From Methanosarcina barkeri 3 (lineage in GTDB: Archaea > Halobacteriota > Methanosarcinia > Methanosarcinales > Methanosarcinaceae): DNA of 64,000 nt. The stretch is from the NCBI RefSeq assembly GCF_000970305.1, contig NZ_CP009517.1, forward strand, positions 3,968,001-4,032,000. Reading direction: 5' to 3'. This document shows positions 1 to 64,000 of this stretch, one piece after another; positions within the stretch are counted from its first letter, which is position 1; each line of letters begins with the position of its first letter. The translations under genes and the position numbers were made by a program. Below the pieces are notes generated by a model. It was not told where the DNA came from. It ran no database searches and worked only from the letters and a program-made list of their open reading frames with translations.

Positions 1-324
1 AAAAAGCTGGAGATGAAACTTATTGCCTTGATTGGTTTCTCTGCCTGAAGAAGGAAAGCAGAAAGTAGTTCCGAAAGGAACGGCAAAGGAAAGAAAATGT
101 TAAATAAGCAAACTCTAAAACTCAAAACTTGCTTCTTTGTGTTTCACATCTTAAGTGACTAATCAAGATTCGGATCATGAAAGCAATCCTAAAAAGTCCT
201 GTTATAAAAAGTCCTGTTAATTAGATTCCACGAAGCTAAAGAATTCGGGGTTTTACCCTTCGACCTATAAAAAGCAGATAAAATTAAGTAAAAAATAAAA
301 AATAGAAAAATGAAGAAAATAAAT
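1..324. other. Intergenic, no gene
   Basis: A+T-rich DNA downstream of proC with no supported gene. At 221-240 there is a short motif (ATTCCACGAAGCTA) that recurs as ATTCCACGGAGCTA near 12495. In both places an AAAAAG..GATAAAATT segment follows within about 60 bases, so this may be a degenerate dispersed repeat. A doublet AAAGTCCTGTTA occurs at 190-220. Confidence 0.5.
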
Positions 325-1143
325 TTATTTCTTCCCAAGCTCTTTTGAGCGTTCGGTTGCCCTTATAACTGCGTTCATAAATGCAGCTCTGACTCCGGCT
401 TCTTCAAGGGCATGAACACCCTGAATTGTAGTTCCGGCAGGAGAAGTAACCATATCCTTGAGTTCTCCGGGGTGCATGCCTGTCTCAAGCATCATTTTTG
501 CAGCCCCAAGTACAGTTTGGGCTGAGAGAGTGAGGGCACTTTTTCTATCCATTCCTTCAAGGACAGCCCCATCGGCCATTGCCTCAATCACTGGAAAGAT
601 AAATGCCGGCCCGCTGCCTGAAAGACCTGTAACGACATCCATCAGGGATTCAGGCTCCTGAACTGCGGTACCTACTGCAGAAAAGATTTCAAGAGCAGTT
701 TTCATGTCTTCGGAAGTAGCATATTTACCTGGAGCAATGCCTGAAGCAGCTTCGGAAACTGTGGCTGCAATGTTTGGCATTACACGTATGACTCTTGTGC
801 CAGCAGGAAGTGCATTTTCGTAAGTAGCAAGAGGTACACCGGCTGCAATTGAGATTATAAGTTTATCGGAAGTTATGTAAGCTTTAAGATTTTCAAGTAC
901 CGAACCCAGAGTCTGGGGCTTCACCGCCAGGATAAGAATATCGGATGCCTTGGCGATAACAGAATTGTCAGTGGATACATTAATGCCAAGCTTTGCTTTC
1001 AGATCGTTCAAGAAAGGTTCGTACACATCGCTTGCACCAAGATTTTCAGGTTTTACAATTCCGGCCTTTATAATTCCCTGCATGAGAGCAGAGCCCATTT
1101 TTCCTGCTCCGATAAATCCTATCTTTCGGTTATGATCTACCAT
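325..1143 (-). CDS. proC: Pyrroline-5-carboxylate reductase
   Basis: Last step of proline synthesis: NAD(P)H-dependent reduction of 1-pyrroline-5-carboxylate to proline in the cytoplasm. The 272-residue protein has the family's usual length. It has an N-terminal Rossmann dinucleotide site (GFIGAGKMG at about residues 9-17). The C-terminal dimerisation and substrate domain has LSGSGPAFIF near 170 and SPAGTT near 232, which corresponds to the family SPGGTT motif. It is the last gene of the minus-strand set proA-proB-proC. The 219-bp gap to proB means it may be co-transcribed or have its own promoter. Confidence 0.96.
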   Translation of the reverse strand: MVDHNRKIGFIGAGKMGSALMQGIIKAGIVKPENLGASDVYEPFLNDLKAKLGINVSTDNSVIAKASDILILAVKPQTLGSVLENLKAYITSDKLIISIAAGVPLATYENALPAGTRVIRVMPNIAATVSEAASGIAPGKYATSEDMKTALEIFSAVGTAVQEPESLMDVVTGLSGSGPAFIFPVIEAMADGAVLEGMDRKSALTLSAQTVLGAAKMMLETGMHPGELKDMVTSPAGTTIQGVHALEEAGVRAAFMNAVIRATERSKELGKK

Positions 1144-1362
1144 ATAATTTCTCCTATTTCCAAAATAAATGCAAATATAGAGGCAACTGCCTCAAAACGT
1201 ATTTTTAACTAATATTGAGTAATTAAAAAGGACTTTAGAGTCCAAATAAATTTTTAAGAAATTAGTAGATTGATAAAGTTTCCAAACTACAAGAAATTAA
1301 TTGGATTCTTCAGAAATCCCGAAAAATCCGGTTTAGTTCTTCGAACATGCTGGAGATTTAAC

Positions 1363-2514
1363 TCATTTTTCCAGTATACCAACATTTTCTTTTTTTATTA
1401 CATTATTGTAATTGTTATAGCCCAAAATACTCTCAATTTCGTCGGTGTGGGCTCCTTTTATCTTTATAAGTTCTTCAGAGGTATAGTCTGTGATTCCTTT
1501 CGCAAAGACCCTGCCTTCACACTCTAATCTAACCACATCTCCCCTATCAAAACTTCCCTCAACTTCTACAACTCCTGCCGGAAGAAGGCTGTTTTTTCCG
1601 AGGACTGCAGCTTTTGCCCCTGCGTCTACACGGATAGTGCCCGAAGCCCTTGCAAGAAGGATCCAGCGAGCACGGTTTTTCTGGATATGCCTTTCAGCCA
1701 GGAATAGGGTACCAATTTCATCTCCAGACAAAACTTTTAGGAGTACGTTTTCAATCTCGCTATTTGCAATCAAAACGTAACAACCTGCCATACTACAGAT
1801 TTTTGCAGCTTTTATTTTGGTCCTCATTCCCCCTACGCCCTTAAAGCTTGTTGGGTCACCCCCATAACTTTCAATTTCAGGTGTGATTTTTTCCACAAGA
1901 GAGATGAGTCTGGCATCGTTGTGCATCTTTGGGTTTTTGTCAAAGAGACCGTCGATATCCGAAAGAATAACCAGGAGATCAGCATCGATTTTGCTTGCAA
2001 CCATTGCAGAAAGCTTGTCATTGTCTCCGAAGATTGCTTCAATCTCGTTTGTACAGGTGCAGTCATTTTCGTTTATTATGGGAACTACCCCATATTCAAG
2101 AAGGGTAGAAATACTGTTTCTGAGGTTAAGGTAGGATATCCGGTCAGAGTAAAAGTCATAAGTAAGAAGGATCTGAGCAACTTTTATCCCATGCTTCGAA
2201 AAAGCTTCGCTCCAGTACTGCATAAGGATGCTCTGTCCAACTGCTGCCGCTGCTTGTCTGATAGGAATTTCACGAGGTTTTGGGGCAATGCCCAGTTCAT
2301 AGAGTCCTACGCCTATTGCTCCCGAACTTACCACAATTACCTCTTTTCCGCGACTTCGAAGCTCGGAGACCTGAGCTGCGATACTTTCCATAAAAGCAGG
2401 ATCAATACTGCAGTTTTCTTTTGTACTGTCACAATTTTGTTTTGTAATTGAGGAAGTACCTATCTTGATAACGATTTTATTAACATCATTGAGAAATTGA
2501 TTTCTATCTGTCAA
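1363..2514 (-). CDS. proB: Glutamate 5-kinase with PUA domain
   Basis: ATP-dependent phosphorylation of glutamate to gamma-glutamyl phosphate, first step of proline synthesis. The amino-acid-kinase domain (about residues 10-270) shows KIGTSSIT, INENDCT, FGDNDKLSA, ILSDIDGLF and GVGGMRTKI. A C-terminal PUA domain (about 285-375) follows, as in the long bacterial-type ProB. The length of 383 residues is normal. In bacteria this enzyme is feedback-inhibited by proline through the kinase domain; nothing in the sequence contradicts that here. It lies about 200 bp downstream of proA. Confidence 0.96.
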   Translation of the reverse strand: MTDRNQFLNDVNKIVIKIGTSSITKQNCDSTKENCSIDPAFMESIAAQVSELRSRGKEVIVVSSGAIGVGLYELGIAPKPREIPIRQAAAAVGQSILMQYWSEAFSKHGIKVAQILLTYDFYSDRISYLNLRNSISTLLEYGVVPIINENDCTCTNEIEAIFGDNDKLSAMVASKIDADLLVILSDIDGLFDKNPKMHNDARLISLVEKITPEIESYGGDPTSFKGVGGMRTKIKAAKICSMAGCYVLIANSEIENVLLKVLSGDEIGTLFLAERHIQKNRARWILLARASGTIRVDAGAKAAVLGKNSLLPAGVVEVEGSFDRGDVVRLECEGRVFAKGITDYTSEELIKIKGAHTDEIESILGYNNYNNVIKKENVGILEK

Positions 2515-2636
2515 TCACAAGGCCTCGTAAAATATTTTGAGAATGCAGCTGAAATAAGTAACAGCCACAATCCGGATTTCCATCGCTTGCACTCAATTTG
2601 CGCTGGTATTTCAATTCAGATATATAAACATATCAT

Positions 2637-2706
2637 AATTCTTCGATATTCTTCAATAATCTTCGATATTCTCCAATAATCTTCGATATTCTTCGAGAAT
2701 CTTCGG
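2637..2706. repeat. Tandem repeat between proA and proB
   Basis: About 3.5 copies of a 20-bp unit based on CTTCGATATTCTTCAATAAT, with small changes between copies. It lies between the proA stop and the proB start. Confidence 0.75.
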
Positions 2707-2713
2707 CAGGATT

Positions 2714-4057
2714 TCAATCTACATTCTCAAATTTAAGGTCAAGTTTTCTGTGTGTATAGGCTTTTGCATTTTCTCCTGCATAATCTGCAACAACCTGCCC
2801 TTTCCCGAGCAAGATATATTTGTAGATCAGGAGGCCTTCCATGCCTACAGGTCCACGAGAATGGATTTTGTTTGTGCTGATTCCTACCTCAGCCCCTTTC
2901 CCATAACGATAGCCATCCGCAAAACGGGTTGAAGCGTTTACCATAACACTCGAAGAATCAACAAGTCCTGTGAACTCTTTTCTTCTAGAAGCATTCTCAG
3001 TTATTATTCCGTCGGTGTGATGAGAACCGAACATGTTTATATGGTCGATGGCTTCCTTTATGGTATCAACGAGTTTTATCGAAAGAACAAGATCATTGTA
3101 CTCAAGACTCCAGTCTTCGTCCGTAGCTTTTGAAAGAGGAGAAATCCCTCTTTTTTCAAGCAGAGCATAGCTGTCTTCATCACAGCGTAATTCAACCCTT
3201 GCGCCGAGGTACATTTCTGCCATTTTCGGCAGGAAAGTATCCGCAATTTTACGGTTTACCAGAAGGGTTTCAATGGCGTTGCACACTGCAGGATACTGTA
3301 CTTTCGCATCGAAGCAAACCTTCCAGGCTGTATCGAGGTCCGCATATTCATCCACATAGATATGACAGATCCCGCTAGTATGTCCGAGTACCGGAATTTT
3401 CGTATTTTCCTGGATAAACTTAACAAACTCATTTGAGCCCCTTGGGATCAGGAGGTCTACATAAGCATCAAGACTCAAAAGATCCATTATCTCTTCTCTT
3501 GTTTCCATAAGCTGGAAAGCCCCTACTGGCATGCCGGCGGTAGATTCTATGGCTTTTACAAGGATCTGAAAAATAGTGCGGTTTGACTCTCGAGCTTCAC
3601 TCCCGCCTTTGAAGATGGTCGCGTTCCCGCTCTTAAGGCAAAGAGACATAACCTGAGGCACCACATCAGGCCGGGATTCAAAGATGACACCTATAAGGCC
3701 GATTGGACAGCTCACCTGGTAGAGAATAAGGTCTTTGTCCAGCTCAAGAGTAGAGAGGGTGTCTCCTACAGGGTCTTTAAGTTTAACTACATCTCTGATT
3801 CCTGCAATCATTCCGTCAATTTTTGAGTCGCTTACTTTAAGTCTGTCTACAAGAGCCTGAGTGAGCTTCCCTTTCTTTTTCAGTTCCACTGCAGATTCAA
3901 GGTCTTTTGCGTTTGCATCCAGAATAGCTTTCCTTTCCTTGTCAAGGGCCTGAGCCATAGCCTCAAGCGCCTGATTTTTTATTTCCGTACTTACACTGGA
4001 AAGCTCAATCGATGCCTTTTTTGCCTGTATTACTTTGGATTTAATATCTTCAGCCAT
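2714..4057 (-). CDS. proA: Gamma-glutamyl phosphate reductase
   Basis: NADPH-dependent reduction of gamma-glutamyl phosphate to glutamate semialdehyde, second step of proline synthesis. It belongs to the aldehyde dehydrogenase superfamily. The probable catalytic cysteine is C259 in the context YPAVCNAIETLLV. Other family signatures are FESRPDVVPQ (about 127-136), KGGSEA (150-155) and LGHTSGICHIYVD (224-235). The 447-residue length is slightly above the usual 415-430. It is the promoter-proximal gene of the proABC set. The start ATG is preceded by GAAGGTAATT. Confidence 0.96.
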   Translation of the reverse strand: MAEDIKSKVIQAKKASIELSSVSTEIKNQALEAMAQALDKERKAILDANAKDLESAVELKKKGKLTQALVDRLKVSDSKIDGMIAGIRDVVKLKDPVGDTLSTLELDKDLILYQVSCPIGLIGVIFESRPDVVPQVMSLCLKSGNATIFKGGSEARESNRTIFQILVKAIESTAGMPVGAFQLMETREEIMDLLSLDAYVDLLIPRGSNEFVKFIQENTKIPVLGHTSGICHIYVDEYADLDTAWKVCFDAKVQYPAVCNAIETLLVNRKIADTFLPKMAEMYLGARVELRCDEDSYALLEKRGISPLSKATDEDWSLEYNDLVLSIKLVDTIKEAIDHINMFGSHHTDGIITENASRRKEFTGLVDSSSVMVNASTRFADGYRYGKGAEVGISTNKIHSRGPVGMEGLLIYKYILLGKGQVVADYAGENAKAYTHRKLDLKFENVD

Positions 4058-5359
4058 ATAATTACCTTCTAATATGACGACTTCTGTATATCCCTAATTA
4101 AGAAGCTGGGCAGCCAAATCTGTTACCGTATCAGTAAATTTGCAGAAGATTCGGCATTACTCGATATCGGATAGAAGTAAAATCTTACTATTAGATTATA
4201 TGTAATGATTTTATCATTGAACTACAGGTAACGGTCTAATTACTGAATTATAGGTAACAGTCTAATTACTGAATTATAGGTAACGGTCTAATTAATAAAT
4301 TACAGGTAATGGTCTAATTAATAAATTACAGGTAACAGTTTGGTAATTGAATTACAAATGATAGAACTTACCGTTAAATAATTGAATAGTAGTGCTGAAC
4401 TTAGATTAAATATCGAATTAAACTGAAGGTTATTTTTCTCTTTAGTATTGAGGATATACCATAATTCTAAAGACGTATTAATTCTTCCGCTCCATAGAAG
4501 TAAACGCGGAAAAAACTAATGTAGTTCTGTAATACTTTTTAAACTCTGTAATATGTTTAAATTCTGTAGTACATTTTAATACCTTATTTGTACACTATTT
4601 TGGTATATGATATAGCGAAGTTCTAAATAAGAGATTTCATTTTACCGGCAATGTTGTATTTATAAAGTTTTACTCACACTGCTTTACTCACAATATTTTA
4701 CTTCCAATATTTTACTTCCAATGTCCTTGCAGCATTATATAGAGGTTTTTAACTCTGGACATTTTATATGGTGACCTGGTCCCAGGAGCGCAACTTACTA
4801 AGATATTTCTTATTAGATTAACCTGAAGTAAGGTTTTAAAGTAAAACTTTATCTTATTAAAATTTATTTTTTAAAGTTTATTTTTGATTCTACAAAATTG
4901 GGAGTCCTTGAGTAGGTTGATATAATCGATAAAGTTGTTCTAGTTTCAACTTTAGAAAAATTTTGAATTAACAATATAGTAGCATGACGTTATTTATTTT
5001 GTTACATTTATAAAAATGGTGGAATTCGGATTCATTGAAAGATATTATTTCAAAACGAATATATATAAGATGAATATAACTAGAATACGCGACTCTATTA
5101 TTTGGAAGCGTATACTACATCTGAAAAAAGAAATTGCAAGGTACCCTTATAATTTTTGAAGATCTCTTACAAAAGAGAGATGAATTTTACAGCCCAGGGA
5201 CCAGACCATATATCGCGCCGTAAAAGTAACTAAAAGGTCATAAGAGGCCTGAAATATCCGAAAACTCGGCTGTTCAGCATATCTCATACACAAAGATTAT
5301 TATAGGGGTAAATCCATATCGAAATGGGGATAACTTCAGTATATTGGTGGTGTGTAAAA
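4058..5359. other. 1.3-kb intergenic region between divergent genes
   Basis: No gene is supported. It contains a 26-bp tandem repeat (4219-4348), several short ACTCACAATATTTTACTTCC-type duplications (4665-4725), and a strong TATA-like box (about 5057-5067) that may drive the DUF356 gene. A short hairpin lies at about 5161-5180. Related CTGGTCCC-containing motifs lie at 4774-4793 and, inverted, at 5192-5208. The length is unusual for this genome segment. Confidence 0.5.
4219..4348. repeat. 26-bp tandem repeat, five copies
   Basis: Five near-identical copies of a 26-bp unit of the form GAATTATAGGTAACAGTCTAATTACT, upstream of proA. Copies differ at a few positions, for example AATAAATTAC in place of TACTGAATTA. 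Confidence 0.85.
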
Positions 5360-5776
5360 ATGAAATCATTCGCATTAGTCCGGGCAGACGATTCGGACAA
5401 AGTAAAAATAGCCTTACATGATCTAGAACGATACGGACATATTCAATTTTCAGCTACTCCAAAATGCATAGAGCCAAACTATGCTGATGAACTTCTTGTT
5501 AGTGTAATGGGCGTATCCCTCAAGTCAAAATGCAACTCTGCAGCACTGGTGGAATTAAATAATCACGCAGGAGCAGCAATTAGTAGGCTGAAAAAAATTC
5601 ATCCTCCTGCTCATATAATTATCATCAGCCCAAGGCACAAAATGTTTGAAGAGCTGGCTGGCAAGTTTCCAAAATATCCGGAATTTGACAGAACATTCAA
5701 CCATCAGAAGAGTCCGCAGAGTATGGAGATAATTCAGGAGAAAGCAGAATCTTCCAATCCCATGCATAAAGAATAA
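5360..5776 (+). CDS. DUF356-like methanogen protein
   Basis: A 138-residue cytoplasmic protein of unknown function. It begins MKSFALVRADD and resembles the methanogen-restricted DUF356 family. It has no membrane segment and no catalytic motif I can name. I start it at the ATG at 5360, because GGTGGTG lies just upstream at about 5346-5352; an upstream in-frame ATG at 5324 has no ribosome-binding site. The last 25 residues are polar and probably disordered. Confidence 0.6.
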   Translation: MKSFALVRADDSDKVKIALHDLERYGHIQFSATPKCIEPNYADELLVSVMGVSLKSKCNSAALVELNNHAGAAISRLKKIHPPAHIIIISPRHKMFEELAGKFPKYPEFDRTFNHQKSPQSMEIIQEKAESSNPMHKE

Positions 5777-5927
5777 AACAACTCCGTCAATTGTTAATGT
5801 TAACTCAAGTCAATGTTAACTTAAATATTTGTATTCAGCAATATTCATAACATTAACTTTAATATTAAATATTACTTTAATATTAATTTTTGAACTTGAC
5901 CTCAAATTTAATTTTTAAGATGTAGAC

Positions 5928-6401
5928 TTATTGGAAATCCTGTTTGCAGGAACCAGTTTTCAGTCTCAGCTTGGAAACATAAGTGTACAAACTTTCTATG
6001 TCTTTAATTTCCTTCTGAGAGATGAATCGGAGTTTATTTCGGATCTCAAGATCAGGTTTCAAACCGAAACTCTGGAAGTATCCAGAAAGCTTTATAGCCA
6101 GAATGTCACCTCGTCTGTCCCAATCAGTTAGTATAACTACTTCACTACCAAGACGCGCAATTTTCTCAGAGAAGTTAAAAAGAGATTGACGAGTTGCAAG
6201 TTCAAAATTGCCTTTAATTCCAAGCCTTTTTAGTGAGAGAACGTCTCTTTTTCCTTCAACAATGATAATTGCTCCCCTTCCAGAATATTCAGAGAGTTCG
6301 GAGAGCAGCTCTTCAATCCTTTCAAGCCTTTTTCTGTAAATTTCGAGATCAGCCACGTTTTCTGCAACCTTATTATTAATTAAAATTTTAGAGAACCGCA
6401 T
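5928..6401 (-). CDS. Small archaeal TOPRIM-domain protein
   Basis: A 157-residue protein with a TOPRIM fold, the nucleotidyl-transfer/hydrolase domain of primases, topoisomerases and RNase M5-like enzymes. The two signature acidic motifs are visible: VEGKRD at about 48-53 and DWDRRG at about 97-102. Length and order fit the archaeal UPF0292 family. The partner and substrate are unknown. It is a stand-alone domain; no helicase or primase zinc domain is attached. A DUF167 gene lies 100 bp upstream on the same strand. Confidence 0.8.
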
Positions 6402-6500
6402 TACATATAAGTAGTTTACTTATAACAGTTTACTTATCAGGAGATAAAGAAATTACTCTTAAAGTTTAATTATTTTTAAGTACAGTTTTAAATTTCTTGT

Positions 6501-6818
6501 TTATTTCTTTAAACGCTCTCCAAAAACTGAAACTGCCTGTTGATATGAAACTCCTTTTAACAATAAAGATTTCTTACTACTTGTTGCCCCGCTGTTTATA
6601 ATAATATCCGAACTACTAATTGTAAAAAGTTCAGCAAGGCATTCTACCAGCTGTTCGTTTGCCTTTCCTTTCTGGGGATTTTTGGTTAGTTTTACTTCAA
6701 TTCGTTTGCGCCACTCATTATAACCGCTTGGAACCGAAATAGACCTGGAGCCTGGAGTAACTTCTATATCAACAATCACACTGGACCCCATATCTGATAT
6801 CGCCTCTTCGAAAGACAT
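6501..6818 (-). CDS. DUF167/UPF0235 (YggU-like) protein
   Basis: A 105-residue conserved small protein. The family hallmarks are present: VTPGSRSISV near residue 21, LTKNPQKGKANEQLVECLAELF (about 44-65) and GATSSKKSLLLKG (about 77-89). The function is unknown in all domains of life. It is on the same strand as the TOPRIM gene and separated by about 100 bp, so the two may be co-transcribed. Confidence 0.85.
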   Translation of the reverse strand: MSFEEAISDMGSSVIVDIEVTPGSRSISVPSGYNEWRKRIEVKLTKNPQKGKANEQLVECLAELFTISSSDIIINSGATSSKKSLLLKGVSYQQAVSVFGERLKK

Positions 6819-6952
6819 ATCTTTTATCTTTCTGGAGGATCATATAAATCAATGACGGATTTACCTATCAAAGCAAAAAATAATCGGAGACAATGGAACA
6901 TAAGCTTAAAATTTCAAGCAAGTGAAGTTTCAAACAAGTAATGCTAAAACAA

Positions 6953-7050
6953 TTAGTATTCAAATGAGTAATAATTCAAATGAGTAATAATTCAAATGAG
7001 TAATAATTCAATGAGTAATAATTCAAATGAGTAATAACTCAACAAGTAAC
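6953..7050. repeat. 16-bp tandem repeat
   Basis: About six copies of AATTCAAATGAGTAAT, the outer copies diverged. It lies in the gap upstream of the DUF167 gene. Confidence 0.8.
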
Positions 7051-7114
7051 AATTCAAACTAGATAGATATTGTTCAAGGAACTTCCGGAAAAAAAGTTTT
7101 TAAAAGAATGGGAA

Positions 7115-7281
7115 AATAGTGTTGTAGCCCTGGCGCACTAACTCCGAAAGCTCATCCTCTGGTTTTCCGCAGTCACTTTCAGTTACCCTCGTGCAGGGCA
7201 GTATCACACTATTAATGTACCGCATTGGGGTTGTCTGTACACTCACAGTCAGGATTTTCCATTACCTCATGCAAGGACCTA
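7115..7281 (-). ncRNA. Candidate H/ACA-type small RNA (two hairpins)
   Basis: On the minus strand, the helix pairing 7269-7276 with 7220-7225 is followed at once by TACA (7219-7216). The helix pairing 7199-7194 with 7132-7127 (GCCCTG/CAGGGC) is also followed at once by TACA (7126-7123). Two hairpins each ending in an ACA box is the archaeal H/ACA guide layout. Both apical parts carry GA-rich segments that could form kink-turns. A TATA box (7301-7309) lies about 25 nt upstream of the predicted 5' end. A run of seven T residues on the transcribed strand lies downstream (about 7088-7094). Target sites were not worked out. It could be another structured RNA. Confidence 0.6.
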
Positions 7282-7299
7282 TACAATGCGACGAAGCCA

Positions 7300-7312
7300 C
7301 ATTATATACATA
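7300..7312 (-). promoter_or_regulatory. TATA box of the 7.1-kb small RNA
   Basis: The minus strand reads TGTATATAATG. It lies about 25 bases upstream of the predicted first base of the two-hairpin RNA, the correct distance for archaeal TBP-dependent initiation. Confidence 0.6.
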
Positions 7313-7709
7313 ATAATATATAAAAATGTCGACGAACTGTTGATTAATTACATTACAATATTAAGGAAATAGTTACATTAAAGCTGATTTTTCTCAAGAA
7401 AATGATTTAGATTATAAAGGCAACATAAGAACATAAGATTGCAAAAATAACCTAAAAGAGTTCAGAATTAACTGCTAACTGTGAAGATAGACATCATAAA
7501 AAAGCAACAAATAAAGAAAAGAGTAGTAAGTGCTATTCCTAACAAAATTACATTCTCAAAAAGACTGTGTTCTGGGAAAATTGAATTTTGAAGAAGTGTA
7601 CATTCTGAAAAGATTATAATGTAAAAATATGAAGAAAAACTTATATATCATGTACATGTTTGCTCTTCCACAAATTGAGCATAGTGCTTAATGAGTAGCT
7701 GAGGTGCAT

Positions 7710-8819
7710 ATGTACGGCACTGAACAGATAATTCCAGGGACAATTATTGCAGGCCCCGAACTGGAACCCATTGAGGGGTACATCTGCGTAAAGAGAGGAA
7801 TAATTACGGAAATTGGGGAGGAGCGTACACCCTCTAAAAATATAATTGCTCCCTGCTTTGTCAATGCACATACTCACCTTGGAGACTCGGTATTCAAAGA
7901 CCCTCCTCTGGGAAGGACTTCCGGCTTTCGGATTCAAAGAGACCTGGATGCTCTTGTAAAGCCTCCTGACGGGTTAAAACATAGAATATTAAGAGACACA
8001 CCATACAAAACTCTAATCGAAGGCATGAGAAAGTCCTTGCTGGATATGATAGAAACCGGAACCTGTGCTTTTGCTGATTTCAGGGAAGGGGGTGTTGTAG
8101 GAGTTGCAGCCCTGAATAAAGCTCTTGAAGGACTCAAACTTCATTCCATGACACTGGGCAGACCTACGGAGCCTGAACTACCGACTCAAGTTGTACTGGC
8201 AGAAGTGAGAAGAATTCTTCTACACTCAACCGGACTTGGGATAAGTGGGGCAAATGACCTTGATTTCAAACTGTTGGAGAATATTTCTACCTGCACACGG
8301 CAACATAGAAAAATCTTTGCAATTCATGCCGGAGAAAAAGACACGAGCGATATAGAAAAAGCATTGTCGCTTAAGCCGGATCTCTTGGTTCATTTGACAA
8401 ATGCTACAAGAAAAGATATTGAAGACGTGGCTGATGCGAAGATTCCGGTTGTTGTCTGTCCCAGATCTAATCTAATTACAGGAGCCGGAATTGCACCTGT
8501 TGCCGAGATGCTGGAGGCTGGAATAAAAGTGGCTGCAGGAACGGATAATGTAATGTTAAATTCTGTAAATATGTTTGCTGAAATGGAATTTATGTCTAAG
8601 ATTTTTTCTATTGATGATAGGCAAGTATTTAAAATTTGCACACTTAATGGTTCCTTTGTAATGGGATCTAATTCTACGGGCTCAATACAAAAGGGGAATA
8701 AAGCTAATCTCATGATCCTGAATGGAAATTCCAATAATCTTGCAGGGATAAAGAACCCCATAAGTGGAATTACAAGGCGGGCAAGACCCGATGACATATT
8801 ATCAGTACTTCATTCATAA
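7710..8819 (+). CDS. Amidohydrolase (chlorohydrolase/deaminase-like)
   Basis: Metal-dependent hydrolase of the amidohydrolase superfamily; the substrate is unknown, with cytosine/guanine deaminase or chlorohydrolase types the nearest guess. Metal ligands are visible in order: NAHTHLGD (about 51-58), AIHAGE (about 213-218), LVHLTNA (about 235-241) and the catalytic Asp in AAGTDNVML (about 277-285). A GTG at 7704 is in frame, but the ATG at 7710 follows GAGGTG and is the better start. The length of about 369 residues is slightly short for the family. It is followed within 20 bp by a universal stress protein gene, so the two probably share a transcript. Confidence 0.85.
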   Translation: MYGTEQIIPGTIIAGPELEPIEGYICVKRGIITEIGEERTPSKNIIAPCFVNAHTHLGDSVFKDPPLGRTSGFRIQRDLDALVKPPDGLKHRILRDTPYKTLIEGMRKSLLDMIETGTCAFADFREGGVVGVAALNKALEGLKLHSMTLGRPTEPELPTQVVLAEVRRILLHSTGLGISGANDLDFKLLENISTCTRQHRKIFAIHAGEKDTSDIEKALSLKPDLLVHLTNATRKDIEDVADAKIPVVVCPRSNLITGAGIAPVAEMLEAGIKVAAGTDNVMLNSVNMFAEMEFMSKIFSIDDRQVFKICTLNGSFVMGSNSTGSIQKGNKANLMILNGNSNNLAGIKNPISGITRRARPDDILSVLHS

Positions 8820-8837
8820 AGCAAATGGAGAATAAAC

Positions 8838-9290
8838 ATGATGAGCGAATTTTACCGGAATATAGTGATTGCAACAGATGGATCCGAGAACAGCCTTAGG
8901 GCTATTTCTTACGGTATTGAGATTGCAAAACTCAGCGGAGCTACGGTTCACGCTCTCTACGTAACAGATATAACTTCTTTTTCTTCGATGCCTATGGATG
9001 CGGGATTGGAAGCAATATATGACACCCTGAGAGAAGAGGGGAAGAAAGCAATATCCGTGGTAAAGGAACACGGAGATGCCTCAGGAGTTGAGGTAAGAGA
9101 AGTAACATTGGAAGGTCACCCGAGCAATGAGATTATAAATTTCGCAGAAAATAACGATATTGACCTGATAGTTGTAGGCACCCTCGGCAAAAGCGGGCTC
9201 GACAGATTTCTGCTTGGAAGTGTTGCAGAGAAAGTAGTAAGAGGCTCAAAAGTCCCGGTCCTGGTCGTCCGGAGTGAAAAACAAGATTAA
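8838..9290 (+). CDS. Universal stress protein (UspA family)
   Basis: A 150-residue single-domain Usp. It begins with the beta-1 strand IVIATDGSENSLRAISYGIEIA. It carries the ATP-binding signature GTLGKSGLDRFLLGSVAEKVVRGSKVPVLVV (about 115-145), the GxxG-9x-G(S/T) motif of ATP-binding members. It probably binds ATP and acts as a cytoplasmic stress or regulatory protein. It lies 18 bp after the amidohydrolase and 86 bp before a CBS-domain gene, another adenosine-ligand sensor. Confidence 0.92.
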   Translation: MMSEFYRNIVIATDGSENSLRAISYGIEIAKLSGATVHALYVTDITSFSSMPMDAGLEAIYDTLREEGKKAISVVKEHGDASGVEVREVTLEGHPSNEIINFAENNDIDLIVVGTLGKSGLDRFLLGSVAEKVVRGSKVPVLVVRSEKQD

Positions 9291-9376
9291 GACTTTCTAG
9301 TCAACTGGAAGCCTTTTAAGAAATAGATATCGGAGAAAGAAAACCAGGATTTAGCGTATACAAAGGTGTATATCAA

Positions 9377-10231
9377 ATGCCAAAAAGCATCTTCATTGAA
9401 GATATCATGGTAAGGGATGTAGCAAGTGCAACCCTTCCAGGTTCAAGGGACGAGGTTCTTAAAATTCTTAAGAACAAACACATTTCAGGAGTTCCAGTAA
9501 TTAAAGACTCCAAAGTTGTGGGAGTTGTAACAAGAACAAACCTATTACAAAACCCTGAAGAAGAACAACTGGCTCTTCTTATGACACGGGATCCGATAAC
9601 CATATCCTCCGGATCTGATCTGCAGACCGCAGCACGTTTACTTCTGGAACACCGCATAAGAAGGCTTCCGGTAGTAGATGACGGGAAACTTGTAGGGCTT
9701 GTTACCGTGGCAGATATTATAGGTACAATTGCAGACATGAACATTGATATCCCGATAAAGGACTATGTGGAAAAGAAAGTCGTTGCAATATACAATGAAA
9801 CGCCTCTGCCCGTTGCTGCCAGGATTATGGAACTGGCAGGTGTTAAGGCTGTACCGGTACTTGACTCAAGCCTGGAACTTGTAGGGATTATCTCGGATCG
9901 TGACGTTATTGCTGCAAGCATAATTGAAGACAGTGTAGAGATGTCAGATATGTCTGCAGGTCAGGATGACGACGCCTGGACATGGGAATCGATGCGAGAC
10001 ACCATGAGCATTTACTACAGTGTCTCAAGGATTAAGGTTCCCAACCTGATCGGAAGCGATATCATGATAAGAGAGCCAATCACAGCCACATATATTACAT
10101 CTGTCAGCGACTGTGCACGGAAAATGAAGAGGAACAGAATTGACCAGGTTCCGATTATCAATTCAAACCGAAAACTTCAGGGACTTTTGAGAGACCATGA
10201 TCTCCTGAAACCTCTGATAGAAGTCGAATAA
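9377..10231 (+). CDS. Protein with four CBS domains
   Basis: A 284-residue protein composed of CBS repeats, two Bateman modules, at about residues 5-60, 65-125, 130-190 and 225-284. The repeats show the typical GVPVIKDSKVVGVVT, RLPVVDDGKLVGLVT, AVPVLDSSLELVGII and QVPIINSNRKLQGLL strands. Such proteins bind AMP, ATP, SAM or other adenosyl ligands and regulate partners. No effector domain is attached. An acidic linker (EDSVEMSDMSAGQDDDAW) separates repeats three and four. The partner is unknown. Confidence 0.92.
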   Translation: MPKSIFIEDIMVRDVASATLPGSRDEVLKILKNKHISGVPVIKDSKVVGVVTRTNLLQNPEEEQLALLMTRDPITISSGSDLQTAARLLLEHRIRRLPVVDDGKLVGLVTVADIIGTIADMNIDIPIKDYVEKKVVAIYNETPLPVAARIMELAGVKAVPVLDSSLELVGIISDRDVIAASIIEDSVEMSDMSAGQDDDAWTWESMRDTMSIYYSVSRIKVPNLIGSDIMIREPITATYITSVSDCARKMKRNRIDQVPIINSNRKLQGLLRDHDLLKPLIEVE

Positions 10232-10306
10232 ATTAAGATTAGAACCTTGCTTCTAAGAATCGTTAAATTTTTTAGCGCGAAGCGAAGAAGATAACACTAC
10301 TTGATG

Positions 10307-10445
10307 CCTATCTAACATCTATTTAACGTATATTTAATGTAGGTTTAACGTATATTTAATGCAAATTTAACCCTATTTAATGCAGATTTAAACCTATTTA
10401 ATGCAAATTTAACCCTATTTAACGTATATTTAATGTCTATTTAAG
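10307..10445. repeat. Irregular tandem repeat
   Basis: About eight imperfect copies of a CCTATTTAATGCAAATTTAA-type unit (about 21 bp, with 10-11-bp half units) between the CBS gene and the riboflavin reductase gene. Confidence 0.7.
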
Positions 10446-10515
10446 GAATTCTTCAAGAAAGGAGGTGTTTTCCCTAGAGCACCTCTGAAAACTATTTTTT
10501 TCAGGAGCTAGAAAA

Positions 10516-11214
10516 ATGGACAGACCTTTTATTTTTATTAATTCTGCCATGTCAGCCGACGGCAAACTCTCAACAAAGGAAAAGAAGCAGGTTCGAATCT
10601 CCGGAAAACTCGATTTTGAACGGGTCGACGAACTCCGAGCCCATGCAGATGCAATTATGGTAGGAATAGGAACTGTCCTCTCGGACGACCCGAGCTTAAC
10701 AGTAAAGTCTCCAGAGAGAAGGGAAGCAAGGAAAGCCGCAGGAAAGTGTGAAAATCCGGTAAGGATTATTGTGGACAGTTCAGCAAGAACTCCTCTTGAT
10801 GCCGATATTTTTAAAAAAGGAGAAGGACTCAGGATAATTGCTGTTTCAACTTCTGCTCCTGCCGAAAAAATAGAAAAATTGAATGAAAAAGCTCTCGTCA
10901 TCAAGGCAGGGACTAAAAAAGTAGACCTTCCGGAGCTTGTAAGAAAATTAAAGGAAATGGAAATAAACACAATTATGGTCGAAGGAGGGGCAACCCTCAA
11001 CTGGGGAATGCTTTCTTCAGGCCTTGTTGATGAAATTTACACCTTTGTAGGAAACCTTATTATAGGCGGCGCTACAGCCCCAACTTTCACTGACGGAGAA
11101 GGATTTTCAGAAACTGAGATCCTTAAACTAGAACTGCTTTCAGCCGAAAAAATAGAAGATGGGATACTTCTCAGATGGAAGGTAAAAGAAAAAATGAATC
11201 AGATTGTTTCTTAA
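10516..11214 (+). CDS. arfC: Diaminoribosylamino-pyrimidinone-phosphate reductase (riboflavin)
   Basis: NADPH-dependent reductase of riboflavin and F420 precursor synthesis. It reduces the ribose of 2,5-diamino-6-ribosylamino-pyrimidinone 5'-phosphate, the archaeal/fungal order of reduction before deamination. The 232-residue protein is a RibD C-terminal/DHFR-like domain without the deaminase half. It has NSAMSADGKL (about 9-18), MVGIGTVLSDDPSLT (about 49-63), IMVEGGATLNWGML (about 153-166) and IIGGATAPTFTDGEGF (about 183-198). An ATG start with upstream CAGGAGCTAG is clear. It stands alone, flanked by repeats. Confidence 0.88.
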   Translation: MDRPFIFINSAMSADGKLSTKEKKQVRISGKLDFERVDELRAHADAIMVGIGTVLSDDPSLTVKSPERREARKAAGKCENPVRIIVDSSARTPLDADIFKKGEGLRIIAVSTSAPAEKIEKLNEKALVIKAGTKKVDLPELVRKLKEMEINTIMVEGGATLNWGMLSSGLVDEIYTFVGNLIIGGATAPTFTDGEGFSETEILKLELLSAEKIEDGILLRWKVKEKMNQIVS

Positions 11215-11242
11215 TTTTTTGCCCCTTATAGTTTTTCTAGCA

Positions 11243-11776
11243 TCAACCACTGTGTGGAAAATCAAAATTATTGTCAATGAAACTGATAATAAGTTCACAT
11301 ACGTTATCACCACAGCTTCTTCTTTTGGTATATATGTGTTCCGAAAAAGGTAGTATACCTTCAATCAACCCTGCTTCATAATTATCTATGGACAAACAAG
11401 TTCTAGCATTCCATTTTTTAAAATGTCCTCCCCAGCGACATTTCCTGGCATGAATTACTATTTTATTGTCATCTTTACGAACTATTTTGCTTTTGATTCC
11501 GAAAATCCGGTGCATTGCCAATAGTACATATGCACATCCTTCCAGATCTCTTTTTAAGCCCAGCATCTTCAGAATTTCTGTTGATTGCTCAAAGCCAATG
11601 TTATACATAATCTCATTTAAGTTGCTTACACCGTCTTTTCCATATTTCTCCTGCATCATTTCCAGAGCGCCAAGATATATCATCCCAATTCCACTGACAG
11701 ATTTTTTCCATCTCAAAGAATAGGGGATTTTATCCCATACAATCAGTCTCTTCAATAGAAAACTTTTAAAAGACAT
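11243..11776 (-). CDS. Conserved hypothetical protein, cysteine-bearing
   Basis: A 177-residue soluble protein that I do not securely recognise. The first half is helical (MIYLGALEMMQEKYGKDG, then NEIMYNIGFEQSTEILKML). The second half carries HARKCRWGGHFKKW, ARTCLSIDNYEAGLIEGILP and RRSCGDNVCE, so conserved-looking Cys, His and Trp residues cluster there. It vaguely resembles L-2-amino-thiazoline-4-carboxylic acid hydrolase-like or V4R-type domains, but I cannot assign it. The start has a good ribosome-binding site (GAGAGGAG) seven bases upstream. It converges with the riboflavin reductase gene. Confidence 0.7.
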   Translation of the reverse strand: MSFKSFLLKRLIVWDKIPYSLRWKKSVSGIGMIYLGALEMMQEKYGKDGVSNLNEIMYNIGFEQSTEILKMLGLKRDLEGCAYVLLAMHRIFGIKSKIVRKDDNKIVIHARKCRWGGHFKKWNARTCLSIDNYEAGLIEGILPFSEHIYTKRRSCGDNVCELIISFIDNNFDFPHSG

Positions 11777-12621
11777 GCTACTCCTCTCAGTTTGGAATCT
11801 GAATTTCCCAGAATGAATATCAAATAATTCATGAGGCAGTCTGACTAGATCATTTCAACCTGCGTTCAACATGCCAATATTAGATTTTGAAAAATTAACA
11901 ATTTTAGATAATTGGTAATGATTGCTGTTTTGAAAAATATTGTGTAATTTATTCAGCTGAAAATGTAATACAACCAAATCTCACATAATGCAGGTCTCAT
12001 GACATATAAACAATGAACACTTTAAGTAATGAATACTTTCTCTAATATTATTTAGCTTAGAGTAATGTGTTTTCCAGCAAAAGAGTTATCGCTATCGTTT
12101 AAAATATTGGAAAAACGAGTTGCTTATCAAAAATCAAATTGCGGGCGGCCACCCCACTCTAAAAATGGGGTATGCTTCGGGCCGCCCGCCCGGTTACTTG
12201 GATACAGATAATTAAGTATTCTTTAACAAGGTTTCCTTAATATAAGTGATTGAAATTTTGACCTCGGTTTCCTATCCGATTTACTATCTATATAAAAGGA
12301 AACTACGGTTTAGATATTCAAAGAGAAACACGAAGAGGAGAGGGTTCACTTCATCCCCAACCTGAAGGATGGGGTATTCGTGACCCTCTGCGCTCCCGTA
12401 GTAATAAATCTCAACTTATCTTTTCACGTAAAATAGCTGTTTGAATTTTATTGTTCCTAACTTTTGTTTTTTACTTAAACTTTACTTAATTGTGATTCCA
12501 CGGAGCTAGATGCGTGTTCCTCTACATGATTTATATCTAACCGAAAAAATAAAAAGATAAAATTCTAGTATTTAATCAGATTGTCAATCAAGTTCTACCG
12601 TACTGTTAGTCAGCATTTGGT
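11777..12621. other. Intergenic region with an IS605-like remnant
   Basis: No gene is supported in this 845-bp stretch. It holds two strong palindromes (12141-12189 and 12340-12388), listed separately, with a TATA-like TATCTATATAAAAGG at about 12286-12300 between them. The first 340 bp are plain A+T-rich DNA. Confidence 0.5.
12141..12388. mobile_element. Probable IS200/IS605-type remnant (two palindromes, no ORF)
   Basis: Palindrome 1: 12141-12150 pairs perfectly with 12180-12189 (10 bp), with an inner CCCCA/TGGGG helix (12152-12156/12166-12170). Palindrome 2: 12340-12349 pairs with 12380-12388 with one bulge, with an inner CCCCA/TGGGG helix (12355-12359/12370-12374) and the loop ACCTGAAGGA. 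Both share the string TGGGGTAT after the inner helix. A loop of this kind is characteristic of the right ends of IS200/IS605/TnpB elements. No transposase or tnpB ORF lies between, so this is a non-autonomous or decayed copy. The exact ends are not defined. Confidence 0.45.
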
Positions 12622-13347
12622 TTAAAGATTATATTTTTCAAATCCGCCTTTAAAGTAAACAAAAACTTCAAGTTCGCACTTGCCTTTAAGGAATTCCCTT
12701 ATTCTGCGGTCGTATACGCTTTGAACGTGTTTAAGGTCGTTTTTTTGGAAGTGAGCCTTCACAGCTTCAAAAAATCCGATAATCTGTCTCAGGTAAGCCT
12801 CTTCATAAGCTCTGGTATCCTGTGCAATTGCTTCACACTCGGAGTCATCAAGTTCGGAATAATAGCTCCCATGCTCGTTTAAGCCGCTCATCTGGCGCCA
12901 ATCCACATTACCGGAGTCATCAGCTTCTCTGTGAAGCATATAAGGATAAACTCTGCAGATTGAAGGACGCCTGTCATAAATTGTACAACGCTTATTCTCA
13001 AGGAAAATACAGGAGCCATCAGGCTTTGTTTTCAGGGCATAGCCTGAGACATAAAACCTACCCTTCTGGTCGCAAAACTCGTAATAAGGAGCAGGAGTAA
13101 CTGAATCCGGATTTATCTGCCTTATAACAGCAAGGTCCGCATCGAGCAGGAAAACGTGGTCGTTAAACTCTTTTGTGCAGCAGCGTGCGCAGAGTTCACA
13201 CCTGAACCCCAGCTCTTTAATAATACCCACAAATTCAGAGTCAGGAAATTTCTTTACGTCTGCGAGTTCTTCCCGTGCGTCTGCAAGCCTTGTTTCAATG
13301 TTATTCTTTTTTACGCTAATCACCTTTTTAAAAAAAGAATTATGCAA
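12622..13347 (-). CDS. YkgJ-type cysteine-cluster protein
   Basis: A 241-residue UPF0153/YkgJ-family protein with a metal-chelating cysteine cluster, proposed to bind zinc or an iron-sulfur cluster; the function is unknown. Cysteines at about 50, 53, 56 and 57 (RCELCARCC) pair with a second set in SCIFLENKRCTIYDRRPSICRVYPY (about 111-135), the family signature. The marked start is a TTG (13347) with AAGGT upstream. Homology would favour a start near residues 12-13 (VKKNNIETRL). There a good AAGGTGA site is followed by GTA rather than a usual start codon, so the true start is uncertain. Confidence 0.82.
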   Translation of the reverse strand: MHNSFFKKVISVKKNNIETRLADAREELADVKKFPDSEFVGIIKELGFRCELCARCCTKEFNDHVFLLDADLAVIRQINPDSVTPAPYYEFCDQKGRFYVSGYALKTKPDGSCIFLENKRCTIYDRRPSICRVYPYMLHREADDSGNVDWRQMSGLNEHGSYYSELDDSECEAIAQDTRAYEEAYLRQIIGFFEAVKAHFQKNDLKHVQSVYDRRIREFLKGKCELEVFVYFKGGFEKYNL

Positions 13348-13907
<560 letters not shown>

Positions 13908-13908
13908 T

Positions 13909-13948
13909 TTTAAGAGCTTTTTAATTTACTCTTTTTAATTTACTTTTG
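13909..13948 (+). terminator. T-rich terminator tract after DUF5350 gene
   Basis: Repeated TTTTT runs (TTTTTAATTTACTCTTTTTAATTTACTTTTGG-like) immediately follow the small gene, the usual archaeal oligo-T termination signal. Confidence 0.5.
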
Positions 13949-13975
13949 GCATGAAAGTACGTGATTATTTGTTTT

Positions 13976-15220
13976 TCACGTACTCTCTTGTTCCTTTTTT
14001 CCCATAATTGCGATAATACCACTAATTATTGTTATCCTTTCATCAACCGAGAATATCTCGGTTTCCACAATCTTCCTCTTTTGAACTTCTCCTTTTTCAT
14101 ACCCTGTTTCATCTTGGTACATCTCATCCTTTGTGATAAGATGCCATATTATTGTTGCAATTTTCCTTGCCAGGGCAATAATTGCCTTTGCATATCCAAT
14201 TGACTTCTTTTTCCTGTTAAAAAATTCTTTTAACCTGCTATTCTTCTTTCTTGCTGCTGCTTGAGCAATCTGAGTTAGAATCCACCTTGCTACTTTTGAT
14301 CCTCTCTTAGTGATTCTTCCGTTATGGTATTTATCTGCAGATTGATATACATTAGGAACTATTCCAAGCCACGAAGCAAGCTTATCTCCCGTTGGAAAAT
14401 CACTAAAATTTCCTATTTCAGCAATTAGAGTCGCTGCACCAAGTTCTCCAATACCTGGAACTGACATTAAAATCTCCATTTCCCTTTTATGCTTTTGATA
14501 AGCATAATTGAAAATTTCCCTTTCTAGAGTCTCAATCTCATCATCTAAATGTTTTATAAGGTTAAGGCATATCTGAAGCCTGATTGCAGCACTCTGGGAT
14601 ATTTCTCTGTCAAGAATATCTCTTATCTGAACAGCTTTTTTCCGAACATTTGGAGAAAGAGATTCTATAATCTGGTCAACGTTTTTACCTGAAGATATTC
14701 CTGCTAGAATTGCTCTACCATTTTTCCCAAAAATGTCAGTAAGCACATCACCCAGATGTAACATTTCGGAAGAAAGAATAGCATGAGATTCATTTTTAAT
14801 ATCTGTTCTTTTTCTTACCAGAGTTAACCTGAGCCTAACATATGACCTGAATTCTCTATGCCTTTTTGGAAAAACTCTCGATGGTTGAATCATTTTATTC
14901 AATGCAAGTTGTGCAATTACTTCTGAGTCTATTTTATCAGTTTTTTTATGTGTAAATGCCTTCATATCCCGAGCATTTCCAACTATAACAGGCAAATGAT
15001 CTGTCAATGCCCCATAAATCGGAACCCAAAAATCACTTGTTGATTCACAGGCTACAACGTCACATTTTTCTGATGTTACCCAATTTTTAAGGTTTAAAAT
15101 CCCATCATCATCTCTGGCAAAACGTTGTTGCTGTTTTTCACCGGATCTACTCAGAATTGTAGCAATAAAAAAATGTTTGTGAATATCTAAACCACAAGAT
15201 TTGTTTATTTCCCCTTCCAA
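13976..15220 (-). CDS. IS110-family transposase (DEDD recombinase)
   Basis: A 414-residue recombinase. The N-terminal RuvC-like DEDD domain shows D12 in GLDIHKHFF, E59 in ACESTSDFW and the KTDKIDSEV segment (about 92-100) supplying the last two acidic residues. The C-terminal transposase_20 domain has SVPGIGELGAATLIAEIG (about 253-270), LASWLGIVP, and the G(N/S)(G/R)ITKRGSK-type stretch near 300-310 ahead of the region with the catalytic serine of the family. It is full length and appears intact. In the family, donor and target choice is directed by a bridge RNA from the noncoding end; here the leader lies directly upstream. Confidence 0.95.
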   Translation of the reverse strand: MEGEINKSCGLDIHKHFFIATILSRSGEKQQQRFARDDDGILNLKNWVTSEKCDVVACESTSDFWVPIYGALTDHLPVIVGNARDMKAFTHKKTDKIDSEVIAQLALNKMIQPSRVFPKRHREFRSYVRLRLTLVRKRTDIKNESHAILSSEMLHLGDVLTDIFGKNGRAILAGISSGKNVDQIIESLSPNVRKKAVQIRDILDREISQSAAIRLQICLNLIKHLDDEIETLEREIFNYAYQKHKREMEILMSVPGIGELGAATLIAEIGNFSDFPTGDKLASWLGIVPNVYQSADKYHNGRITKRGSKVARWILTQIAQAAARKKNSRLKEFFNRKKKSIGYAKAIIALARKIATIIWHLITKDEMYQDETGYEKGEVQKRKIVETEIFSVDERITIISGIIAIMGKKEQEST

Positions 15221-15228
15221 TTTAGATT

Positions 15229-15388
15229 ACTCCATCATTTCAAGGACAGTAGAATTGCCTCAAAGGCAATTTGGCATTCGTGATCAAAGTCACATCTGGG
15301 CCTTCGATGGCAATTCAAGGGTTAGTTTTTTGACGGTTTCGGAGAACCAAAGTAAAAACAACCTTCCTGTCCAAGGTAATGATGGAGT
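15229..15388 (-). ncRNA. Putative IS110 bridge RNA region
   Basis: Immediately upstream of the transposase start, 15378-15388 pairs perfectly with 15229-15239 (11 bp). 15367-15372 pairs with 15244-15249 (6 bp), closing a 160-nt fold. Inside, reading the minus strand, a first hairpin (15354-15359 with 15325-15330, then 15345-15348 with 15335-15338) has an asymmetric internal loop. A second (15300-15302 with 15273-15275, then 15290-15293 with 15280-15283) has another internal loop. A third perfect 8-bp hairpin follows (15264-15271/15253-15260). Two consecutive internal-loop hairpins match the target- and donor-binding loops of bridge RNAs. Guide pairing was not proved. Confidence 0.6.
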
Positions 15389-15527
15389 TAAATTCTAAAA
15401 AAGGTAAGGAAATAAGACTTTCATTCTCTGGGCATGTTATTCGAAGAATATCATGTGTGTTTTTTAAGTTACTTCTTTAATTTGCGGTTTTGAATTTACT
15501 TTAAGGTTAATTTTTGAGTTTTACTTT

Positions 15528-15605
15528 TGAACTCTGATTTTGAACTCTGATTTTGAACTCTGATTTTGAACTCTGATTTTGAACTCTGATTTTGAATTCA
15601 GATCA
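15528..15605. repeat. 13-bp tandem repeat
   Basis: About six copies of TTTTGAACTCTGA. It lies in the roughly 450-bp gap between the IS110 left end and moeA; the rest of that gap shows no gene. Confidence 0.85.
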
Positions 15606-15869
15606 TAGCACTGCACATTTTAGACCAGAATACTTTAGACCAGAATATTTTGCTAGCTCTCTCCGTTTGATTAGCCTTTGAAGCATAAAACTTCATATAA
15701 GAAAAAGTGAATCACTGGACATGAAGGAAGAAAGAAAGTTCGTTCATTATTTTTGACTTGCTTTTAAAAATGAAATAAAAACTGAAACGTTTTTTCATTA
15801 ATCCAATTTAAGGAATATAACAATAAGGTAAAAGAAGATTAAAAGGTATTTTGAGAGAATACAGGAGCG

Positions 15870-17063
15870 TTATTCGATTAAGAAAACATCTACCTCTTCT
15901 CCTTCTTCATACCCTTCAACGTTTTCCGGCACAAGTACATACCCGTCAGCTTTTGCAACTGAAGTCAGAACTCTGTCTCCGTTTCCGGTCAGAGGGCGCA
16001 CCTTATCTCCTTCAAAGACAACGCGGACGAAATTAACATATCCTATTTTCGAACTGATTTTTGTAGCCAGGCGTTTTTTGAGAATAGGTTCAGGAATCTC
16101 TGGAATTGCCGCCAGTTTCCGAATTCCGGGACGGACAAAGAAATAAAGGGAAACGAGCCCGGCAACCGGATAACCTGGCAGGCAAACTACAGGGATGTTG
16201 CTTATAATCCCAAGAGCTGAAGGTTTACCTGGGCTGACTCCTATACCATGTACGAGCAGTTCTCCTAGAGCTGCTACAACTTCAGAAGCATGATCTCTTT
16301 TTCCTACTGATGTTCCACCTGAAAGAATAATCATATCGGCATCCAGGTTTGCTTCTATGGCCCTTTTTATACTATCCGGGTTATCAGGAACGATGTTGAG
16401 ATACCTAGGAACTCCTCCCCATTTTTGCACATAAAGAGACGACATCAGCCCATTAGTCTCAAGCACCATGCCAGGAGGAGGTACATCTCTTTTCTCCTGA
16501 CGGCTTATAAGCTCGTCCCCTGTCGGAATAACTGCAACTACAGGCTTGTTGAAAACCTTGACCCTGTCAAGTCCAAGCGAGGCAAGAACAGCAACGTCAC
16601 ATGGGCGAAGAAAATGCCCTTCCTCAAAAATCATATCTCCTTTTTTTATGTCCTCTCCGATCTGTCCCACATTCCTGCCAGGATATACCTGAGCCCTAAT
16701 CTCTACAAGGTTTCCTGCGGTTATGGTATCTTCAACCATTACGACAGCATCAGCTCCTTCAGGCACTGCAGCTCCGGTATGGACCCAGGTTGAAGTTCCT
16801 TCCTCTACTCGGTCAGAAAGCTGCAGCATTACCGGATTTGAAGGAGAAGCTCCCATAGTGTCGGAAACCCTTACAGCGTATCCATCCATAGCTGCACGCC
16901 GGTAATGTGGCACATTCCTTTCCGAAAGCACGGTTTCTGCCAGTACCCTACCTGTACAGGTTTCGAGTGAAATTTCTTCTGTTTTCTTTATAGTAGAAAT
17001 ACGCTCAAGAAAAAGTCTCAAAGCTTCGTCAACCGAGGTTCGTTTTTTGAATATCCTGCCCAT
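15870..17063 (-). CDS. moeA: Molybdopterin molybdenumtransferase
   Basis: Inserts molybdate (or tungstate) into adenylated molybdopterin to form the cofactor needed by formylmethanofuran dehydrogenase and other Mo/W enzymes. The 397-residue length is normal. Domains: the MoeA N-terminal and linker part (about 1-170) with RRAAMDGYAVR. The MoCF-binding domain (about 175-310) has IPTGDELI, ILSGGTSVGKRD, SPGKPSALG and CLPGYPVAGLVS. The C-terminal barrel is at about 320-397. It follows the MoaD-like gene by 20 bp, so the two form an operon. Confidence 0.95.
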   Translation of the reverse strand: MGRIFKKRTSVDEALRLFLERISTIKKTEEISLETCTGRVLAETVLSERNVPHYRRAAMDGYAVRVSDTMGASPSNPVMLQLSDRVEEGTSTWVHTGAAVPEGADAVVMVEDTITAGNLVEIRAQVYPGRNVGQIGEDIKKGDMIFEEGHFLRPCDVAVLASLGLDRVKVFNKPVVAVIPTGDELISRQEKRDVPPPGMVLETNGLMSSLYVQKWGGVPRYLNIVPDNPDSIKRAIEANLDADMIILSGGTSVGKRDHASEVVAALGELLVHGIGVSPGKPSALGIISNIPVVCLPGYPVAGLVSLYFFVRPGIRKLAAIPEIPEPILKKRLATKISSKIGYVNFVRVVFEGDKVRPLTGNGDRVLTSVAKADGYVLVPENVEGYEEGEEVDVFLIE

Positions 17064-17083
17064 GATCGTCCTTCCTGAAGAAG

Positions 17084-17377
17084 TTAGCCCCCTGAAACCG
17101 GAGGCAGGACTGCAAGCTCATCAGTGTCAGAAAGAAGAGTATCGAGCCCTTCAAGATGCCGAATATTATTTCCATTTATAAGGACATTGATTGAACCGCA
17201 TATAACCGGAGCTTTGTTTTCTCCTTCGGGCTCCTCAAAAATAAGGTGCTTTAACTCGGGATATTTTTCAGAAAGGGATAAAAGGACATCAATAACCTTT
17301 TCTCCGGACAGCTGCAGTTCCGATATACCGGCCTTTTCACGCAAATTTGCAAATAACTTGACTTTAACCTCAGCCAT
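17084..17377 (-). CDS. MoaD/ThiS-family sulfur carrier
   Basis: A 97-residue ubiquitin-fold protein ending in the diagnostic diglycine (LPPVSGG), the site adenylated and thiocarboxylated by an E1-like enzyme. It begins AEVKVKLFANLREKAGISEL, matching MoaD. Being 20 bp upstream of moeA supports a molybdopterin synthase small-subunit role. Archaeal SAMPs have the same fold, so protein conjugation is an alternative. It is slightly longer than classical MoaD because of an insertion around residues 45-60. Confidence 0.88.
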   Translation of the reverse strand: MAEVKVKLFANLREKAGISELQLSGEKVIDVLLSLSEKYPELKHLIFEEPEGENKAPVICGSINVLINGNNIRHLEGLDTLLSDTDELAVLPPVSGG

Positions 17378-17456
17378 GAGAGAGATTATTTCATCCTATC
17401 CCTTAAATATACCTATGCCCATTAAGAATCAGCTATGATGGAAGGTTTGGGGAATA

Positions 17457-19085
17457 ATGCAGCAAGATCAGGATTACAACACTGAGAACTCGCCAGAACT
17501 TTCTGAGAAAAAATACAAATTGCTCGGGTTTCTGATCATTCTTTTTGCCCTGTTAATAAGATTGTTCGATCTGGGAGAGCGAGTACTTCATCACGATGAA
17601 AGCGTACATGCCAGTTTTACCCTTAAACTTCTCGAAAGCGGGCAATATAAATATGACCCTGCCTATCACGGCCCCTTTCTATTCCATTCTACTGCTGTTG
17701 TCTTTCACTTCCTGGGAATAAACGATGCGACATCACGCCTGATCCCTGTTTTCTTCGGAGTAGCAGCAGTTCTTCTGCTCTTTTTACTTAAGAAGGAGCT
17801 TGGAGAAAGGGGTGTACTCTGGTCGGCTTTCTTGCTCTCTTTTTCTCCAAGTATGGTGTACTTTTCAAGGTTCTTCAGGAATGATCTGATCATTGTTTTC
17901 TGCACCCTGGCAACGGTTATAGGTGGAATTCGCTATCTTGAGAACCTTCACAGCTCAAAGAGATACGCTTATCTTATCCTTGCTGCTTCCTCTCTTGCAG
18001 TTGCCGTATCCTCAAAAGAAAACGCTTATCTTGTTATCCTTATGTTCGGAGCCTATGCATTGATTTATTCTTTGTACGGATTTTACTTTGACTGGAAAAA
18101 AGAAAATCTGAGCTTTAAAAGAACTTTTATTCTCAAAATTTCAGCCGTTTCTCCGTTCATACCAGAAATTCTGATTTCAGGCATTCTTTTTGTTTTTATT
18201 GTAATGTTATTTTATACAAGCCTTTTCAGAACCCCGGAAACTCTCTATTCAATTGTGGAAAGAGCTTTTTCTCACTGGATGGAGATGCATAGAATTGAAC
18301 GTATAGGAGGCCCTTTTTACTATTATATTCCTATCCTTCTTGTATACGAAAGTCCGATTTTGATCTTTGGGACTGCAGGTATAGTTCATTTTCTGAGAAA
18401 GAAAGGAAAAAATGCCTCCTTTTTCCTGTTTGTTTCTTACTGGGCAGTTTCGAGTTTGCTACTTTACTCCTATCTTCAGGAAAAAGTCCCCTGGCTTGTT
18501 GTGCATATTGTCCTGCCTTTTGGGATTCTGGCAGGGGCTTATCTTGGAGATTTCTTTTCCGGGATAACAGGTCGAAGACAGAAGAATTTACCCGAAAAAG
18601 AAAACATGAGTTTCGGAATAGACAAAACTCCCGTTTCCTGGATAAAATATTCCAGATCCTATACCCTTGTTGCAGGGATTCTGGCACTTACACTAATAAT
18701 ATCACTGGCTCAGTGCTTCTCCGTAAACTTCTACAGGAGTATGGAACCTGATGAACTGATGACGTATTCACAGACATCTCCGGATATCAGGGAACTTATG
18801 GAGAAAATAGAAGGATTTAATCTCGGGCCTGAAACTCTAAGGATATCCGTTGTGGACCCCGAAAGCCTTTACTGGCCTCTCCCATGGTACCTCAGAGACT
18901 ATGAGAAAGCAGCATATTATACAGAACCGCCAGCAAAAAAAAAGTACGACGCGATAATCGTACCTTCAACATATAGTATGTACGATCTGATTTCAGAAGA
19001 AAAATATTCCTCATATAATTTCTCCTTACGTCCTGGAAAGAAGTTTACTCTTTATTATAAAAAAGAACTTGAAAAAAACATATAA
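17457..19085 (+). CDS. Agl23-like membrane glycosyltransferase-family protein
   Basis: A 542-residue polytopic membrane protein resembling the TIGR03663 family (flippase activity-associated Agl23) and, more distantly, dolichyl-phosphate-mannose protein mannosyltransferases. The first luminal loop carries the typical HHDESVHASFTLKLLESGQY and YHGPFLFH motifs (about 43-80). There, acidic and His residues are thought to contact the lipid-linked sugar. About ten hydrophobic helices follow up to about residue 420, then a soluble C-terminal tail. The probable role is in N-glycan or surface polysaccharide assembly. The start ATG is preceded by GGAAGGTTTGGGGAATA. Confidence 0.82.
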   Translation: MQQDQDYNTENSPELSEKKYKLLGFLIILFALLIRLFDLGERVLHHDESVHASFTLKLLESGQYKYDPAYHGPFLFHSTAVVFHFLGINDATSRLIPVFFGVAAVLLLFLLKKELGERGVLWSAFLLSFSPSMVYFSRFFRNDLIIVFCTLATVIGGIRYLENLHSSKRYAYLILAASSLAVAVSSKENAYLVILMFGAYALIYSLYGFYFDWKKENLSFKRTFILKISAVSPFIPEILISGILFVFIVMLFYTSLFRTPETLYSIVERAFSHWMEMHRIERIGGPFYYYIPILLVYESPILIFGTAGIVHFLRKKGKNASFFLFVSYWAVSSLLLYSYLQEKVPWLVVHIVLPFGILAGAYLGDFFSGITGRRQKNLPEKENMSFGIDKTPVSWIKYSRSYTLVAGILALTLIISLAQCFSVNFYRSMEPDELMTYSQTSPDIRELMEKIEGFNLGPETLRISVVDPESLYWPLPWYLRDYEKAAYYTEPPAKKKYDAIIVPSTYSMYDLISEEKYSSYNFSLRPGKKFTLYYKKELEKNI

Positions 19086-19134
19086 ACATATAATAGACCG
19101 GAAAAAGGAAATTTACATATTAAGTACTGGAGAA

Positions 19135-19210
19135 TAATAGTACTAGAAGAATAGTATTAGAAGAATAGTATTAGAAGAATAGTATTAGAAGAACAGTACT
19201 AGAAGAACAA
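19135..19210. repeat. 14-bp tandem repeat
   Basis: About five to six copies of ATAGTATTAGAAGA directly upstream of the CBS gene. The last copies change ATAG to ACAG. Confidence 0.85.
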
Positions 19211-19229
19211 TCTTTAAGTGGGAGATGGT

Positions 19230-19853
19230 ATGGACAGAACATTCAGTCTGAAAAATAGCTTTTCAGGAAAAAGTACCTCTCAAGGAAACAAAAAAGGAGA
19301 GACTGAAGAGTTTCCGAAGCAGAGAGGAAAACAACCTGACAAACGTCCAGGCTTTCCAGACTCCAGTCCTCTTTCCAAATCGATAGACGACAGACTTGGG
19401 ACCTGTCTCTGGATGACAATTGACGAACTTATGACCAGAGAGATCGTAAAGGTCTATGAAAATACATCAATTGAAGAAATTCTTTCACTTTATGGCAAAT
19501 ATCCTTACCACATCCTGCCTGTAGTGAATGATAAAAATGAGCTTGTGGGTATTATTGATCTTGATATTATTCTTGAAATTCTTCTTTTATGTTTAATGCC
19601 CAGAGAAAAACACACCCTAACTACTGCAATCCGATCGCTCGGAGCAACAGCAAAAGAGATTATGATTACTCATCCTATAACGATCTCTCTAAATGCCACA
19701 CTTAAGAATGCTTCTGACCTAATGATAAAGTACAGGCTTGACCGTATCTGTGTTATTGAAGATGGGAAACTGGTAGGAGTAATATCAAAAAGAAATCTTA
19801 TAGAAGAGATCTGCAAAAGAAGAAAGGAAAAGCTGAAAGGGGAAACAGACTAA
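19230..19853 (+). CDS. CBS-pair protein with disordered N-terminus
   Basis: A 207-residue protein with a polar, probably disordered first 60 residues (rich in Ser, Lys, Gln and Pro) followed by two CBS domains. The first (about 66-130) carries LMTREIVKVYENTSIEEIL and HILPVVNDKNELVGIIDLD. The second (about 145-205) carries IMITHPITISLNATLKNAS and RICVIEDGKLVGVISKRNL. It is probably an adenosine-ligand sensor. I chose the ATG at 19230 with GGAGATGG just upstream rather than the GTG at 19218. Placed before a cation/proton antiporter, it could regulate it, but that is inference. Confidence 0.85.
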   Translation: MDRTFSLKNSFSGKSTSQGNKKGETEEFPKQRGKQPDKRPGFPDSSPLSKSIDDRLGTCLWMTIDELMTREIVKVYENTSIEEILSLYGKYPYHILPVVNDKNELVGIIDLDIILEILLLCLMPREKHTLTTAIRSLGATAKEIMITHPITISLNATLKNASDLMIKYRLDRICVIEDGKLVGVISKRNLIEEICKRRKEKLKGETD

Positions 19854-19969
19854 AAATTGAACTGTTGCTGATAGCAAATATTAAAGTTCTGACAATTCTA
19901 TAAAAATACCTTAGATCATATAATAAATTTTTAGGATTTATAAAAGATTTTTAAGGTTTTATAATAAAT

Positions 19970-20090
19970 TCTTAAGATTCCAGTTAATTCTTAAGATCTT
20001 AATCAACTCTTAAAATCCTAATCGATTCTTAAAATCCTAATCAATTCTTAAGATCCTAATCGATTCTTAAGATCTTAATCACCTTAGAAA
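19970..20090. repeat. 19-bp tandem repeat
   Basis: About six copies of a unit like AATCGATTCTTAAGATCCT with alternating GATCCT/AATCCT/GATCTT endings. It fills most of the 330-bp gap upstream of the antiporter. Confidence 0.8.
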
Positions 20091-20185
20091 AGATAGATTA
20101 GAATTTGGAAGGCAAAATATTCGTTTGATATATTAGAGTTATAAAAACAAAGTGAGAAAGAGCAAAATGTGGGGGGCCAGCAGTA

Positions 20186-21349
20186 GTGAGTGCTCTACTT
20201 CAGTTACTGTTCTTGATTTTCAGCGTCAAACTTCTCGGAGAAGCAGCAGAACGAATAGGTATACCTTTAGTTGCAGGAGAAATTCTGGCTGGAGTTTCAC
20301 TTGGCGTACTTTTTCTTAATATCGATACCGACATAATAACTTTTTTTGCCAAACTCGGATCGATTTTTCTACTTTTCACTGCCGGATATAAAGAAGTAAA
20401 CCTTAAGAACCTCAAATTTGATTCAGTAACAGCGCTTGTTCCAACACTTTCCCAGATAGTCTTTGCTTTTATCTTCGGATTCGTTTTTGGAAGGGCCTTT
20501 AATTTCAGTTTTCTTGAAAGCCTCTTTCTGGGAGTAGCTTTCAACCCAACAAGTATAACAGTAGTGCTCGGAACTCTTATAGATTTAAACTACCTCTCCA
20601 GCAGACCTGGGACAGCAATACTTTCGTCTGCGTTCTTGGATGATATTATAGCACTTTTTTTCTTTTCAATTGTTATTAACTTTGTCCGTTTTAACCGTGT
20701 TCCTCCAGTTATGGTGATTCTTCTGATCGCAGGAAAAATCCTGATTTTTCTGTTCATAATGTATATCCTTGGAACTTACCTCTTTCCCAGGCTTTTTATA
20801 TATGCTGAGAAAATGCATGCAAAAGAAGCTGTGTTTTCCCTGGTTGTTGTGACTGCTCTTTTTTCTGCTTATCTTGCAGAAATATTCGAACTTCATTCAT
20901 CAATAGGGGCGTTTACAGGGGGTATAATGGTGTCGGAAATTCCCCTTGCTAAACTCCCGGATATACAGAGCAAAGTTGATGGACTGGCTCATGGAGTTTT
21001 GATTCCTCTTTTTTTCGCTTTTATAGGATTTTTAATTGATCCATACACCCTAAAAAACACTGGCAGCTTTACCCTTCTAATTATCCTTGCAGCACTTTCG
21101 GGGAAATTAGCAGGAGGCTTTATCGGATCAAAAGTTATAGGTTTCGACTTTTACGAAAGTTTAATTTTCGGCACAGGGGTTATGCCGAGGGCAGGAGTTG
21201 AGCTTGTGATACTCACTATAGGAAGAGAATTACAAATAATCAATCAGGAAACATTTTCGGCAATGGTCCTGATGGTAGTTGTATCTATTCTAATCTCACC
21301 GATCTGTGTGAGATGGGCTATTCAAGCCAGGCAACGAAAGAACGGGTAA
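20186..21349 (+). CDS. CPA2-family cation/proton antiporter
   Basis: A 387-residue membrane protein with about 12 hydrophobic helices, of the Kef/NapA/GerN type (monovalent cation:proton antiporter 2). Family landmarks are GVAFNPTSITVVLGTLIDL (about 112-130) and the ion-binding helix ILSSAFLDDIIALFFFSI (about 145-162) with a DD pair. It lacks the cytoplasmic RCK/TrkA-N domain of full Kef channels. The start is a GTG with GGGGGG eleven bases upstream. It ends one base before the convergent P-type ATPase gene. Confidence 0.9.
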   Translation: MSALLQLLFLIFSVKLLGEAAERIGIPLVAGEILAGVSLGVLFLNIDTDIITFFAKLGSIFLLFTAGYKEVNLKNLKFDSVTALVPTLSQIVFAFIFGFVFGRAFNFSFLESLFLGVAFNPTSITVVLGTLIDLNYLSSRPGTAILSSAFLDDIIALFFFSIVINFVRFNRVPPVMVILLIAGKILIFLFIMYILGTYLFPRLFIYAEKMHAKEAVFSLVVVTALFSAYLAEIFELHSSIGAFTGGIMVSEIPLAKLPDIQSKVDGLAHGVLIPLFFAFIGFLIDPYTLKNTGSFTLLIILAALSGKLAGGFIGSKVIGFDFYESLIFGTGVMPRAGVELVILTIGRELQIINQETFSAMVLMVVVSILISPICVRWAIQARQRKNG

Positions 21350-21350
21350 A

Positions 21351-24110
21351 TCAATCAAAGTTTGTCTTTTCTTTAGTTTTCCCCTGAGAACTTTTTCCTG
21401 AGAAATATTTTATCAGTTCCATTGAGATAAGCGTGGTAGAAGCAAGAGGCAGTATCACTCCCCAGTCAGAGAGAGAAAGCGGAACAGTCCTAAAGGCAGT
21501 CTGGAAAAAAGGAACATAAATTACTACCAGTTGCAGGATTATTGTTGTCAGGACTGCATAAACCAGAGACCTGTTTGTAAAAATTCCCAAGGAAAAGATT
21601 GAATAACGGTCGGACCTCCAGTTGAACGCATTAAACATTTCTGAAAAAACAACAAGGGTAAAAATAAGAGTCTGGAGTTTCTCAATAGAGAAGTTTCTGT
21701 CAAGGGCCCAGGTTAAGACTAGAAGAGCCTGAAAAGCAATCAACCCTCCAATTCCCAGCCCGGCTGCGATTTCCCGGCGAGTGATAAGACCCTCCTCAAC
21801 ATTTCTTGGCTTCTGTCTCATAATGCCGCTGTCAGGAGGCTCAACTGATAGAGCCATAGGAGGAAGCCCGTCCGTAATCAAATTAATCCAGAGGATCTGA
21901 ACCGCAATCAGAGGCAGAATCTGCCATCCCAGAATAGAAATAAGGACTATGAGCACCTCACCTATATGGGCTGAGAGCCCGTAAGTAATGAAGTTTCTAA
22001 TATTTTTGAATATATTTCGGCCTTCCTCAACCGCTGCAACAATTGATGCAAAATTATCGTCCGTAAGGATCATGCTTGAAGCTTCTTTACTGACATCCGT
22101 GCCCGTAATCCCCATAGCTATTCCCATATCTGCAGCTTTAAGGGCAGGAGCATCGTTTACTCCGTCCCCGGTCATCGCTACTACATAGCCTTTTTTCTTA
22201 AGGGCGTCTATTACCCTCAACTTATGGGTAGGATAAACCCTGGCATAAACCGAGACTCTTTCAACCTCGCCTTCAAACTCGGCATCACTGAGGCTATCAA
22301 GTTCCGAGCCTGTAAGAGTAAGATCGTTTTTCTTCAAAATCCCCAGTTCCTTTGCAATTGCAGATGCCGTAACCTTATGGTCACCTGTTATCATTATGGT
22401 TTTAATGCCTGCGTTTTCACATTTTTGGATTGCAACCTTTACTTCCTCTCTTGGTGGATCTCTCATGCCAGTTAAGCCTGAAAAAACCATGTCTTCTTCA
22501 ATTTTCTCAGAAGGAAAATCTCCTGAAGAATTATTTTCAATAAAGAGTTCCTCATCCAGAGGATGGAATGAAAGAGCCATAACCCTGAGGGCCTGATCAG
22601 CCATTTCCCTGACTTCCCCAGTAATCAACTGCTTCATCTCTGGAGATAAAGATTTTATTTCACCATCAAGAAAAATCTTCGTACATGAGCCAAGAATTAC
22701 CTCAGGAGCTCCCTTTGAAAAAGCAACCAGCCCTTTAAGAGGAAAGCTGCCAGAATCAGCTTCCAGTTTACTGATAGTGGTCATTCGTTTTCTTTCAGAG
22801 GAAAAGGGTATTTCCCCAAGGCGAGGATATTTTTGATCAATATCAACTTTATGAAGCCCTGCCTTTGCAGCAGCAACCACAAGAGCTGCCTCCGTAGGAT
22901 CTCCTTTGATCTCCCATTTTTCATTTTCCTTAAAAAGGCCAGCGTCGTTACAGAGAACAGCTCCCAGTAAGAGAATCTGAAGATGGGAGTCATCCGTAGA
23001 AACTTTATCACTTCCCTTAAAGAACTCTCCTTCGGGAGAATATCCTGCTCCCGTAACATTCAAAACCTGCTTATTAACACAAATTTTTTCAACCGTCATT
23101 TTGTTCTGTGTAAGCGTGCCTGTCTTATCCGAACAGATAACGTTTGTTGCTCCAAGAGTTTCTACAGATGGCAGTTTTCTTACAAGGGCATGCCTTTTGA
23201 CCATACGTCTTACTCCGAGTCCAAGCCCTACCGTAACAACTGCAGGAAGAGCTTCAGGAATAGCAGCAACCGCGAGAGCAACTCCCCATAAAAACATATC
23301 AAGGAGAGGAAAACCATAAAAAACCCCAAGCATTGCAACAAAAGCCACAATTATAAGAGTCGCAATACCAATCCATCTGCCGAACTTATCAAGGCTTTCC
23401 TGTAAAGGAGTTCTGGATCTCTCTATTGTCCCCAGAAGCCCGGCCAGCTCTCCAAAAGCCGTATTCATTCCGGTTGCGGTAACGATTGCACTGCCTCTTC
23501 CGTAAGCAACTGCAGTTCCTGTATAGACCATATTTGTCCTGTCAGCTTCAGGAGTTTCGGAGGGCAGGGCTTCAATGTTTTTCTGGACAGGCACGGACTC
23601 TCCTGTAAGGGAGGACTCATCAATTTTGAGATTGAACTCTTTAACGATCCTGGCATCCGCAGGAATGCGGTCTCCGGTTTCAATAAGGATAAGATCCCCA
23701 GGAACGAGATTGTTTGAGGAAATATTTTTTTCAACCCCATCCCTTATAACAGTAGCTTCAGGTGAAGTAAGGGACTTTAGAAGCTCAATTGCTTTTTCGG
23801 CTCGATATTCCTGCACGAAGCTGAGAATCCCTGCAAGAAAAACCGTGAAAATAATGACTATTGCATCAACTACCTCCCCGAGAAGAGCCGAAATAACAGA
23901 GGCCGTAATCAAAATAAAAATCAAGATACTTTTAAACTGTGAGATAAAGAGTTGCAGAACCGATACTTTTTCCTTTTCTTTAAGTTCGTTTTTGCCATAT
24001 TTTTCAAGTCTTTTTTCAGCTTCTTCAGAACTCAAACCTGCTTCCGATACTCCAAGCTCTTCAAAAACGGAGTTGACTTCCTGATCGTAATACACCCCTC
24101 TATCCCTCAA
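21351..24110 (-). CDS. Cation-transporting P-type ATPase (P2A, Ca-type)
   Basis: A 919-residue P-type ATPase, probably exporting Ca2+ (Mn2+ or other cations possible). In order: N-terminal cation ATPase domain, the actuator TGESVPV motif (about 178-184) and the ion-site helix AVAAIPEALPAVVTVGLGLGVRRM (about 283-306). The phosphorylation site is SDKTGTLTQNKM (D at about 332), followed by the nucleotide-binding KGDPTEAALV, MITGDHKVTA and MTGDGVNDAPALK. The C-terminal cation ATPase segment with six helices closes it. The PEALP in place of PEGLP is a known variant in this subgroup. It is convergent with the antiporter. Confidence 0.94.
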   Translation of the reverse strand: MRDRGVYYDQEVNSVFEELGVSEAGLSSEEAEKRLEKYGKNELKEKEKVSVLQLFISQFKSILIFILITASVISALLGEVVDAIVIIFTVFLAGILSFVQEYRAEKAIELLKSLTSPEATVIRDGVEKNISSNNLVPGDLILIETGDRIPADARIVKEFNLKIDESSLTGESVPVQKNIEALPSETPEADRTNMVYTGTAVAYGRGSAIVTATGMNTAFGELAGLLGTIERSRTPLQESLDKFGRWIGIATLIIVAFVAMLGVFYGFPLLDMFLWGVALAVAAIPEALPAVVTVGLGLGVRRMVKRHALVRKLPSVETLGATNVICSDKTGTLTQNKMTVEKICVNKQVLNVTGAGYSPEGEFFKGSDKVSTDDSHLQILLLGAVLCNDAGLFKENEKWEIKGDPTEAALVVAAAKAGLHKVDIDQKYPRLGEIPFSSERKRMTTISKLEADSGSFPLKGLVAFSKGAPEVILGSCTKIFLDGEIKSLSPEMKQLITGEVREMADQALRVMALSFHPLDEELFIENNSSGDFPSEKIEEDMVFSGLTGMRDPPREEVKVAIQKCENAGIKTIMITGDHKVTASAIAKELGILKKNDLTLTGSELDSLSDAEFEGEVERVSVYARVYPTHKLRVIDALKKKGYVVAMTGDGVNDAPALKAADMGIAMGITGTDVSKEASSMILTDDNFASIVAAVEEGRNIFKNIRNFITYGLSAHIGEVLIVLISILGWQILPLIAVQILWINLITDGLPPMALSVEPPDSGIMRQKPRNVEEGLITRREIAAGLGIGGLIAFQALLVLTWALDRNFSIEKLQTLIFTLVVFSEMFNAFNWRSDRYSIFSLGIFTNRSLVYAVLTTIILQLVVIYVPFFQTAFRTVPLSLSDWGVILPLASTTLISMELIKYFSGKSSQGKTKEKTNFD

Positions 24111-24297
24111 AGTCCCCGAATAATCCGGAGCTATTCCTCGATTAATATATCTGCTTATCTAATATAAGTTTCAAAGCATATATAGCAGTTAAGTATATCG
24201 ATAGGTTAAGGGATTTTTAAGGAAATTTCAGTAACATGGACTCTTGTAGAAAAAGAGATATAAAACTTTAGCTGTTTTTATATCAAGACAGGAGTGT

Positions 24298-24450
24298 GGA
24301 ATCTATTTGAATCTGGCTGAAATCTATTCAAATCAGTTGAGACCTATTTGAAACTGTTTGAATCTGGTTGAAATCTATTTGAATCAGTTGAAACATATTT
24401 GAAATTATTCAAATTTAGTTGAAACCTATTTGAGTCTGGTTGATTTCTTA
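24298..24450. repeat. Degenerate tandem repeat
   Basis: Seven or so imperfect copies of a TTGAAACCTATTTGAATCTGG-type unit (about 20-22 bp) between the P-type ATPase and the FAD oxidoreductase genes, which diverge from this gap. Confidence 0.7.
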
Positions 24451-24503
24451 AGAGTTACCAAAGTTCTGTTCGAAAAATAAAACAGATAAGGGAAAAGTTG
24501 GGT

Positions 24504-25838
24504 ATGAAAATCGTAATAGTAGGGAGTGGACTTGCGGGGTTGTCAGCTGGGTATAAGCTCTGTAAATCAAACGAAATTGTTATTTTTGAAAAAGATGCAG
24601 AAATCGGGGGGATGGCCGCAAGTTATTGCCGGAACTTTGCCGGAAAGAAGTACTTTATAGAAAAGTACTATCACCACATATTCAGGAGCGACTCGGAACT
24701 TCTTGACCTGATAAGGGAGCTCGGGCTTGAAGGTCAAATGCTGTGGCTAAAGGGAAAAAACGCCTACTTTGTGGACGGTAAAAACTATCCTATGAATACT
24801 CCTGGCGAAATTCTGAAATTTAAACCTCTTTCGTTTACGGATCTGGTAAAACTTGGGCTATTGGTGCTCAGGATAAAGCTAATAAATAATACGATTTCCT
24901 ATGACAGAATAAAAGCAAAAGACTGGATTCTTGATACAGCGGGACAATCCGTATATGAAAACTTTTTTGCTCCTCTTATGAAAAGTAAATTCGGTGAAAA
25001 TGCCGAAAATGTTTCTGCTGCCTGGCTTATCGGGCGTGTGAAAATAAGGTCAGACCGGGGAAAAGAAGGAGAAAAACTGGGGTACCTGAAAGGAGGATTT
25101 AACTCCTTAATAGAAGCTCTGGCAAGGGAAATCACTGCATATGGGGGCAAGATCTTACAGAACGAAACCGTAACGGAAATCGTAATCAAAGATAATGCAG
25201 TGCAGGGAGTAATTGCAAACGGGAATTTCATTCCCTGCGAAGCCGTAATTTCAACTGTTGAACCCAGAGTACTTGATATCCTCACGAAAGGCAAACTTGG
25301 AGCTCTCCATGCGACCCTGCAAAGCATTCGATATCAAGGAACTGCATGTGCCCTCATAGGACTTGACAGAAAACTTATGAAAGACGGAAATTACTGGTTG
25401 AATATAAAAGCTAATGTGCCTTTCGGAGCTGTAATTGAACACACCAACTTTATGCCTTTTGAAGACTATGGAGAACATCTTATCTATGTAACTTCTTATT
25501 TTCAGGATGAAAACAATGACCTCTGGATAAAGAAGGAAGAAGAAGTTCTGGATTCTTACCTGAAGGGTCTTGAAAAGATGTTTTCCGATTTCTCAAGAAC
25601 CGATATCCACTGGGCAAAACTCTTCCGCAGAATGGATACTGCACCTGTGTATGAACAGGGATACCTTGAAAAAGTTCTGCCGTTTTCTCCAGGCCCGTCC
25701 GGACTTTATCTGGCAGGAATGTTCTCATCAACCAATTATCCGGAAAGAAGCATGAACGGCTCTCTAAAAGCCGGGTTTGAAGTTGCGAGCTTTTTCATGA
25801 AAAAAGAAGAGAATTGCGAAGTTTGCTGGCTCGACTGA
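24504..25838 (+). CDS. FAD-dependent amine-oxidase-like oxidoreductase
   Basis: A 444-residue flavoprotein of the protoporphyrinogen oxidase/phytoene desaturase-like superfamily. It starts with the dinucleotide-binding MKIVIVGSGLAGLSAGYKL and FEKDAEIGGMAAS (about 1-40). It has the R-rich second motif at about 235-255 (AVISTVEPRVLDI) and the C-terminal FAD signature GLYLAGMFSSTNYPERSMNGSLKAG (about 405-430). The substrate is unknown; lipid or isoprenoid desaturation and surface-sugar chemistry are both possible. I begin at the ATG at 24504; a TTG two codons upstream is less likely. Confidence 0.85.
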   Translation: MKIVIVGSGLAGLSAGYKLCKSNEIVIFEKDAEIGGMAASYCRNFAGKKYFIEKYYHHIFRSDSELLDLIRELGLEGQMLWLKGKNAYFVDGKNYPMNTPGEILKFKPLSFTDLVKLGLLVLRIKLINNTISYDRIKAKDWILDTAGQSVYENFFAPLMKSKFGENAENVSAAWLIGRVKIRSDRGKEGEKLGYLKGGFNSLIEALAREITAYGGKILQNETVTEIVIKDNAVQGVIANGNFIPCEAVISTVEPRVLDILTKGKLGALHATLQSIRYQGTACALIGLDRKLMKDGNYWLNIKANVPFGAVIEHTNFMPFEDYGEHLIYVTSYFQDENNDLWIKKEEEVLDSYLKGLEKMFSDFSRTDIHWAKLFRRMDTAPVYEQGYLEKVLPFSPGPSGLYLAGMFSSTNYPERSMNGSLKAGFEVASFFMKKEENCEVCWLD

Positions 25839-25944
25839 GAAAATGAAGTCCTGTACTTTCATTAAAAGTGTTGTGTACCTGAAGAGTTCCCAGACTTAAC
25901 ATAATCTTTAAGGACGAACTATTATATAGTCTCAGGGATGATAA

Positions 25945-26252
25945 TATACTGTCTGTATCCGCATGCAGAATTTCTTTCTGCATGATTACCTGTCCTTCCG
26001 GATTTATCATTCAAGGGGATTTGAGCAATGGTGAATAAGGAAAAGGCAGTAAAAACCTAAAAAATCTAGACTTCTGCCGTTAGTCGGCATTTTGGGGGCA
26101 TGCTGGCCAAGTCCGCATTTGCGGGGATGGCACAGGAGAAGTAACTTGTTTTTCCTTGAGCCTGGCTCTCAAATAAATCCCGGATGCTGTAAAAAAGCTG
26201 CCCTGGCCTCCGGGTAGGGGTATTGGCAGCATAAAATAAGAGGAGTGGTAAA
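25945..26252 (+). promoter_or_regulatory. Long structured leader of the DUF3303 gene
   Basis: A TATA box (25921-25929) predicts a transcript starting near 25947, about 300 nt before the DUF3303 start. The leader contains a perfect 9-bp hairpin (25962-25970/25976-25984) and a small ORF with its own ribosome-binding site (26028-26060). A G+C-rich two-part hairpin follows, in which GCCA/TGGC encloses CCGC/GCGG with AGT and GGA opposed (about 26107-26136). Finally, a 3' strand at 26225-26232 can pair with either 26184-26189 or 26197-26202, just before the gene's AGGAG. It looks like a cis-acting regulatory RNA; the ligand is unknown. Confidence 0.5.
26028..26060 (+). CDS. Possible 10-residue leader peptide
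   Basis: Translates to MVNKEKAVKT and stop. AAGGGGAT precedes the ATG at a good distance. It lies inside the putative regulatory leader of the DUF3303 gene, so it may be an upstream ORF. Its size makes chance occurrence possible. Confidence 0.25.
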   Translation: MVNKEKAVKT

Positions 26253-26254
26253 AG

Positions 26255-26527
26255 ATGTTATTCATGGACGTTAGTACCTGGGACCCTTCGAACCGCGATA
26301 AGATCCTTGAGCATTTTAAGAGATTGGAGATTCCAGACGGAATTGATGTCATTAACCAGTGGATTGACCTTTCCGGAAACCGCTATTACATCCTTTACGA
26401 AGCTGAGAGTGCCGAAGCTTACGGAGCTTTCAACCTACCCTGGTCAGATATCTGTGTAATTGATAGCGTACCGGTTATGGAAGCTTCTGAATTCATGCAG
26501 CTTCTACCTAAATACCAGAAGAAGTAA
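26255..26527 (+). CDS. DUF3303-like small protein
   Basis: A 90-residue protein starting MLFMDVSTWDPSNRDKILEHF, a ferredoxin-like alpha/beta fold by appearance. It matches the pattern of DUF3303, a family abundant in Methanosarcina with no known function. The ribosome-binding site AGGAG is nine bases from the ATG. No signal peptide or membrane segment. Its long structured leader suggests it is tightly controlled. Confidence 0.75.
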   Translation: MLFMDVSTWDPSNRDKILEHFKRLEIPDGIDVINQWIDLSGNRYYILYEAESAEAYGAFNLPWSDICVIDSVPVMEASEFMQLLPKYQKK

Positions 26528-26642
26528 ATATAGAGTTAGTAACTCTTAATTTATTTATACGGTTATCAGGAAAAGTCCGATGAGCTGCATATTAACTGGC
26601 TCATCGAAAAATCTTTATTTTATCAGTATCAAACTTCAGAGC

Positions 26643-26718
26643 TTTCTCGTAGCCTTTCTTACTCAGTACGTTTTTTACTCAGTACGTTTCTTGCTCAGTA
26701 CGTTTCTTGCTCAGTACG
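26643..26718. repeat. 16-bp tandem repeat
   Basis: About four and a half copies of TTTCTTGCTCAGTACG between the DUF3303 gene and the convergent aldehyde dehydrogenase. Confidence 0.85.
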
Positions 26719-26740
26719 TCAGGTTTTTAGCAGTATTAGT

Positions 26741-28171
26741 TCATGTTTTCAACATCACTGTTTTTAAATCAAGGTATTCGGAAAGAGAATCAGGCCCGTT
26801 TTCTCTTCCTATTCCGCTCTGCCCGGTACCTCCAAAAGGAACTTCAGGAGCAATCTTAAGGTGCTGATTTAGCCAGATAATTCCTGCATTTAACTGTTCG
26901 CATCCTTTATGGGCTTTATCAAGATTTTTTGTCCATAGAGAGGCTCCAAGCCCATAACAGGTATTGTTAGCTTCTTCAATCGCTTCATCAAGATCTTTTA
27001 CCTGAACTACAGGTAACACCGGGCCAAATACTTCCTCTTTCAGAAGCCTGGACTCCCTGGGCACATCTGTAACAAGTGTAGGCTCGAAAAAAAATCCTTT
27101 ACTGCAGACACCGTTCTCAGGAACTCTGCCTCCTGTAACTATCCTGCCTTCATCCTTTTCTTCGACATCTTCGACAAGCTTTTTTATATATTCCCACTGC
27201 CTGCGGTTGTTAAGGGGTCCCATATCGATGTTTTCATGCATCCCGTTTCCAACCCTTAAATTCCGGATACCTGCTTCAAGCTTTTTTATGAACTTTTCAG
27301 CTACGGTTTCAAAAACAAACAGCCTCTTTACAGCAGTACAGGTTTGTCCGCAATTGTAAAATCTTCCCCTTAGAGCCCCTAAAACTGCAGCCTCAAGGTC
27401 AGCATCATCACAGACCAGCATGGGATCACTTCCTCCAAGCTCAAGGGTTACTCTTTTCATCCCACAGGCTGCAAGTTCGGCTACACGTTTTCCGGTTCTT
27501 GCTTCTCCGGTAAAGGATATTTTCTTTACCTTCGGGCTTTTAACCAGGCTTTCTCCCACAATATTCCCAGGGCCTGTAACGATATTGAGCACGCCTGGTG
27601 GAAGCCCTGCCTCACTCAGGATAGAAGCCAGGGTAAGGTTAGTGAGGGGAGTGTTGCTTGCAGGTTTCAGGACAAGCGTATTTCCTGATATCAGGGCAGG
27701 ACCTATCTTCCATGCCATTATAAGAGCAGGCATATTCCAGGGTATTATGGCTGCACAAACACCCAGAGGCTTTTTTACAGTAAAAGCGTATCCGTTTTGA
27801 GGAATCGGAACAAAGTCTCCGTGAGAACTACTTGCAAGCCCGCAATAGTACTCAAGGACATGTGCAAAACCTTCGATTTCATTTTTAGATTCGGCTAAAG
27901 GTTTACCTTGCTCCCTGGTGAGCAGGACGGCAAGTTCATCCTTTCTCTGTCTTACAATTCCCGCAGCTATGTAAAGAATCCTGGCTCTTTGCTGCGGAGA
28001 TGCGGAAGCCCAGCCTTTAAAAGCTGAAGATGCAGCTTCAACCGCCACCTCCACGTCATCTTCCGTGCCTTTCGGAACTCGGTCAATAAGTTCACATGTT
28101 GCTGGATTTATGATATCGAAAAATTCGCCGCTGTGCGCTTCCACAGCATTTCCGTTAATCTGCATTTTCAT
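26741..28171 (-). CDS. Aldehyde dehydrogenase, NAD(P)-dependent
   Basis: A 476-residue ALDH-superfamily enzyme that oxidises an aldehyde to a carboxylate. Visible residues: the catalytic Cys in FYNCGQTCTAVKR (about 272-284), the general-base Glu in TLELGGSDPM (about 241-250) and the oxyanion Asn in IPWNMPALIM (about 143-152). The nucleotide site KPASNTPL is at about 167-174. Substrate preference (lactaldehyde, succinate semialdehyde, betaine aldehyde and others) cannot be read from sequence. It is monocistronic by context. Confidence 0.92.
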   Translation of the reverse strand: MKMQINGNAVEAHSGEFFDIINPATCELIDRVPKGTEDDVEVAVEAASSAFKGWASASPQQRARILYIAAGIVRQRKDELAVLLTREQGKPLAESKNEIEGFAHVLEYYCGLASSSHGDFVPIPQNGYAFTVKKPLGVCAAIIPWNMPALIMAWKIGPALISGNTLVLKPASNTPLTNLTLASILSEAGLPPGVLNIVTGPGNIVGESLVKSPKVKKISFTGEARTGKRVAELAACGMKRVTLELGGSDPMLVCDDADLEAAVLGALRGRFYNCGQTCTAVKRLFVFETVAEKFIKKLEAGIRNLRVGNGMHENIDMGPLNNRRQWEYIKKLVEDVEEKDEGRIVTGGRVPENGVCSKGFFFEPTLVTDVPRESRLLKEEVFGPVLPVVQVKDLDEAIEEANNTCYGLGASLWTKNLDKAHKGCEQLNAGIIWLNQHLKIAPEVPFGGTGQSGIGRENGPDSLSEYLDLKTVMLKT

Positions 28172-28202
28172 ATCTATCAGTACTTACAAAGACCTATTTT
28201 AA

Positions 28203-28322
28203 GATAACAAGGTAATCTTCTGGAAGGAATAAAATAATGTTCTGGAAGGAACAAGGTAATCTTCTGGAAGGAATAAAATAATGTTCTGGAAGGAACAAGG
28301 TAATCTTCTGGAAGGAACAATA
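28203..28322. repeat. 52-bp composite tandem repeat
   Basis: More than two copies of a 52-bp unit made of two related 26-bp halves: GGTAATCTTCTGGAAGGAAT.. alternates with AAAATAATGTTCTGGAAGGAAC. It lies between the aldehyde dehydrogenase and DUF2298 genes. Confidence 0.85.
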
Positions 28323-28504
28323 TAAGATTCGGGGAAAATGAAGTAAGAAAAAGAATTAAATAATTTTTTCTACGATAAAAAATATAAACCTATTTACAAA
28401 ATACATATTATCAGCACTTCTGTCAGGTAAATAAAAAGTACACTTCAAGAGAGTGGGGCTTTGGAAAGTGTACTTTAACAAATGATTTTAAAGGGAAGAG
28501 AGCG

Positions 28505-30670
28505 GTGTTAGAGTATCTTTACGTAATTTTTTGGTTTATTTTTATTGAAATGCTGGGCCTGATTTCCATGCCTCTTGCCGGAATAGCTGGTGATCGGCTT
28601 GCTGATAGAGGATATTCTGCAGCAAGAACCCTGGGAATAGTGCTCGTTACGTATCTTGCCTGGCTTTTTTCCTACGTATGGGGCTTTAACAGACACACGA
28701 TCCTTATCTCAGTACTTCTACTTTGCCTTATATCGGGAATTGTCTATCGAAAACAAAGGATTTTACCGAAAAAGAACATCCTGTTTTCAAATGAGCTTGT
28801 ATTCGCTGCAGGCTTCTTTTTTTTTCTGCTTATACGCATGTATCTCCCTGAGATCTACAGGCATGAAAAGTTTATGGACTTTGCTTTTTTGAATGCAATA
28901 ACAAGAACTTCTTCTTTTCCTCCGGCAGATCCCTGGTTTGCAGGAGGTTCCCTTGAATTTTATTACTACTTCGGATACCTTTCTGTGGGAGTTCCTGGAA
29001 AACTACTTTCTGTCGAACCATCCATGCTTTTCAATCTGGCTATTGCGCTCACTTTCGCTCTTTCCTTCAATCTACTTTTCGGATTTGGATATAACCTCAC
29101 TAACGGAAAAATAAAGTACGGGCTTCTTACTGCCGTATCCGTGATTCTACTAGGAAATCTGCAGGGACTTAAAGAATTCATATCCATGTACCTTACCAGA
29201 GAGACGGTTCCAATGGGATACTACTGGAGCAGTTCGAGAGTTATCCCGTATACGATAAATGAGTTTCCTTACTTCAGTTTCATACACGGGGACCTTCATT
29301 CCCACATGCTTGCAATTCCGTTCCAGTTACTGGTACTTGCTTTCCTCCTGAATATATATCTAAGGAAAGATAGTGATCGTGCCTTTGAAGGTATACTGTC
29401 CTTTCTTATGTTTTCAATATCCATTGGCTACTTATTTCCTTCTAATTCATGGGATTTCCCGATATACCTTGGCCTGACATTTGCAGTTATTTTTGCTTTC
29501 TACTACGGGCGCTATATTCATAAAAAAAGCTTATCAAAATTCATTACTGTGTTTTTTGGAACAATTTTTTCGATTTCCATTTTTAGTCTTATTCCGTACT
29601 TGCCCTTTTATCTGTCATTTAAACCACAAGCTGCAGGTGGATTTGATTTTGTTCCGCCAGAACTTCGTACAACAATCGGAGAATTCCTGATCCTGTTCAG
29701 TCTCTTCCTTTTTTTGACTTTTTCTTTCCTCGCGAATCACCTGGAACTCAGAAGAAAAAAACAGTACTTCATCTTATTGACAGGAATATCGTTGTTTCTT
29801 GCCAGAGAATGGACTATTTCCCTGCTTGTAATCCTTCTCCCTTTACTTACTCTTTCGCTTTATTCTTTCATAAAAGACCTTCCTGAGAGAAGTAGTACAG
29901 GATTCGTCTCGCTTCTGATCGCAATGGCTGCGTTCATAGCTCTTATCTGCGAAATCATCTTTCTCGACGACCCTATTTCCGGAAGTTTCGCCCGTATGAA
30001 TACTGTTTTCAAATTTTATATGCATTTATGGATTTTTCTAGCTATTGCAGCTTCTTATTCTTTCTATTACCTTTATTTCCGCTACAGAATTCCTCTGGAG
30101 AATAGTCTTCCTACAAATAGGGTCTATGGAAAAAAAGTCTGGACATTCTCACTTATGCTCCTGGTCCTCTCATGCAGCGTGTTTCCCGTAGTATCAACCT
30201 TTACGAGAATAGAAGATATGAATGCAAAACCTGCTCTTGACGGCATGGAATATATGAAAAAACTGGACAGAGGGGATTATGATGCCATAAAATGGATTCA
30301 GGAAAATGTAAAGGGAGTTCCGGTGATTCTTGAAGCTTCCTCAGATGACAGCAGTTATCGTTATACCTCGCGTGTCTCGGCAAATACCGGGCTTCCTACG
30401 ATTATCGGATGGACAAGGCATGAGAGGTTTTGGGGAAGAGACAATAAAGAAATCGCAAAAAGGCTTGAAGACGTAAATATCATTTACAGTACAAGCAGTG
30501 AAAAAAAAGCTCTTGAGCTTATGAATAAATATAACGTAAGCTATGTGTATATTGGTCAACTTGAACGGCAGATGTATGATATAAAGGCGGATAAGTTCGA
30601 GGATGAAACTTATTTTGAACCGGTTTACCAGAGTTCAGTCCGGATTTACAAAGTAAAAAAGAAATTCTGA
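28505..30670 (+). CDS. DUF2298 polytopic membrane protein
   Basis: A 721-residue membrane protein matching the archaeal DUF2298/Chlor_Arch_YYY family, proposed to act in surface glycan assembly. About 14-16 hydrophobic helices run to about residue 565, followed by a soluble C-terminal domain. The first large loop carries PPADPWFAGGSLEFYYYFGYL (about 139-159). A later loop carries SFIHGDLHSHMLAIPFQL, conserved-type His and acidic residues reminiscent of GT-C glycosyltransferases. The start is a GTG after GGGAAGAGAGC. It is followed after 130 bp by the glycosyltransferase-flippase fusion gene, so a functional link is likely. Confidence 0.85.
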   Translation: MLEYLYVIFWFIFIEMLGLISMPLAGIAGDRLADRGYSAARTLGIVLVTYLAWLFSYVWGFNRHTILISVLLLCLISGIVYRKQRILPKKNILFSNELVFAAGFFFFLLIRMYLPEIYRHEKFMDFAFLNAITRTSSFPPADPWFAGGSLEFYYYFGYLSVGVPGKLLSVEPSMLFNLAIALTFALSFNLLFGFGYNLTNGKIKYGLLTAVSVILLGNLQGLKEFISMYLTRETVPMGYYWSSSRVIPYTINEFPYFSFIHGDLHSHMLAIPFQLLVLAFLLNIYLRKDSDRAFEGILSFLMFSISIGYLFPSNSWDFPIYLGLTFAVIFAFYYGRYIHKKSLSKFITVFFGTIFSISIFSLIPYLPFYLSFKPQAAGGFDFVPPELRTTIGEFLILFSLFLFLTFSFLANHLELRRKKQYFILLTGISLFLAREWTISLLVILLPLLTLSLYSFIKDLPERSSTGFVSLLIAMAAFIALICEIIFLDDPISGSFARMNTVFKFYMHLWIFLAIAASYSFYYLYFRYRIPLENSLPTNRVYGKKVWTFSLMLLVLSCSVFPVVSTFTRIEDMNAKPALDGMEYMKKLDRGDYDAIKWIQENVKGVPVILEASSDDSSYRYTSRVSANTGLPTIIGWTRHERFWGRDNKEIAKRLEDVNIIYSTSSEKKALELMNKYNVSYVYIGQLERQMYDIKADKFEDETYFEPVYQSSVRIYKVKKKF

Positions 30671-30802
30671 GTTTTTGGTTTTTAGGTGTAACCTTAAACC
30701 CATGATTATATAATAGTCCATTTATATAAGTATAGAAAAGTCCGTTTATGTAATTTATAGATTCGCTCCTAATACTGGAATGAAAATAGAGGGGTCTTAT
30801 CC

Positions 30803-32542
30803 ATTACCAGCGTATCGGTAGTTTTACCAGCTTATAATGAGGCAGCGAATATCAAGAAGGCTGTCTTTGTCACAGCAGAGACACTTTTTAAAATAACGGA
30901 TCAGTTCGAGATCATCATAGCAGAAGACGGCAGCACGGACGGTACGGACCGGATAGCTTCCAGACTCTCGGAACAGCATGCTTATGTTGTCCACCTGCAC
31001 TCGGATAAACGGCAGGGTCGGGGAAAAGCTCTTAACCGGGCTTTTAAAGTCGCTTCAGGAGAAGTCCTTTGCTATATTGATGTGGATCTTGCAACAGATA
31101 TGAAGTATCTGGAAAAACTGATCAAGGCTGTGAGCACAGATGGTTATGATTTTGCTACAGGCTCAAGAATGATGCCCGATAGTGATGCAAAAAGGCCTTT
31201 TAAACGGGAGTTTGCAAGCAGAGGATATAATTTTCTGGTGAGACTTTTTCTAAATTCAAAGCTTTGTGACCACCAGTGTGGTTTTAAGGCTTTCAGGAGA
31301 GAAGCTCTCTTTGAGTTTCTTGATGAGATCGAGAATGAACACTGGTTCTGGGACACCGAAGTACTCGTAAGAGCCCAGCATAAAAGATATAAAGTAATAG
31401 AATTTCCGGTTTACTGGAGGCATGGAGAGTCAAGTAAGGTTAATCTGGCAAAAGATGTCAAAGGAATGGGGTCTGAGATATTTCGTCTCTGGCGGGAACT
31501 CTCATCCCCGCCCGGAGTTTCAGGCAAAGGAAAAATCTTCTTAACAGCTACTCTCGCAATTCTGATCCTTACACTTGTTGCAACCTTCCTTGGCGCATCC
31601 GATATTCTGGAAAACATGAAGCAGGCATCCCTCAGGACTTTGATTATAGCTGTTCTGGTATACTGTGCTTCCTGGCCTTTAAGAGGAGTACGCTTTCAGC
31701 AGATCCTTAACAGGCTTGGAAATCAATACGGAGTTGGATTTCTTACAGGCAGCATTTTTATCAGCCAATCCGCAAATGTAATTCTTCCGGCACGGATAGG
31801 AGACCTGAGCAGGATGTATATCCTGAAAAAAAGCAAAGACCTTGACTTTACAACTAGCTTTTCCTCACTAACTGTAGAAAGAGTATTCGATGTAGTTGCA
31901 ATTACTTCTATAGCAGTACTTGCATCTTCAGGGGCTGCTTCCCATTTTGAACTTGCACCTTGGATGAACTCTCTGATAAAGCTGTCCGGACTTTCAGTAG
32001 TGATTTTCTTTTTAATTCTATTTACTGTATCTTTCCGAGAAAGTACCAATATAAAGATATTGGAAGTGGAAAATGTTCAGAAAGGACTTTCTGGAAAAAT
32101 GAAAGGCTTTGCATCTACTTTTCTCCATCAGATAAGTATCGTTGCCGTACATCCAAGCTCGTTTCTGGCTGTGACTGCATCGTCTCTTCTTATATGGGGA
32201 ACAGATATATTCACCTGTTTCTTTGTTTTTAAATCATTTCCGGCAGTCGGGGAAAGTGTCTCGTCCACATATATGATATCACTGATTTTCCTGGCTGTAG
32301 CCCTTGGAAATATTGCAAAAATCTTTCCAATAACACCTGGAGCTATAGGAACATATGAAGTTGCCCTTACTGCAGTCTTCGGGATTGGAGGAATAAGCCC
32401 GGAAATAGGATTTACGGTTGCTGTGCTCGATCATATTATAAAAAATTCAATTACTTTGATAGGAGGCGGTCTTGCTCTCTCGGAACTTGGACTCAGATGG
32501 AGAGAAGTGCTCTGTACTGAGAAGGATATTTTAAAAGGATAA
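30803..32542 (+). CDS. GT2 glycosyltransferase fused to flippase-like membrane domain (start anomalous)
   Basis: The reading frame is open from 30773 and encodes a complete GT2 domain from 30803: SVSVVLPAYNEAANIKK, IIIAEDGSTDGTDR, GRGKALNRAF and the metal-binding DVDLATD. A membrane half of about 300 residues follows, of the lysylphosphatidylglycerol-synthase-TM/UPF0104 type. It probably adds a sugar to a lipid carrier and helps move it. No ATG, GTG or TTG exists in frame until 31082, which would cut away the first 93 residues of the catalytic domain. A GAGGGG site ends nine bases before ATT at 30803. Alternatively, a one-base loss in the GGGG run separates the gene from ATG 30780. Confidence 0.8.
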   Translation: MTSVSVVLPAYNEAANIKKAVFVTAETLFKITDQFEIIIAEDGSTDGTDRIASRLSEQHAYVVHLHSDKRQGRGKALNRAFKVASGEVLCYIDVDLATDMKYLEKLIKAVSTDGYDFATGSRMMPDSDAKRPFKREFASRGYNFLVRLFLNSKLCDHQCGFKAFRREALFEFLDEIENEHWFWDTEVLVRAQHKRYKVIEFPVYWRHGESSKVNLAKDVKGMGSEIFRLWRELSSPPGVSGKGKIFLTATLAILILTLVATFLGASDILENMKQASLRTLIIAVLVYCASWPLRGVRFQQILNRLGNQYGVGFLTGSIFISQSANVILPARIGDLSRMYILKKSKDLDFTTSFSSLTVERVFDVVAITSIAVLASSGAASHFELAPWMNSLIKLSGLSVVIFFLILFTVSFRESTNIKILEVENVQKGLSGKMKGFASTFLHQISIVAVHPSSFLAVTASSLLIWGTDIFTCFFVFKSFPAVGESVSSTYMISLIFLAVALGNIAKIFPITPGAIGTYEVALTAVFGIGGISPEIGFTVAVLDHIIKNSITLIGGGLALSELGLRWREVLCTEKDILKG

Positions 32543-32564
32543 AACAGGATACTCAAGATAATAA

Positions 32565-32760
32565 ATAGAGTAAACAAAGTAAGAATAAACAAAGTAAACA
32601 GAATAAACAAAGTAAACAGAATAAACAAAGTAAACAGAATAAACAAAGTAAACAGAATAAACAAAGTAAACAGAATAAACAAAGTAAACAGAATAAACAA
32701 AGTAAACAGAATAAACAAAGTAAACAGAATAAGCAAAGTAAACAGAATAAACAGAATATG
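32565..32760. repeat. 18-bp tandem repeat, about ten copies
   Basis: About ten near-perfect copies of AAAGTAAACAGAATAAAC directly after the glycosyltransferase gene. The unit is a multiple of three, so it opens long meaningless frames on the other strand. Confidence 0.93.
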
Positions 32761-32946
32761 CAGCAGAAAGAGTGAACAGGGCATAGCCAGGATTTGCTGA
32801 GTAAACAAGTAAGCAAGGTAAGCAGAATAGTTAAAATCAGACCTGATATATAAGTCAAAGAGTTTAAGAAATAACCGAAGCATTAATACAAAGAGTTAAA
32901 AATAATAACCACATGCTTTACTCGAATTGATAGTTAAGTGGAAGAA

Positions 32947-33303
32947 ATGTCTGAAAAAAAATTAATCAAAGTAAAGGATTCATATTGTCTTCCGGAAGAT
33001 GTACTTGATGCTGTGAATGCGGCAATGAACGAGGATGTGGAAGAAATCGTTAATCTGCTTAAGGTTCTTTCAGATCCGACCCGCCTGAGAATTCTCAAAG
33101 CTCTTGAAGTCCAGAGTCTCTGTGTCTGTGTCCTTGTTAACTGCACAGACCAGCAGCATTCAGCCCTTTCGTACCATCTTAAACTATTAAAAGAAGCAGG
33201 CCTGGTAAACTCACAAAGAGAACGGAGTTTTCAGGTTTATGAACTCACAAAATTCGGAAACCTGCTCCTAAAACATATTGAAAAACACTTCGAAAAGGTA
33301 TAA
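32947..33303 (+). CDS. ArsR-family transcriptional regulator
   Basis: A 118-residue winged-helix repressor-type protein. The helix-turn-helix spans about residues 35-95 (LKVLSDPTRLRILKAL, then QQHSALSYHLKLLKEAGLV). The metal-site helix carries SLCVCVLVNC, close to the ELCVCDL thiol motif of ArsR/SmtB metal sensors, so a thiophilic metal or redox signal is plausible. The ATG at 32947 follows GTGGAAG; a GTG at 32938 is also in frame. It converges with nikR. No target gene is adjacent apart from possible autoregulation. Confidence 0.9.
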   Translation: MSEKKLIKVKDSYCLPEDVLDAVNAAMNEDVEEIVNLLKVLSDPTRLRILKALEVQSLCVCVLVNCTDQQHSALSYHLKLLKEAGLVNSQRERSFQVYELTKFGNLLLKHIEKHFEKV

Positions 33304-33355
33304 ATATAAAAGTCAAGAGGGATTTATTCTCTTTGAAGTGAAGTATTTTCCCTCT

Positions 33356-33525
33356 AGAAATCTTTTATTTTGAGTCTTTTCTTTAGAATCTTTTATTTTG
33401 AGTCTTTTCTTTAGAATCTTTTATTTTGAGTCTTTTCTTTAGAATCTTTTATTTTGAGTCTTTTCTTTAGAATCTTTTATTTTGAGTCTTTTCTTTAGAA
33501 TCTTTTATTTTGAGTCTTTTCTTTA
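33356..33525. repeat. 28-bp tandem repeat, six copies
   Basis: Six perfect or near-perfect copies of AGAATCTTTTATTTTGAGTC plus TTTTCTTT between convergent arsR-type and nikR genes. The T-rich units would serve as a bidirectional terminator region only on one strand. Confidence 0.93.
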
Positions 33526-33574
33526 CTCCATTCTTACCTTCTCATGACTGTTCAAAACAAACACTTAGAGAAGA

Positions 33575-33997
33575 TCAGATTTGTTCGTTTGATGCTACAG
33601 TAGTAAGCTTTGAGAATTTTACCCCTTTGAGGGCCATTATAGCTTCGGCAAGCTCCTTAATTTCTTCACCTTCCCCATCGAGAACAATTACTTCAAAGCA
33701 ATTGTCATGATCAAGGTGTATATGCACTGATGATTTTATCAGGTGAGAGTAGTGGTGCTGAATATCTGCAAGGGCATTCGAGAGACCTCTTTTTGTATGG
33801 TCATAAATAACCGAAACGGTCCCGACGCGGTAACCCTTAATGTCACCCATCCATTCGTAATAAGAAATGTAACTTCTAATGGCATCTCTTATGCCTTCGG
33901 AACGAGAAGAATAACCTCTTTTTTCGATAATCTCATCAAATTTACCCAAAAGGGTGTCGGGAAGGGAAACTCCTATCCTCATAAGTTCTGTTTCCAT
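33575..33997 (-). CDS. nikR: Nickel-responsive regulator NikR
   Basis: A 140-residue ribbon-helix-helix regulator with an ACT-like nickel-binding domain. The N-terminal RHH is at about 5-48 ([18 protein letters not shown], then [16 protein letters not shown]). The nickel ligands keep the spacing of E. coli NikR: H81, H92, H94 and C100 correspond to H76, H87, H89 and C95. It represses nickel uptake when nickel is plentiful. In methanogens nickel is needed for F430, hydrogenases and CODH. A metal-chelate-type ABC transporter cluster lies 2.5 kb upstream on the same strand. Confidence 0.96.
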
Positions 33998-34032
33998 AAT
34001 ATCACCGGATAATCTTGGATTTGTTTACGAGT

Positions 34033-34068
34033 TAATACTTTAGTATATTACACGTAGCACTATATATG
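34033..34068 (-). promoter_or_regulatory. nikR promoter with overlapping palindrome
   Basis: On the minus strand, a TATA box (ATATATAG, about 34059-34068) is followed about 20 bases later by an inverted repeat (34033-34050, TAATACT and AGTATATTA arms). This covers the expected start site. The arrangement suits repression, possibly autoregulation by NikR. Confidence 0.45.
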
Positions 34069-34678
34069 TTTTTTTCACATAGCCACTAATATAAAAGAGT
34101 TTCTAACAAATATTCGTTCTTTACTAATATTAATCTTTGGGAATAGCTTACGTCTACTAACCAGAAAATATATAGGCTTTTTTATTTTGGAAAAAGTAAT
34201 TATTCAGTCTGAAGAAAATAATATTAATAACTATTAGTAGTATTTGGAAGTCAAATTTGTTTCGAATTATTTTTCAGTTATTTTTCAGTTATTTTTCAGT
34301 TATTTTTCAGTTATAACTGTTGATTGTACTTCATCTGAGTCCATTAATACGTGGCCAATTCTATTTGTCAAGGAGAAAACGACATCGTTAAACCAATTTT
34401 TGATTAACTTGACAACATATAAAAGAAAATATAAAAATAAAATAAAAGTAGAAGAAGTTTTAAACAAATTATTTTTTAATAAAATTTAAGAAAATTATAT
34501 GTAAGATCGATTCCAGGCACGAGTACATTTTCCAGATAAGCCCACTTTCTCAATACTAACGTTTCAACATTTTCTGAATTATCTCAGCGTTTTTGAGTTT
34601 TCTCAGAGCTCTTTAAGTGACTTTACACTTTTAAATCGTTTTGGCATTTTTCTGTGTCACGGTCTTTTCTTATCATCT
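34069..34678. other. Intergenic, no gene
   Basis: A+T-rich DNA between nikR and the ligase gene. About four and a half copies of an 11-bp unit (TTTTTCAGTTA) lie at 34262-34315. An 81-codon open frame at 34244-34489 begins by running through that repeat and shows no protein-like features, so I do not call it. Confidence 0.5.
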
Positions 34679-36037
34679 CTATCGCCTGTCCACAAGCCTT
34701 TTAGGCCTGCCTTTTATTCTGTTAAGTTCGAGACCCATAGGGCCCGTGAAATTGAATATTATTTTGAAAGTACCTTCGGCATAAGCCCTGGAAAGCGGAG
34801 GCTTATATTTAAGAAAAGTGCGAAGAAAGTTCTCCTTTATACGATCCCGGTCGCACACCTCAGGACTTTCACATTCCATACTTACCCTGAGTACGGTTTC
34901 TCCTTCATCCTCTGCGCCATAAAGAAAAGCCTCATATTCTCCAGTTAGATAGTCCATGTTTTCGCGCTGAAAAACGCCTCTTTCCACATCTACACGGTTA
35001 AAGGGAGCTCCTTCTACCCACACAGTTTCAGCCTCCCGCTGAGGAGTCATAATCTTCATATGCGTCCTTCCGCAGGGACACTGTTTGCGCGTGAGCACCA
35101 CAGTTGTGTCTTCGGTATCATAGTTTAAAAGAAGGGTGCCCGCTTTCGCCCCAACAGGCAGCAGTGTACTCAGGATAACCCTTCCGCATTCTCCGTCAGG
35201 TACATAATTCTCCACATGGGGATCGTAAATATCAACGTGGACAAGGTCTTCAGGCACATGCAGCCCTGATACCTCATCACACTCACCACACATCGTACCT
35301 TCCGTGCTTCCATAAGTATTATAAACCGGACAGCCCCAGATTTCCGAAAGGTAGTTCCTTGACTCTTCAGCAAAGGATTCTCCTCCCACGACAAGTTTAT
35401 CTACACCTGACTCCCGAGGGTCAATACCTTCTGCCTGTAACCTTCTGGCGAGGTTAAGTAGTTTGAATACACTGCCTACTATACCTGTAGGCCTGTAAGC
35501 TTCGATAACACGCAGGGGAAACGTGCATTTACCCTCAGGAATAATACTCATACCAAGCTGCCTGGCCGCAAGGGTCATGGTGTTTGCCCCTACATTCATT
35601 CCATAAGAAGCACAGACAACAACCCTGTCTCCAGGACCGAAGCCCTGTGACCTGAAAATACGTGCGTACTTTTCCGAATACCGTTCCCAGTCTTCCCATG
35701 TAAGGAAAAAACTCTTTGGGTTTCCGCTAGTTCCGCTAGTCTCATGAACTGTGAAAACGTCCTCCCATCCCACACTCCTGAACATGAATTCGTTCATTTC
35801 CGGAGGTTGGTTTTCACGGATAGTGTTTCCCGAGATTATGGGAAGGTCCAGAAGGTCCTCATGGGTTTTAATCTCAGCCGGATCCACGCCCTGCTTTTCA
35901 AACCATTTTCTGTAAAAAGGAGAATGTTCTGCCGCATATTTTACCGTGTACCTTACCCGCTCCTCTATGAGAGCATCCAGTTCTTCCCTGTCCATGGTTT
36001 CGATTTCAGGATTGAAATAAGGTCTTGAGTTGTCCAT
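34679..36037 (-). CDS. Phenylacetate-CoA ligase / F390 synthetase-like enzyme
   Basis: A 452-residue ANL-superfamily adenylating enzyme of the PaaK group. In methanogens, members include coenzyme F390 synthetase, which adenylates F420 under oxygen stress. The AMP-binding loop is HETSGTSGNPKSFFLTW (about 101-117). YNTYGSTEGTMCGEC (about 238-252), LNYDTEDT (about 320) and CPCGRTHMKI mark the adenylate and hinge regions. The Cys-rich turns are typical of this group. I start at the ATG at 36037, which has GGGGGTGC upstream, instead of the in-frame ATG at 36052. The substrate is not certain. Confidence 0.82.
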   Translation of the reverse strand: MDNSRPYFNPEIETMDREELDALIEERVRYTVKYAAEHSPFYRKWFEKQGVDPAEIKTHEDLLDLPIISGNTIRENQPPEMNEFMFRSVGWEDVFTVHETSGTSGNPKSFFLTWEDWERYSEKYARIFRSQGFGPGDRVVVCASYGMNVGANTMTLAARQLGMSIIPEGKCTFPLRVIEAYRPTGIVGSVFKLLNLARRLQAEGIDPRESGVDKLVVGGESFAEESRNYLSEIWGCPVYNTYGSTEGTMCGECDEVSGLHVPEDLVHVDIYDPHVENYVPDGECGRVILSTLLPVGAKAGTLLLNYDTEDTTVVLTRKQCPCGRTHMKIMTPQREAETVWVEGAPFNRVDVERGVFQRENMDYLTGEYEAFLYGAEDEGETVLRVSMECESPEVCDRDRIKENFLRTFLKYKPPLSRAYAEGTFKIIFNFTGPMGLELNRIKGRPKRLVDRR

Positions 36038-36142
36038 AGAAAGCACCCCCAAATAGAATAAGATCAGAAAACCTGTTATTTATTAGCTTCAAAGATGAAA
36101 TCTTTTCTGCGATCTTTAAATTATTAACCTTTTTGAATATTA

Positions 36143-36338
36143 AAAATAATAAAAGGAGTAGAAATAATAAGAGGAGTAGAAATAATAAGAGGAGTAGAAA
36201 TAATAAGAGGAGTAGAAATAATAAGAGGAGTAGAAATAATAAGAGGAGTAGAAATAATAAGAGGAGTAGAAATAATAAGAGGAGTAGAAATAACAAGAGG
36301 AGTAGAAATAACAAGAGGAGTAGAAATAACAAGATGGG
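36143..36338. repeat. 18-bp tandem repeat, about eleven copies
   Basis: About eleven copies of AATAATAAGAGGAGTAGA, the last ones with AACAAG. The unit contains AGGAG-like purine runs. It lies between the ABC ATPase stop and the ligase gene. Confidence 0.93.
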
Positions 36339-36510
36339 TAGATAAGATCCTGCCCTCTTTCCTTCTATCTTTTTTCTCTTGAGGCTGCATTTTTATGGAT
36401 CTGTTTTATTTCACCTTTTTTAGATTTTTCTATTTTTATGTGTGCTTTTATTTTTAGATTTATATTTAATGCATGTTTATATTAAAATTGATATTTATAT
36501 TATATTTTGT

Positions 36511-37290
36511 TTATCTTCTTAAGGGTAAACATACTTTTCTTTTCATATCTTCAATTTCCCTGATAGCTACATTTACACCATAGACTGAAGACATCATCTT
36601 ACTGGTTACAACGGTTTCGACTTTTCCTGCTGCAACCAGTCTACCTCCGGACAATGCTGCAGCTCTGTCACCTAACAAAAAAGCATGATCCGGCATATGT
36701 GTATTCATAACAATGGACATTCCAAGTGAAGCCAGTTTCTGGACAGTTTCCAGCACAAGGATCTGGTTGCCAAAATCAAGGTGAGAAGTTGGCTCGTCCA
36801 GCAAAAGCAGAGCAGGCTTCTGGACAAGAGCCCTGGCAATAAGCACCATTTGACTCTGTCCTCCACTGAGCTTAGCAACCGGTCTTTCTGCAAGACCGGA
36901 AATTCCCACCATTGCTAGTGATTCTTTTGCAAGTTTAATATCCTCTGTACCAGGGGATGCAAACATGGAAAGATGAGGAGCACGGCCCATAACTACAAAA
37001 TCCAGCACAGTAAACGGAAAAACCACTTCATTTTGCTGAGGTACATAACCTATATTCCTGGCAATTCCTCTTACCCCAAGAGAAACTGTATCCTCTCCCT
37101 GAATATAGATAGATCCGTTATCGGGTTTGAGAATTCCCGCAATACATTTGATAAGTGTAGATTTTCCTGCCCCGTTTGGGCCCAAAATGCACATGATTTC
37201 GCCTTTTTTCAGCGAAAAAGATACATTTTCAAATACTGGCCTGTTTCCATAAGAGAAAGCAAGGGACTTTACTTCCAGCATCAGTTCCAT
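36511..37290 (-). CDS. ABC transporter ATPase, metal-chelate/B12 type
   Basis: A 259-residue cytoplasmic ATPase of the FecE/BtuD group that powers import. Walker A GPNGAGKST (about 38-46), Q-loop VPQQN (about 86-90), signature KLSGGQSQ (about 140-147), Walker B LLLLDEPTSHLD (about 159-170) and the switch histidine in MNTHMPD (about 194-200). The start overlaps the end of the permease gene by ten bases, indicating translational coupling. It is the last gene of the five-gene cluster. About 35 residues follow the core domain, perhaps interacting with the upstream products. Confidence 0.95.
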   Translation of the reverse strand: MELMLEVKSLAFSYGNRPVFENVSFSLKKGEIMCILGPNGAGKSTLIKCIAGILKPDNGSIYIQGEDTVSLGVRGIARNIGYVPQQNEVVFPFTVLDFVVMGRAPHLSMFASPGTEDIKLAKESLAMVGISGLAERPVAKLSGGQSQMVLIARALVQKPALLLLDEPTSHLDFGNQILVLETVQKLASLGMSIVMNTHMPDHAFLLGDRAAALSGGRLVAAGKVETVVTSKMMSSVYGVNVAIREIEDMKRKVCLPLRR

Positions 37291-38300
37291 CCCATACGCC
37301 CCTTCTTGATAAGGTATGCAAACACCGGAGCTCCTACCAGCGAAGTGAGAATTCCCAGGGGAATTTCTGTAGCTACAATGGTCCTTGAAAGATCATCCAC
37401 AACCAGCATAAACGATGCTCCGATAACCATGCTCATGGGTAAGAGGCGGCTATAATTGGGACCAACAATCATTCTTGAGATATGAGGTACAACCAGTCCT
37501 ACCCAACCAATGACACCACTGATACTGACTGCTGCTGAAGTTACAAGGGTCGCACAAACAATGATGATCAGCCGCATTTTTTCCACGTCCATTCCAAGAG
37601 CTTTAGCTTCCTCGTCGCCAAGGGACAAAATGTTGATACGCCACCTGAAAAGAAACAATACTAGAGACCCGACAATTATAGGCGATAATATATAGAGCAG
37701 ATCAACGTACCTGACAGTAGCAAGGCTTCCCATAAGCCAGAATACTATTGCAGGAAGTTGATCATAAGGATCTGCTACATACTTTGCCAGTGACGTAAGA
37801 GCCGTGAAAATAGAGTTAACAATAATTCCCGAAAGCACGAATACAAGAGTTCCAGTACCTTTGCTGACTTTACCCATACTTATAGCAATAAACATCGCAA
37901 GGAGTCCGAAAGCAAAAGCCATCAACTGTATTATAAGATAATTGTTCCAGAGCAATATTGCAAGGCATGCTCCGAAACCAGCCCCTGAACCTACTCCAAG
38001 GATATAAGGGGACACAAGAGGATTACGAAAGATTCCCTGGAAAGAGGCTCCAGATATGGAAAGAGCTGCACCTACCAGTAAAGCTGCAAGTATCCTTGGT
38101 AACCTTACATTAAATAGTACTGTGTGTTGAGTGGAAACCGAAGCAGGAGTGCCGAAAAAAAAGGATGAAAAAGTGCTAATGCTCTCATCCACAACTGCCG
38201 ACAGTGGAGTTTGGTATCTTCCGACAAAAAGGGAGATTATGAGTAACACGAAAGGTAACAGATACACCAGGGTAGTGCGATTAAACTTGTAATCAGGCAT
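37281..38300 (-). CDS. ABC transporter permease, BtuC/FecCD type
   Basis: A 339-residue membrane permease with about ten helices. Family landmarks: NVRLPRILAALLVGAALSISGASFQGIFRNPLVSPYILGVGSGAGFGA (about 62-110), and the coupling segment with LGMDVEKMRL before SISGVIGWVGLVVPHISRMIVGP (about 258-285). Known relatives import iron-siderophores, heme, vitamin B12 or other metal chelates. The first eight bases of the gene overlap the 3' end of the radical SAM gene, and its end overlaps the ATPase start. Confidence 0.95.
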   Translation of the reverse strand: MPDYKFNRTTLVYLLPFVLLIISLFVGRYQTPLSAVVDESISTFSSFFFGTPASVSTQHTVLFNVRLPRILAALLVGAALSISGASFQGIFRNPLVSPYILGVGSGAGFGACLAILLWNNYLIIQLMAFAFGLLAMFIAISMGKVSKGTGTLVFVLSGIIVNSIFTALTSLAKYVADPYDQLPAIVFWLMGSLATVRYVDLLYILSPIIVGSLVLFLFRWRINILSLGDEEAKALGMDVEKMRLIIIVCATLVTSAAVSISGVIGWVGLVVPHISRMIVGPNYSRLLPMSMVIGASFMLVVDDLSRTIVATEIPLGILTSLVGAPVFAYLIKKGRMGWN

Positions 38301-40065
38301 GAGTATCCCTCATCACATGCCTGGGCCATATGCCGGAAGAGGGTCTGTGAAATGACCTGTTAGGCTTTGCTTCCTCAAAAGGTATACCGTAAAACCGTAG
38401 ATAAAACTCATTTGCTTCTTTTTTCATGTCAATTGTTGAGTTTTCTGGGTTCAGTTTGTCTGCTATGTACAGGAGTCCCAGTATCCAGCGAGGGTTCCCG
38501 AAATCCCAGGACGGCGGAACTTCATAGACACGATGCTTTTTTACCGCATCTGCAGATATGCCATACTGCTGGCACAGGCTATAAAACTCATCGAGAGGGC
38601 GAGAAAGAAAACCTGAGATAAAAATTGTCATGGGATTCTGCTCACTTATAAAAGAGGGAGAAACATTTACACCCGGTTTGCCTTCTTTTTGAAGCTGTTT
38701 GTTGATGCTAACTCCCCCGGAAAATGTTACAAGATTGTTTTCCATTCTTCCGGCGTTTAGAGCAAAAAGAGGAGAGCCCATACAATAATACACCTTATGA
38801 CAGCTATTTTCCGCTGCAAGAGATTTGACAAGTTCCAGACGATTAAGAGTAAAGGAAATAAGTTCTTCACCTTTTTCCGGCACATTTGCCTTCTCAGCAA
38901 TAAGCCTGATAAATTCAAGATAGGAGTACGGCTGCTGTACCATATGATGTATTCGATTCAGGGTTTCGGGATTGGAGACTTTTCCCCATATTTCAATTAA
39001 TCTGTTGTCGTCAAGTATTCCCAGGCATGTAAGTACTGCATGGACCATACTGAAAGCTCGACTTATCCTGTAACCGCCCATGAAACCTTCCTCATTGAAA
39101 CTTTCATTCGCAGTTATCCCTTTAACCGGGGTATCCTTACCGCAATTACAGGTGTAACTTGTCCAGGGTTTTAGAAGCCTGGAACCCATGGGCCCGTAAA
39201 ATTCCCTTTCTGCAAGAAGGCTGCCGCATTCAGGACAGTACGTGTTTGACAATTCCGTACCTGGAGAATTGAAGAGATAAACATAGTCTATATGTTTACG
39301 CAGAGCAGCACACAGGTTCTCAGCCTCTCCGATAGAGGGTTCAAGCTCAATTGGGGCATCCCCGAAAGGAATGAACCTCATGACCTGAACCGGAATGGTA
39401 GGAGAGATATTAGACAACGTTTTTACAACCTTTATCACATCTTCTTCATTTCCCCGTGAGTAAACGATCGAAGTTTCAACATGTACACCCATGTCGAAAA
39501 GCCTGGATATGTTGCGGAAAACAGGAGCTGAGGACGGGACTCCGCAGCTTATATAGCTCTTATCAGAATAACCCTTAATTCCAATGTTCATGAAATCTAC
39601 AAGCTTTCCAAGTTCTTCCAGTGTCTCGTCTGTGAAATAGCAGTTTGTGGAACAGCCTGCAAGTAAACCTTTTTCTTTTGCCTGCACAGCAAGGTCCCTG
39701 AAAAGATAATAGTTTGCAGCAGGCTCATTGAGTGTGGAAACTACACCCAGGCACTCCTGCTGCACTGCTTTTTCCACTACCTGAGACGGGGTAAGTGCAG
39801 GAAGGTCAAGCGATTTCCCTGAAGCTAACAGGCGAGCCACGCAGCCTGAACACTGGAAATTACATCCAGTACTGAAAACCTGAAGGAACTTACCTGAGGG
39901 ATAGTAATGAAGTAAAGGAATGGTTTCTATAGAAACAGGATATGCTCCAAGATATCCGATATCAGGGTCCTGGATGATATTACCGCCAGCACATATGTAG
40001 TTCCCACACCTTCCCCTGCTGTATTCATCGATTTTACACCTGAATTCACACACATTGCATTTCAT
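38293..40065 (-). CDS. Radical SAM protein fused to a substrate-binding-protein lobe
   Basis: A 590-residue fusion. The N-terminus has a Cys cluster (C3, C6, C10, C20, C25) as in PflA-like/AmmeMemo radical SAM proteins. The radical SAM motif C68-x3-C72-x2-C75 (STGCNFQCSGC) follows, then a barrel to about 260 and a small zinc ribbon (CPEC..CNC, about 270-305). The last 180 residues align by eye with the C-terminal lobe of the cluster's own binding protein: KVYYCMGSP vs RVYYAEGP, TFSGGVSIN vs DICGGINV, VKKHRVYEVPP vs VKNKRVYLAPQ, FYLRFYG vs FYSEFFH. No signal peptide is present, so this lobe is cytoplasmic. I infer that it captures the imported ligand for radical chemistry. Confidence 0.85.
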   Translation of the reverse strand: MKCNVCEFRCKIDEYSRGRCGNYICAGGNIIQDPDIGYLGAYPVSIETIPLLHYYPSGKFLQVFSTGCNFQCSGCVARLLASGKSLDLPALTPSQVVEKAVQQECLGVVSTLNEPAANYYLFRDLAVQAKEKGLLAGCSTNCYFTDETLEELGKLVDFMNIGIKGYSDKSYISCGVPSSAPVFRNISRLFDMGVHVETSIVYSRGNEEDVIKVVKTLSNISPTIPVQVMRFIPFGDAPIELEPSIGEAENLCAALRKHIDYVYLFNSPGTELSNTYCPECGSLLAEREFYGPMGSRLLKPWTSYTCNCGKDTPVKGITANESFNEEGFMGGYRISRAFSMVHAVLTCLGILDDNRLIEIWGKVSNPETLNRIHHMVQQPYSYLEFIRLIAEKANVPEKGEELISFTLNRLELVKSLAAENSCHKVYYCMGSPLFALNAGRMENNLVTFSGGVSINKQLQKEGKPGVNVSPSFISEQNPMTIFISGFLSRPLDEFYSLCQQYGISADAVKKHRVYEVPPSWDFGNPRWILGLLYIADKLNPENSTIDMKKEANEFYLRFYGIPFEEAKPNRSFHRPSSGIWPRHVMRDTHA

Positions 40066-40068
40066 TTT

Positions 40069-40692
40069 TCAACCTTCCTTGCTTAGTACCATCCAGAATC
40101 CCGATTCATCCTGAACTACATGATAGGGGATTTCGGTCTGTTTTCCAGCCTCCTCTATAGCCTGAAGGTTTTTAGGACTGAGGCGTTCTTTTGAACTTGC
40201 ATGCCAGTCAGGATCTATTTCAACCATTTTTTCAGAGATCTGTGCTCTCAACTCTTTTGTGCCAAAGCCACCTCCTACCCATGCCTGCCCACCCGGAGCA
40301 AGAACGCGAGCAATTTCCTTAAAGGCCACAGGCAGATCATTCCAAAAAAATACAGAACCCCGGCTTACTATAAGATCTGCACAATTGTTCCTTAAAGGGA
40401 GCAGATGTACATCGGACTGCACAGGAGCAACTTTACCTGAAAGGTAGTGACGGAAGGCTTTGTTTCTTGAAAGCCTGCACATTTCAGTTGAAATATCGAT
40501 ACCATATACCTGCATATCCGTTATTTCCGCAACAGCAACTCCCAGGGATGCTATACCGCATCCCAGGTCAAGGCATATACCTTTCTCTATCCCGCTTTGC
40601 TTGACGATATGAGCTGCTATTACAGGGTAGATGGGGGCAAAGATGTTCTCTGCAATATAGGGAAAGCCCGGAGATTTATCCTTCTCGCTCAC
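40069..40692 (-). CDS. SAM-dependent methyltransferase, class I
   Basis: A 207-residue Rossmann-fold methyltransferase (Methyltransf_11 type). The SAM motif I is CLDLGCGIASLGVAVAE (about 40-56), motif II acidic residue in VYGIDIS (about 63-69), then LPLRNNCADLIVSRGSVFFWNDLPVAFKEIARVLAPGG (about 97-134). It starts inside the binding-protein gene (four-base ATGA-type overlap) and ends three bases before the radical SAM gene. It must therefore act with this transport cluster, probably on the imported compound. Confidence 0.9.
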   Translation of the reverse strand: MSEKDKSPGFPYIAENIFAPIYPVIAAHIVKQSGIEKGICLDLGCGIASLGVAVAEITDMQVYGIDISTEMCRLSRNKAFRHYLSGKVAPVQSDVHLLPLRNNCADLIVSRGSVFFWNDLPVAFKEIARVLAPGGQAWVGGGFGTKELRAQISEKMVEIDPDWHASSKERLSPKNLQAIEEAGKQTEIPYHVVQDESGFWMVLSKEG

Positions 40693-41783
40693 GTCTTAGC
40701 CTCTGCTGAAGGGTTAAGTAGAGTGTCCAGTTCTTTATCCGTGAGATCATAGTGGAAGAACTCCGAGTAGAAATCACGAGTCAGCTTGGGCAGGTCCATA
40801 TTTGCAAACCGGTCAGGATACAGCATTTTTGCAGTCCAGGCAGTCCCTATGATAAGGTGAGGGCCCTGTGGCCTGTCAATCCAGCAGAAAGGATTCTGAG
40901 GAGCAAGGTATACTCTTTTGTTTTTCACAGCATCTAGGCTTGACCAGAGAGAATCAGAGTAAACCGTCGAATAGAACTGTGGATTTGAAGTGATAATTAC
41001 CTGAGGATCCCAGTTTATAACCTGCTCGATTGAGACCTGCGTCATACCATTCCCTGGAGTAAGCTTGCAGTCTGCAACATTAATACCACCGCATATATCA
41101 ATAACTTGAGAATGTTGAGAACCCGAAGGGTCAGTCATCAGCCCCTTTGGACCTTCGGCATAATAAACGCGTACTTTCTGGTCCTCGGGAATGTCTTTTA
41201 CAGTGTTATTGATCTCGTTAAGGATTGAACTGCGGAAATCAATCAGTTTTTGTGCCTGGTCTTCACAATTAAGAAGTTTACCCACATATTGTATAGTAGG
41301 ATCAGATTTGTTAACGAAGATAATGGAATCATTAACAGCTACTACAGGAATGTTTCCAAAGTTTTCCTGTCTGCGCTCTATAGCTTCATGGATTTCCCCA
41401 TCAGTAGTATATCCTTCAATTACGATATCAGGATGCATGTTAATTATAGTTTCATAGTTTCCGGTCTGTGTTCCGAACCAGCCCCCTATTACAGGCAGAT
41501 TTGAGTAGTTTTCAGCCATAAAAGGTTGAGTAAAGTTATTTTTAAAATTCCAGCCTTCAAGTTTGTCCGGAGCAAGCATATACACGAGAATAGTTGATGG
41601 CGGAGAAGTGGCTACAACTGAAGAGACTTCCGTCGGCACAGTTAACTGCCTGCCCAACATATCGGTTATCTGTACTGTGCTTGAGTTCTGGACAGCCTGA
41701 TGCGTATTTTCTGCACACCCACAGGATGCTACAGCCAGAACCAGAATAGAGAGTAGTAGTATTGTACCTATTTTTCCACGCAT
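40689..41783 (-). CDS. Substrate-binding lipoprotein (iron-siderophore/B12 family)
   Basis: A 364-residue extracytoplasmic binding protein. The signal peptide ends in a lipobox (LAVASC, Cys21), so it is probably membrane-anchored. The mature protein is a COG0614-type two-lobe fold: VQITDMLGRQLTVP (about 36-49), PDIVIEGY (about 124-131), a helical linker, then RVYYAEGPKGLMTDP and VKNKRVYLAPQNPFCWIDRPQGPHLI. The WIDRP stretch is at the expected ligand-binding site. First gene of the operon. The palindromic operator lies 34-53 bp upstream. Confidence 0.93.
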   Translation of the reverse strand: MRGKIGTILLLSILVLAVASCGCAENTHQAVQNSSTVQITDMLGRQLTVPTEVSSVVATSPPSTILVYMLAPDKLEGWNFKNNFTQPFMAENYSNLPVIGGWFGTQTGNYETIINMHPDIVIEGYTTDGEIHEAIERRQENFGNIPVVAVNDSIIFVNKSDPTIQYVGKLLNCEDQAQKLIDFRSSILNEINNTVKDIPEDQKVRVYYAEGPKGLMTDPSGSQHSQVIDICGGINVADCKLTPGNGMTQVSIEQVINWDPQVIITSNPQFYSTVYSDSLWSSLDAVKNKRVYLAPQNPFCWIDRPQGPHLIIGTAWTAKMLYPDRFANMDLPKLTRDFYSEFFHYDLTDKELDTLLNPSAEAKT

Positions 41784-41816
41784 AGTAATACCTGACAGAC
41801 TTTAATAGGTTAGTTG

Positions 41817-41852
41817 TTATGTTTGCATGAACATAATGATATAAATATATAT
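41817..41852 (-). promoter_or_regulatory. Promoter and palindromic operator of the rSAM-ABC operon
   Basis: The minus strand has a TATA box (TATATATTTATAT, about 41839-41851), immediately followed by a 20-bp near-perfect palindrome (41817-41836; arms TTATGTT and AACATAA around a GCATG core). The predicted start site falls at the far edge of the palindrome, so a bound repressor would block initiation. A metal-dependent repressor of the DtxR, Fur or NikR type is a reasonable guess only. Confidence 0.55.
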
Positions 41853-42520
41853 TCTTACATGAATAAACTGGGAAAACGCTTTTGAACACGCTTTCTAGAA
41901 AACTTATTCGTTTTCGTAGTTGACTGATTGTTTTCATGGCATATACATAGGAAACCGGTAACCTATTTCCCATTAGGTATTATATATAGCTTTGCACTCA
42001 GAAATTTATAAATTCTTCAGCCTATTTTGTGAAGTAAATTGGGATATATCTATGAGGTTTCTTGTTGGCGATTTTAAATTTAGCACGAGTTTATTGAATT
42101 TAGGTGAATGAGGTAAAAATAGCAAGATGAGGTATTTAGATACAAAAACGACAGCTTCAATTTTATCAATTATACTGAATTTCAAATAGTAATAATAATA
42201 ATAATAATAACAATAATAATAATTTGGGATTATTTCGAAAACGCTAGTGGGAGAAATAAAAATTTCCAAAAAAACACTGCGGAACTCAGGATGCAGATAA
42301 ACATTATTAAAATTACAGTTATGTCTGTTTTACATAACCAATATTGCTGTAAGACTTTAAACTAAAACAAAAACAACTATTAGAGTATTACTAATCTCCT
42401 TAGAGAATATAAAAAGAAAATGAGAATAACTTTACTATGCTTCATTTCGCTTATACATGAATAGCATTTGGAACAGCAGGACTTTTTGGATAGGTTCTAA
42501 ATGAACTGTATAAATTAGTA
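41853..42520. other. Intergenic, microsatellite and promoter DNA
   Basis: No gene is supported. A perfect trinucleotide tract (AAT repeats, one AAC interruption) lies at 42188-42222. The remainder is A+T-rich. Confidence 0.5.
42188..42222. repeat. AAT trinucleotide microsatellite
   Basis: Eleven trinucleotide units of AAT with one AAC interruption. It is the only simple microsatellite in the window. Confidence 0.95.
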
Positions 42521-42554
42521 AGTTATATATAATAAATCGCATATGAGTAATTTG

Positions 42555-42977
42555 ATGGTAAATAGAGTTAAGCGCAGGGTATCGTGCCTTCCAAAAGCTG
42601 CATATTATAAACCCAGGAAGGTTTCTCTCTGCGATCTCGAAATTATTAACTTATCCATAGGAGAACTTGAAGCCATCCGCCTTTGCGATCTCGTTCATAT
42701 TGGCCAAAACGAGGCCGCAGATATGATGGGCATCTCCAGAAAAACTTTCTGGAATGATCTGCAAAAGGCTCGACAGAAAGTGACTGAGGCCCTTGTCAAT
42801 GGCAAAGCAATAGAGATTTCCGGAGAGTATATAAATAATGGAGAGTGCAAAGTTGAATTTCTCTGTAGCGGGTGTGAGTATAGATGGGAATTAAAGTGTG
42901 ATACTGAGCGCCCAGCTATCTGTCCGATGTGCGGTTCCGAAATCGTATACCCAATCGGCGGCAACGAAAGAGAATAA
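42555..42977 (+). CDS. DUF134/UPF0251 DNA-binding protein with zinc ribbon
   Basis: A 140-residue UPF0251 protein. The N-terminal sigma-70 region-4-like helix-turn-helix (about 35-85) shows LEAIRLCDLVHIGQNEAADMMGISRKTFWNDLQKAR. A C-terminal zinc ribbon carries CSGCEYRWELKCDTERPAICPMCGSE (about 108-133). It often neighbours NifX/NifB-like cofactor-binding proteins, as here. An ATG at 42543 is in frame, but a TATA box at 42522-42531 puts the transcript start close to 42552-42556, so the mRNA is probably leaderless and starts at the ATG at 42555. Confidence 0.88.
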   Translation: MVNRVKRRVSCLPKAAYYKPRKVSLCDLEIINLSIGELEAIRLCDLVHIGQNEAADMMGISRKTFWNDLQKARQKVTEALVNGKAIEISGEYINNGECKVEFLCSGCEYRWELKCDTERPAICPMCGSEIVYPIGGNERE

Positions 42978-43055
42978 AAATCATTGAGAACGAATACTGC
43001 TACCCCAGAAGCAAGGTAAAGGCAGCAGCGGTAAATGTTAAAGGAAGTGTGAAAA

Positions 43056-43430
43056 GTGACAAAAATTGCTATACCATCAATGAATGAAAGTGGACTGGAA
43101 TCTGACGTTTGTTTTCATTATGGCTCATGCGAATATTTTACCATCGTGGATGTAAGCGATAAAAATATTGAGAGTGTTAAAACAATAAGTAACCTGTCTC
43201 CTGAGATCGAGCACAATTGTGCTGCTCCATCAAAAATATTAGAATCACATAATGTCAATGCTGTGCTTGTTGCGGGTATCGGTGGGAGACCACTGATGTC
43301 ACTGGCAGAAAAAAATATCAAAGTATTTGCAGGAATAACGGGTAAGGTTTCCAACGCAGTTGATGACTATAATAATGGGTTACTGCAAGAACTATCTATG
43401 AATGGTACCTGTAATTGCTCTCATCACTAA
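43056..43430 (+). CDS. NifX/NifB-like cofactor-binding domain protein
   Basis: A 124-residue stand-alone dinitrogenase iron-molybdenum cofactor biosynthesis domain (COG1433). It begins with the ribonuclease-H-like TKIAIPSMNESGLESDVCFHYGSCEYFTIVDV and has VLVAGIGGRPLMSLAEKNIKVFAGITGKVSNAVDDY (about 71-106). The C-terminus NGTCNCSHH supplies Cys and His residues that could bind a metal cluster. A GTG start follows AAGGAAGTGTGAAAA. Most probably it binds or carries an Fe-S or Fe-Mo type cluster. It is between DUF134 and a membrane DUF4405 gene. Confidence 0.88.
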   Translation: MTKIAIPSMNESGLESDVCFHYGSCEYFTIVDVSDKNIESVKTISNLSPEIEHNCAAPSKILESHNVNAVLVAGIGGRPLMSLAEKNIKVFAGITGKVSNAVDDYNNGLLQELSMNGTCNCSHH

Positions 43431-43798
43431 ACGAATTAATTAGCAATGGTTGGATCGGAACATCTGAAAGAGGTGAAACTGTAAGCCGACTAAAAACTAA
43501 TTACTTAATAGACCTTATTCTGACAACTCTATTTTTTGCTGTTGCAGGTACAGGTTTAGTTATGTACTTTTTAATACCTTCAGGAATTCCGAGAGGACGT
43601 TATATAGTATATATGGGATTAACGAAAGCTAACTGGATTTGGATACACAGCAGAGCAGGAATCTTGATAGTTTTTCTTATAGTTGTCCATCTTATCCTGC
43701 ATAGTCAATGGATAATACGTACCACAAAGAGCTTTTGCAAAAAAGAAAACAAAAACACTATTTGTGAGAGAGATACAGTGACTGATAAAGTCCGATAA
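43415..43798 (+). CDS. DUF4405-like membrane protein (start uncertain)
   Basis: A small membrane protein with three hydrophobic helices. Its WIHSRAGILIVFLIVVHLILHSQWI segment resembles heme-binding b-type cytochrome DUF4405 proteins; His residues in helices could ligate heme. The longest frame starts at TTG 43415, overlapping the preceding gene by 16 bases, with a poor ribosome-binding site. Homology suggests a start near SRLKTNYLIDL. There an excellent GAGGTG (43470-43475) is followed five bases later by GTA (43481), not a normal start codon. I give the longer version. Confidence 0.7.
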   Translation: MLSSLNELISNGWIGTSERGETVSRLKTNYLIDLILTTLFFAVAGTGLVMYFLIPSGIPRGRYIVYMGLTKANWIWIHSRAGILIVFLIVVHLILHSQWIIRTTKSFCKKENKNTICERDTVTDKVR

Positions 43799-43838
43799 GA
43801 AAATTATTCAAAATAATCTGAAAATCGGAGTTGAAAAT

Positions 43839-44525
43839 ATGGATGCAAAAGAGATAAATAAATATGGGCAAGAACTTGTAGACTGCCTGAAACTGAATAC
43901 CTCTCCTGTTGCAGTAAAATTAATTCCTAAAGGAGAAGAAGTTCCTGAGGGAATGAAAAAAGTAGATGAGGCTATGAGACACTGCCAGCTGGTAGACAGA
44001 GTGAGACGAACAGGTGAGGAGTTTTATACACTTGGTGAAGACCAGATGTGCAAAGGTGGGGCCGGCGCAATGGGCCTTGGCGAAATGCCTCCAAAAGTTG
44101 CAAGTGGAGAATTTTATTTTAATAAACTCAAACAATTCAGCACCCAGGGCGCTGCCAGGCGCACCCTTGAAGGAGTTACCAAGCTTCCCCCAAATTCAAC
44201 AGAAGCTATCCTGTACTCTCCCCTGGAAAAAGCCACATTTACTCCGGATGTTGTTGTAGTTATCTGTACCCCCAAACAGGTTATGTTACTTACACAGGCG
44301 ATGATGTACAAAACGGGCGGCAGAATCGAAGCGAGTTTTGCAGGAAAGCAGAGCTTATGCTCGGATGCGGTTGTGAAGACATATAAAGAAGGCAAAGTGG
44401 GAGTCACAGTCGGTTGCAGCGGCAGCAGGACATACACCAAAATCGCAGATGAAGAAATGATTATGGGAATTCCTATAGAACATCTGGCTGATGTAGCTAC
44501 TGGCCTTAAGGCAATTTCGAAGTAA
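43839..44525 (+). CDS. DUF169-family protein
   Basis: A 228-residue cytoplasmic protein of the DUF169 family, common in anaerobes and unassigned in function. Typical segments: LKLNTSPVAVKLIPKGEEVPEG (about 17-38), MRHCQLVDRVRRTGEEFYT, CKGGAGAMGLGEMPP (about 68-82), VVVICTPKQVMLLTQA (about 134-149) and GCSGSRTYTKIADEEMIMGIP (about 191-211). Four conserved-type cysteines suggest a cofactor or redox role. It follows the DUF4405 gene by 40 bp. Confidence 0.88.
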   Translation: MDAKEINKYGQELVDCLKLNTSPVAVKLIPKGEEVPEGMKKVDEAMRHCQLVDRVRRTGEEFYTLGEDQMCKGGAGAMGLGEMPPKVASGEFYFNKLKQFSTQGAARRTLEGVTKLPPNSTEAILYSPLEKATFTPDVVVVICTPKQVMLLTQAMMYKTGGRIEASFAGKQSLCSDAVVKTYKEGKVGVTVGCSGSRTYTKIADEEMIMGIPIEHLADVATGLKAISK

Positions 44526-44674
44526 CTTTCAAAACGGGTATTTTTCAGCTTGTAGAGTTCCTCCGACATAGCGAACTCCACTAACTTGAGAATAACCTGA
44601 TGTACTTGTTTGTTCGTTTCATCATCTTGAAGTTGAGAGATAGGTTTTATAGAAAAACTGTCTCTCCTTCAAAC

Positions 44675-44878
44675 AAAGAATTACTTCAAAAAAAGAATAA
44701 CTTCAAAAAAAGAATAACTTCAAAGAAAGAATAACTTCAAAAAAAGAATAACTTCAAAAAAAGAATAACTTCAAAGAAAGAATAACTTCAAAAAAAGAAT
44801 AACTTCAAAGAAAGAATAACTTCAAAGAAAGAATAACTTCAAAAAAAGAATAACTTCAAAGAAAGAATAACTTAATAT
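44675..44878. repeat. 17-bp tandem repeat, about twelve copies
   Basis: Twelve copies of CTTCAAAAAAAGAATAA, with a variant CTTCAAAGAAAGAATAA interspersed in an irregular order. It lies after the DUF169 gene. The rest of the 500-bp gap shows no gene. Confidence 0.93.
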
Positions 44879-45024
44879 ACAGTTCTTTTCATGAAGTTTT
44901 GTTTTACTAATATATGAAAAGGTTATCAAAAAAAATACGTTTTTGTAAATATTGAGTTACTAAAAATTAAAAGTTTAATCTTCATCCTGAAATTTATAGA
45001 ATAAATAAGATGTAAGTCTTTTTA

Positions 45025-45423
45025 TTATTTACTCTCAAAAGGTACAAGGTACACACCATCTGCTCTTTTTTGCCCTTTTACCAGCTCGCAATGCCTCAGG
45101 AGAGCAAACTGGTTCTCGGTTTCAAGAATAGATATTTGGAATTTTTTTGCAATTTCTTCCTTTTTTACCCCACCACTGGAGACGATAAATTCATAGATGG
45201 CTTTTTGCAGTTCAGTTAAGCCTTCCGTACCTTCAAGCCCGGCTTCCTTCCTGAAGAGTTTCTTGGAATAAGCTGCCCAGGGATCACAGGCCTGAATCTT
45301 ATGGTGAGCTTCTATAAAACAATCTTCACAGAAAAACTTGCCTTCCTCTTCTATACAATCTTCTTTTTCCAGTTCACACCCACAAATGTGGCATTTGACA
45401 GGATTAGTTATCTCGTCGGTCAA
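45025..45423 (-). CDS. Zinc-finger/HTH protein, short paralog
   Basis: A 132-residue protein with an N-terminal four-Cys LIM-like finger (CHICG..CEDCFIEAHH, about 11-41). A shared linker DPWAAYSKKLFRKEAGLEGTEGLTELQK (about 47-74) leads to a winged-helix part ending FALLRHCELVKG..VPFESK. It is a paralog of the protein at 45841-46437 but lacks that protein's first 88 residues. Start TTG with a strong GAGGTG site. It follows the AhpD-like gene by 17 bp, so the two are co-transcribed. A regulator of the AhpD-like gene is a reasonable inference. Confidence 0.8.
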   Translation of the reverse strand: MTDEITNPVKCHICGCELEKEDCIEEEGKFFCEDCFIEAHHKIQACDPWAAYSKKLFRKEAGLEGTEGLTELQKAIYEFIVSSGGVKKEEIAKKFQISILETENQFALLRHCELVKGQKRADGVYLVPFESK

Positions 45424-45440
45424 TATTTCACCTCATTTCT

Positions 45441-45770
45441 TCAAACATTCAATTCATCCAGAATTTTAAGGACTACCACAGATCCATATGCTACCGCAGG
45501 CCCACCAGCCATTACTATGGCAGTACTGACAGCTTCCAGAATTTCCTCACGAGTTGCTCCCAAACGTACAGCTTCAGGAACGTGCTTCCATAAACAGTAT
45601 TCGCAACGCAGCGATACTGCGATCGCAACCATCATGAGTTCTTTCATTCTGGCACTTAATGCCCCATCCTTAACAACTTCAGAATGGAGACCAGATAGCG
45701 CATTCATTACTCCGGGAAGTTGGCCGGCCATATCTTTTAGCTTTTCGTCCATGTCGATTTTTTCGGTCAT
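45441..45770 (-). CDS. AhpD/carboxymuconolactone decarboxylase-family protein
   Basis: A 109-residue all-helical CMD-domain protein. The redox motif CEYCLWKHVPEAVRLGATREEILEAV (about 55-80) contains the CxxC and downstream His of AhpD-type peroxidase adaptors, so a thiol-dependent peroxidase or disulfide reductase role is likely. It is flanked on both sides by paralogous zinc-finger/HTH genes on the same strand, pointing to regulated expression, perhaps in oxidative or metal stress. Confidence 0.9.
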   Translation of the reverse strand: MTEKIDMDEKLKDMAGQLPGVMNALSGLHSEVVKDGALSARMKELMMVAIAVSLRCEYCLWKHVPEAVRLGATREEILEAVSTAIVMAGGPAVAYGSVVVLKILDELNV

Positions 45771-45840
45771 GTTTTAACTTCCTAAACAAATATTTTCTGT
45801 CAGGTTCTCACATTTTAAATAAATATGTTTTGAGAATAAA

Positions 45841-46437
45841 TTAAGAATCAAAAGGTACAATACATATTTCGTCTCCTATCTGCCGCCATTTCACAAGCTC
45901 ACAGTGCCTTAATATTGCAAGCTGGTTCCTTGTTTCCTGGGGTGTAAGCCCAAAAAGTTTGGAGATTTTTTCAGGCGTAACCGCTCCTTCCGTTTGTATA
46001 AATTCACAAAGTTCTTTTTGAATGTCTGTTAGACCTTCTGTACCTTCCAGACCATGACTTTTTCGAAAGAGTTTTTTAGAACGTACGGCCATAGGATCCG
46101 CAAACTTGATTCTCTGGTGCTCTTCCAGATAGCAGTCCTCACATATTGCCCTCCCGTTTTCTACAATATACTCATTTCCGGGAACTTCCTTCCCGCACAC
46201 AGGACATACTATAAAGTAGGAAATACTTTGATCGAGCTCCCGGTTGCCAGATTTATTCGTTTTTACCAGGCCGTGAAACTCCAGATAACTAATGATTTCA
46301 TATACTGTCGATCTGGATAATCCGTATCTTGCTTTTGCCTTTTTTATAACGTCTCGAATATGAAATCCACAGTCTATATGGGTTTCTTTTATGCATTCAA
46401 TTATCCAGATTTCTTCTTCATCAAGTACAAGTTTCAT
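45841..46437 (-). CDS. HTH/zinc-finger/HTH regulator, long paralog
   Basis: A 198-residue probable transcription regulator. The N-terminal winged helix (about 5-65) has FHIRDVIKKAKARYGLSRSTVYEIISYLEFHGLV. A four-Cys finger follows: CPVCGKEVPG..CEDCYLEEHQ (about 76-107). The linker is DPMAVRSKKLFRKSHGLEGTEGLTDIQK and the second winged helix ends AILRHCELVKWR..VPFDS. The last 120 residues repeat the protein at 45025-45423. It is upstream of the AhpD-like gene on the same strand. Confidence 0.82.
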   Translation of the reverse strand: MKLVLDEEEIWIIECIKETHIDCGFHIRDVIKKAKARYGLSRSTVYEIISYLEFHGLVKTNKSGNRELDQSISYFIVCPVCGKEVPGNEYIVENGRAICEDCYLEEHQRIKFADPMAVRSKKLFRKSHGLEGTEGLTDIQKELCEFIQTEGAVTPEKISKLFGLTPQETRNQLAILRHCELVKWRQIGDEICIVPFDS

Positions 46438-47370
46438 CGAGTTCTCCCGTCAGACAACAAAAAACGGGGTTTTGGACTTTTCATGAGGTTTTAGATTTCC
46501 CCTTATTACTATGGCGAATTTTTGAATTGTGTTTTTCCAATTGATCTGTTTCTCTATAATGATGTAAGTAATAACATATTAAGTTATCGATATTTATATA
46601 TAGCATACTTTTTTCTTACAAGATAAGAAAATTAAATATAAGAAATAATATACATGAAATTCTTGTTTTAATATGTTTTATATCCTAATCTTGGCTCCAA
46701 ATTTCAAGTAAATGATATAGTACTGTATGCCGTGTGTAAATTATGTTAAATTATTAAGGCTTATAATACAGATTTTAGTGTAATCAAAACATATGAATCA
46801 AAACTTAATCCTGCTTACATAACGCAAAGGCGAAATGTATGGGGCTTTAGTGTTTGGAAAATCCCGGATAATAAAATGCAGCGCTCTTTGTGAAGATAAT
46901 AGAAGTTATTTTCTTCAAATACAGTAAGTCTGTTTCTCTAATAGAGTAAGGGACTTAAATAGATCAGGCATTCAAAAAAAAACTTCACATATGTGATATG
47001 CTTGGATATAAAGAACACAAGACAGATATTGAAAATCACTACCTTTTCAAATACCTTAAACTCCGTTTTAAACGGATATATAACGCAAGTAGAAAAATTC
47101 TTAATTTTATAATATTTTAAATTTGGATACAAAGTGTTATAAAGCTTTAAATTCGGCTTCGGATTTTTATTTAATAATATAAAAATAAGTATGTTTATAT
47201 GTTAAAATTTCCCAGTGGGTTTCGATTACAAGTAACATATAATTAAATCCCATCTAATACGACAAAATATGTAAAGTGAATTGGATAAATCAGTTTGTTT
47301 CTCATATTAAGTCTTTTAGACTGGGTATTTAAAATCGAATTTAATCTAGAATAAATAAGGAGAATAAACA
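46438..47370. other. Intergenic, 0.9 kb, no gene
   Basis: A+T-rich. A TATA-like TTTATATATAGC at about 46592-46603 could drive the minus-strand regulator with a long leader that contains a CCCG..CGGG hairpin (about 46450-46475). A small hairpin is centred on GGCTTCGG near 47152-47160. A 64-codon minus frame at 46938-47132 has no protein-like features. Confidence 0.5.
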
Positions 47371-47775
47371 ATGCGAAAAACTATGTTAAAGACATTATGT
47401 ATTTTCACTTTAGTCTTTTTTGTCCTGTCAATGACAGGAGCAGCATGTAGTAACAGCTGTAAAACGAAAACCGATGCAAGAAACGATACATTTACATGTA
47501 ACTGTAAATCCAAGTCTTGTTGCTTTAATGTACTGAGTAATGACAAAGGATGCAACCTTAAGGTCGTAAAAACAGGATGTTTTACTACAGCAAAGGGTGG
47601 TAAGGTCTGTATGCAGAGTAATGGTAAATTCTGCTACACAAAACCAGCAAGTTGCAAAAACTCTTGCACTGACAGTTTCAAATACTGTGTAAAAGGTAAG
47701 GATGGAAAAACCGATTGTGCAACTGTTACAATTGCAGTTAAATGCTCTAGCTGTTCCAGCTGCACAACCTGCTGA
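47371..47775 (+). CDS. Secreted cysteine-rich Ig/cadherin-like protein
   Basis: A 134-residue secreted protein. Residues 1-25 are a signal peptide (MRKTMLK then a 16-residue hydrophobic core ending MTGAA). The rest has 18 cysteines in about 109 residues, including CNC, CC and a CSSCSSCTTC tail. Beneath the cysteines the body reads like a bacterial-cadherin/Big_9 repeat: FNVLSNDKGCNLKVVKTG..GGKVCMQSNGKFCYTKPASCKNSCTDSFKYCVKGKDGKTDCATVTIAV. So an adhesin-type beta-sandwich seems to have been stabilised by disulfides. Good AAGGAG site. Monocistronic; cell-surface location is inferred. Confidence 0.8.
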   Translation: MRKTMLKTLCIFTLVFFVLSMTGAACSNSCKTKTDARNDTFTCNCKSKSCCFNVLSNDKGCNLKVVKTGCFTTAKGGKVCMQSNGKFCYTKPASCKNSCTDSFKYCVKGKDGKTDCATVTIAVKCSSCSSCTTC

Positions 47776-48395
47776 AAGTACTCAAAAGTACTTGCTTCAG
47801 TAGGAATACTTTTGCAACCAAGCACATTAAAGGGAAAAGGAAGTATTAATCTTTCGGGATAAAATCCCAAACCCCTTTTAATGCTTTAACTTAATGATTT
47901 TACTTGAGTTATAATTTAGAGGTCAGGGATTACCTGTTCAATTAACCCGTGTTTACGGTTCTTTGCAATGTATTTTAAAATTATGCATAAAACAAGTTGA
48001 TCCGAATTCCTTCATTCCTTCAAAAGAAAATTAAATTGAAAGCAATACTACTATGAAGAGTGATTTAGTAGAACTTAACAAAATACTATAAAATAGAGCT
48101 ATATTTTCAATTCTATGATTACAATATTAAGAAACTTCCCTTTACAGAGAAGCAATGAAATAGATAACAATCAATAAAAGTTTTAGGTAGCTTCTGTCTG
48201 TAGCTGGCCATGTAGGTGAGATTTAGGTGGAGACTTCGAAGTGTTAGAATTAATATAAAATCATCCAGAATATAGCTATTTTTAACTTTGTTCAGCACCT
48301 TTACTTTCCTTCTTTATCAACTGTAAAAAACTAACTTTTCAAAAAGGTAAAGGAATGTAAATCAATATAAAAACTAGAGTTCTTCTGAACCCTAT
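47776..48395. other. Intergenic, no gene
   Basis: About 620 bp without a supported gene. A short GGGATAAAATCCC hairpin at 47858-47870 may mark the end of the cysteine-rich gene transcript. Confidence 0.5.
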
Positions 48396-48725
48396 TCAAA
48401 TCCTGCAATTACATCTTCTTTCTTTAAGGAGCCTGACCTGTTCTTCATAAGAGTCCACAAACTCGTCCTGAATGGTTTTTCCTGTCGCGAGGGCAGGATC
48501 GAGAGGAGTATGGTGTTTGTAACCTCGTTTTGTCATTTCCTCTACCAGGGCTTCATGCCTTAGATAAAGAGCTTTAAGCTTTCCCCTCCAGCGCATTGTT
48601 TCCGGATGATGAGCATAGGCTTTTTTATTGTTCGTGATTATAGACCAGAGAGCATGTAACTCACGGTGTTCCCCTAAAAGATGCTGCCTGCACATTTTCT
48701 CAGGAGATATGTCCCAGATTCTCAT
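48396..48725 (-). CDS. Pyrimidine-dimer DNA glycosylase (endonuclease V-like)
   Basis: A 109-residue protein of the Pyr_excise family, related to T4 endonuclease V, which cleaves at UV-induced pyrimidine dimers. It begins MRIWDISPEKMCRQHLLGEHRELHALW, in which the conserved QHL..E.REL core of T4 EndoV is visible, including the catalytic-type Glu. An in-frame ATG 63 bases upstream would add a tail not expected in the family. A photolyase gene lies 3 kb away, so two UV-damage repair routes are close together. Confidence 0.72.
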   Translation of the reverse strand: MRIWDISPEKMCRQHLLGEHRELHALWSIITNNKKAYAHHPETMRWRGKLKALYLRHEALVEEMTKRGYKHHTPLDPALATGKTIQDEFVDSYEEQVRLLKERRCNCRI

Positions 48726-48865
48726 AAGATGAATTTCTAGCACATCTAAGAAAGGGTTTTCGGAGATGAAAAATAGTTCACTTAACACGAAAATTAAGAC
48801 CTATGTTCTGTGTCTGATTCTTTATTCTTATACATATTTACATACTACACGAGAAGATATAGCCC

Positions 48866-49948
48866 ATGAAACGTGGGACGCTCTGGTTTTCGGGAATTAT
48901 TTTACTGGTCGTTACATACTTTTTATCCGCTCCTGCGCTTGCCCACGTGCCAATTTTCGGAGGGGAAGGCAAAAGTATTGAAACGGCAATCCAGATTGAA
49001 GATCCTTCGAAATCAAGAGTATTTTATGGGGAATTAGGTTCCGGGGATTTTAGGTATTATGGTTTTATTGTGGAAAAAGGAGAGAGAATTGTACTTGGGC
49101 TCACTATTCCTGTTGAAGATGGAAACAAGGGTTTTACCCCGCACCTGATTCTTATAGGACCTGGGCTTAAGGATGAAGGAAAAGTACCCGATAAACTGAA
49201 AGTGCCAGAAGGATACGGTGCAAAAGTTCTTTCCTACAACCTGCCTGAGAGCCCTGTGTATGAAGGATTTACCCCAAGCGCCTTTTACTCACCTGTTAAG
49301 CTCGATATCAAAGCTCCGGAAAGCGGAATGTATTATGCTGTAGTAGGAGCGCCACAGGAAACAGACTTGAGAGAAGAAAATGTGATATATGGAAAAGGTT
49401 TACAGGAAAGGGAAATTCCAGGGGAAGGAAATTACGGGCTAATTCTGGGGTACAGAGAAACTTTTACCTTGAAAGAATGGTTATCCATACCTTTGAATCA
49501 GATAAAGATATATCGTTGGGAGGGTCAAAGCCTGTTTTTGATTTTTACCCCACTTGCACTAACCCTTGCAGCCGGACTTTTAGCAATTTTCTTAAAAAGA
49601 GAAACTGTAGCAGAGTACAGTCCTGCACGCGTCTCAGGAATGCTTGCAGGCCTCTTTTTTTTGGGTACAGGAGTAACATATATTTGTCAGATGCTGATTT
49701 CGTTAAGTAAAAGTTCATATTCTTCAGGAATTGGCATTACTCTTTTTTTGATTTTGCTAAATATAGGACTTGGAATTATCGCAATAGCTTTAACCCTCAG
49801 AAATGAAAATTATGGTAAAGGATCAGCAAGAAAGCGACTTTACTTCTTTGGTCTGGGAATACTCGGGCTTTTATTCTGGGCAGGATGGTTTATAGGTCCT
49901 CTTCTGGCATTTGAAGCAGGATTGTTGCCCTGGAAGCTAAAAAGATAA
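48866..49948 (+). CDS. Exported membrane protein of unknown function
   Basis: A 360-residue protein I do not recognise. Residues 1-26 are a signal peptide (ALAH cleavage). Residues 27-215 are an extracytoplasmic domain rich in beta-strands (IQIEDPSKSRVFYGELGSGDFRYYGFIVEKGERIVLGL..), resembling a sensor or PPC-like sandwich. Then four to five membrane helices follow (about 225-245, 258-280, 288-310, 325-350). The divergent neighbour is the pyrimidine-dimer glycosylase. Function unknown. Confidence 0.8.
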   Translation: MKRGTLWFSGIILLVVTYFLSAPALAHVPIFGGEGKSIETAIQIEDPSKSRVFYGELGSGDFRYYGFIVEKGERIVLGLTIPVEDGNKGFTPHLILIGPGLKDEGKVPDKLKVPEGYGAKVLSYNLPESPVYEGFTPSAFYSPVKLDIKAPESGMYYAVVGAPQETDLREENVIYGKGLQEREIPGEGNYGLILGYRETFTLKEWLSIPLNQIKIYRWEGQSLFLIFTPLALTLAAGLLAIFLKRETVAEYSPARVSGMLAGLFFLGTGVTYICQMLISLSKSSYSSGIGITLFLILLNIGLGIIAIALTLRNENYGKGSARKRLYFFGLGILGLLFWAGWFIGPLLAFEAGLLPWKLKR

Positions 49949-49974
49949 AGCTTAAAGCCAAAATTAAGAAAACA

Positions 49975-50132
49975 TCAGAGAAGATATTAGAAAAAATACT
50001 AGAGAAGATATTAGAGAAAATACTAGAGAAGATATTAGAAAAAATACTAGAGAAGATATTAGAAAAAATACTAGAGAAGATATTAGAAAAAATACTAGAG
50101 AAGATATTAGAAAAAATACTAGAGAAGATATA
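49975..50132. repeat. 24-bp tandem repeat
   Basis: About six and a half copies of AGAGAAGATATTAGAAAAAATACT directly after the membrane protein gene. The following 340 bp to the DUF378 gene show no gene. Confidence 0.93.
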
Positions 50133-50474
50133 GATAAAACGTGTCCTGAAGACCTGAGAGGAAAATGGGTAATCACCTATTTTATCCTGGAGATATCACG
50201 CCAGGTTACAGTCTTGGCACAGCCTTGAGGCAAAGAACTGAAGACAAAGTAAGGACAGAAAAAGTAATATAAAAAACAAAAACTAAAGAAATAAGAATAA
50301 AATTATTAAAATTTTATTTTAAAATAAACTTGTTAAAAGGAACAAAAAGTAATATTATTAAAAAGGAACAAAGTAACCTTATCTTAATTTGATATCCAGC
50401 ATTCTGAAAAAAATATGGCTGGTTAAGGCCCTTTCACAGTATTAACACTGCTAAGGAGTTTATTAATTTATTAT

Positions 50475-50708
50475 TTAGTGGTGTGTCGTAGCCTCACGAG
50501 TGTGATATGTGTCAGCTCTTGTAGCGAAATAAATCGTATAAAGCGCTGCAAGCCCAACAATTATGTACACAATTCTCGAAAGTGTACTTCCTACCCCGAA
50601 GATGGCATCCACAAGGTTATAGTCGAAAAGCCCTATAAGCCCCCAGTTTAATCCACCTATTATAACAAGTATAAGTGCAATTAAATCCACTGGATTTCTT
50701 ACTGCCAT
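50475..50708 (-). CDS. DUF378 membrane protein
   Basis: A 77-residue protein with two membrane helices. It matches DUF378: DLIALILVIIGGLNWGLIGLFDYNLVDAIFGVGSTLSRIVYIIVGLAALYTIYF covers nearly the whole chain. The tail is hydrophilic with several His residues (THHTREATTHH-like). The ATG at 50708 is preceded by GGAGTGAT at the right spacing, better than an ATG nine bases upstream. Function unknown. Confidence 0.88.
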   Translation of the reverse strand: MAVRNPVDLIALILVIIGGLNWGLIGLFDYNLVDAIFGVGSTLSRIVYIIVGLAALYTIYFATRADTYHTREATTHH

Positions 50709-50934
50709 ATATATCACTCCATTTTTATTTTATTTTTTTATATTTTATAATAGGAAGAAATATAATAACCCCGATATTAAAATTAGATGTACTTGTATTT
50801 ATATGTGACTATTATAAAAATCTAGAACCTTTTAGAGAAAAAAAATAGAAAACTAGAAGTTAAATCTCACTATAGCCATGTCCTCGAGTTCAGGTTAAAT
50901 AACCCATCCCCTTACAAAGGCTCACTGGTGAGTA

Positions 50935-51261
50935 TCAGAACGTACCGAATAGACCAAATACTAAATATATAGAGATTACGTAAAAAATTAAATTTATAAA
51001 TATTTTACCAGCTTTATAGTCAGAAATAGCTTGATACTCATTTTCATATAGCTCAACGTATAACCTGTACTTTATTGATTTTCGATTCCAATTATCAATG
51101 AACACACAAAATGATCCTACTAACATAATAAAAAAGCTAGACTTTGTTGCCAAATTGACAACAGTCGGATAACTTTTTATTATTAAAAAAGTAAGTATTA
51201 TGCCGTCAAGACCTACGAAATATTTATAATAATTATCTAGAGAAAAGTAGTGCTGATTCAT
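50935..51261 (-). CDS. Hypothetical small membrane protein
   Basis: A 108-residue protein with three hydrophobic segments (about 15-30, 41-55, 87-105) separated by basic and aromatic residues (NWNRKSIKYRLYVELYENEY). No family recognised. The codon pattern is plausible and a GGTG lies upstream of the ATG, but the region is A+T-rich, so it is a moderate-confidence gene. It stands alone between DUF378 and the photolyase. Confidence 0.5.
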   Translation of the reverse strand: MNQHYFSLDNYYKYFVGLDGIILTFLIIKSYPTVVNLATKSSFFIMLVGSFCVFIDNWNRKSIKYRLYVELYENEYQAISDYKAGKIFINLIFYVISIYLVFGLFGTF

Positions 51262-51558
51262 GTTTTTACACCGTATAAACTCCTATAATAAAAATAAAAA
51301 CATCTAGATAAATATTAACTTAATGCTCCAATGCGAATTATGTTTACCTGCTGATTGATAAGTTTGAAGGCCAGTCTATCTAAAGAACTAGATCCGTTTT
51401 AAGCTCGAAGTCTAGAAGCATGAAAAGCACTTCAATCGTCTGGGAAAAATGCAAATCTAAGCTTCAATAAATTTGCATACATATCGACGGAAATTAACAT
51501 TTTGACTACAAAATAAAACAAAAGTTAGTGTAAATTTTTTGGACAAAATTGAAAATTT

Positions 51559-52947
51559 CTACAGAGTCGAATATTTTGCAATATATGATTTAACGTCGAA
51601 CTTTCTTTTACTACCTTCATAACTCATATATCTGATTTTTCCAAAAATTTCTCTTTCCTTCCAGGGACGGTCATGTACCCCTCCGATACTCCAGGCGATT
51701 CCGACATATCCATTCGGATCTCGTCCATCCAGTTCGTATTTATCATTCAGATAGATTGCAGTCTCGAGGGCCTTTTCTGGAGATTCGCTCCACTCGAGAA
51801 TCTTCTTTGCCCAATACATCCGCATATAGCTGTGCATTTTTCCTCTTCTGAGGAGTTCTATCTGGCTGGCATTCCAGAGGGGATCGTAGGTCCTTCCTGT
51901 TTCTAATTCTTCCAGTGTAAAAATATGACTTCTTTGATCATGCCTGTGAGAGTTAAGGGTTTTCTTTGCCCATTCAGGAAAGCCATCAACACTATCATAA
52001 GAAGGATTATAATAGCAGAAATTATCGGCAAGCTCTTTACGCAAAAGGAGCTCATCGAGAAATACCCTTTTTGATTCCATGTCAGCTTTTGTTTTTTCTA
52101 CTTTGAGAGCTACCCTTTGAGCTGAGATCTGTCCGAAATGCAGATAAGGAGAGAGATTGGATAAGGCATCTTTAGTTGGATCATTTCGCAGGGTAGAGTA
52201 AGAGTCAAGCTTATTAATAAGAAATTCATCCATAACTTTTCTTGCAGCTTTTTCTCCAGCTTCAAAAGGTACGAGTTCAGGTAAGAAACCGGCTTTTTCT
52301 TCAAGAAATTCCCCCGGAAAAAGAGTTCCACTTCCATTTTTTGGAACTTTTGGAAACACTTCAGATTCTCCTGAACTCGCGGTAATTTCAGGAAATTCGG
52401 GATTTTCTTCGAGCTCAGGATATTCCGTAAGGAATTCAGGAAGGAGCTTTAAGAACTTAGGACGAAAAGTATGGGCAGCGTATTCCTGCTTATTAGAAGC
52501 TTTCCAGCAGGGAACGACATTATGGGCATCAACCTCAAAGAAGGGTACATTAATGCCTGATGCAACTTTTTCCGTCCATACCCTCTTAATTCTCAGTGGA
52601 CTAAAATCAGTAACAAGAGTTCCAATCTCATATCTCTTAACAAAATCCGGTATTTCTTCTTCAGGATCTCCTCGAAGGAAAAAGAATGGAATTTTATTCC
52701 TTGCAAGAGTGGCTTCAACTTCTTGCAGCCCTTTGAGCATAAACTCATATTGTCTTCTTATAGCTCCCAGAAATTTATCTACCAGACAAAAAACAACAAA
52801 AACAGGCACGTCGGCTTCCAACGCTATTTTTCGGGAAAATAGAAGAGCCCAGTTGTCCTCAACCCTCTGGTCACGGCTCATCCAGTAAGCAACAGGTCCT
52901 TTGCCTGGTTTCCCGGATAGAATGGTCCGAATACGTTCAGGGTTCAT
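51559..52947 (-). CDS. phrB: Class II CPD photolyase
   Basis: Light-driven repair of cyclobutane pyrimidine dimers using FADH-. The 462-residue length and sequence closely match the structurally known Methanosarcina class II photolyase. Landmarks: [19 protein letters not shown] (about 18-36), [56 protein letters not shown] (about 249-277), [23 protein letters not shown], and [49 protein letters not shown] (about 365-430) of the FAD-binding domain. Monocistronic. Confidence 0.97.
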
Positions 52948-53084
52948 TACTATTTTTTGGGATCCGGAATATATAGAGCTAACATAATGATAATAAAAAG
53001 AAAGATAATTTTAAACAAAGATCCCGAATCAATTTAAGCAGGAGTTTTAGAAAGATTTCATTGATAATTAAAACCTTAAAAATT

Positions 53085-53825
53085 TTAAAACTCAAAAACC
53101 TGCCCATCATATCCAAGGGGCAAAAATAAGGCTTCGATATGGTGAGGACGAAATAGGTGACTGAGATGAGTCAAAGCTACTTCTTTTGCATTGAGCTGCT
53201 CTGCAAGTGCCATAGCCTCTTCTGAATTCATGTGTTTTTTGATATGGATGTTAGGAGGTACTATAGCATCGGCGACAAGAAGGTCAGGATTTTTCATAAG
53301 CTCCAGGCTAGCTTCAGGAATTTCTGAGTTTGTATCTCCTGTGATCACTATTTTTTTATCGCCTTCCCGAATTATAACCCCTGCCGGAACTTCCACAGGG
53401 GGGTGGTTAACCTTAAAAAGAGTGAACTGCAGCCCGATTAGCTCGAAAGGCTCATAGAGCTTCACATAATGATACCTGGGTTTCAGGAAGGAGACGTACC
53501 GGTTTATATATTCAAGGGTTTCCCGAACCCCATAGACATCAACCTTATTTTGAACCCTGTAGAACTCTCCAAATCCGGAGTAGTGGTCGTAGTGTCCGTG
53601 TGTCCAGATCACTCCGTCTATACAGGACAGATTTTGTTTGAGAAATTGCTGCCTTAAATCAGGGCTGGTGTCAATGAGGATCTTACCTTTGTCGGACTCT
53701 ACAAGGATAGAAGAACGAAGACGCTGGCTTTTTCCACCATTTCGGGCGTCTTCACAGGCAGGACAATTGCATCCGATCTTAGGAGTTCCAACCGCATCAC
53801 CGGTCCCAAGCAATGTTAGCCTCAT
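53085..53825 (-). CDS. MBL-fold metal-dependent hydrolase, PhnP-like
   Basis: A 246-residue metallo-beta-lactamase-fold protein. It begins MRLTLLGTGDAVGTPKIGCNCPACEDA, with the Cys-rich loop typical of PhnP and related phosphodiesterases. The metal motif THGHYDHYSG (about 76-85) and the ligands DTN (about 163) and THLSHLF near 222 complete the site. It probably cleaves a phosphodiester; the substrate is unknown. It starts one base after the stop of the AAA ATPase gene, so the pair is coupled. A longer in-frame start (53873) inside the ATPase gene is unlikely. Confidence 0.9.
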   Translation of the reverse strand: MRLTLLGTGDAVGTPKIGCNCPACEDARNGGKSQRLRSSILVESDKGKILIDTSPDLRQQFLKQNLSCIDGVIWTHGHYDHYSGFGEFYRVQNKVDVYGVRETLEYINRYVSFLKPRYHYVKLYEPFELIGLQFTLFKVNHPPVEVPAGVIIREGDKKIVITGDTNSEIPEASLELMKNPDLLVADAIVPPNIHIKKHMNSEEAMALAEQLNAKEVALTHLSHLFRPHHIEALFLPLGYDGQVFEF

Positions 53826-53826
53826 C

Positions 53827-55107
53827 TTACTTCTTCCTTTCGTACTCTTCGGATTTGAGGCCAGCCCTCTCATTGAAAGAGTCTACGGCGTCCAGCAGGT
53901 CCTGCTGAGTAAGTATTTTACGCTCTTCAAGAAGAGCACTCAGAACAGCTTCCCTTATAACTACGCGCAAGTCCGAGCCTGAATACCCATCTGTCAATTC
54001 TGCAATTACCCCTGTATCATAATCCCCTTCAATATGTCGAGTTACGATATTCAAAATATCTTTACGCATCTCAAGGTCAGGGAGAGGAAAATGAACAATC
54101 TCGTCAAAGCGTCTCCATGCTGCGCTATCAAGCATGCGGGGATGGTTGGTCGCGGCAATAAGAAGAACTCCGTGATCCACAAGGCTGATTTCATCTATGG
54201 CCTTCAGGAGAGTATTTACTGCCCGCTTGATGGCAGCATTCTCGTCAGACGTTCTTGCTTTTGCTACGAAATCCAGCTCATCTATGAAAAGAATGCAGGG
54301 ATTCAGCTTCTTTGCGAGCAAAAAGACTCTGTCAATGTTCTTTGCAGTCTCACCAAGGTACTGGTCTGTTATCATGGAGAGTTTAACTTCCACAAACGGG
54401 ATTGAAAGCCGTTCTGAAAGTGCACGGGCAACAGACGTCTTTCCGGTTCCTGGTGGACCGACAAACAGAAGTTTTCCGATATCATGAAGGCCGATTTCCC
54501 GCAGGTATTCCCTGTGATCGATGGCTTTCGTAATCTTTTCAACTTCGTTCTTTTGTTCTCCGGTAAGCACAAGGTCTTTGACTTTTTGCTTTACATCCTC
54601 AGGGGCAATAATGACCACGAGTTTCAGCATATCTTCGCCTTTGTCTTCTTTCCGGATATCCGCTACCAGGGACTCTATCCATTCCCTGTCGACTTCCTTG
54701 GGCCTTATTTTCGCCTTTGCAAGTGCATAGTTTGCAGTCTCACCCTGTCTTATTTCTCCAAAGTAATAAGCCAGAACAGGGTTACTTTCAATCCTTTCCT
54801 GAGAGCCTTCCTGCTTTTCAAACCATTCCGCAGCAAGTTCGAAAGCGCTCAGACGAAGTTCAAAGTGAGACTTGTCAGTACTTATGAAGGGGACGTTCCT
54901 TACAATTTTTTCAACATCCTTAAGCCCGTACAGTTTTTCAATTCGGATAAACGTGGCTGTGATGGGTTTGGGAACTGTTTTTTCTGTGCTGTTCCAGTAA
55001 TTTTTTCGAATGTTCTTTGGAAGATCATTTACATCCAGCTCTGGATAGCGATTATAGATCTCTGCGGTTAGCAGTAGTTCTACGATATCTAATATAGCGC
55101 CTGACAT
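53827..55107 (-). CDS. AAA-family ATPase
   Basis: A 426-residue AAA ATPase related to the Cdc48/proteasome-activating group. The first 190 residues are a helical N-domain I do not recognise. The ATPase core has Walker A FVGPPGTGKTSVARAL (about 207-222), Walker B ILFIDELDFVA (about 265-275), sensor AATNHP (about 308-313) and RRFDEIVHF (about 321-329). The lid domain is at about 345-415. A protein-remodelling role is likely. It is co-transcribed with a PhnP-like hydrolase. Confidence 0.9.
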   Translation of the reverse strand: MSGAILDIVELLLTAEIYNRYPELDVNDLPKNIRKNYWNSTEKTVPKPITATFIRIEKLYGLKDVEKIVRNVPFISTDKSHFELRLSAFELAAEWFEKQEGSQERIESNPVLAYYFGEIRQGETANYALAKAKIRPKEVDREWIESLVADIRKEDKGEDMLKLVVIIAPEDVKQKVKDLVLTGEQKNEVEKITKAIDHREYLREIGLHDIGKLLFVGPPGTGKTSVARALSERLSIPFVEVKLSMITDQYLGETAKNIDRVFLLAKKLNPCILFIDELDFVAKARTSDENAAIKRAVNTLLKAIDEISLVDHGVLLIAATNHPRMLDSAAWRRFDEIVHFPLPDLEMRKDILNIVTRHIEGDYDTGVIAELTDGYSGSDLRVVIREAVLSALLEERKILTQQDLLDAVDSFNERAGLKSEEYERKK

Positions 55108-55214
55108 GTTTTTACCTGTTGCGTGCTTGGATTAATCCACTATCAAGTGTTGGGCACTCAAATGCGGTAAGTTCTTAAATCCTTCTTTAATTTGTTAAAC
55201 CTAGTAATTGGTTT

Positions 55215-55395
55215 TCTTTAGTGATAAAATTTACGAAGCAGTCGGCAGTAAAAAGAAAAACCGACTGGAGATGATAACTTTATCTAGCAGAACACGTTAT
55301 CATCTACTCTATCTCTTTTGGGAGTCAAAGCATATTTCCGGAAAAAGCATCTGCTGTCTCCGGAAAAGTGTCTCACTTTCAGAGAGTGATTGTGA
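55215..55395. ncRNA. Chain of four hairpins upstream of purC
   Basis: Four successive inverted repeats lie in about 170 bp between divergent genes. They are a CAGTCGG/CCGACTG arm pair (about 55240-55266), GATGATAAC/GTTATCATC (about 55269-55304), TTTCCGGA/TCCGGAAA (about 55335-55367) and TCACT/AGTGA (about 55374-55390). Such density is not seen in other gaps here. It could be a leader of purC (plus) or a separate RNA on either strand; the strand is not decided. Confidence 0.4.
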
Positions 55396-55589
55396 ATTCT
55401 GGAAATAACCGAATTATCCCCATGAGATGTACTCGTGTACTAGAGAGGATCCGACCTATATAGCTTATTTCTGGAATGCCACGGCATTATCAAAACTTCT
55501 GCATTATCAGAACTAGTATATTAAAACTATCATTCCTAAGATCTCTCTATCTAAGGAAATCCAGAATTATCCCTAGAGAGGAATATTGT

Positions 55590-56303
55590 ATGACAAGAAA
55601 ACAGCTCTATTCAGGGAAAGCAAAAACTATCTATGAGACGGATGATCCTGACACCCTTATTAGCGAATTCCGAAACAGTCTGACTGCGTTCAACGGAGAA
55701 AAGAAAGGGGAAATGGAGAAAAAAGGGTATTACAATGCCCAAATCTCAAAAAAACTCTTTGAGATGCTCGAAGCCGAGGGAATAAAGACTCATTTTGTCG
55801 AAATGCTTTCTGACATTGATATGCTTGTGAAGAAAGTCGAGATTATAAAAATCGAGGTCATTGTCAGGAATATTGCCGCAGGTTCGATTACAAAAAGATA
55901 CCCAATAAAAGAAGGCACGAACTTCAAGTCTCCGGTACTTGTTTTTGACTTCAAAAACGATGAATATGGAGACCCAATGCTGAATGATGACATTGCTCTT
56001 GCTCTTGGACTGGCAACACCGGAAGAACTTGCCACACTCCGGAAACTGGCCCTGAGAATCAATAGCCTGCTTGTGCCCTACCTGGACAAAAAAGGTATCT
56101 TACTTCCGGATTTCAAGCTAGAATTCGGAAGGAGGAACGGAGAAATCATCCTTGCAGACGAGATTTCCTGCGATACTTGCAGGTTCTGGGACAAAAAGAC
56201 CGGGCAGTCCATGGATAAAGACGTCTTCAGGTTTGACAAAGGCGACATTTCCAAGGCTTACGAAGAAGTTGCACGTCGCATAGTGCCTGAAATATTCGAA
56301 TAA
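55590..56303 (+). CDS. purC: SAICAR synthetase
   Basis: ATP-dependent joining of aspartate to CAIR in purine synthesis. A 237-residue protein of normal length. It begins [40 protein letters not shown], with family motifs [20 protein letters not shown] (about 90-109), [19 protein letters not shown] and [29 protein letters not shown] (about 171-199). I start at the ATG at 55590 with AGAGAGGA upstream; the frame extends further but without homology. purL lies 4 kb away. Confidence 0.96.
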
Positions 56304-56496
56304 ATATGAAAAAGGCCAGGAAACTTAAACAAGCCGGACAAAAGGCTTTAAAGTTTTCCTACCTGTTTATTTTTGTTTTAAATAACAAGTCAGTAATCTA
56401 ACTCTTATTTACGTTACTTCTGTTGTTACACAATTTTCGGTTAGCACTGTTTCTATTGTTACGCAATTTTTGTAATTACACTGCCTTTATTTACAC

Positions 56497-56625
56497 TGAC
56501 TATGCTTTGACACTGACTATGCTTTGACACTGACTATGCTTTGACACTGACTATGCTTTAACACTGACTATGCTTTAACACTGACTATGCTTTAACACTG
56601 ACTATGCTTTAACACTGGCTTTTGC
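56497..56625. repeat. 17-bp tandem repeat, about seven copies
   Basis: Seven copies of ACTATGCTTTGACACTG, switching from TTTGACACTG in the first three copies to TTTAACACTG in the rest. It lies between purC and the convergent nreA. The switch suggests stepwise expansion. Confidence 0.93.
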
Positions 56626-56631
56626 TTTTAA

Positions 56632-57858
56632 TTATTTTTTAAAAAAGAAGTCCAGAGTGGTTTGAAAGCGAAAATCCGAAAGCATCTTTGCCTGCTGTAC
56701 CCATTCGGATTTTGGTGTGTTTATCCTGCCCGTTAGATCTGAAACTGCAGATTCGAGAGAATCGAATTTTTTTGGAGGATTCTGAAGAGCTTTTCTCATA
56801 CCCTCCCTGACGACCCAGACTCCGAGAGGAGCCCAGTAGTCCGGAGTTATCTCCCGGAGTACGAAGACCGAGGCTTGCCTTTTGATTTCTGTCAGATATT
56901 CAAGTACAGGCAACCTTGAGGCATAATAACCCCCAGCCAGAGAAGAATAACCCTTTTTTCCATCATAACCCTCACTGTCCTCTCCAATCCAGCTTGATTC
57001 TCCAGACCAGACTGCTTTTGGGAGCCAGATTTCCATAAGTTCGAAGGCATAAGCCCGTGGAAGGACGAGGACTTCAAAATGGTTTCCAAAATGAGTCCCG
57101 CTAAAAAGCTGAATCTCCGAGATCCAGGGAAAATCCTTTATGCGGCCTGCAAGTTCCTTTCCTGCCATATCATCCACAGCTGTAATTGACCAGCGTGTTG
57201 GCACGATTTTTCTTTCTTTTCCGAGAAGGCCGATTGAGAACAGGCGAGTAATATGTTCAGCCGGAATATCCCCTTTATAGAGTTCAAGCACGGCATCTTT
57301 TGCCAGGGCATCAGTGTCGTAGACAAGGTAATCGACTTTTTTCGGAACGTTCGGATTTTCTGCAAGCTCAAAGTTTTTGACAAGCCCTGATGGACCCATA
57401 GGCGTCAGTACGGCATCGAATTTGAGTTCCTGTTTAGGGGCTTTAAAAAACCAGGCTTCTGTATCCACCGGTTTTCTGGAGAGGGCAAGTTCCTGAGCCT
57501 TTACAAGGAGAGGGTTTTCTTTGCTGCGAGCATCTTTTACACGAAAGTTTGTGTTTGCCCTGACCATACGGGAACGCATGGAGATAATGTCTTCAATCTG
57601 CATATTTGCCCAGGCTGAGGGGTCTTCAAAAAGCGAGGCTTCGCTTTCTTTTGCCAGAGGAGGAATGAGCGGGCCTGCCGAAACCCTGGGATAACCATAG
57701 CTTCCGACAAAAATAGCTGGGGGAGATGCTCCAAAAACCGAGTCTCCTGAGATTGCAGGAACAATCGACTGTAAGGACTTGAATTTTTCAAGAATCGGAC
57801 AACGGGGACGTCCACAAAGTCCTTTTCCTTTACATTTAATACATAGCGTTCCATTCAC
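56632..57858 (-). CDS. nreA: Archaeal DNA-repair protein NreA
   Basis: A 408-residue Nre-family protein implicated in archaeal DNA damage repair. The N-terminal zinc finger CIKCKGKGLCGRPRCPI (about 6-22) is followed by the Nre core (ASPPAIFVGSYGYPRVSAGPLIPP, about 44-67; ITAVDDMAGKELA; APLGVWVVREGMRKAL). The C-terminus QTTLDFFFKK is a PCNA-interacting-peptide-like motif, as known in this family. It overlaps the upstream HTH gene by four bases. Confidence 0.93.
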   Translation of the reverse strand: MNGTLCIKCKGKGLCGRPRCPILEKFKSLQSIVPAISGDSVFGASPPAIFVGSYGYPRVSAGPLIPPLAKESEASLFEDPSAWANMQIEDIISMRSRMVRANTNFRVKDARSKENPLLVKAQELALSRKPVDTEAWFFKAPKQELKFDAVLTPMGPSGLVKNFELAENPNVPKKVDYLVYDTDALAKDAVLELYKGDIPAEHITRLFSIGLLGKERKIVPTRWSITAVDDMAGKELAGRIKDFPWISEIQLFSGTHFGNHFEVLVLPRAYAFELMEIWLPKAVWSGESSWIGEDSEGYDGKKGYSSLAGGYYASRLPVLEYLTEIKRQASVFVLREITPDYWAPLGVWVVREGMRKALQNPPKKFDSLESAVSDLTGRINTPKSEWVQQAKMLSDFRFQTTLDFFFKK

Positions 57859-58220
57859 TTTAAATCCGTATCCTCGCAGATAATACAGGCTTTAGCTTCA
57901 GGAGCGTTCCTGTATAGCCAGCCGGATTTCTGAACAAACCTGCAAACATTGCACATGCCTTTTACCTTTTCCTGAGAGGATAAGTCTTTATTTACAAGCA
58001 CTGATGCAAATTTCCGAATTTCGTATTGAGTCTCCTCGGAAAAACCGACTTCTGCCCCACGTTTTTCACTCACGTACTGGGATACCGCAGCCCTTGAAAG
58101 TTCCAGGATGTCCGCTACATCCTGCTGCGTGCACCCATGTTCAAAGATCATTGTTCTGGAAAGTTCTGCCCTAATTGCAGGCAAGACTTTCTGTACCATA
58201 ATTTCACATGTTGTTTTCAT
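57855..58220 (-). CDS. HTH transcriptional regulator with Cys-pair tail
   Basis: A 121-residue protein. The helix-turn-helix is CTQQDVADILELSRAAVSQYVSEKRG (about 30-55). A C-terminal double CxxC (CNVCRFVQKSGWLY..CIICED, about 88-115) could bind zinc. It resembles the archaeal COG2522 predicted regulators. The gene overlaps nreA by four bases (ATGA), so it is probably co-expressed with the repair protein. I start at the ATG at 58220 with GGTGTTGGT upstream; a longer in-frame start at 58238 is possible. Confidence 0.85.
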   Translation of the reverse strand: MKTTCEIMVQKVLPAIRAELSRTMIFEHGCTQQDVADILELSRAAVSQYVSEKRGAEVGFSEETQYEIRKFASVLVNKDLSSQEKVKGMCNVCRFVQKSGWLYRNAPEAKACIICEDTDLK

Positions 58221-58455
58221 GGGAGACCAACACCGCATAAACCAAGTAAATTTACGAAAGATTCTCTTAACCAGTTCATATTTATAGATTTCTTATCAAT
58301 TATGTATCCTTATACTTTTGTTTTTGAGTAGAAGTATCTCGTAATTTACCTGAAACGCATGCTATTAAAATACCGACAAAAATATATGCAATTCCAGACC
58401 TGAAAATGTTATTGTTACTTCTCAGATCCGGTTTATTCCTGAGGCTCGTCAGGGT

Positions 58456-58764
58456 TTAGTTTTTAATCTGTTCAGCAGAGAAACCCTTTTCCATGAGGAC
58501 TTCTTTCATGCGGGTCAGGTGATTGCCCTGAAGTTCCACAGTATTTCCTTTTACCGTACCGCCGCATGCAAACTTTGATTTAAGATAAGTGGACAGTTCG
58601 TGAAGATCTATTTCACTTGCGTCGAAACCTTCTACAACGGTAACTTCTTTGCCGTATCTTCTTCGGTTAACTTTTACAGTAATTCTCTGTTGCTCTTTTG
58701 CAACTTCTTCGCAAATGCAAAGTTCTTTTGGAAGCCCACATACTGGGCACATTCCGCTGCTCAT
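58456..58764 (-). CDS. Translation initiation factor aIF1 (SUI1)
   Basis: A 102-residue archaeal homologue of eIF1, which binds the small ribosomal subunit P site and promotes correct start-codon selection. An N-terminal Cys motif [13 protein letters not shown] (about 6-18) is followed by the SUI1 fold: [56 protein letters not shown]. Length and motifs are typical. Monocistronic. Confidence 0.95.
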
Positions 58765-59436
58765 TTGTTGATATATCCTCCGAATTTGTAATCATTGTAT
58801 ATGTAATTTACATCTAAAAATAACTAAATAGATATAAAGTACTTATCAATGAAGGTATTAAAGCCTAATGGTATTTTTCAGGCATTTTATATTGAATTAC
58901 AGATAATAACCTGAACTTCTTGACAATATAAAAGGCCAGCCAGAGCTTTATTATTTTTCAATTTTTTTATATATTAGTATATTCGTTTAATATTCGTTTA
59001 ATATTCGTTTAATATTCGTTTAATATTCGTTTAATATTCGTTTAATATTCGTTTAATATTCGTTTAATATTCATTTAATATTCGTTTATAATGTTCATTT
59101 ATAATATTTATTCATAAAGTAAGTTTAATAATTATATTCTTAGTGAATATTGCAGATTGGTAAAAACTGCAAACGAAAAGTGGAATATTTAAAGGAAATT
59201 CAAAAGCTTAACACTTTGGAAACGCGGATCTAAGCCGAAAAATTGAAAAAACTAAAAAGCTAAACAAAGCTTAAAATCACTGATTTTTCCGGAAAGAACC
59301 TTTCACACCCAGCGATAAATTAGATATATCTTGAATTCCATCTCTTTCTTTAACCTTCATGGATATATATGTACTTCTATTATATAAATATAGCAGTATA
59401 AAAATATGAGTTACACTAATAAATCGGGGGCACCTG
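58765..59436. other. Intergenic with 11-bp repeat, no gene
   Basis: Contains the 11-bp repeat at 58978-59090, listed separately. The rest is A+T-rich with TATA-like ATATATATGTACTTC near 59363-59377, which may serve the small winged-helix gene. Confidence 0.5.
58978..59090. repeat. 11-bp tandem repeat, about ten copies
   Basis: Ten copies of ATTCGTTTAAT, degrading at the right end (ATTCATTTAAT, then ATTCGTTTATA). The period equals about one helical turn. Confidence 0.93.
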
Positions 59437-59685
59437 ATGAACGAATTAAACGAGTTAATAGGTTTCGTAAACGGAAACAATATAAGACAAAAAGTACTCT
59501 CCTTACTTTCTTCAAAAGGAGAAATGGAAGGGAAAAGAGTTTCAAAAACCCTGAGAGTTGCACATCCCACCGTTGCAAAAACTCTCGACGAACTTGAACA
59601 GAAAGAATTGATTGCAAAAAAGGAAGAAATGTATTCCCTTACTGAATCCGGAGTAAAAGTGGAAAAAATGATCCAGCAAATATAA
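59437..59685 (+). CDS. Small winged-helix DNA-binding protein
   Basis: An 82-residue protein that is almost only a winged helix: IRQKVLSLLSSKGEMEGKRVSKTLRVAHPTVAKTLDELEQKELIAKKEEMYSLTESGVKVEKMI. It has no sensor domain and is MarR/ArsR-like in layout. Probably a transcriptional regulator; the target is unknown. The ATG follows GGGGGCACCTG. It stands 420 bp upstream of purL. Confidence 0.85.
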   Translation: MNELNELIGFVNGNNIRQKVLSLLSSKGEMEGKRVSKTLRVAHPTVAKTLDELEQKELIAKKEEMYSLTESGVKVEKMIQQI

Positions 59686-59794
59686 CCTTAAAATATAGCT
59701 CTTTTACCCATTTTTATTTTAAATCCTTTTTTACCTTTAGCTAATCCAAAACCGGTTTTATTCTCAATCAATAAAAACTCCAGGATCATTCTTT

Positions 59795-59945
59795 TCTCAA
59801 AAGGTCTGCGAGCACGCAGATAGAGATTGAAGATAGATATTAACTTAGAAATCTAGGGTTTTCGATCAAACCTTTTCTCAAAAGGTTTGCGATCAAACTT
59901 TTTCTTAAAAGGTTTGCGGCCAAGCAGTTTTTTGAAAAGGCTTGG
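59795..59945. repeat. Degenerate repeat with AAAAGGTTTGCG motif
   Basis: Three or four diverged copies of a segment based on TTCTCAAAAGGTTTGCGATCAAAC, giving a C+G-richer stretch in the gap before purL. No gene is present in this gap. Confidence 0.6.
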
Positions 59946-60107
59946 GTTAGAAATGTTTATTTAATTCTTATCCCTTTATGTCGACATAGACTGTTAACGC
60001 TAATACTAAAACTCTTGAATTTAATTGAATAATCAAAAATCAATAATCTATTAAGAAAAACCAGAGCTTCGATATTCAAAAAAGGATTAAGCATCAGAGG
60101 CAAGGCA

Positions 60108-62255
60108 ATGTTACCTGAAGAAGACCTTAAGATTATTAAAGAAGAATTAGGGCGAGAGCCCACCCTGGTAGAACAGGGCTGCTTTTTAAATTTATGGAGC
60201 GAACACTGTTCCTATCGCTCAAGTGCTCCTCTCCTGAAAACTTTTACCAGTACTGGTGAAAACGTGATTATTGGCCCGGGGGACGATGCTGCAATTATAA
60301 AGTTCGATGATGGCTATGTACTTGCCATAGGCATGGAAAGCCATAATCACCCTTCATATGTCGACCCCTATAATGGGGCTGCTACCGGAATAGGAGGCAT
60401 TGTAAGGGATATAATATCAATGGGAGCTCGCCCAATAGCCCTTATGGATCCACTCTATTTCGGACCTCTGGACACTCCAAAAAATATGTTCCTTTTTGAA
60501 CAGATAATTAAGGGAATTGCAGGGTATGGAAACTGCATAGGAGTGCCAGTCGTCAATGGCGAAACTTTCTTTGATAGAAGATACAGTGGAAACCCTCTTG
60601 TAAACGTGGTTGCAGTAGGGCTCTGCCGGGAAGAGGAGGTCATAACTGCCCGCTCCCAGAAAGCCGGAAACAAGATTGTACTCGCAGGTTCCAGCACAGG
60701 AAGAGATGGACTTGGAGGAGCTTCCTTTGCCTCCAGGGATCTTTCCGAATCAGCCGAAGCTGAAGACCGCCCAAGTGTTCAGGTGGGCGATCCTTATACT
60801 GAAAAACTTGTAATTGAAATGACGCTGGAAGCCATGAGGAAGGGATATATAAAATCCTGCAAAGATCTAGGAGCTGCCGGTCTTGGAGGGGCAAGCTCAG
60901 AACTGGCTGCAAAGGGAGGACTGGGAGCCCATATTATTGCAGATGCAGTACCCCAGCGCGAACCCAATATGAACGCGTATGAAATCTTACTTGCAGAATC
61001 TCAGGAACGCATGGTCTTTGAAGTAACTCCTGAAGACGTTGATGCCGTACTTGCTCTGGTAGCAAAATACGACCTTAATGGGGCTGTAGTGGGATACTTG
61101 ACAGAAGAGCAAAATTATACGGTTGAATTTAAAGGAGAAATCGTTGCAGATATCCCGATTAATTTCCTGACAGGTGGAGCTCCGACCTGCGAAAAACCGT
61201 CAATAACTCCTATTTCCCCGATTGAAGAAAATAAAGCTCCCGAAATTCCGGAAGACCTTAAGGCAGCCTTCCTGAAAGTTCTCTCTTCTTACAATATTGC
61301 CTCAAAAGAATGGATCTACAGGCAGTATGATCACGAAGTCCAGTTGAGAACAGTTGTCAAACCCGGAGAAGACTCAGGTGTGCTCAAGATAACCGATAAA
61401 AAAGGACTCGTACTTTCTTGCGGCTGCCAGCCAAGAGCTACCCTGCTTGACCCCTATAACGGAGGAAAGATTGCAGTAATTGAAAATGCCATGAACCTTG
61501 CAGTAAAGGGGGCCGACGGGCTTGCTATTGTAAACTGTCTGAACTTTGGAAACCCAGATCGCCCAGAAATTTACTGGCAATTCAAAAACGCTGTACTTGG
61601 GCTTGGAGATGGAGCAAGGGAACTCTCAATCCCGGTCGTTGGAGGAAATGTTTCCCTGTATAATGAAAGCGATGAGTTTAAGACCGCAATTCTTCCAACC
61701 CCTTCGATAGGAGTAATAGGAAAAGTCAACCTTGAGACTCCTCTTCCTTCAGGCTTCTTTGCAAAACCCGGAGATACCATCATCCTTGTAGGAGAGACAA
61801 CTGCGGATATGGGAGCTTCAGAATACTATACCTGTTTCGGGGCCCAAAATGCCGGAAAAGTTCCTTCTGTCCCGAAAAATGCTCCTGAGATAATAAAAGC
61901 CGTAATTGAAGCAGTAAGAAGCGGAAAACTCAGTTCAGCACACGACCTTTCACTTGGAGGAATTGCCGCAGGACTTGCGAGGATGTGCAAGAACTCCGGT
62001 GCAAAGGTAGATTTGAGTGAAATTTCAGAATTAAAAGCTGAAGAATTATTATTCTCAGAAGCTCCGGCAAGAGCTCTACTTGTCACAGGCGAACCCGAGG
62101 CTGTGCTCGGAATCCTCAAAAATGTGCCTCATACGATAATCGGCAAAGTAGAAGGCAATTCCCTTGAGATTAAAGGAAAAGACCTCAAGATTTCCATCTC
62201 CCTCAAAGAAATCTCCGACGCATATGGTAGCCTTACAAGGTTTATGATGGGATAA
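60108..62255 (+). CDS. purL: FGAM synthase subunit II
   Basis: The synthetase subunit of formylglycinamidine ribonucleotide synthase in purine synthesis; it works with PurQ and PurS in archaea. A 715-residue small-type PurL. Landmarks: [11 protein letters not shown] (about 28-38), [45 protein letters not shown] (about 79-114), [12 protein letters not shown] (about 204-215), [17 protein letters not shown], and the second-half [11 protein letters not shown] (about 511-521) and [15 protein letters not shown] start with AGAGGCAAGGCA upstream. Confidence 0.97.
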
Positions 62256-62494
62256 GAGATTCCCTCTTATTTTTTAGATTTCATCCCATCTTTTATTTAC
62301 AATTTTTTTTCAACAATTCATTCTGAAAATTCAAAAATTTGTTTTTGATCTGTTTTTGATATATTTTTGATCCGTTTTTTGACCTTATTCTCAGTATTTT
62401 TGTTCATTGCAAGTTTTAGAATTGACATAAAAAATAGTTTTGAGTTAACCAAAACAATAGTTTTTAGTAGGTTTCCATACTAGATTACTGTGTT

Positions 62495-63631
62495 ATGAAA
62501 GCTGTATGCATCTGTATGGGAGTGCATCTGCCTTACAGTCCCAAATGGTACTGGCCTGTAGAAGGGTTTTTCGGGGTGCCTGAAATGGATCGGTATTTTG
62601 ACCGGAATAATATTTTTTCAAAATTTTTGAAAACAAGCCGACAGTTTTTACGCCTTAATGATATAATTATGGAGTCCATAGAAAAAGGGGGAAAATATTC
62701 CTTTGATCTATCCGGGCCATTCCTTAGACAGTGTCGATGGGACCCCGAACTTCTTGAATCATTCCACGAACTAGGGGAAAATGGGAGCGTAGAATTTACA
62801 GGGAGCTGCAGTTATCACTCCCTGAGTTCTCTGTATCCCGATCTTTCATGGTTTAAGGAAGAAGTGCTCATGTACAGAGAAATGCTTCGGGAATTACTGG
62901 ATATCACTCCTGAAACCTTCGTAAACACAGAGCTTCTATACACCAAAAGAGTAGGGAAAATTCTTACAGATCTGGGTTTTAACTGTCTCATCACCGAGGG
63001 GTCCAGGAACCTGATGAACGGATATGACCCTGTACATGTCTTTGAAAATAACCTTCCGACTTTGTTAAGGCATATAAACCTTAGCGAGGACCTAGAACTG
63101 CGCTTTTCGGAAAAAAACTGGCAAGGCTATCCTCTTATTCCGGAAAAATTCGCGGACTGGATTGCCAGCATGGAAGGGGATATCCTTACCCTTTATTTTA
63201 ATTATACAAGCCTCTGCTTTCACTATAGAAATAAAAGCATGATAGACGATTTTATAAGGATGTTTCCAGAAGCCCTAAAGTCCAGGGGCATCGACATGCT
63301 CACACCTTCCGAAGCTGTCAAGATATTTGAACCCTTAAGACTTCCTACCCTGGGAACCGAACAGACAATCCGTTATGGAGTGAATAACGCATTAGGTAAT
63401 CATGCTCAGCAGCTTTACTTACGAGAACTGGTAAGAGTTCAAGAAGAACTCTCAGAGCTTAAAGAAAATAAGAACTATCGAGAACTTAAACAAATATTTG
63501 GTTACCTTCAACAGAGTGAAATTTTTTTCTCTATGAACTCCGGGAATATCAGGGAAGGGTATGAAAGGGCTGTCAATTACTTTTCCATCCTGTCCGATTT
63601 CAGGAGAGCTGTGCTGGAGGAGGGAGTATGA
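62495..63631 (+). CDS. Glycoside hydrolase family 57 protein
   Basis: A 378-residue GH57-type (alpha-amylase/glucanotransferase) beta/alpha barrel. It begins KAVCICMGVHLPYSP with the family's N-terminal His. The probable catalytic nucleophile is the Glu of FVNTELLYTKRV (about 144-155). GSCSYHSLSSLYPDLSWF (about 103-120) and the C-terminal helical domain follow. It overlaps the next gene by four bases. Together with the next gene it probably acts on intracellular glycogen-like polysaccharide. Confidence 0.85.
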   Translation: MKAVCICMGVHLPYSPKWYWPVEGFFGVPEMDRYFDRNNIFSKFLKTSRQFLRLNDIIMESIEKGGKYSFDLSGPFLRQCRWDPELLESFHELGENGSVEFTGSCSYHSLSSLYPDLSWFKEEVLMYREMLRELLDITPETFVNTELLYTKRVGKILTDLGFNCLITEGSRNLMNGYDPVHVFENNLPTLLRHINLSEDLELRFSEKNWQGYPLIPEKFADWIASMEGDILTLYFNYTSLCFHYRNKSMIDDFIRMFPEALKSRGIDMLTPSEAVKIFEPLRLPTLGTEQTIRYGVNNALGNHAQQLYLRELVRVQEELSELKENKNYRELKQIFGYLQQSEIFFSMNSGNIREGYERAVNYFSILSDFRRAVLEEGV

Positions 63632-64000
63632 CTTCGGTTTGTATATATTTTCAGGTACATCAGCCTTTCAGACTGCGCAGGTTCTGGCCTGATGACCGAA
63701 CAGGTTTTTTCCGCTATTTTGACGAGAGAAGCAACAGGGAGATCTTTGAAAGAGTAGCCCGGAAATGCTACATTCCCACAAACAGACTCCTCCTGGACTC
63801 TCTTGATGAACATAAAGGAGAATTCAGGTTTTCTCTCTCGGTTACCGGAACCCTGCTCGAACAATGCGAACTCTGGGAAAAAGATACCCTAGAAGGGTTC
63901 AGACAGATGGCAGAAACCGGAGCAGTAGAATTTCTGGATGAAACATTTTATCACTCCCTTTCAAGCCTTTTTGAAGACAAAACTGAATTTATTGAGGAGA
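63628..64000 (+). CDS. GH57 alpha-amylase-like protein, cut by window end
   Basis: The first 124 codons only. The protein begins MTSVCIYFQVHQPFRLRRFW, the typical GH57 start with the active-site His of the QVHQP motif. It continues with RYFDERSNREIFERVARKCYIPTN, FSLSVTGTLLEQCELW and VEFLDETFYHSLSSLFED. It overlaps the upstream GH57 gene (ATGA), so both are translated from one message. The 3' end lies beyond the window. Confidence 0.88.
   Translation, partial: MTSVCIYFQVHQPFRLRRFWPDDRTGFFRYFDERSNREIFERVARKCYIPTNRLLLDSLDEHKGEFRFSLSVTGTLLEQCELWEKDTLEGFRQMAETGAVEFLDETFYHSLSSLFEDKTEFIEE

Follow-up and report, generated by a model that had tools for sequence, protein, structure and literature searches.

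The five genes analyzed here lie on the minus strand between positions 36,511 and 41,783 of a 64,000-nucleotide stretch of the Methanosarcina barkeri 3 genome, referred to as the window in the following. In the direction of transcription, they encode a class III substrate-binding lipoprotein (SBP; 40689..41783; Peripla_BP_2, 83.4 bits, cut-off 27.5), a class I SAM-dependent methyltransferase with a GTG start (40069..40692; Methyltransf_11, 72 bits, cut-off 21.2, 8.5e-20), a 590-amino-acid radical SAM protein fused to an SBP C-lobe (38293..40065; Radical_SAM, 48 bits, cut-off 29.5, plus SBP homology), a BtuC/FecCD permease (37281..38300; FecCD, 305 bits, cut-off 26.5, E=6.5e-91), and an ABC ATPase (36511..37290; ABC_tran, 124 bits, cut-off 25, E=7.2e-36). 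ORF calling reproduced exactly the layout given in a preliminary description of this DNA, with overlaps of 4, 8, and 10 bases and one gap of 3.

The FecCD permease, the ABC ATPase, and the class III SBP together make up a type II (BtuCDF-like) ABC importer. The SBP carries a lipobox-like VASC sequence, and its nearest PDB entries are 4pag (9e-57) and HI_1472 (5e-26). The latter is MolA, the SBP of the type II importer MolBC-A of Haemophilus influenzae, for which binding of molybdate and tungstate has been reported (PMC4031551). MolBC-A (HI1470-HI1472) and the importer of the operon are both BtuCD-like and both use a class III SBP, and HI_1472 is also among the nearest solved relatives of the fused lobe, a likeness that consists in sequence and structure matches. 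Unlike in MolBC-A, half an SBP is here built into a cytoplasmic enzyme, and we know of no methyltransferase or radical SAM partner of MolBC-A.

The radical SAM part of the fusion protein comprises residues 1–310 (39136..40065, minus strand; PF04055, 48.2 bits, cut-off 29.5) and harbors the CX3CX2C motif of the superfamily at C68/C72/C75 inside the PF04055 domain. Additional cysteines are found at the N-terminus (C3/C6/C10/C20) and in two pairs (C277/C280 and C306/C308), and all eleven are invariant in 26 diverse members. The closest NCBIfam family is TIGR04337, the AmmeMemoRadiSam radical SAM enzyme, with 87.8 bits against a cut-off of 220; residues 1–299 align with positions 12–318 of 349. 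By profile, the N-terminal region is thus common to both, but the fusion stays below the family cut-off and carries an SBP lobe, and no Memo or AMMECR1 gene was recognized nearby. No functional study of an AmmeMemoRadiSam-like enzyme was found in the literature searched. As described previously, the protein has no signal peptide, and its N-terminus is devoid of a hydrophobic stretch.

According to the preliminary description, the last 180 or so residues of this protein resemble the C-terminal lobe of the SBP, and sequence, profile, and structure matches agree on this point. In BLASTP, residues 386–559 align with residues 164–343 of the operon SBP (E=4e-9, 25% identity), and phmmer of the C-terminus against PDB sequences identified the class III SBP 4hn9 (E=9e-7). 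A profile of the fusion family matched 4hn9 (9e-16), 4pag (2e-13), IsdE (4e-11), and HI_1472 (8.5e-8), as well as BtuF, and hhalign against the SBP family covered residues 374–579 with a probability of 98.8% (E=5.6e-17); the single-sequence Pfam score of the fused lobe is 17.5, below the cut-off of 27.5. When an AlphaFold2 model of residues 311–590 (pLDDT 60.6, pTM 0.67; input alignment including one SBP row) was compared with the PDB by Foldseek, the top matches were all class III SBPs (E 6e-6 to 2e-5, probability 1.00). The assignment to the C-lobe therefore stands, while its extent needs correction: the alignment runs from the connecting helix through the whole of the C-lobe (about residues 374–565).

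This SBP-derived part, annotated as residues 385–565 (38371..38913, minus strand), is supported by hhalign, Foldseek, and dN/dS. It is preceded by a linker (residues 311–384; 38914..39135, minus strand) that stands in for the N-lobe of about 115 residues and, judged from the predicted secondary structure and the SBP alignment, is shorter and probably helical, the model being of moderate-to-low confidence here. It is followed by a tail conserved in alignments of the relatives, with the motif NRSFHRPSSG (residues 566–590; 38296..38370, minus strand). The connecting helix and C-lobe are shared with class III (cluster A) SBPs such as BtuF, IsdE, and CeuE. Unlike these proteins, the fusion has a single lobe, a radical SAM domain, and no export signal. 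By sequence homology, it is a carrier of half an SBP and not itself an SBP.

Such a lobe could be a non-functional remnant of a fusion event on an ordinary AmmeMemoRadiSam-type enzyme, as the resemblance of the N-terminal 300 residues to TIGR04337 might suggest. Selection on the lobe effectively refutes this explanation. Its conservation equals or exceeds that of the radical SAM part, being higher in most of the diverged pairs (58% versus 52% in L068), with dN/dS of about 0.10–0.15, and we therefore consider it functional; on these sequence comparisons, it is under purifying selection. It is also retained across two classes of methanogens, in which the fusion is widespread, and nearly all relatives searched have an additional, separate match of about 30–35% identity restricted to the N-terminal 300 residues. 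The invariant residues of the lobe (e.g. R440, E442, and N443) show no one-to-one correspondence with those of the SBP, and the ligands of the two may therefore differ. Ligand binding by half an SBP may also be weak.

The five-gene order is retained in nearly all inspected operon-A loci, down to 47–50% identity of the fusion. The methyltransferase gene adjoins the fusion gene in the inspected operon-A loci and in most loci of the second class of methanogens, whereas no methyltransferase gene adjoins the fusion gene in clade B or in most members of clade C. The homologue search also confirmed that relatives of the fusion adjoin FecCD-type transporters, so that neither the fold of the lobe nor this genomic association refutes the reading given in the preliminary description. 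The contig scan for fusion relatives covered Methanosarcina, and no relative was found among the viral contigs scanned. Apparent recoding of in-frame TAG, TAA, or TGA codons in several orthologues seems to reflect the normal terminal stop, judged from coordinates checked in L080. In agreement with the earlier statement that no such system is known, we found no description of the fusion in the literature searched, the coverage of which is incomplete.

Upstream of the operon, 33 bp before the ATG of the SBP gene, we identified the perfect palindrome TTATGTTCATGCAAACATAA (TTATGTT-N6-AACATAA; 41817..41836, minus strand). Directly upstream of it lies a TATA-like TTTATA element (41840..41845, minus strand), a conserved block in the upstream alignment that we infer to be a promoter element. 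The palindrome is kept in all eight aligned Methanosarcina sequences and in most other genera. Only five exact sites occur in the 4.56-Mb genome, and in two genomes 10 of 11 exact sites precede fmd (3), SBP operons of the window type (3), the clade B fusion/vnfH (1), anf/vnf genes (2), or a FecCD transporter located beside modABC (1). Sites with one mismatch are found upstream of modA in both of these genomes, and an SBP copy of 77% identity is located directly before an fmd operon. An operator-like site is thus common to the operon and to modA, fmd, anf, and vnf genes, as in a molybdenum-responsive regulon, and we propose that the palindrome, for which no description was found in the literature searched, is a Mo/W-responsive operator.

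The paralogues lead to the same metals. A clade B copy, 70% identical, is present in exactly 6 of 60 relatives, and these are the same six that harbor a V-nitrogenase with V-type VnfG; the clade B gene is divergent to vnfH. The genome containing the window has a V-nitrogenase as well (VNFD 1007 bits, cut-off 823; vnfG 176, cut-off 142; vnfK 902, cut-off 874). As a marker of the Fe-only nitrogenase, clade B was rejected: AnfG-type matches are also found in two genomes lacking clade B (G010 and G019). Clade B resembles NifB, the radical SAM maturase of FeMo-co, in being tied to the supply of metal to nitrogenase, and the profile match between NifB and the fusion (0.008) is very weak and does not exceed what radical SAM proteins are expected to show with one another. 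Unlike NifB, the fusion shows no match to a NifX domain, and clade A is present in genomes apparently without nitrogenase. In Methanosarcina, no recognized molybdenum transport or cofactor gene adjoins clade A, and a NifX-like gene lies nearby in the closest relatives; here, the link of clade A to molybdenum rests on the operator and the paralogues. A genome that we take to be that of Methanosarcina acetivorans carries both copies. Gene deletion is routine in M. acetivorans.

Fusion loci of the second class provide a further genomic link. We observed modABC, moeA, or fmd near four of them at first (L076, L077, L090, and L097) and then near about 15 of 49 further loci. The modB gene lies within 10 kb of 11 of 75 fusion loci, compared to 1.54 expected. 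It was found near 11 of 30 fusion loci but near none of 112 FecCD loci without a fusion, in genera that were picked after the link had been noticed, among genomes that are related and thus not independent, and with one large genus showing 0 of 24. Two loci (L076 and L119) combine the methyltransferase-fusion pair with ModABC, with no FecCD gene in the stretch, which fits a role of this pair after import. Taken together, this genomic evidence makes it very probable that the operon is tied to the supply of molybdenum, tungsten, or vanadium.

Salvage of a tetrapyrrole, a corrinoid, or nickel, as proposed instead in the preliminary description, would accord with the BtuC-like permease, the BtuF and IsdE matches of the lobe, and a NikR-like gene (33575-33997; NF002169, 241 bits, cut-off 111) that lies 2.5 kb past the operon. 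For heme or corrinoid as the ligand we found no support: the V-nitrogenase accompanying the paralogue, the modB/fmd/moeA neighborhoods, and the common operator all point to Mo, W, or V. The scores against the B12 and heme transporter equivalogs are too low (BtuC NF007081, 225.6 bits, cut-off 461; heme ATPase NF010068, 200.1, cut-off 261), and no cobalamin, heme, or F430 genes were recognized among the identified part of the neighbors in the inspected fusion loci. NikR and F390-synthetase neighbors occur in the closest relatives only (L009, L010, and L014) and are absent from L011-L013 and L015; we dropped both links because these neighbors are not conserved. Salvage of this kind is therefore weakened and now appears highly improbable.

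How the fusion would act on such metals is less certain. The most natural idea from its domain architecture is that a cytoplasmic half-SBP would offer its ligand to SAM chemistry. This chemistry could end in one of two ways, with the metal released or with a chelator synthesized. In the latter case, fusion and methyltransferase would build a methylated chelator of Mo, W, or V, the lobe would hold this chelator or its precursor during synthesis, and the SBP-FecCD system would reimport the loaded form. We regard this metallophore explanation as a serious rival, if on balance an unlikely one. Two SAM-dependent enzymes and a siderophore-type importer share one operon, and further methyltransferases for small molecules (PF00891 and others) are found repeatedly next to SBPs and fusions of the second class. 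A similar proposal has been made for DUF364 (PF04016), a family of putative heavy-metal chelation enzymes that are soluble and placed with tungstate, molybdate, vanadium, and iron ABC transporters: they are suggested to act on a chelator for Mo, W, and V (PMC2954201). Like the fusion, DUF364 is a soluble enzyme found alongside metal ABC transporters, but its enolase-like and Rossmann-like folds differ from those of the fusion, in which no DUF364 match was obtained at E up to 1. Against metallophore synthesis, neither an exporter nor a scaffold-building enzyme was recognized as a recurring neighbor, and the methyltransferase-fusion pair also stands beside plain ModABC, an importer of the free oxyanion, in the two loci mentioned above.

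Alternatively, the lobe could serve as a cytoplasmic sensor of the imported ligand that switches radical SAM activity or another protein, acting as a regulator of metal status and not as a step in ligand chemistry. Conservation of the lobe despite loss of the N-lobe is compatible with a sensor, as is the fact that clade B copies, and many of those in clade C, stand apart from the other operon genes. Since the cluster-type cysteines are all invariant, the domain profile search revealed no DNA-binding or signaling domain, and the methyltransferase partner is conserved in operon A, we consider a sensor improbable.

We therefore favor, at about even confidence, a Mo/W (and possibly V) acquisition operon in which the cytoplasmic fusion would hold a metal complex by its half-SBP lobe and modify it. 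A metal-responsive repressor operating at the palindrome would allow expression when Mo or W is short, and the SBP and transporter would import complexed or thiolated metal. The fusion would capture the imported complex via its lobe and, together with the methyltransferase, alter the ligand, so that the metal could be freed or passed to client pathways such as formylmethanofuran dehydrogenase and nitrogenase. The vnf-linked paralogue would play the same role for vanadium. That the half-SBP radical SAM protein is a new kind of metal-salvage enzyme, which with the methyltransferase as its partner chemically frees or hands over imported Mo, W, or V, is a more tentative claim, to which we give somewhat less than an even chance.

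How strict anaerobes acquire Mo, W, and V from sulfide-rich surroundings that bind these metals is poorly understood. The operon offers a concrete candidate: its type II importer comes with SAM enzymes of its own, one of which bears half an SBP, and the putative operator ties the operon to the genes for nitrogenase and formylmethanofuran dehydrogenase. The AmmeMemoRadiSam-like type of N-terminal enzyme thereby gains a metabolic context. If the lobe presents a ligand to radical chemistry, this would be an unusual coupling of import to processing, and a metal-salvage enzyme of this kind would, if real, be a metal-level step upstream of the pterin and nitrogenase cofactor pathways in methanogens.

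The five minus-strand genes at 36511-41783 (operon A) encode a substrate-binding protein (SBP), a SAM-dependent methyltransferase (MTase), a radical SAM protein, a FecCD permease and an ATPase, with the coordinates and overlaps of the preliminary description; its family assignments also held for all five, each scoring above its Pfam cut-off. The third gene (38293-40065) codes for a 590-aa protein whose C-terminus had been read as a binding-protein lobe, and this was borne out by pairwise, profile, profile-profile and model comparisons. By pairwise BLASTP it matches the SBP of the same operon (E=4e-9). A single-sequence search of PDB sequences retrieved the class III SBP 4hn9 (9e-7), which a profile of the fusion family found at 9e-16 together with several other class III SBPs, and profile-profile comparison aligned residues 374-579 with the SBP family (E=5.6e-17). 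Class III SBPs are also the best PDB matches of an AlphaFold2 model of residues 311-590; this model is moderate (pLDDT 60.6, pTM 0.67) and its input alignment held one SBP row, making the fold match support, short of independent proof. We regard the fusion of a radical SAM protein with an SBP lobe as virtually certain.

Residues 1-310 align with AmmeMemoRadiSam-type enzymes and contain four N-terminal cysteines, a CX3CX2C motif and two more cysteine pairs, all of them invariant in 26 diverse members. The probably helical residues 311-384 take the place of the SBP N-lobe but are shorter, and residues 385-565 comprise the connecting helix and the C-lobe, followed by a conserved tail with the motif NRSFHRPSSG. 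In most diverged pairs, conservation is higher in the lobe than in the radical SAM part, and the lobe's dN/dS of about 0.10-0.15 is similar to that of the catalytic part.

Among 60 relatives searched, this window-type fusion (clade A) occurs in 18 genomes besides the first-listed copies, M. barkeri 3 included, and a paralogue of ∼70% identity (clade B) in six. A public genome scan gave matches in Methanosarcina only, the nearest in M. spelaei (96%). Matches were found in 35 of 238 genomes (8 genera) of the window's class and strong ones in 63 of 232 genomes of another class of methanogens, about three of these being merely partial. The domain pair is thus present in both classes. The five-gene order is kept in the inspected operon A loci (L042, L062 and L064-L074 of the window's family, L063 outside it; L042 and L062 are ended by a contig edge); in the second class the MTase-fusion pair is the core and the surrounding transporter genes vary. 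L064-L066 have a second SBP. A third, more distant clade (33-37% identity) mostly lacks an adjacent MTase.

Eleven near-perfect (97%) copies of an 18-bp tandem repeat, yielding a spurious leucine-rich ORF, lie at 36144-36342 between the ATPase and F390-synthetase genes. The downstream neighbors at 33575-36052, a NikR-like regulator and a coenzyme F390 synthetase (822 bits, cut-off 459), are conserved only in the closest relatives. The divergent cluster at 42543-44525 encodes a regulator, which we take to be DUF134-like, a PF02579 NifX/NifB-like FeMo-co family protein, a small membrane protein and a DUF169 protein; in L009, L010 and L014 it is likewise found next to the operon. A ∼300-aa methyltransferase recurs beside fusion loci L082, L092, L098 (9352-10269, the reference copy), L137 and L142.

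Among the second-class loci inspected first, L076 encodes ModABC directly upstream of MTase-fusion, and others have modA, moeA or fmd genes nearby. Such genes are also near about 15 of 49 loci of a second set, fetched after this observation. Overall, 11 of 75 fusion loci have modB no more than 10 kb away, against 1.54 expected from the genome background; the genomes are related, and the observed counts are lower bounds because the weakest modB matches fall outside those listed. In the genera concerned, picked after the fact, 11 of 30 fusion loci have modB nearby, versus 0 of 112 FecCD genes without a fusion. For one large genus the count is 0 of 24. Since the gene arrangement (upstream, downstream, convergent or divergent) depends on the genus, the association seems to have arisen more than once. 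In L128 (1375-14370), three paralogues of the fusion, belonging to two clades, are clustered within 13 kb, and two of these are separated by modB and a gene for a ModC-like ATPase.

Clade B is divergent to a nifH-type gene in M. barkeri 3 and a relative (G014); in the former, the genes that follow exceed curated V-nitrogenase subunit cut-offs. A gene for a VnfG-type delta subunit is present in the six clade-B genomes and in none of the other relatives searched, each time close to clade B, a co-occurrence that may be a single event because all six belong to one genus. The remaining AnfG_VnfG matches lie elsewhere in the genomes and resemble the Fe-only type. In G014, genes for a window-type SBP, a FecCD transporter and AnfO-like proteins also adjoin clade B; the AnfO next to the fusion (L038 8096-8485) is short (129 aa, N-terminus missing), with a full-length AnfO 5 kb away. 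An association of the operon and its fusion with molybdenum, tungsten or vanadium is, in our judgement, very likely.

The operon is preceded, at a distance of 33 bp, by a perfect palindrome, TTATGTT-N6-AACATAA (41817-41836, minus strand), which closely follows a TATA-like element. An alignment of eight Methanosarcina operons shows it conserved, and in most other genera it stands before operon A with 0-2 mismatches; it was not found before operon A in L063, and in L067 it precedes a gene upstream of the SBP gene. M. barkeri 3 (G000) has only five exact sites in 4.56 Mb and, together with G014, eleven: three before fmdE operons, three before window-type SBP genes (the operon's own, a 77%-identical copy and the one next to clade B), one between clade B and vnfH, two between anf and vnf, one before a FecCD transporter beside modABC, and one without evident target (G000 3687877). 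In both genomes, modA has a site with a single mismatch before it. At this tolerance, the pattern outnumbers a reversed control 13 to 5 in M. barkeri 3 and 18 to 5 in G014. Lying between the TATA-like element and the start codon, the palindrome is a candidate repressor site, and it appears to be the operator of a broader Mo/W regulon comprising fmd, modA, anf, vnf and SBP genes. In L169 (4192-10463), the 77%-identical SBP copy directly precedes an fmd-type (formylmethanofuran dehydrogenase) operon, and both have an exact palindrome of their own. A Tfx-family regulator gene (L091 6828-7235; TIGR00721, 121 bits versus cut-off 60) is divergent to an MTase-fusion operon; Tfx is linked to fmd control in Methanothermobacter.

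Formylmethanofuran dehydrogenase uses a pterin cofactor and V-nitrogenase FeV-co. These linked clients share a metal type and not a cofactor, so the step probably concerns the metal or a complex of it.

Metal importers with accessory enzymes are already known. The BtuCD-like importer MolBC-A of H. influenzae can carry molybdate (PMC4031551). Its SBP counts among the structurally solved proteins most closely related to the operon's SBP, and the same holds for the fused lobe. Of soluble enzymes that accompany Mo/W/V/Fe transporters, those of the DUF364 family offer the nearest precedent (PMC2954201), but the fusion shows no match to DUF364. For the domain fusion itself, of which the preliminary description knew no described system, a literature search of limited coverage likewise yielded no describing paper.

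Because MTase-fusion is found both with a BtuCD-like importer and with plain ModABC, a role after import is favored. In the second class, further methyltransferases of the small-molecule type are repeatedly encoded close to SBPs and fusions, which would fit synthesis of a chelator instead of processing of an imported complex; we consider this a serious but less likely alternative. Given the homology of the lobe to the importer's SBP, holding a ligand is its simplest role: it would hold the same kind of ligand as the SBP and present it for SAM-dependent chemistry. That the fusion processes the imported complex in this way, as proposed, is in our estimation evenly balanced.
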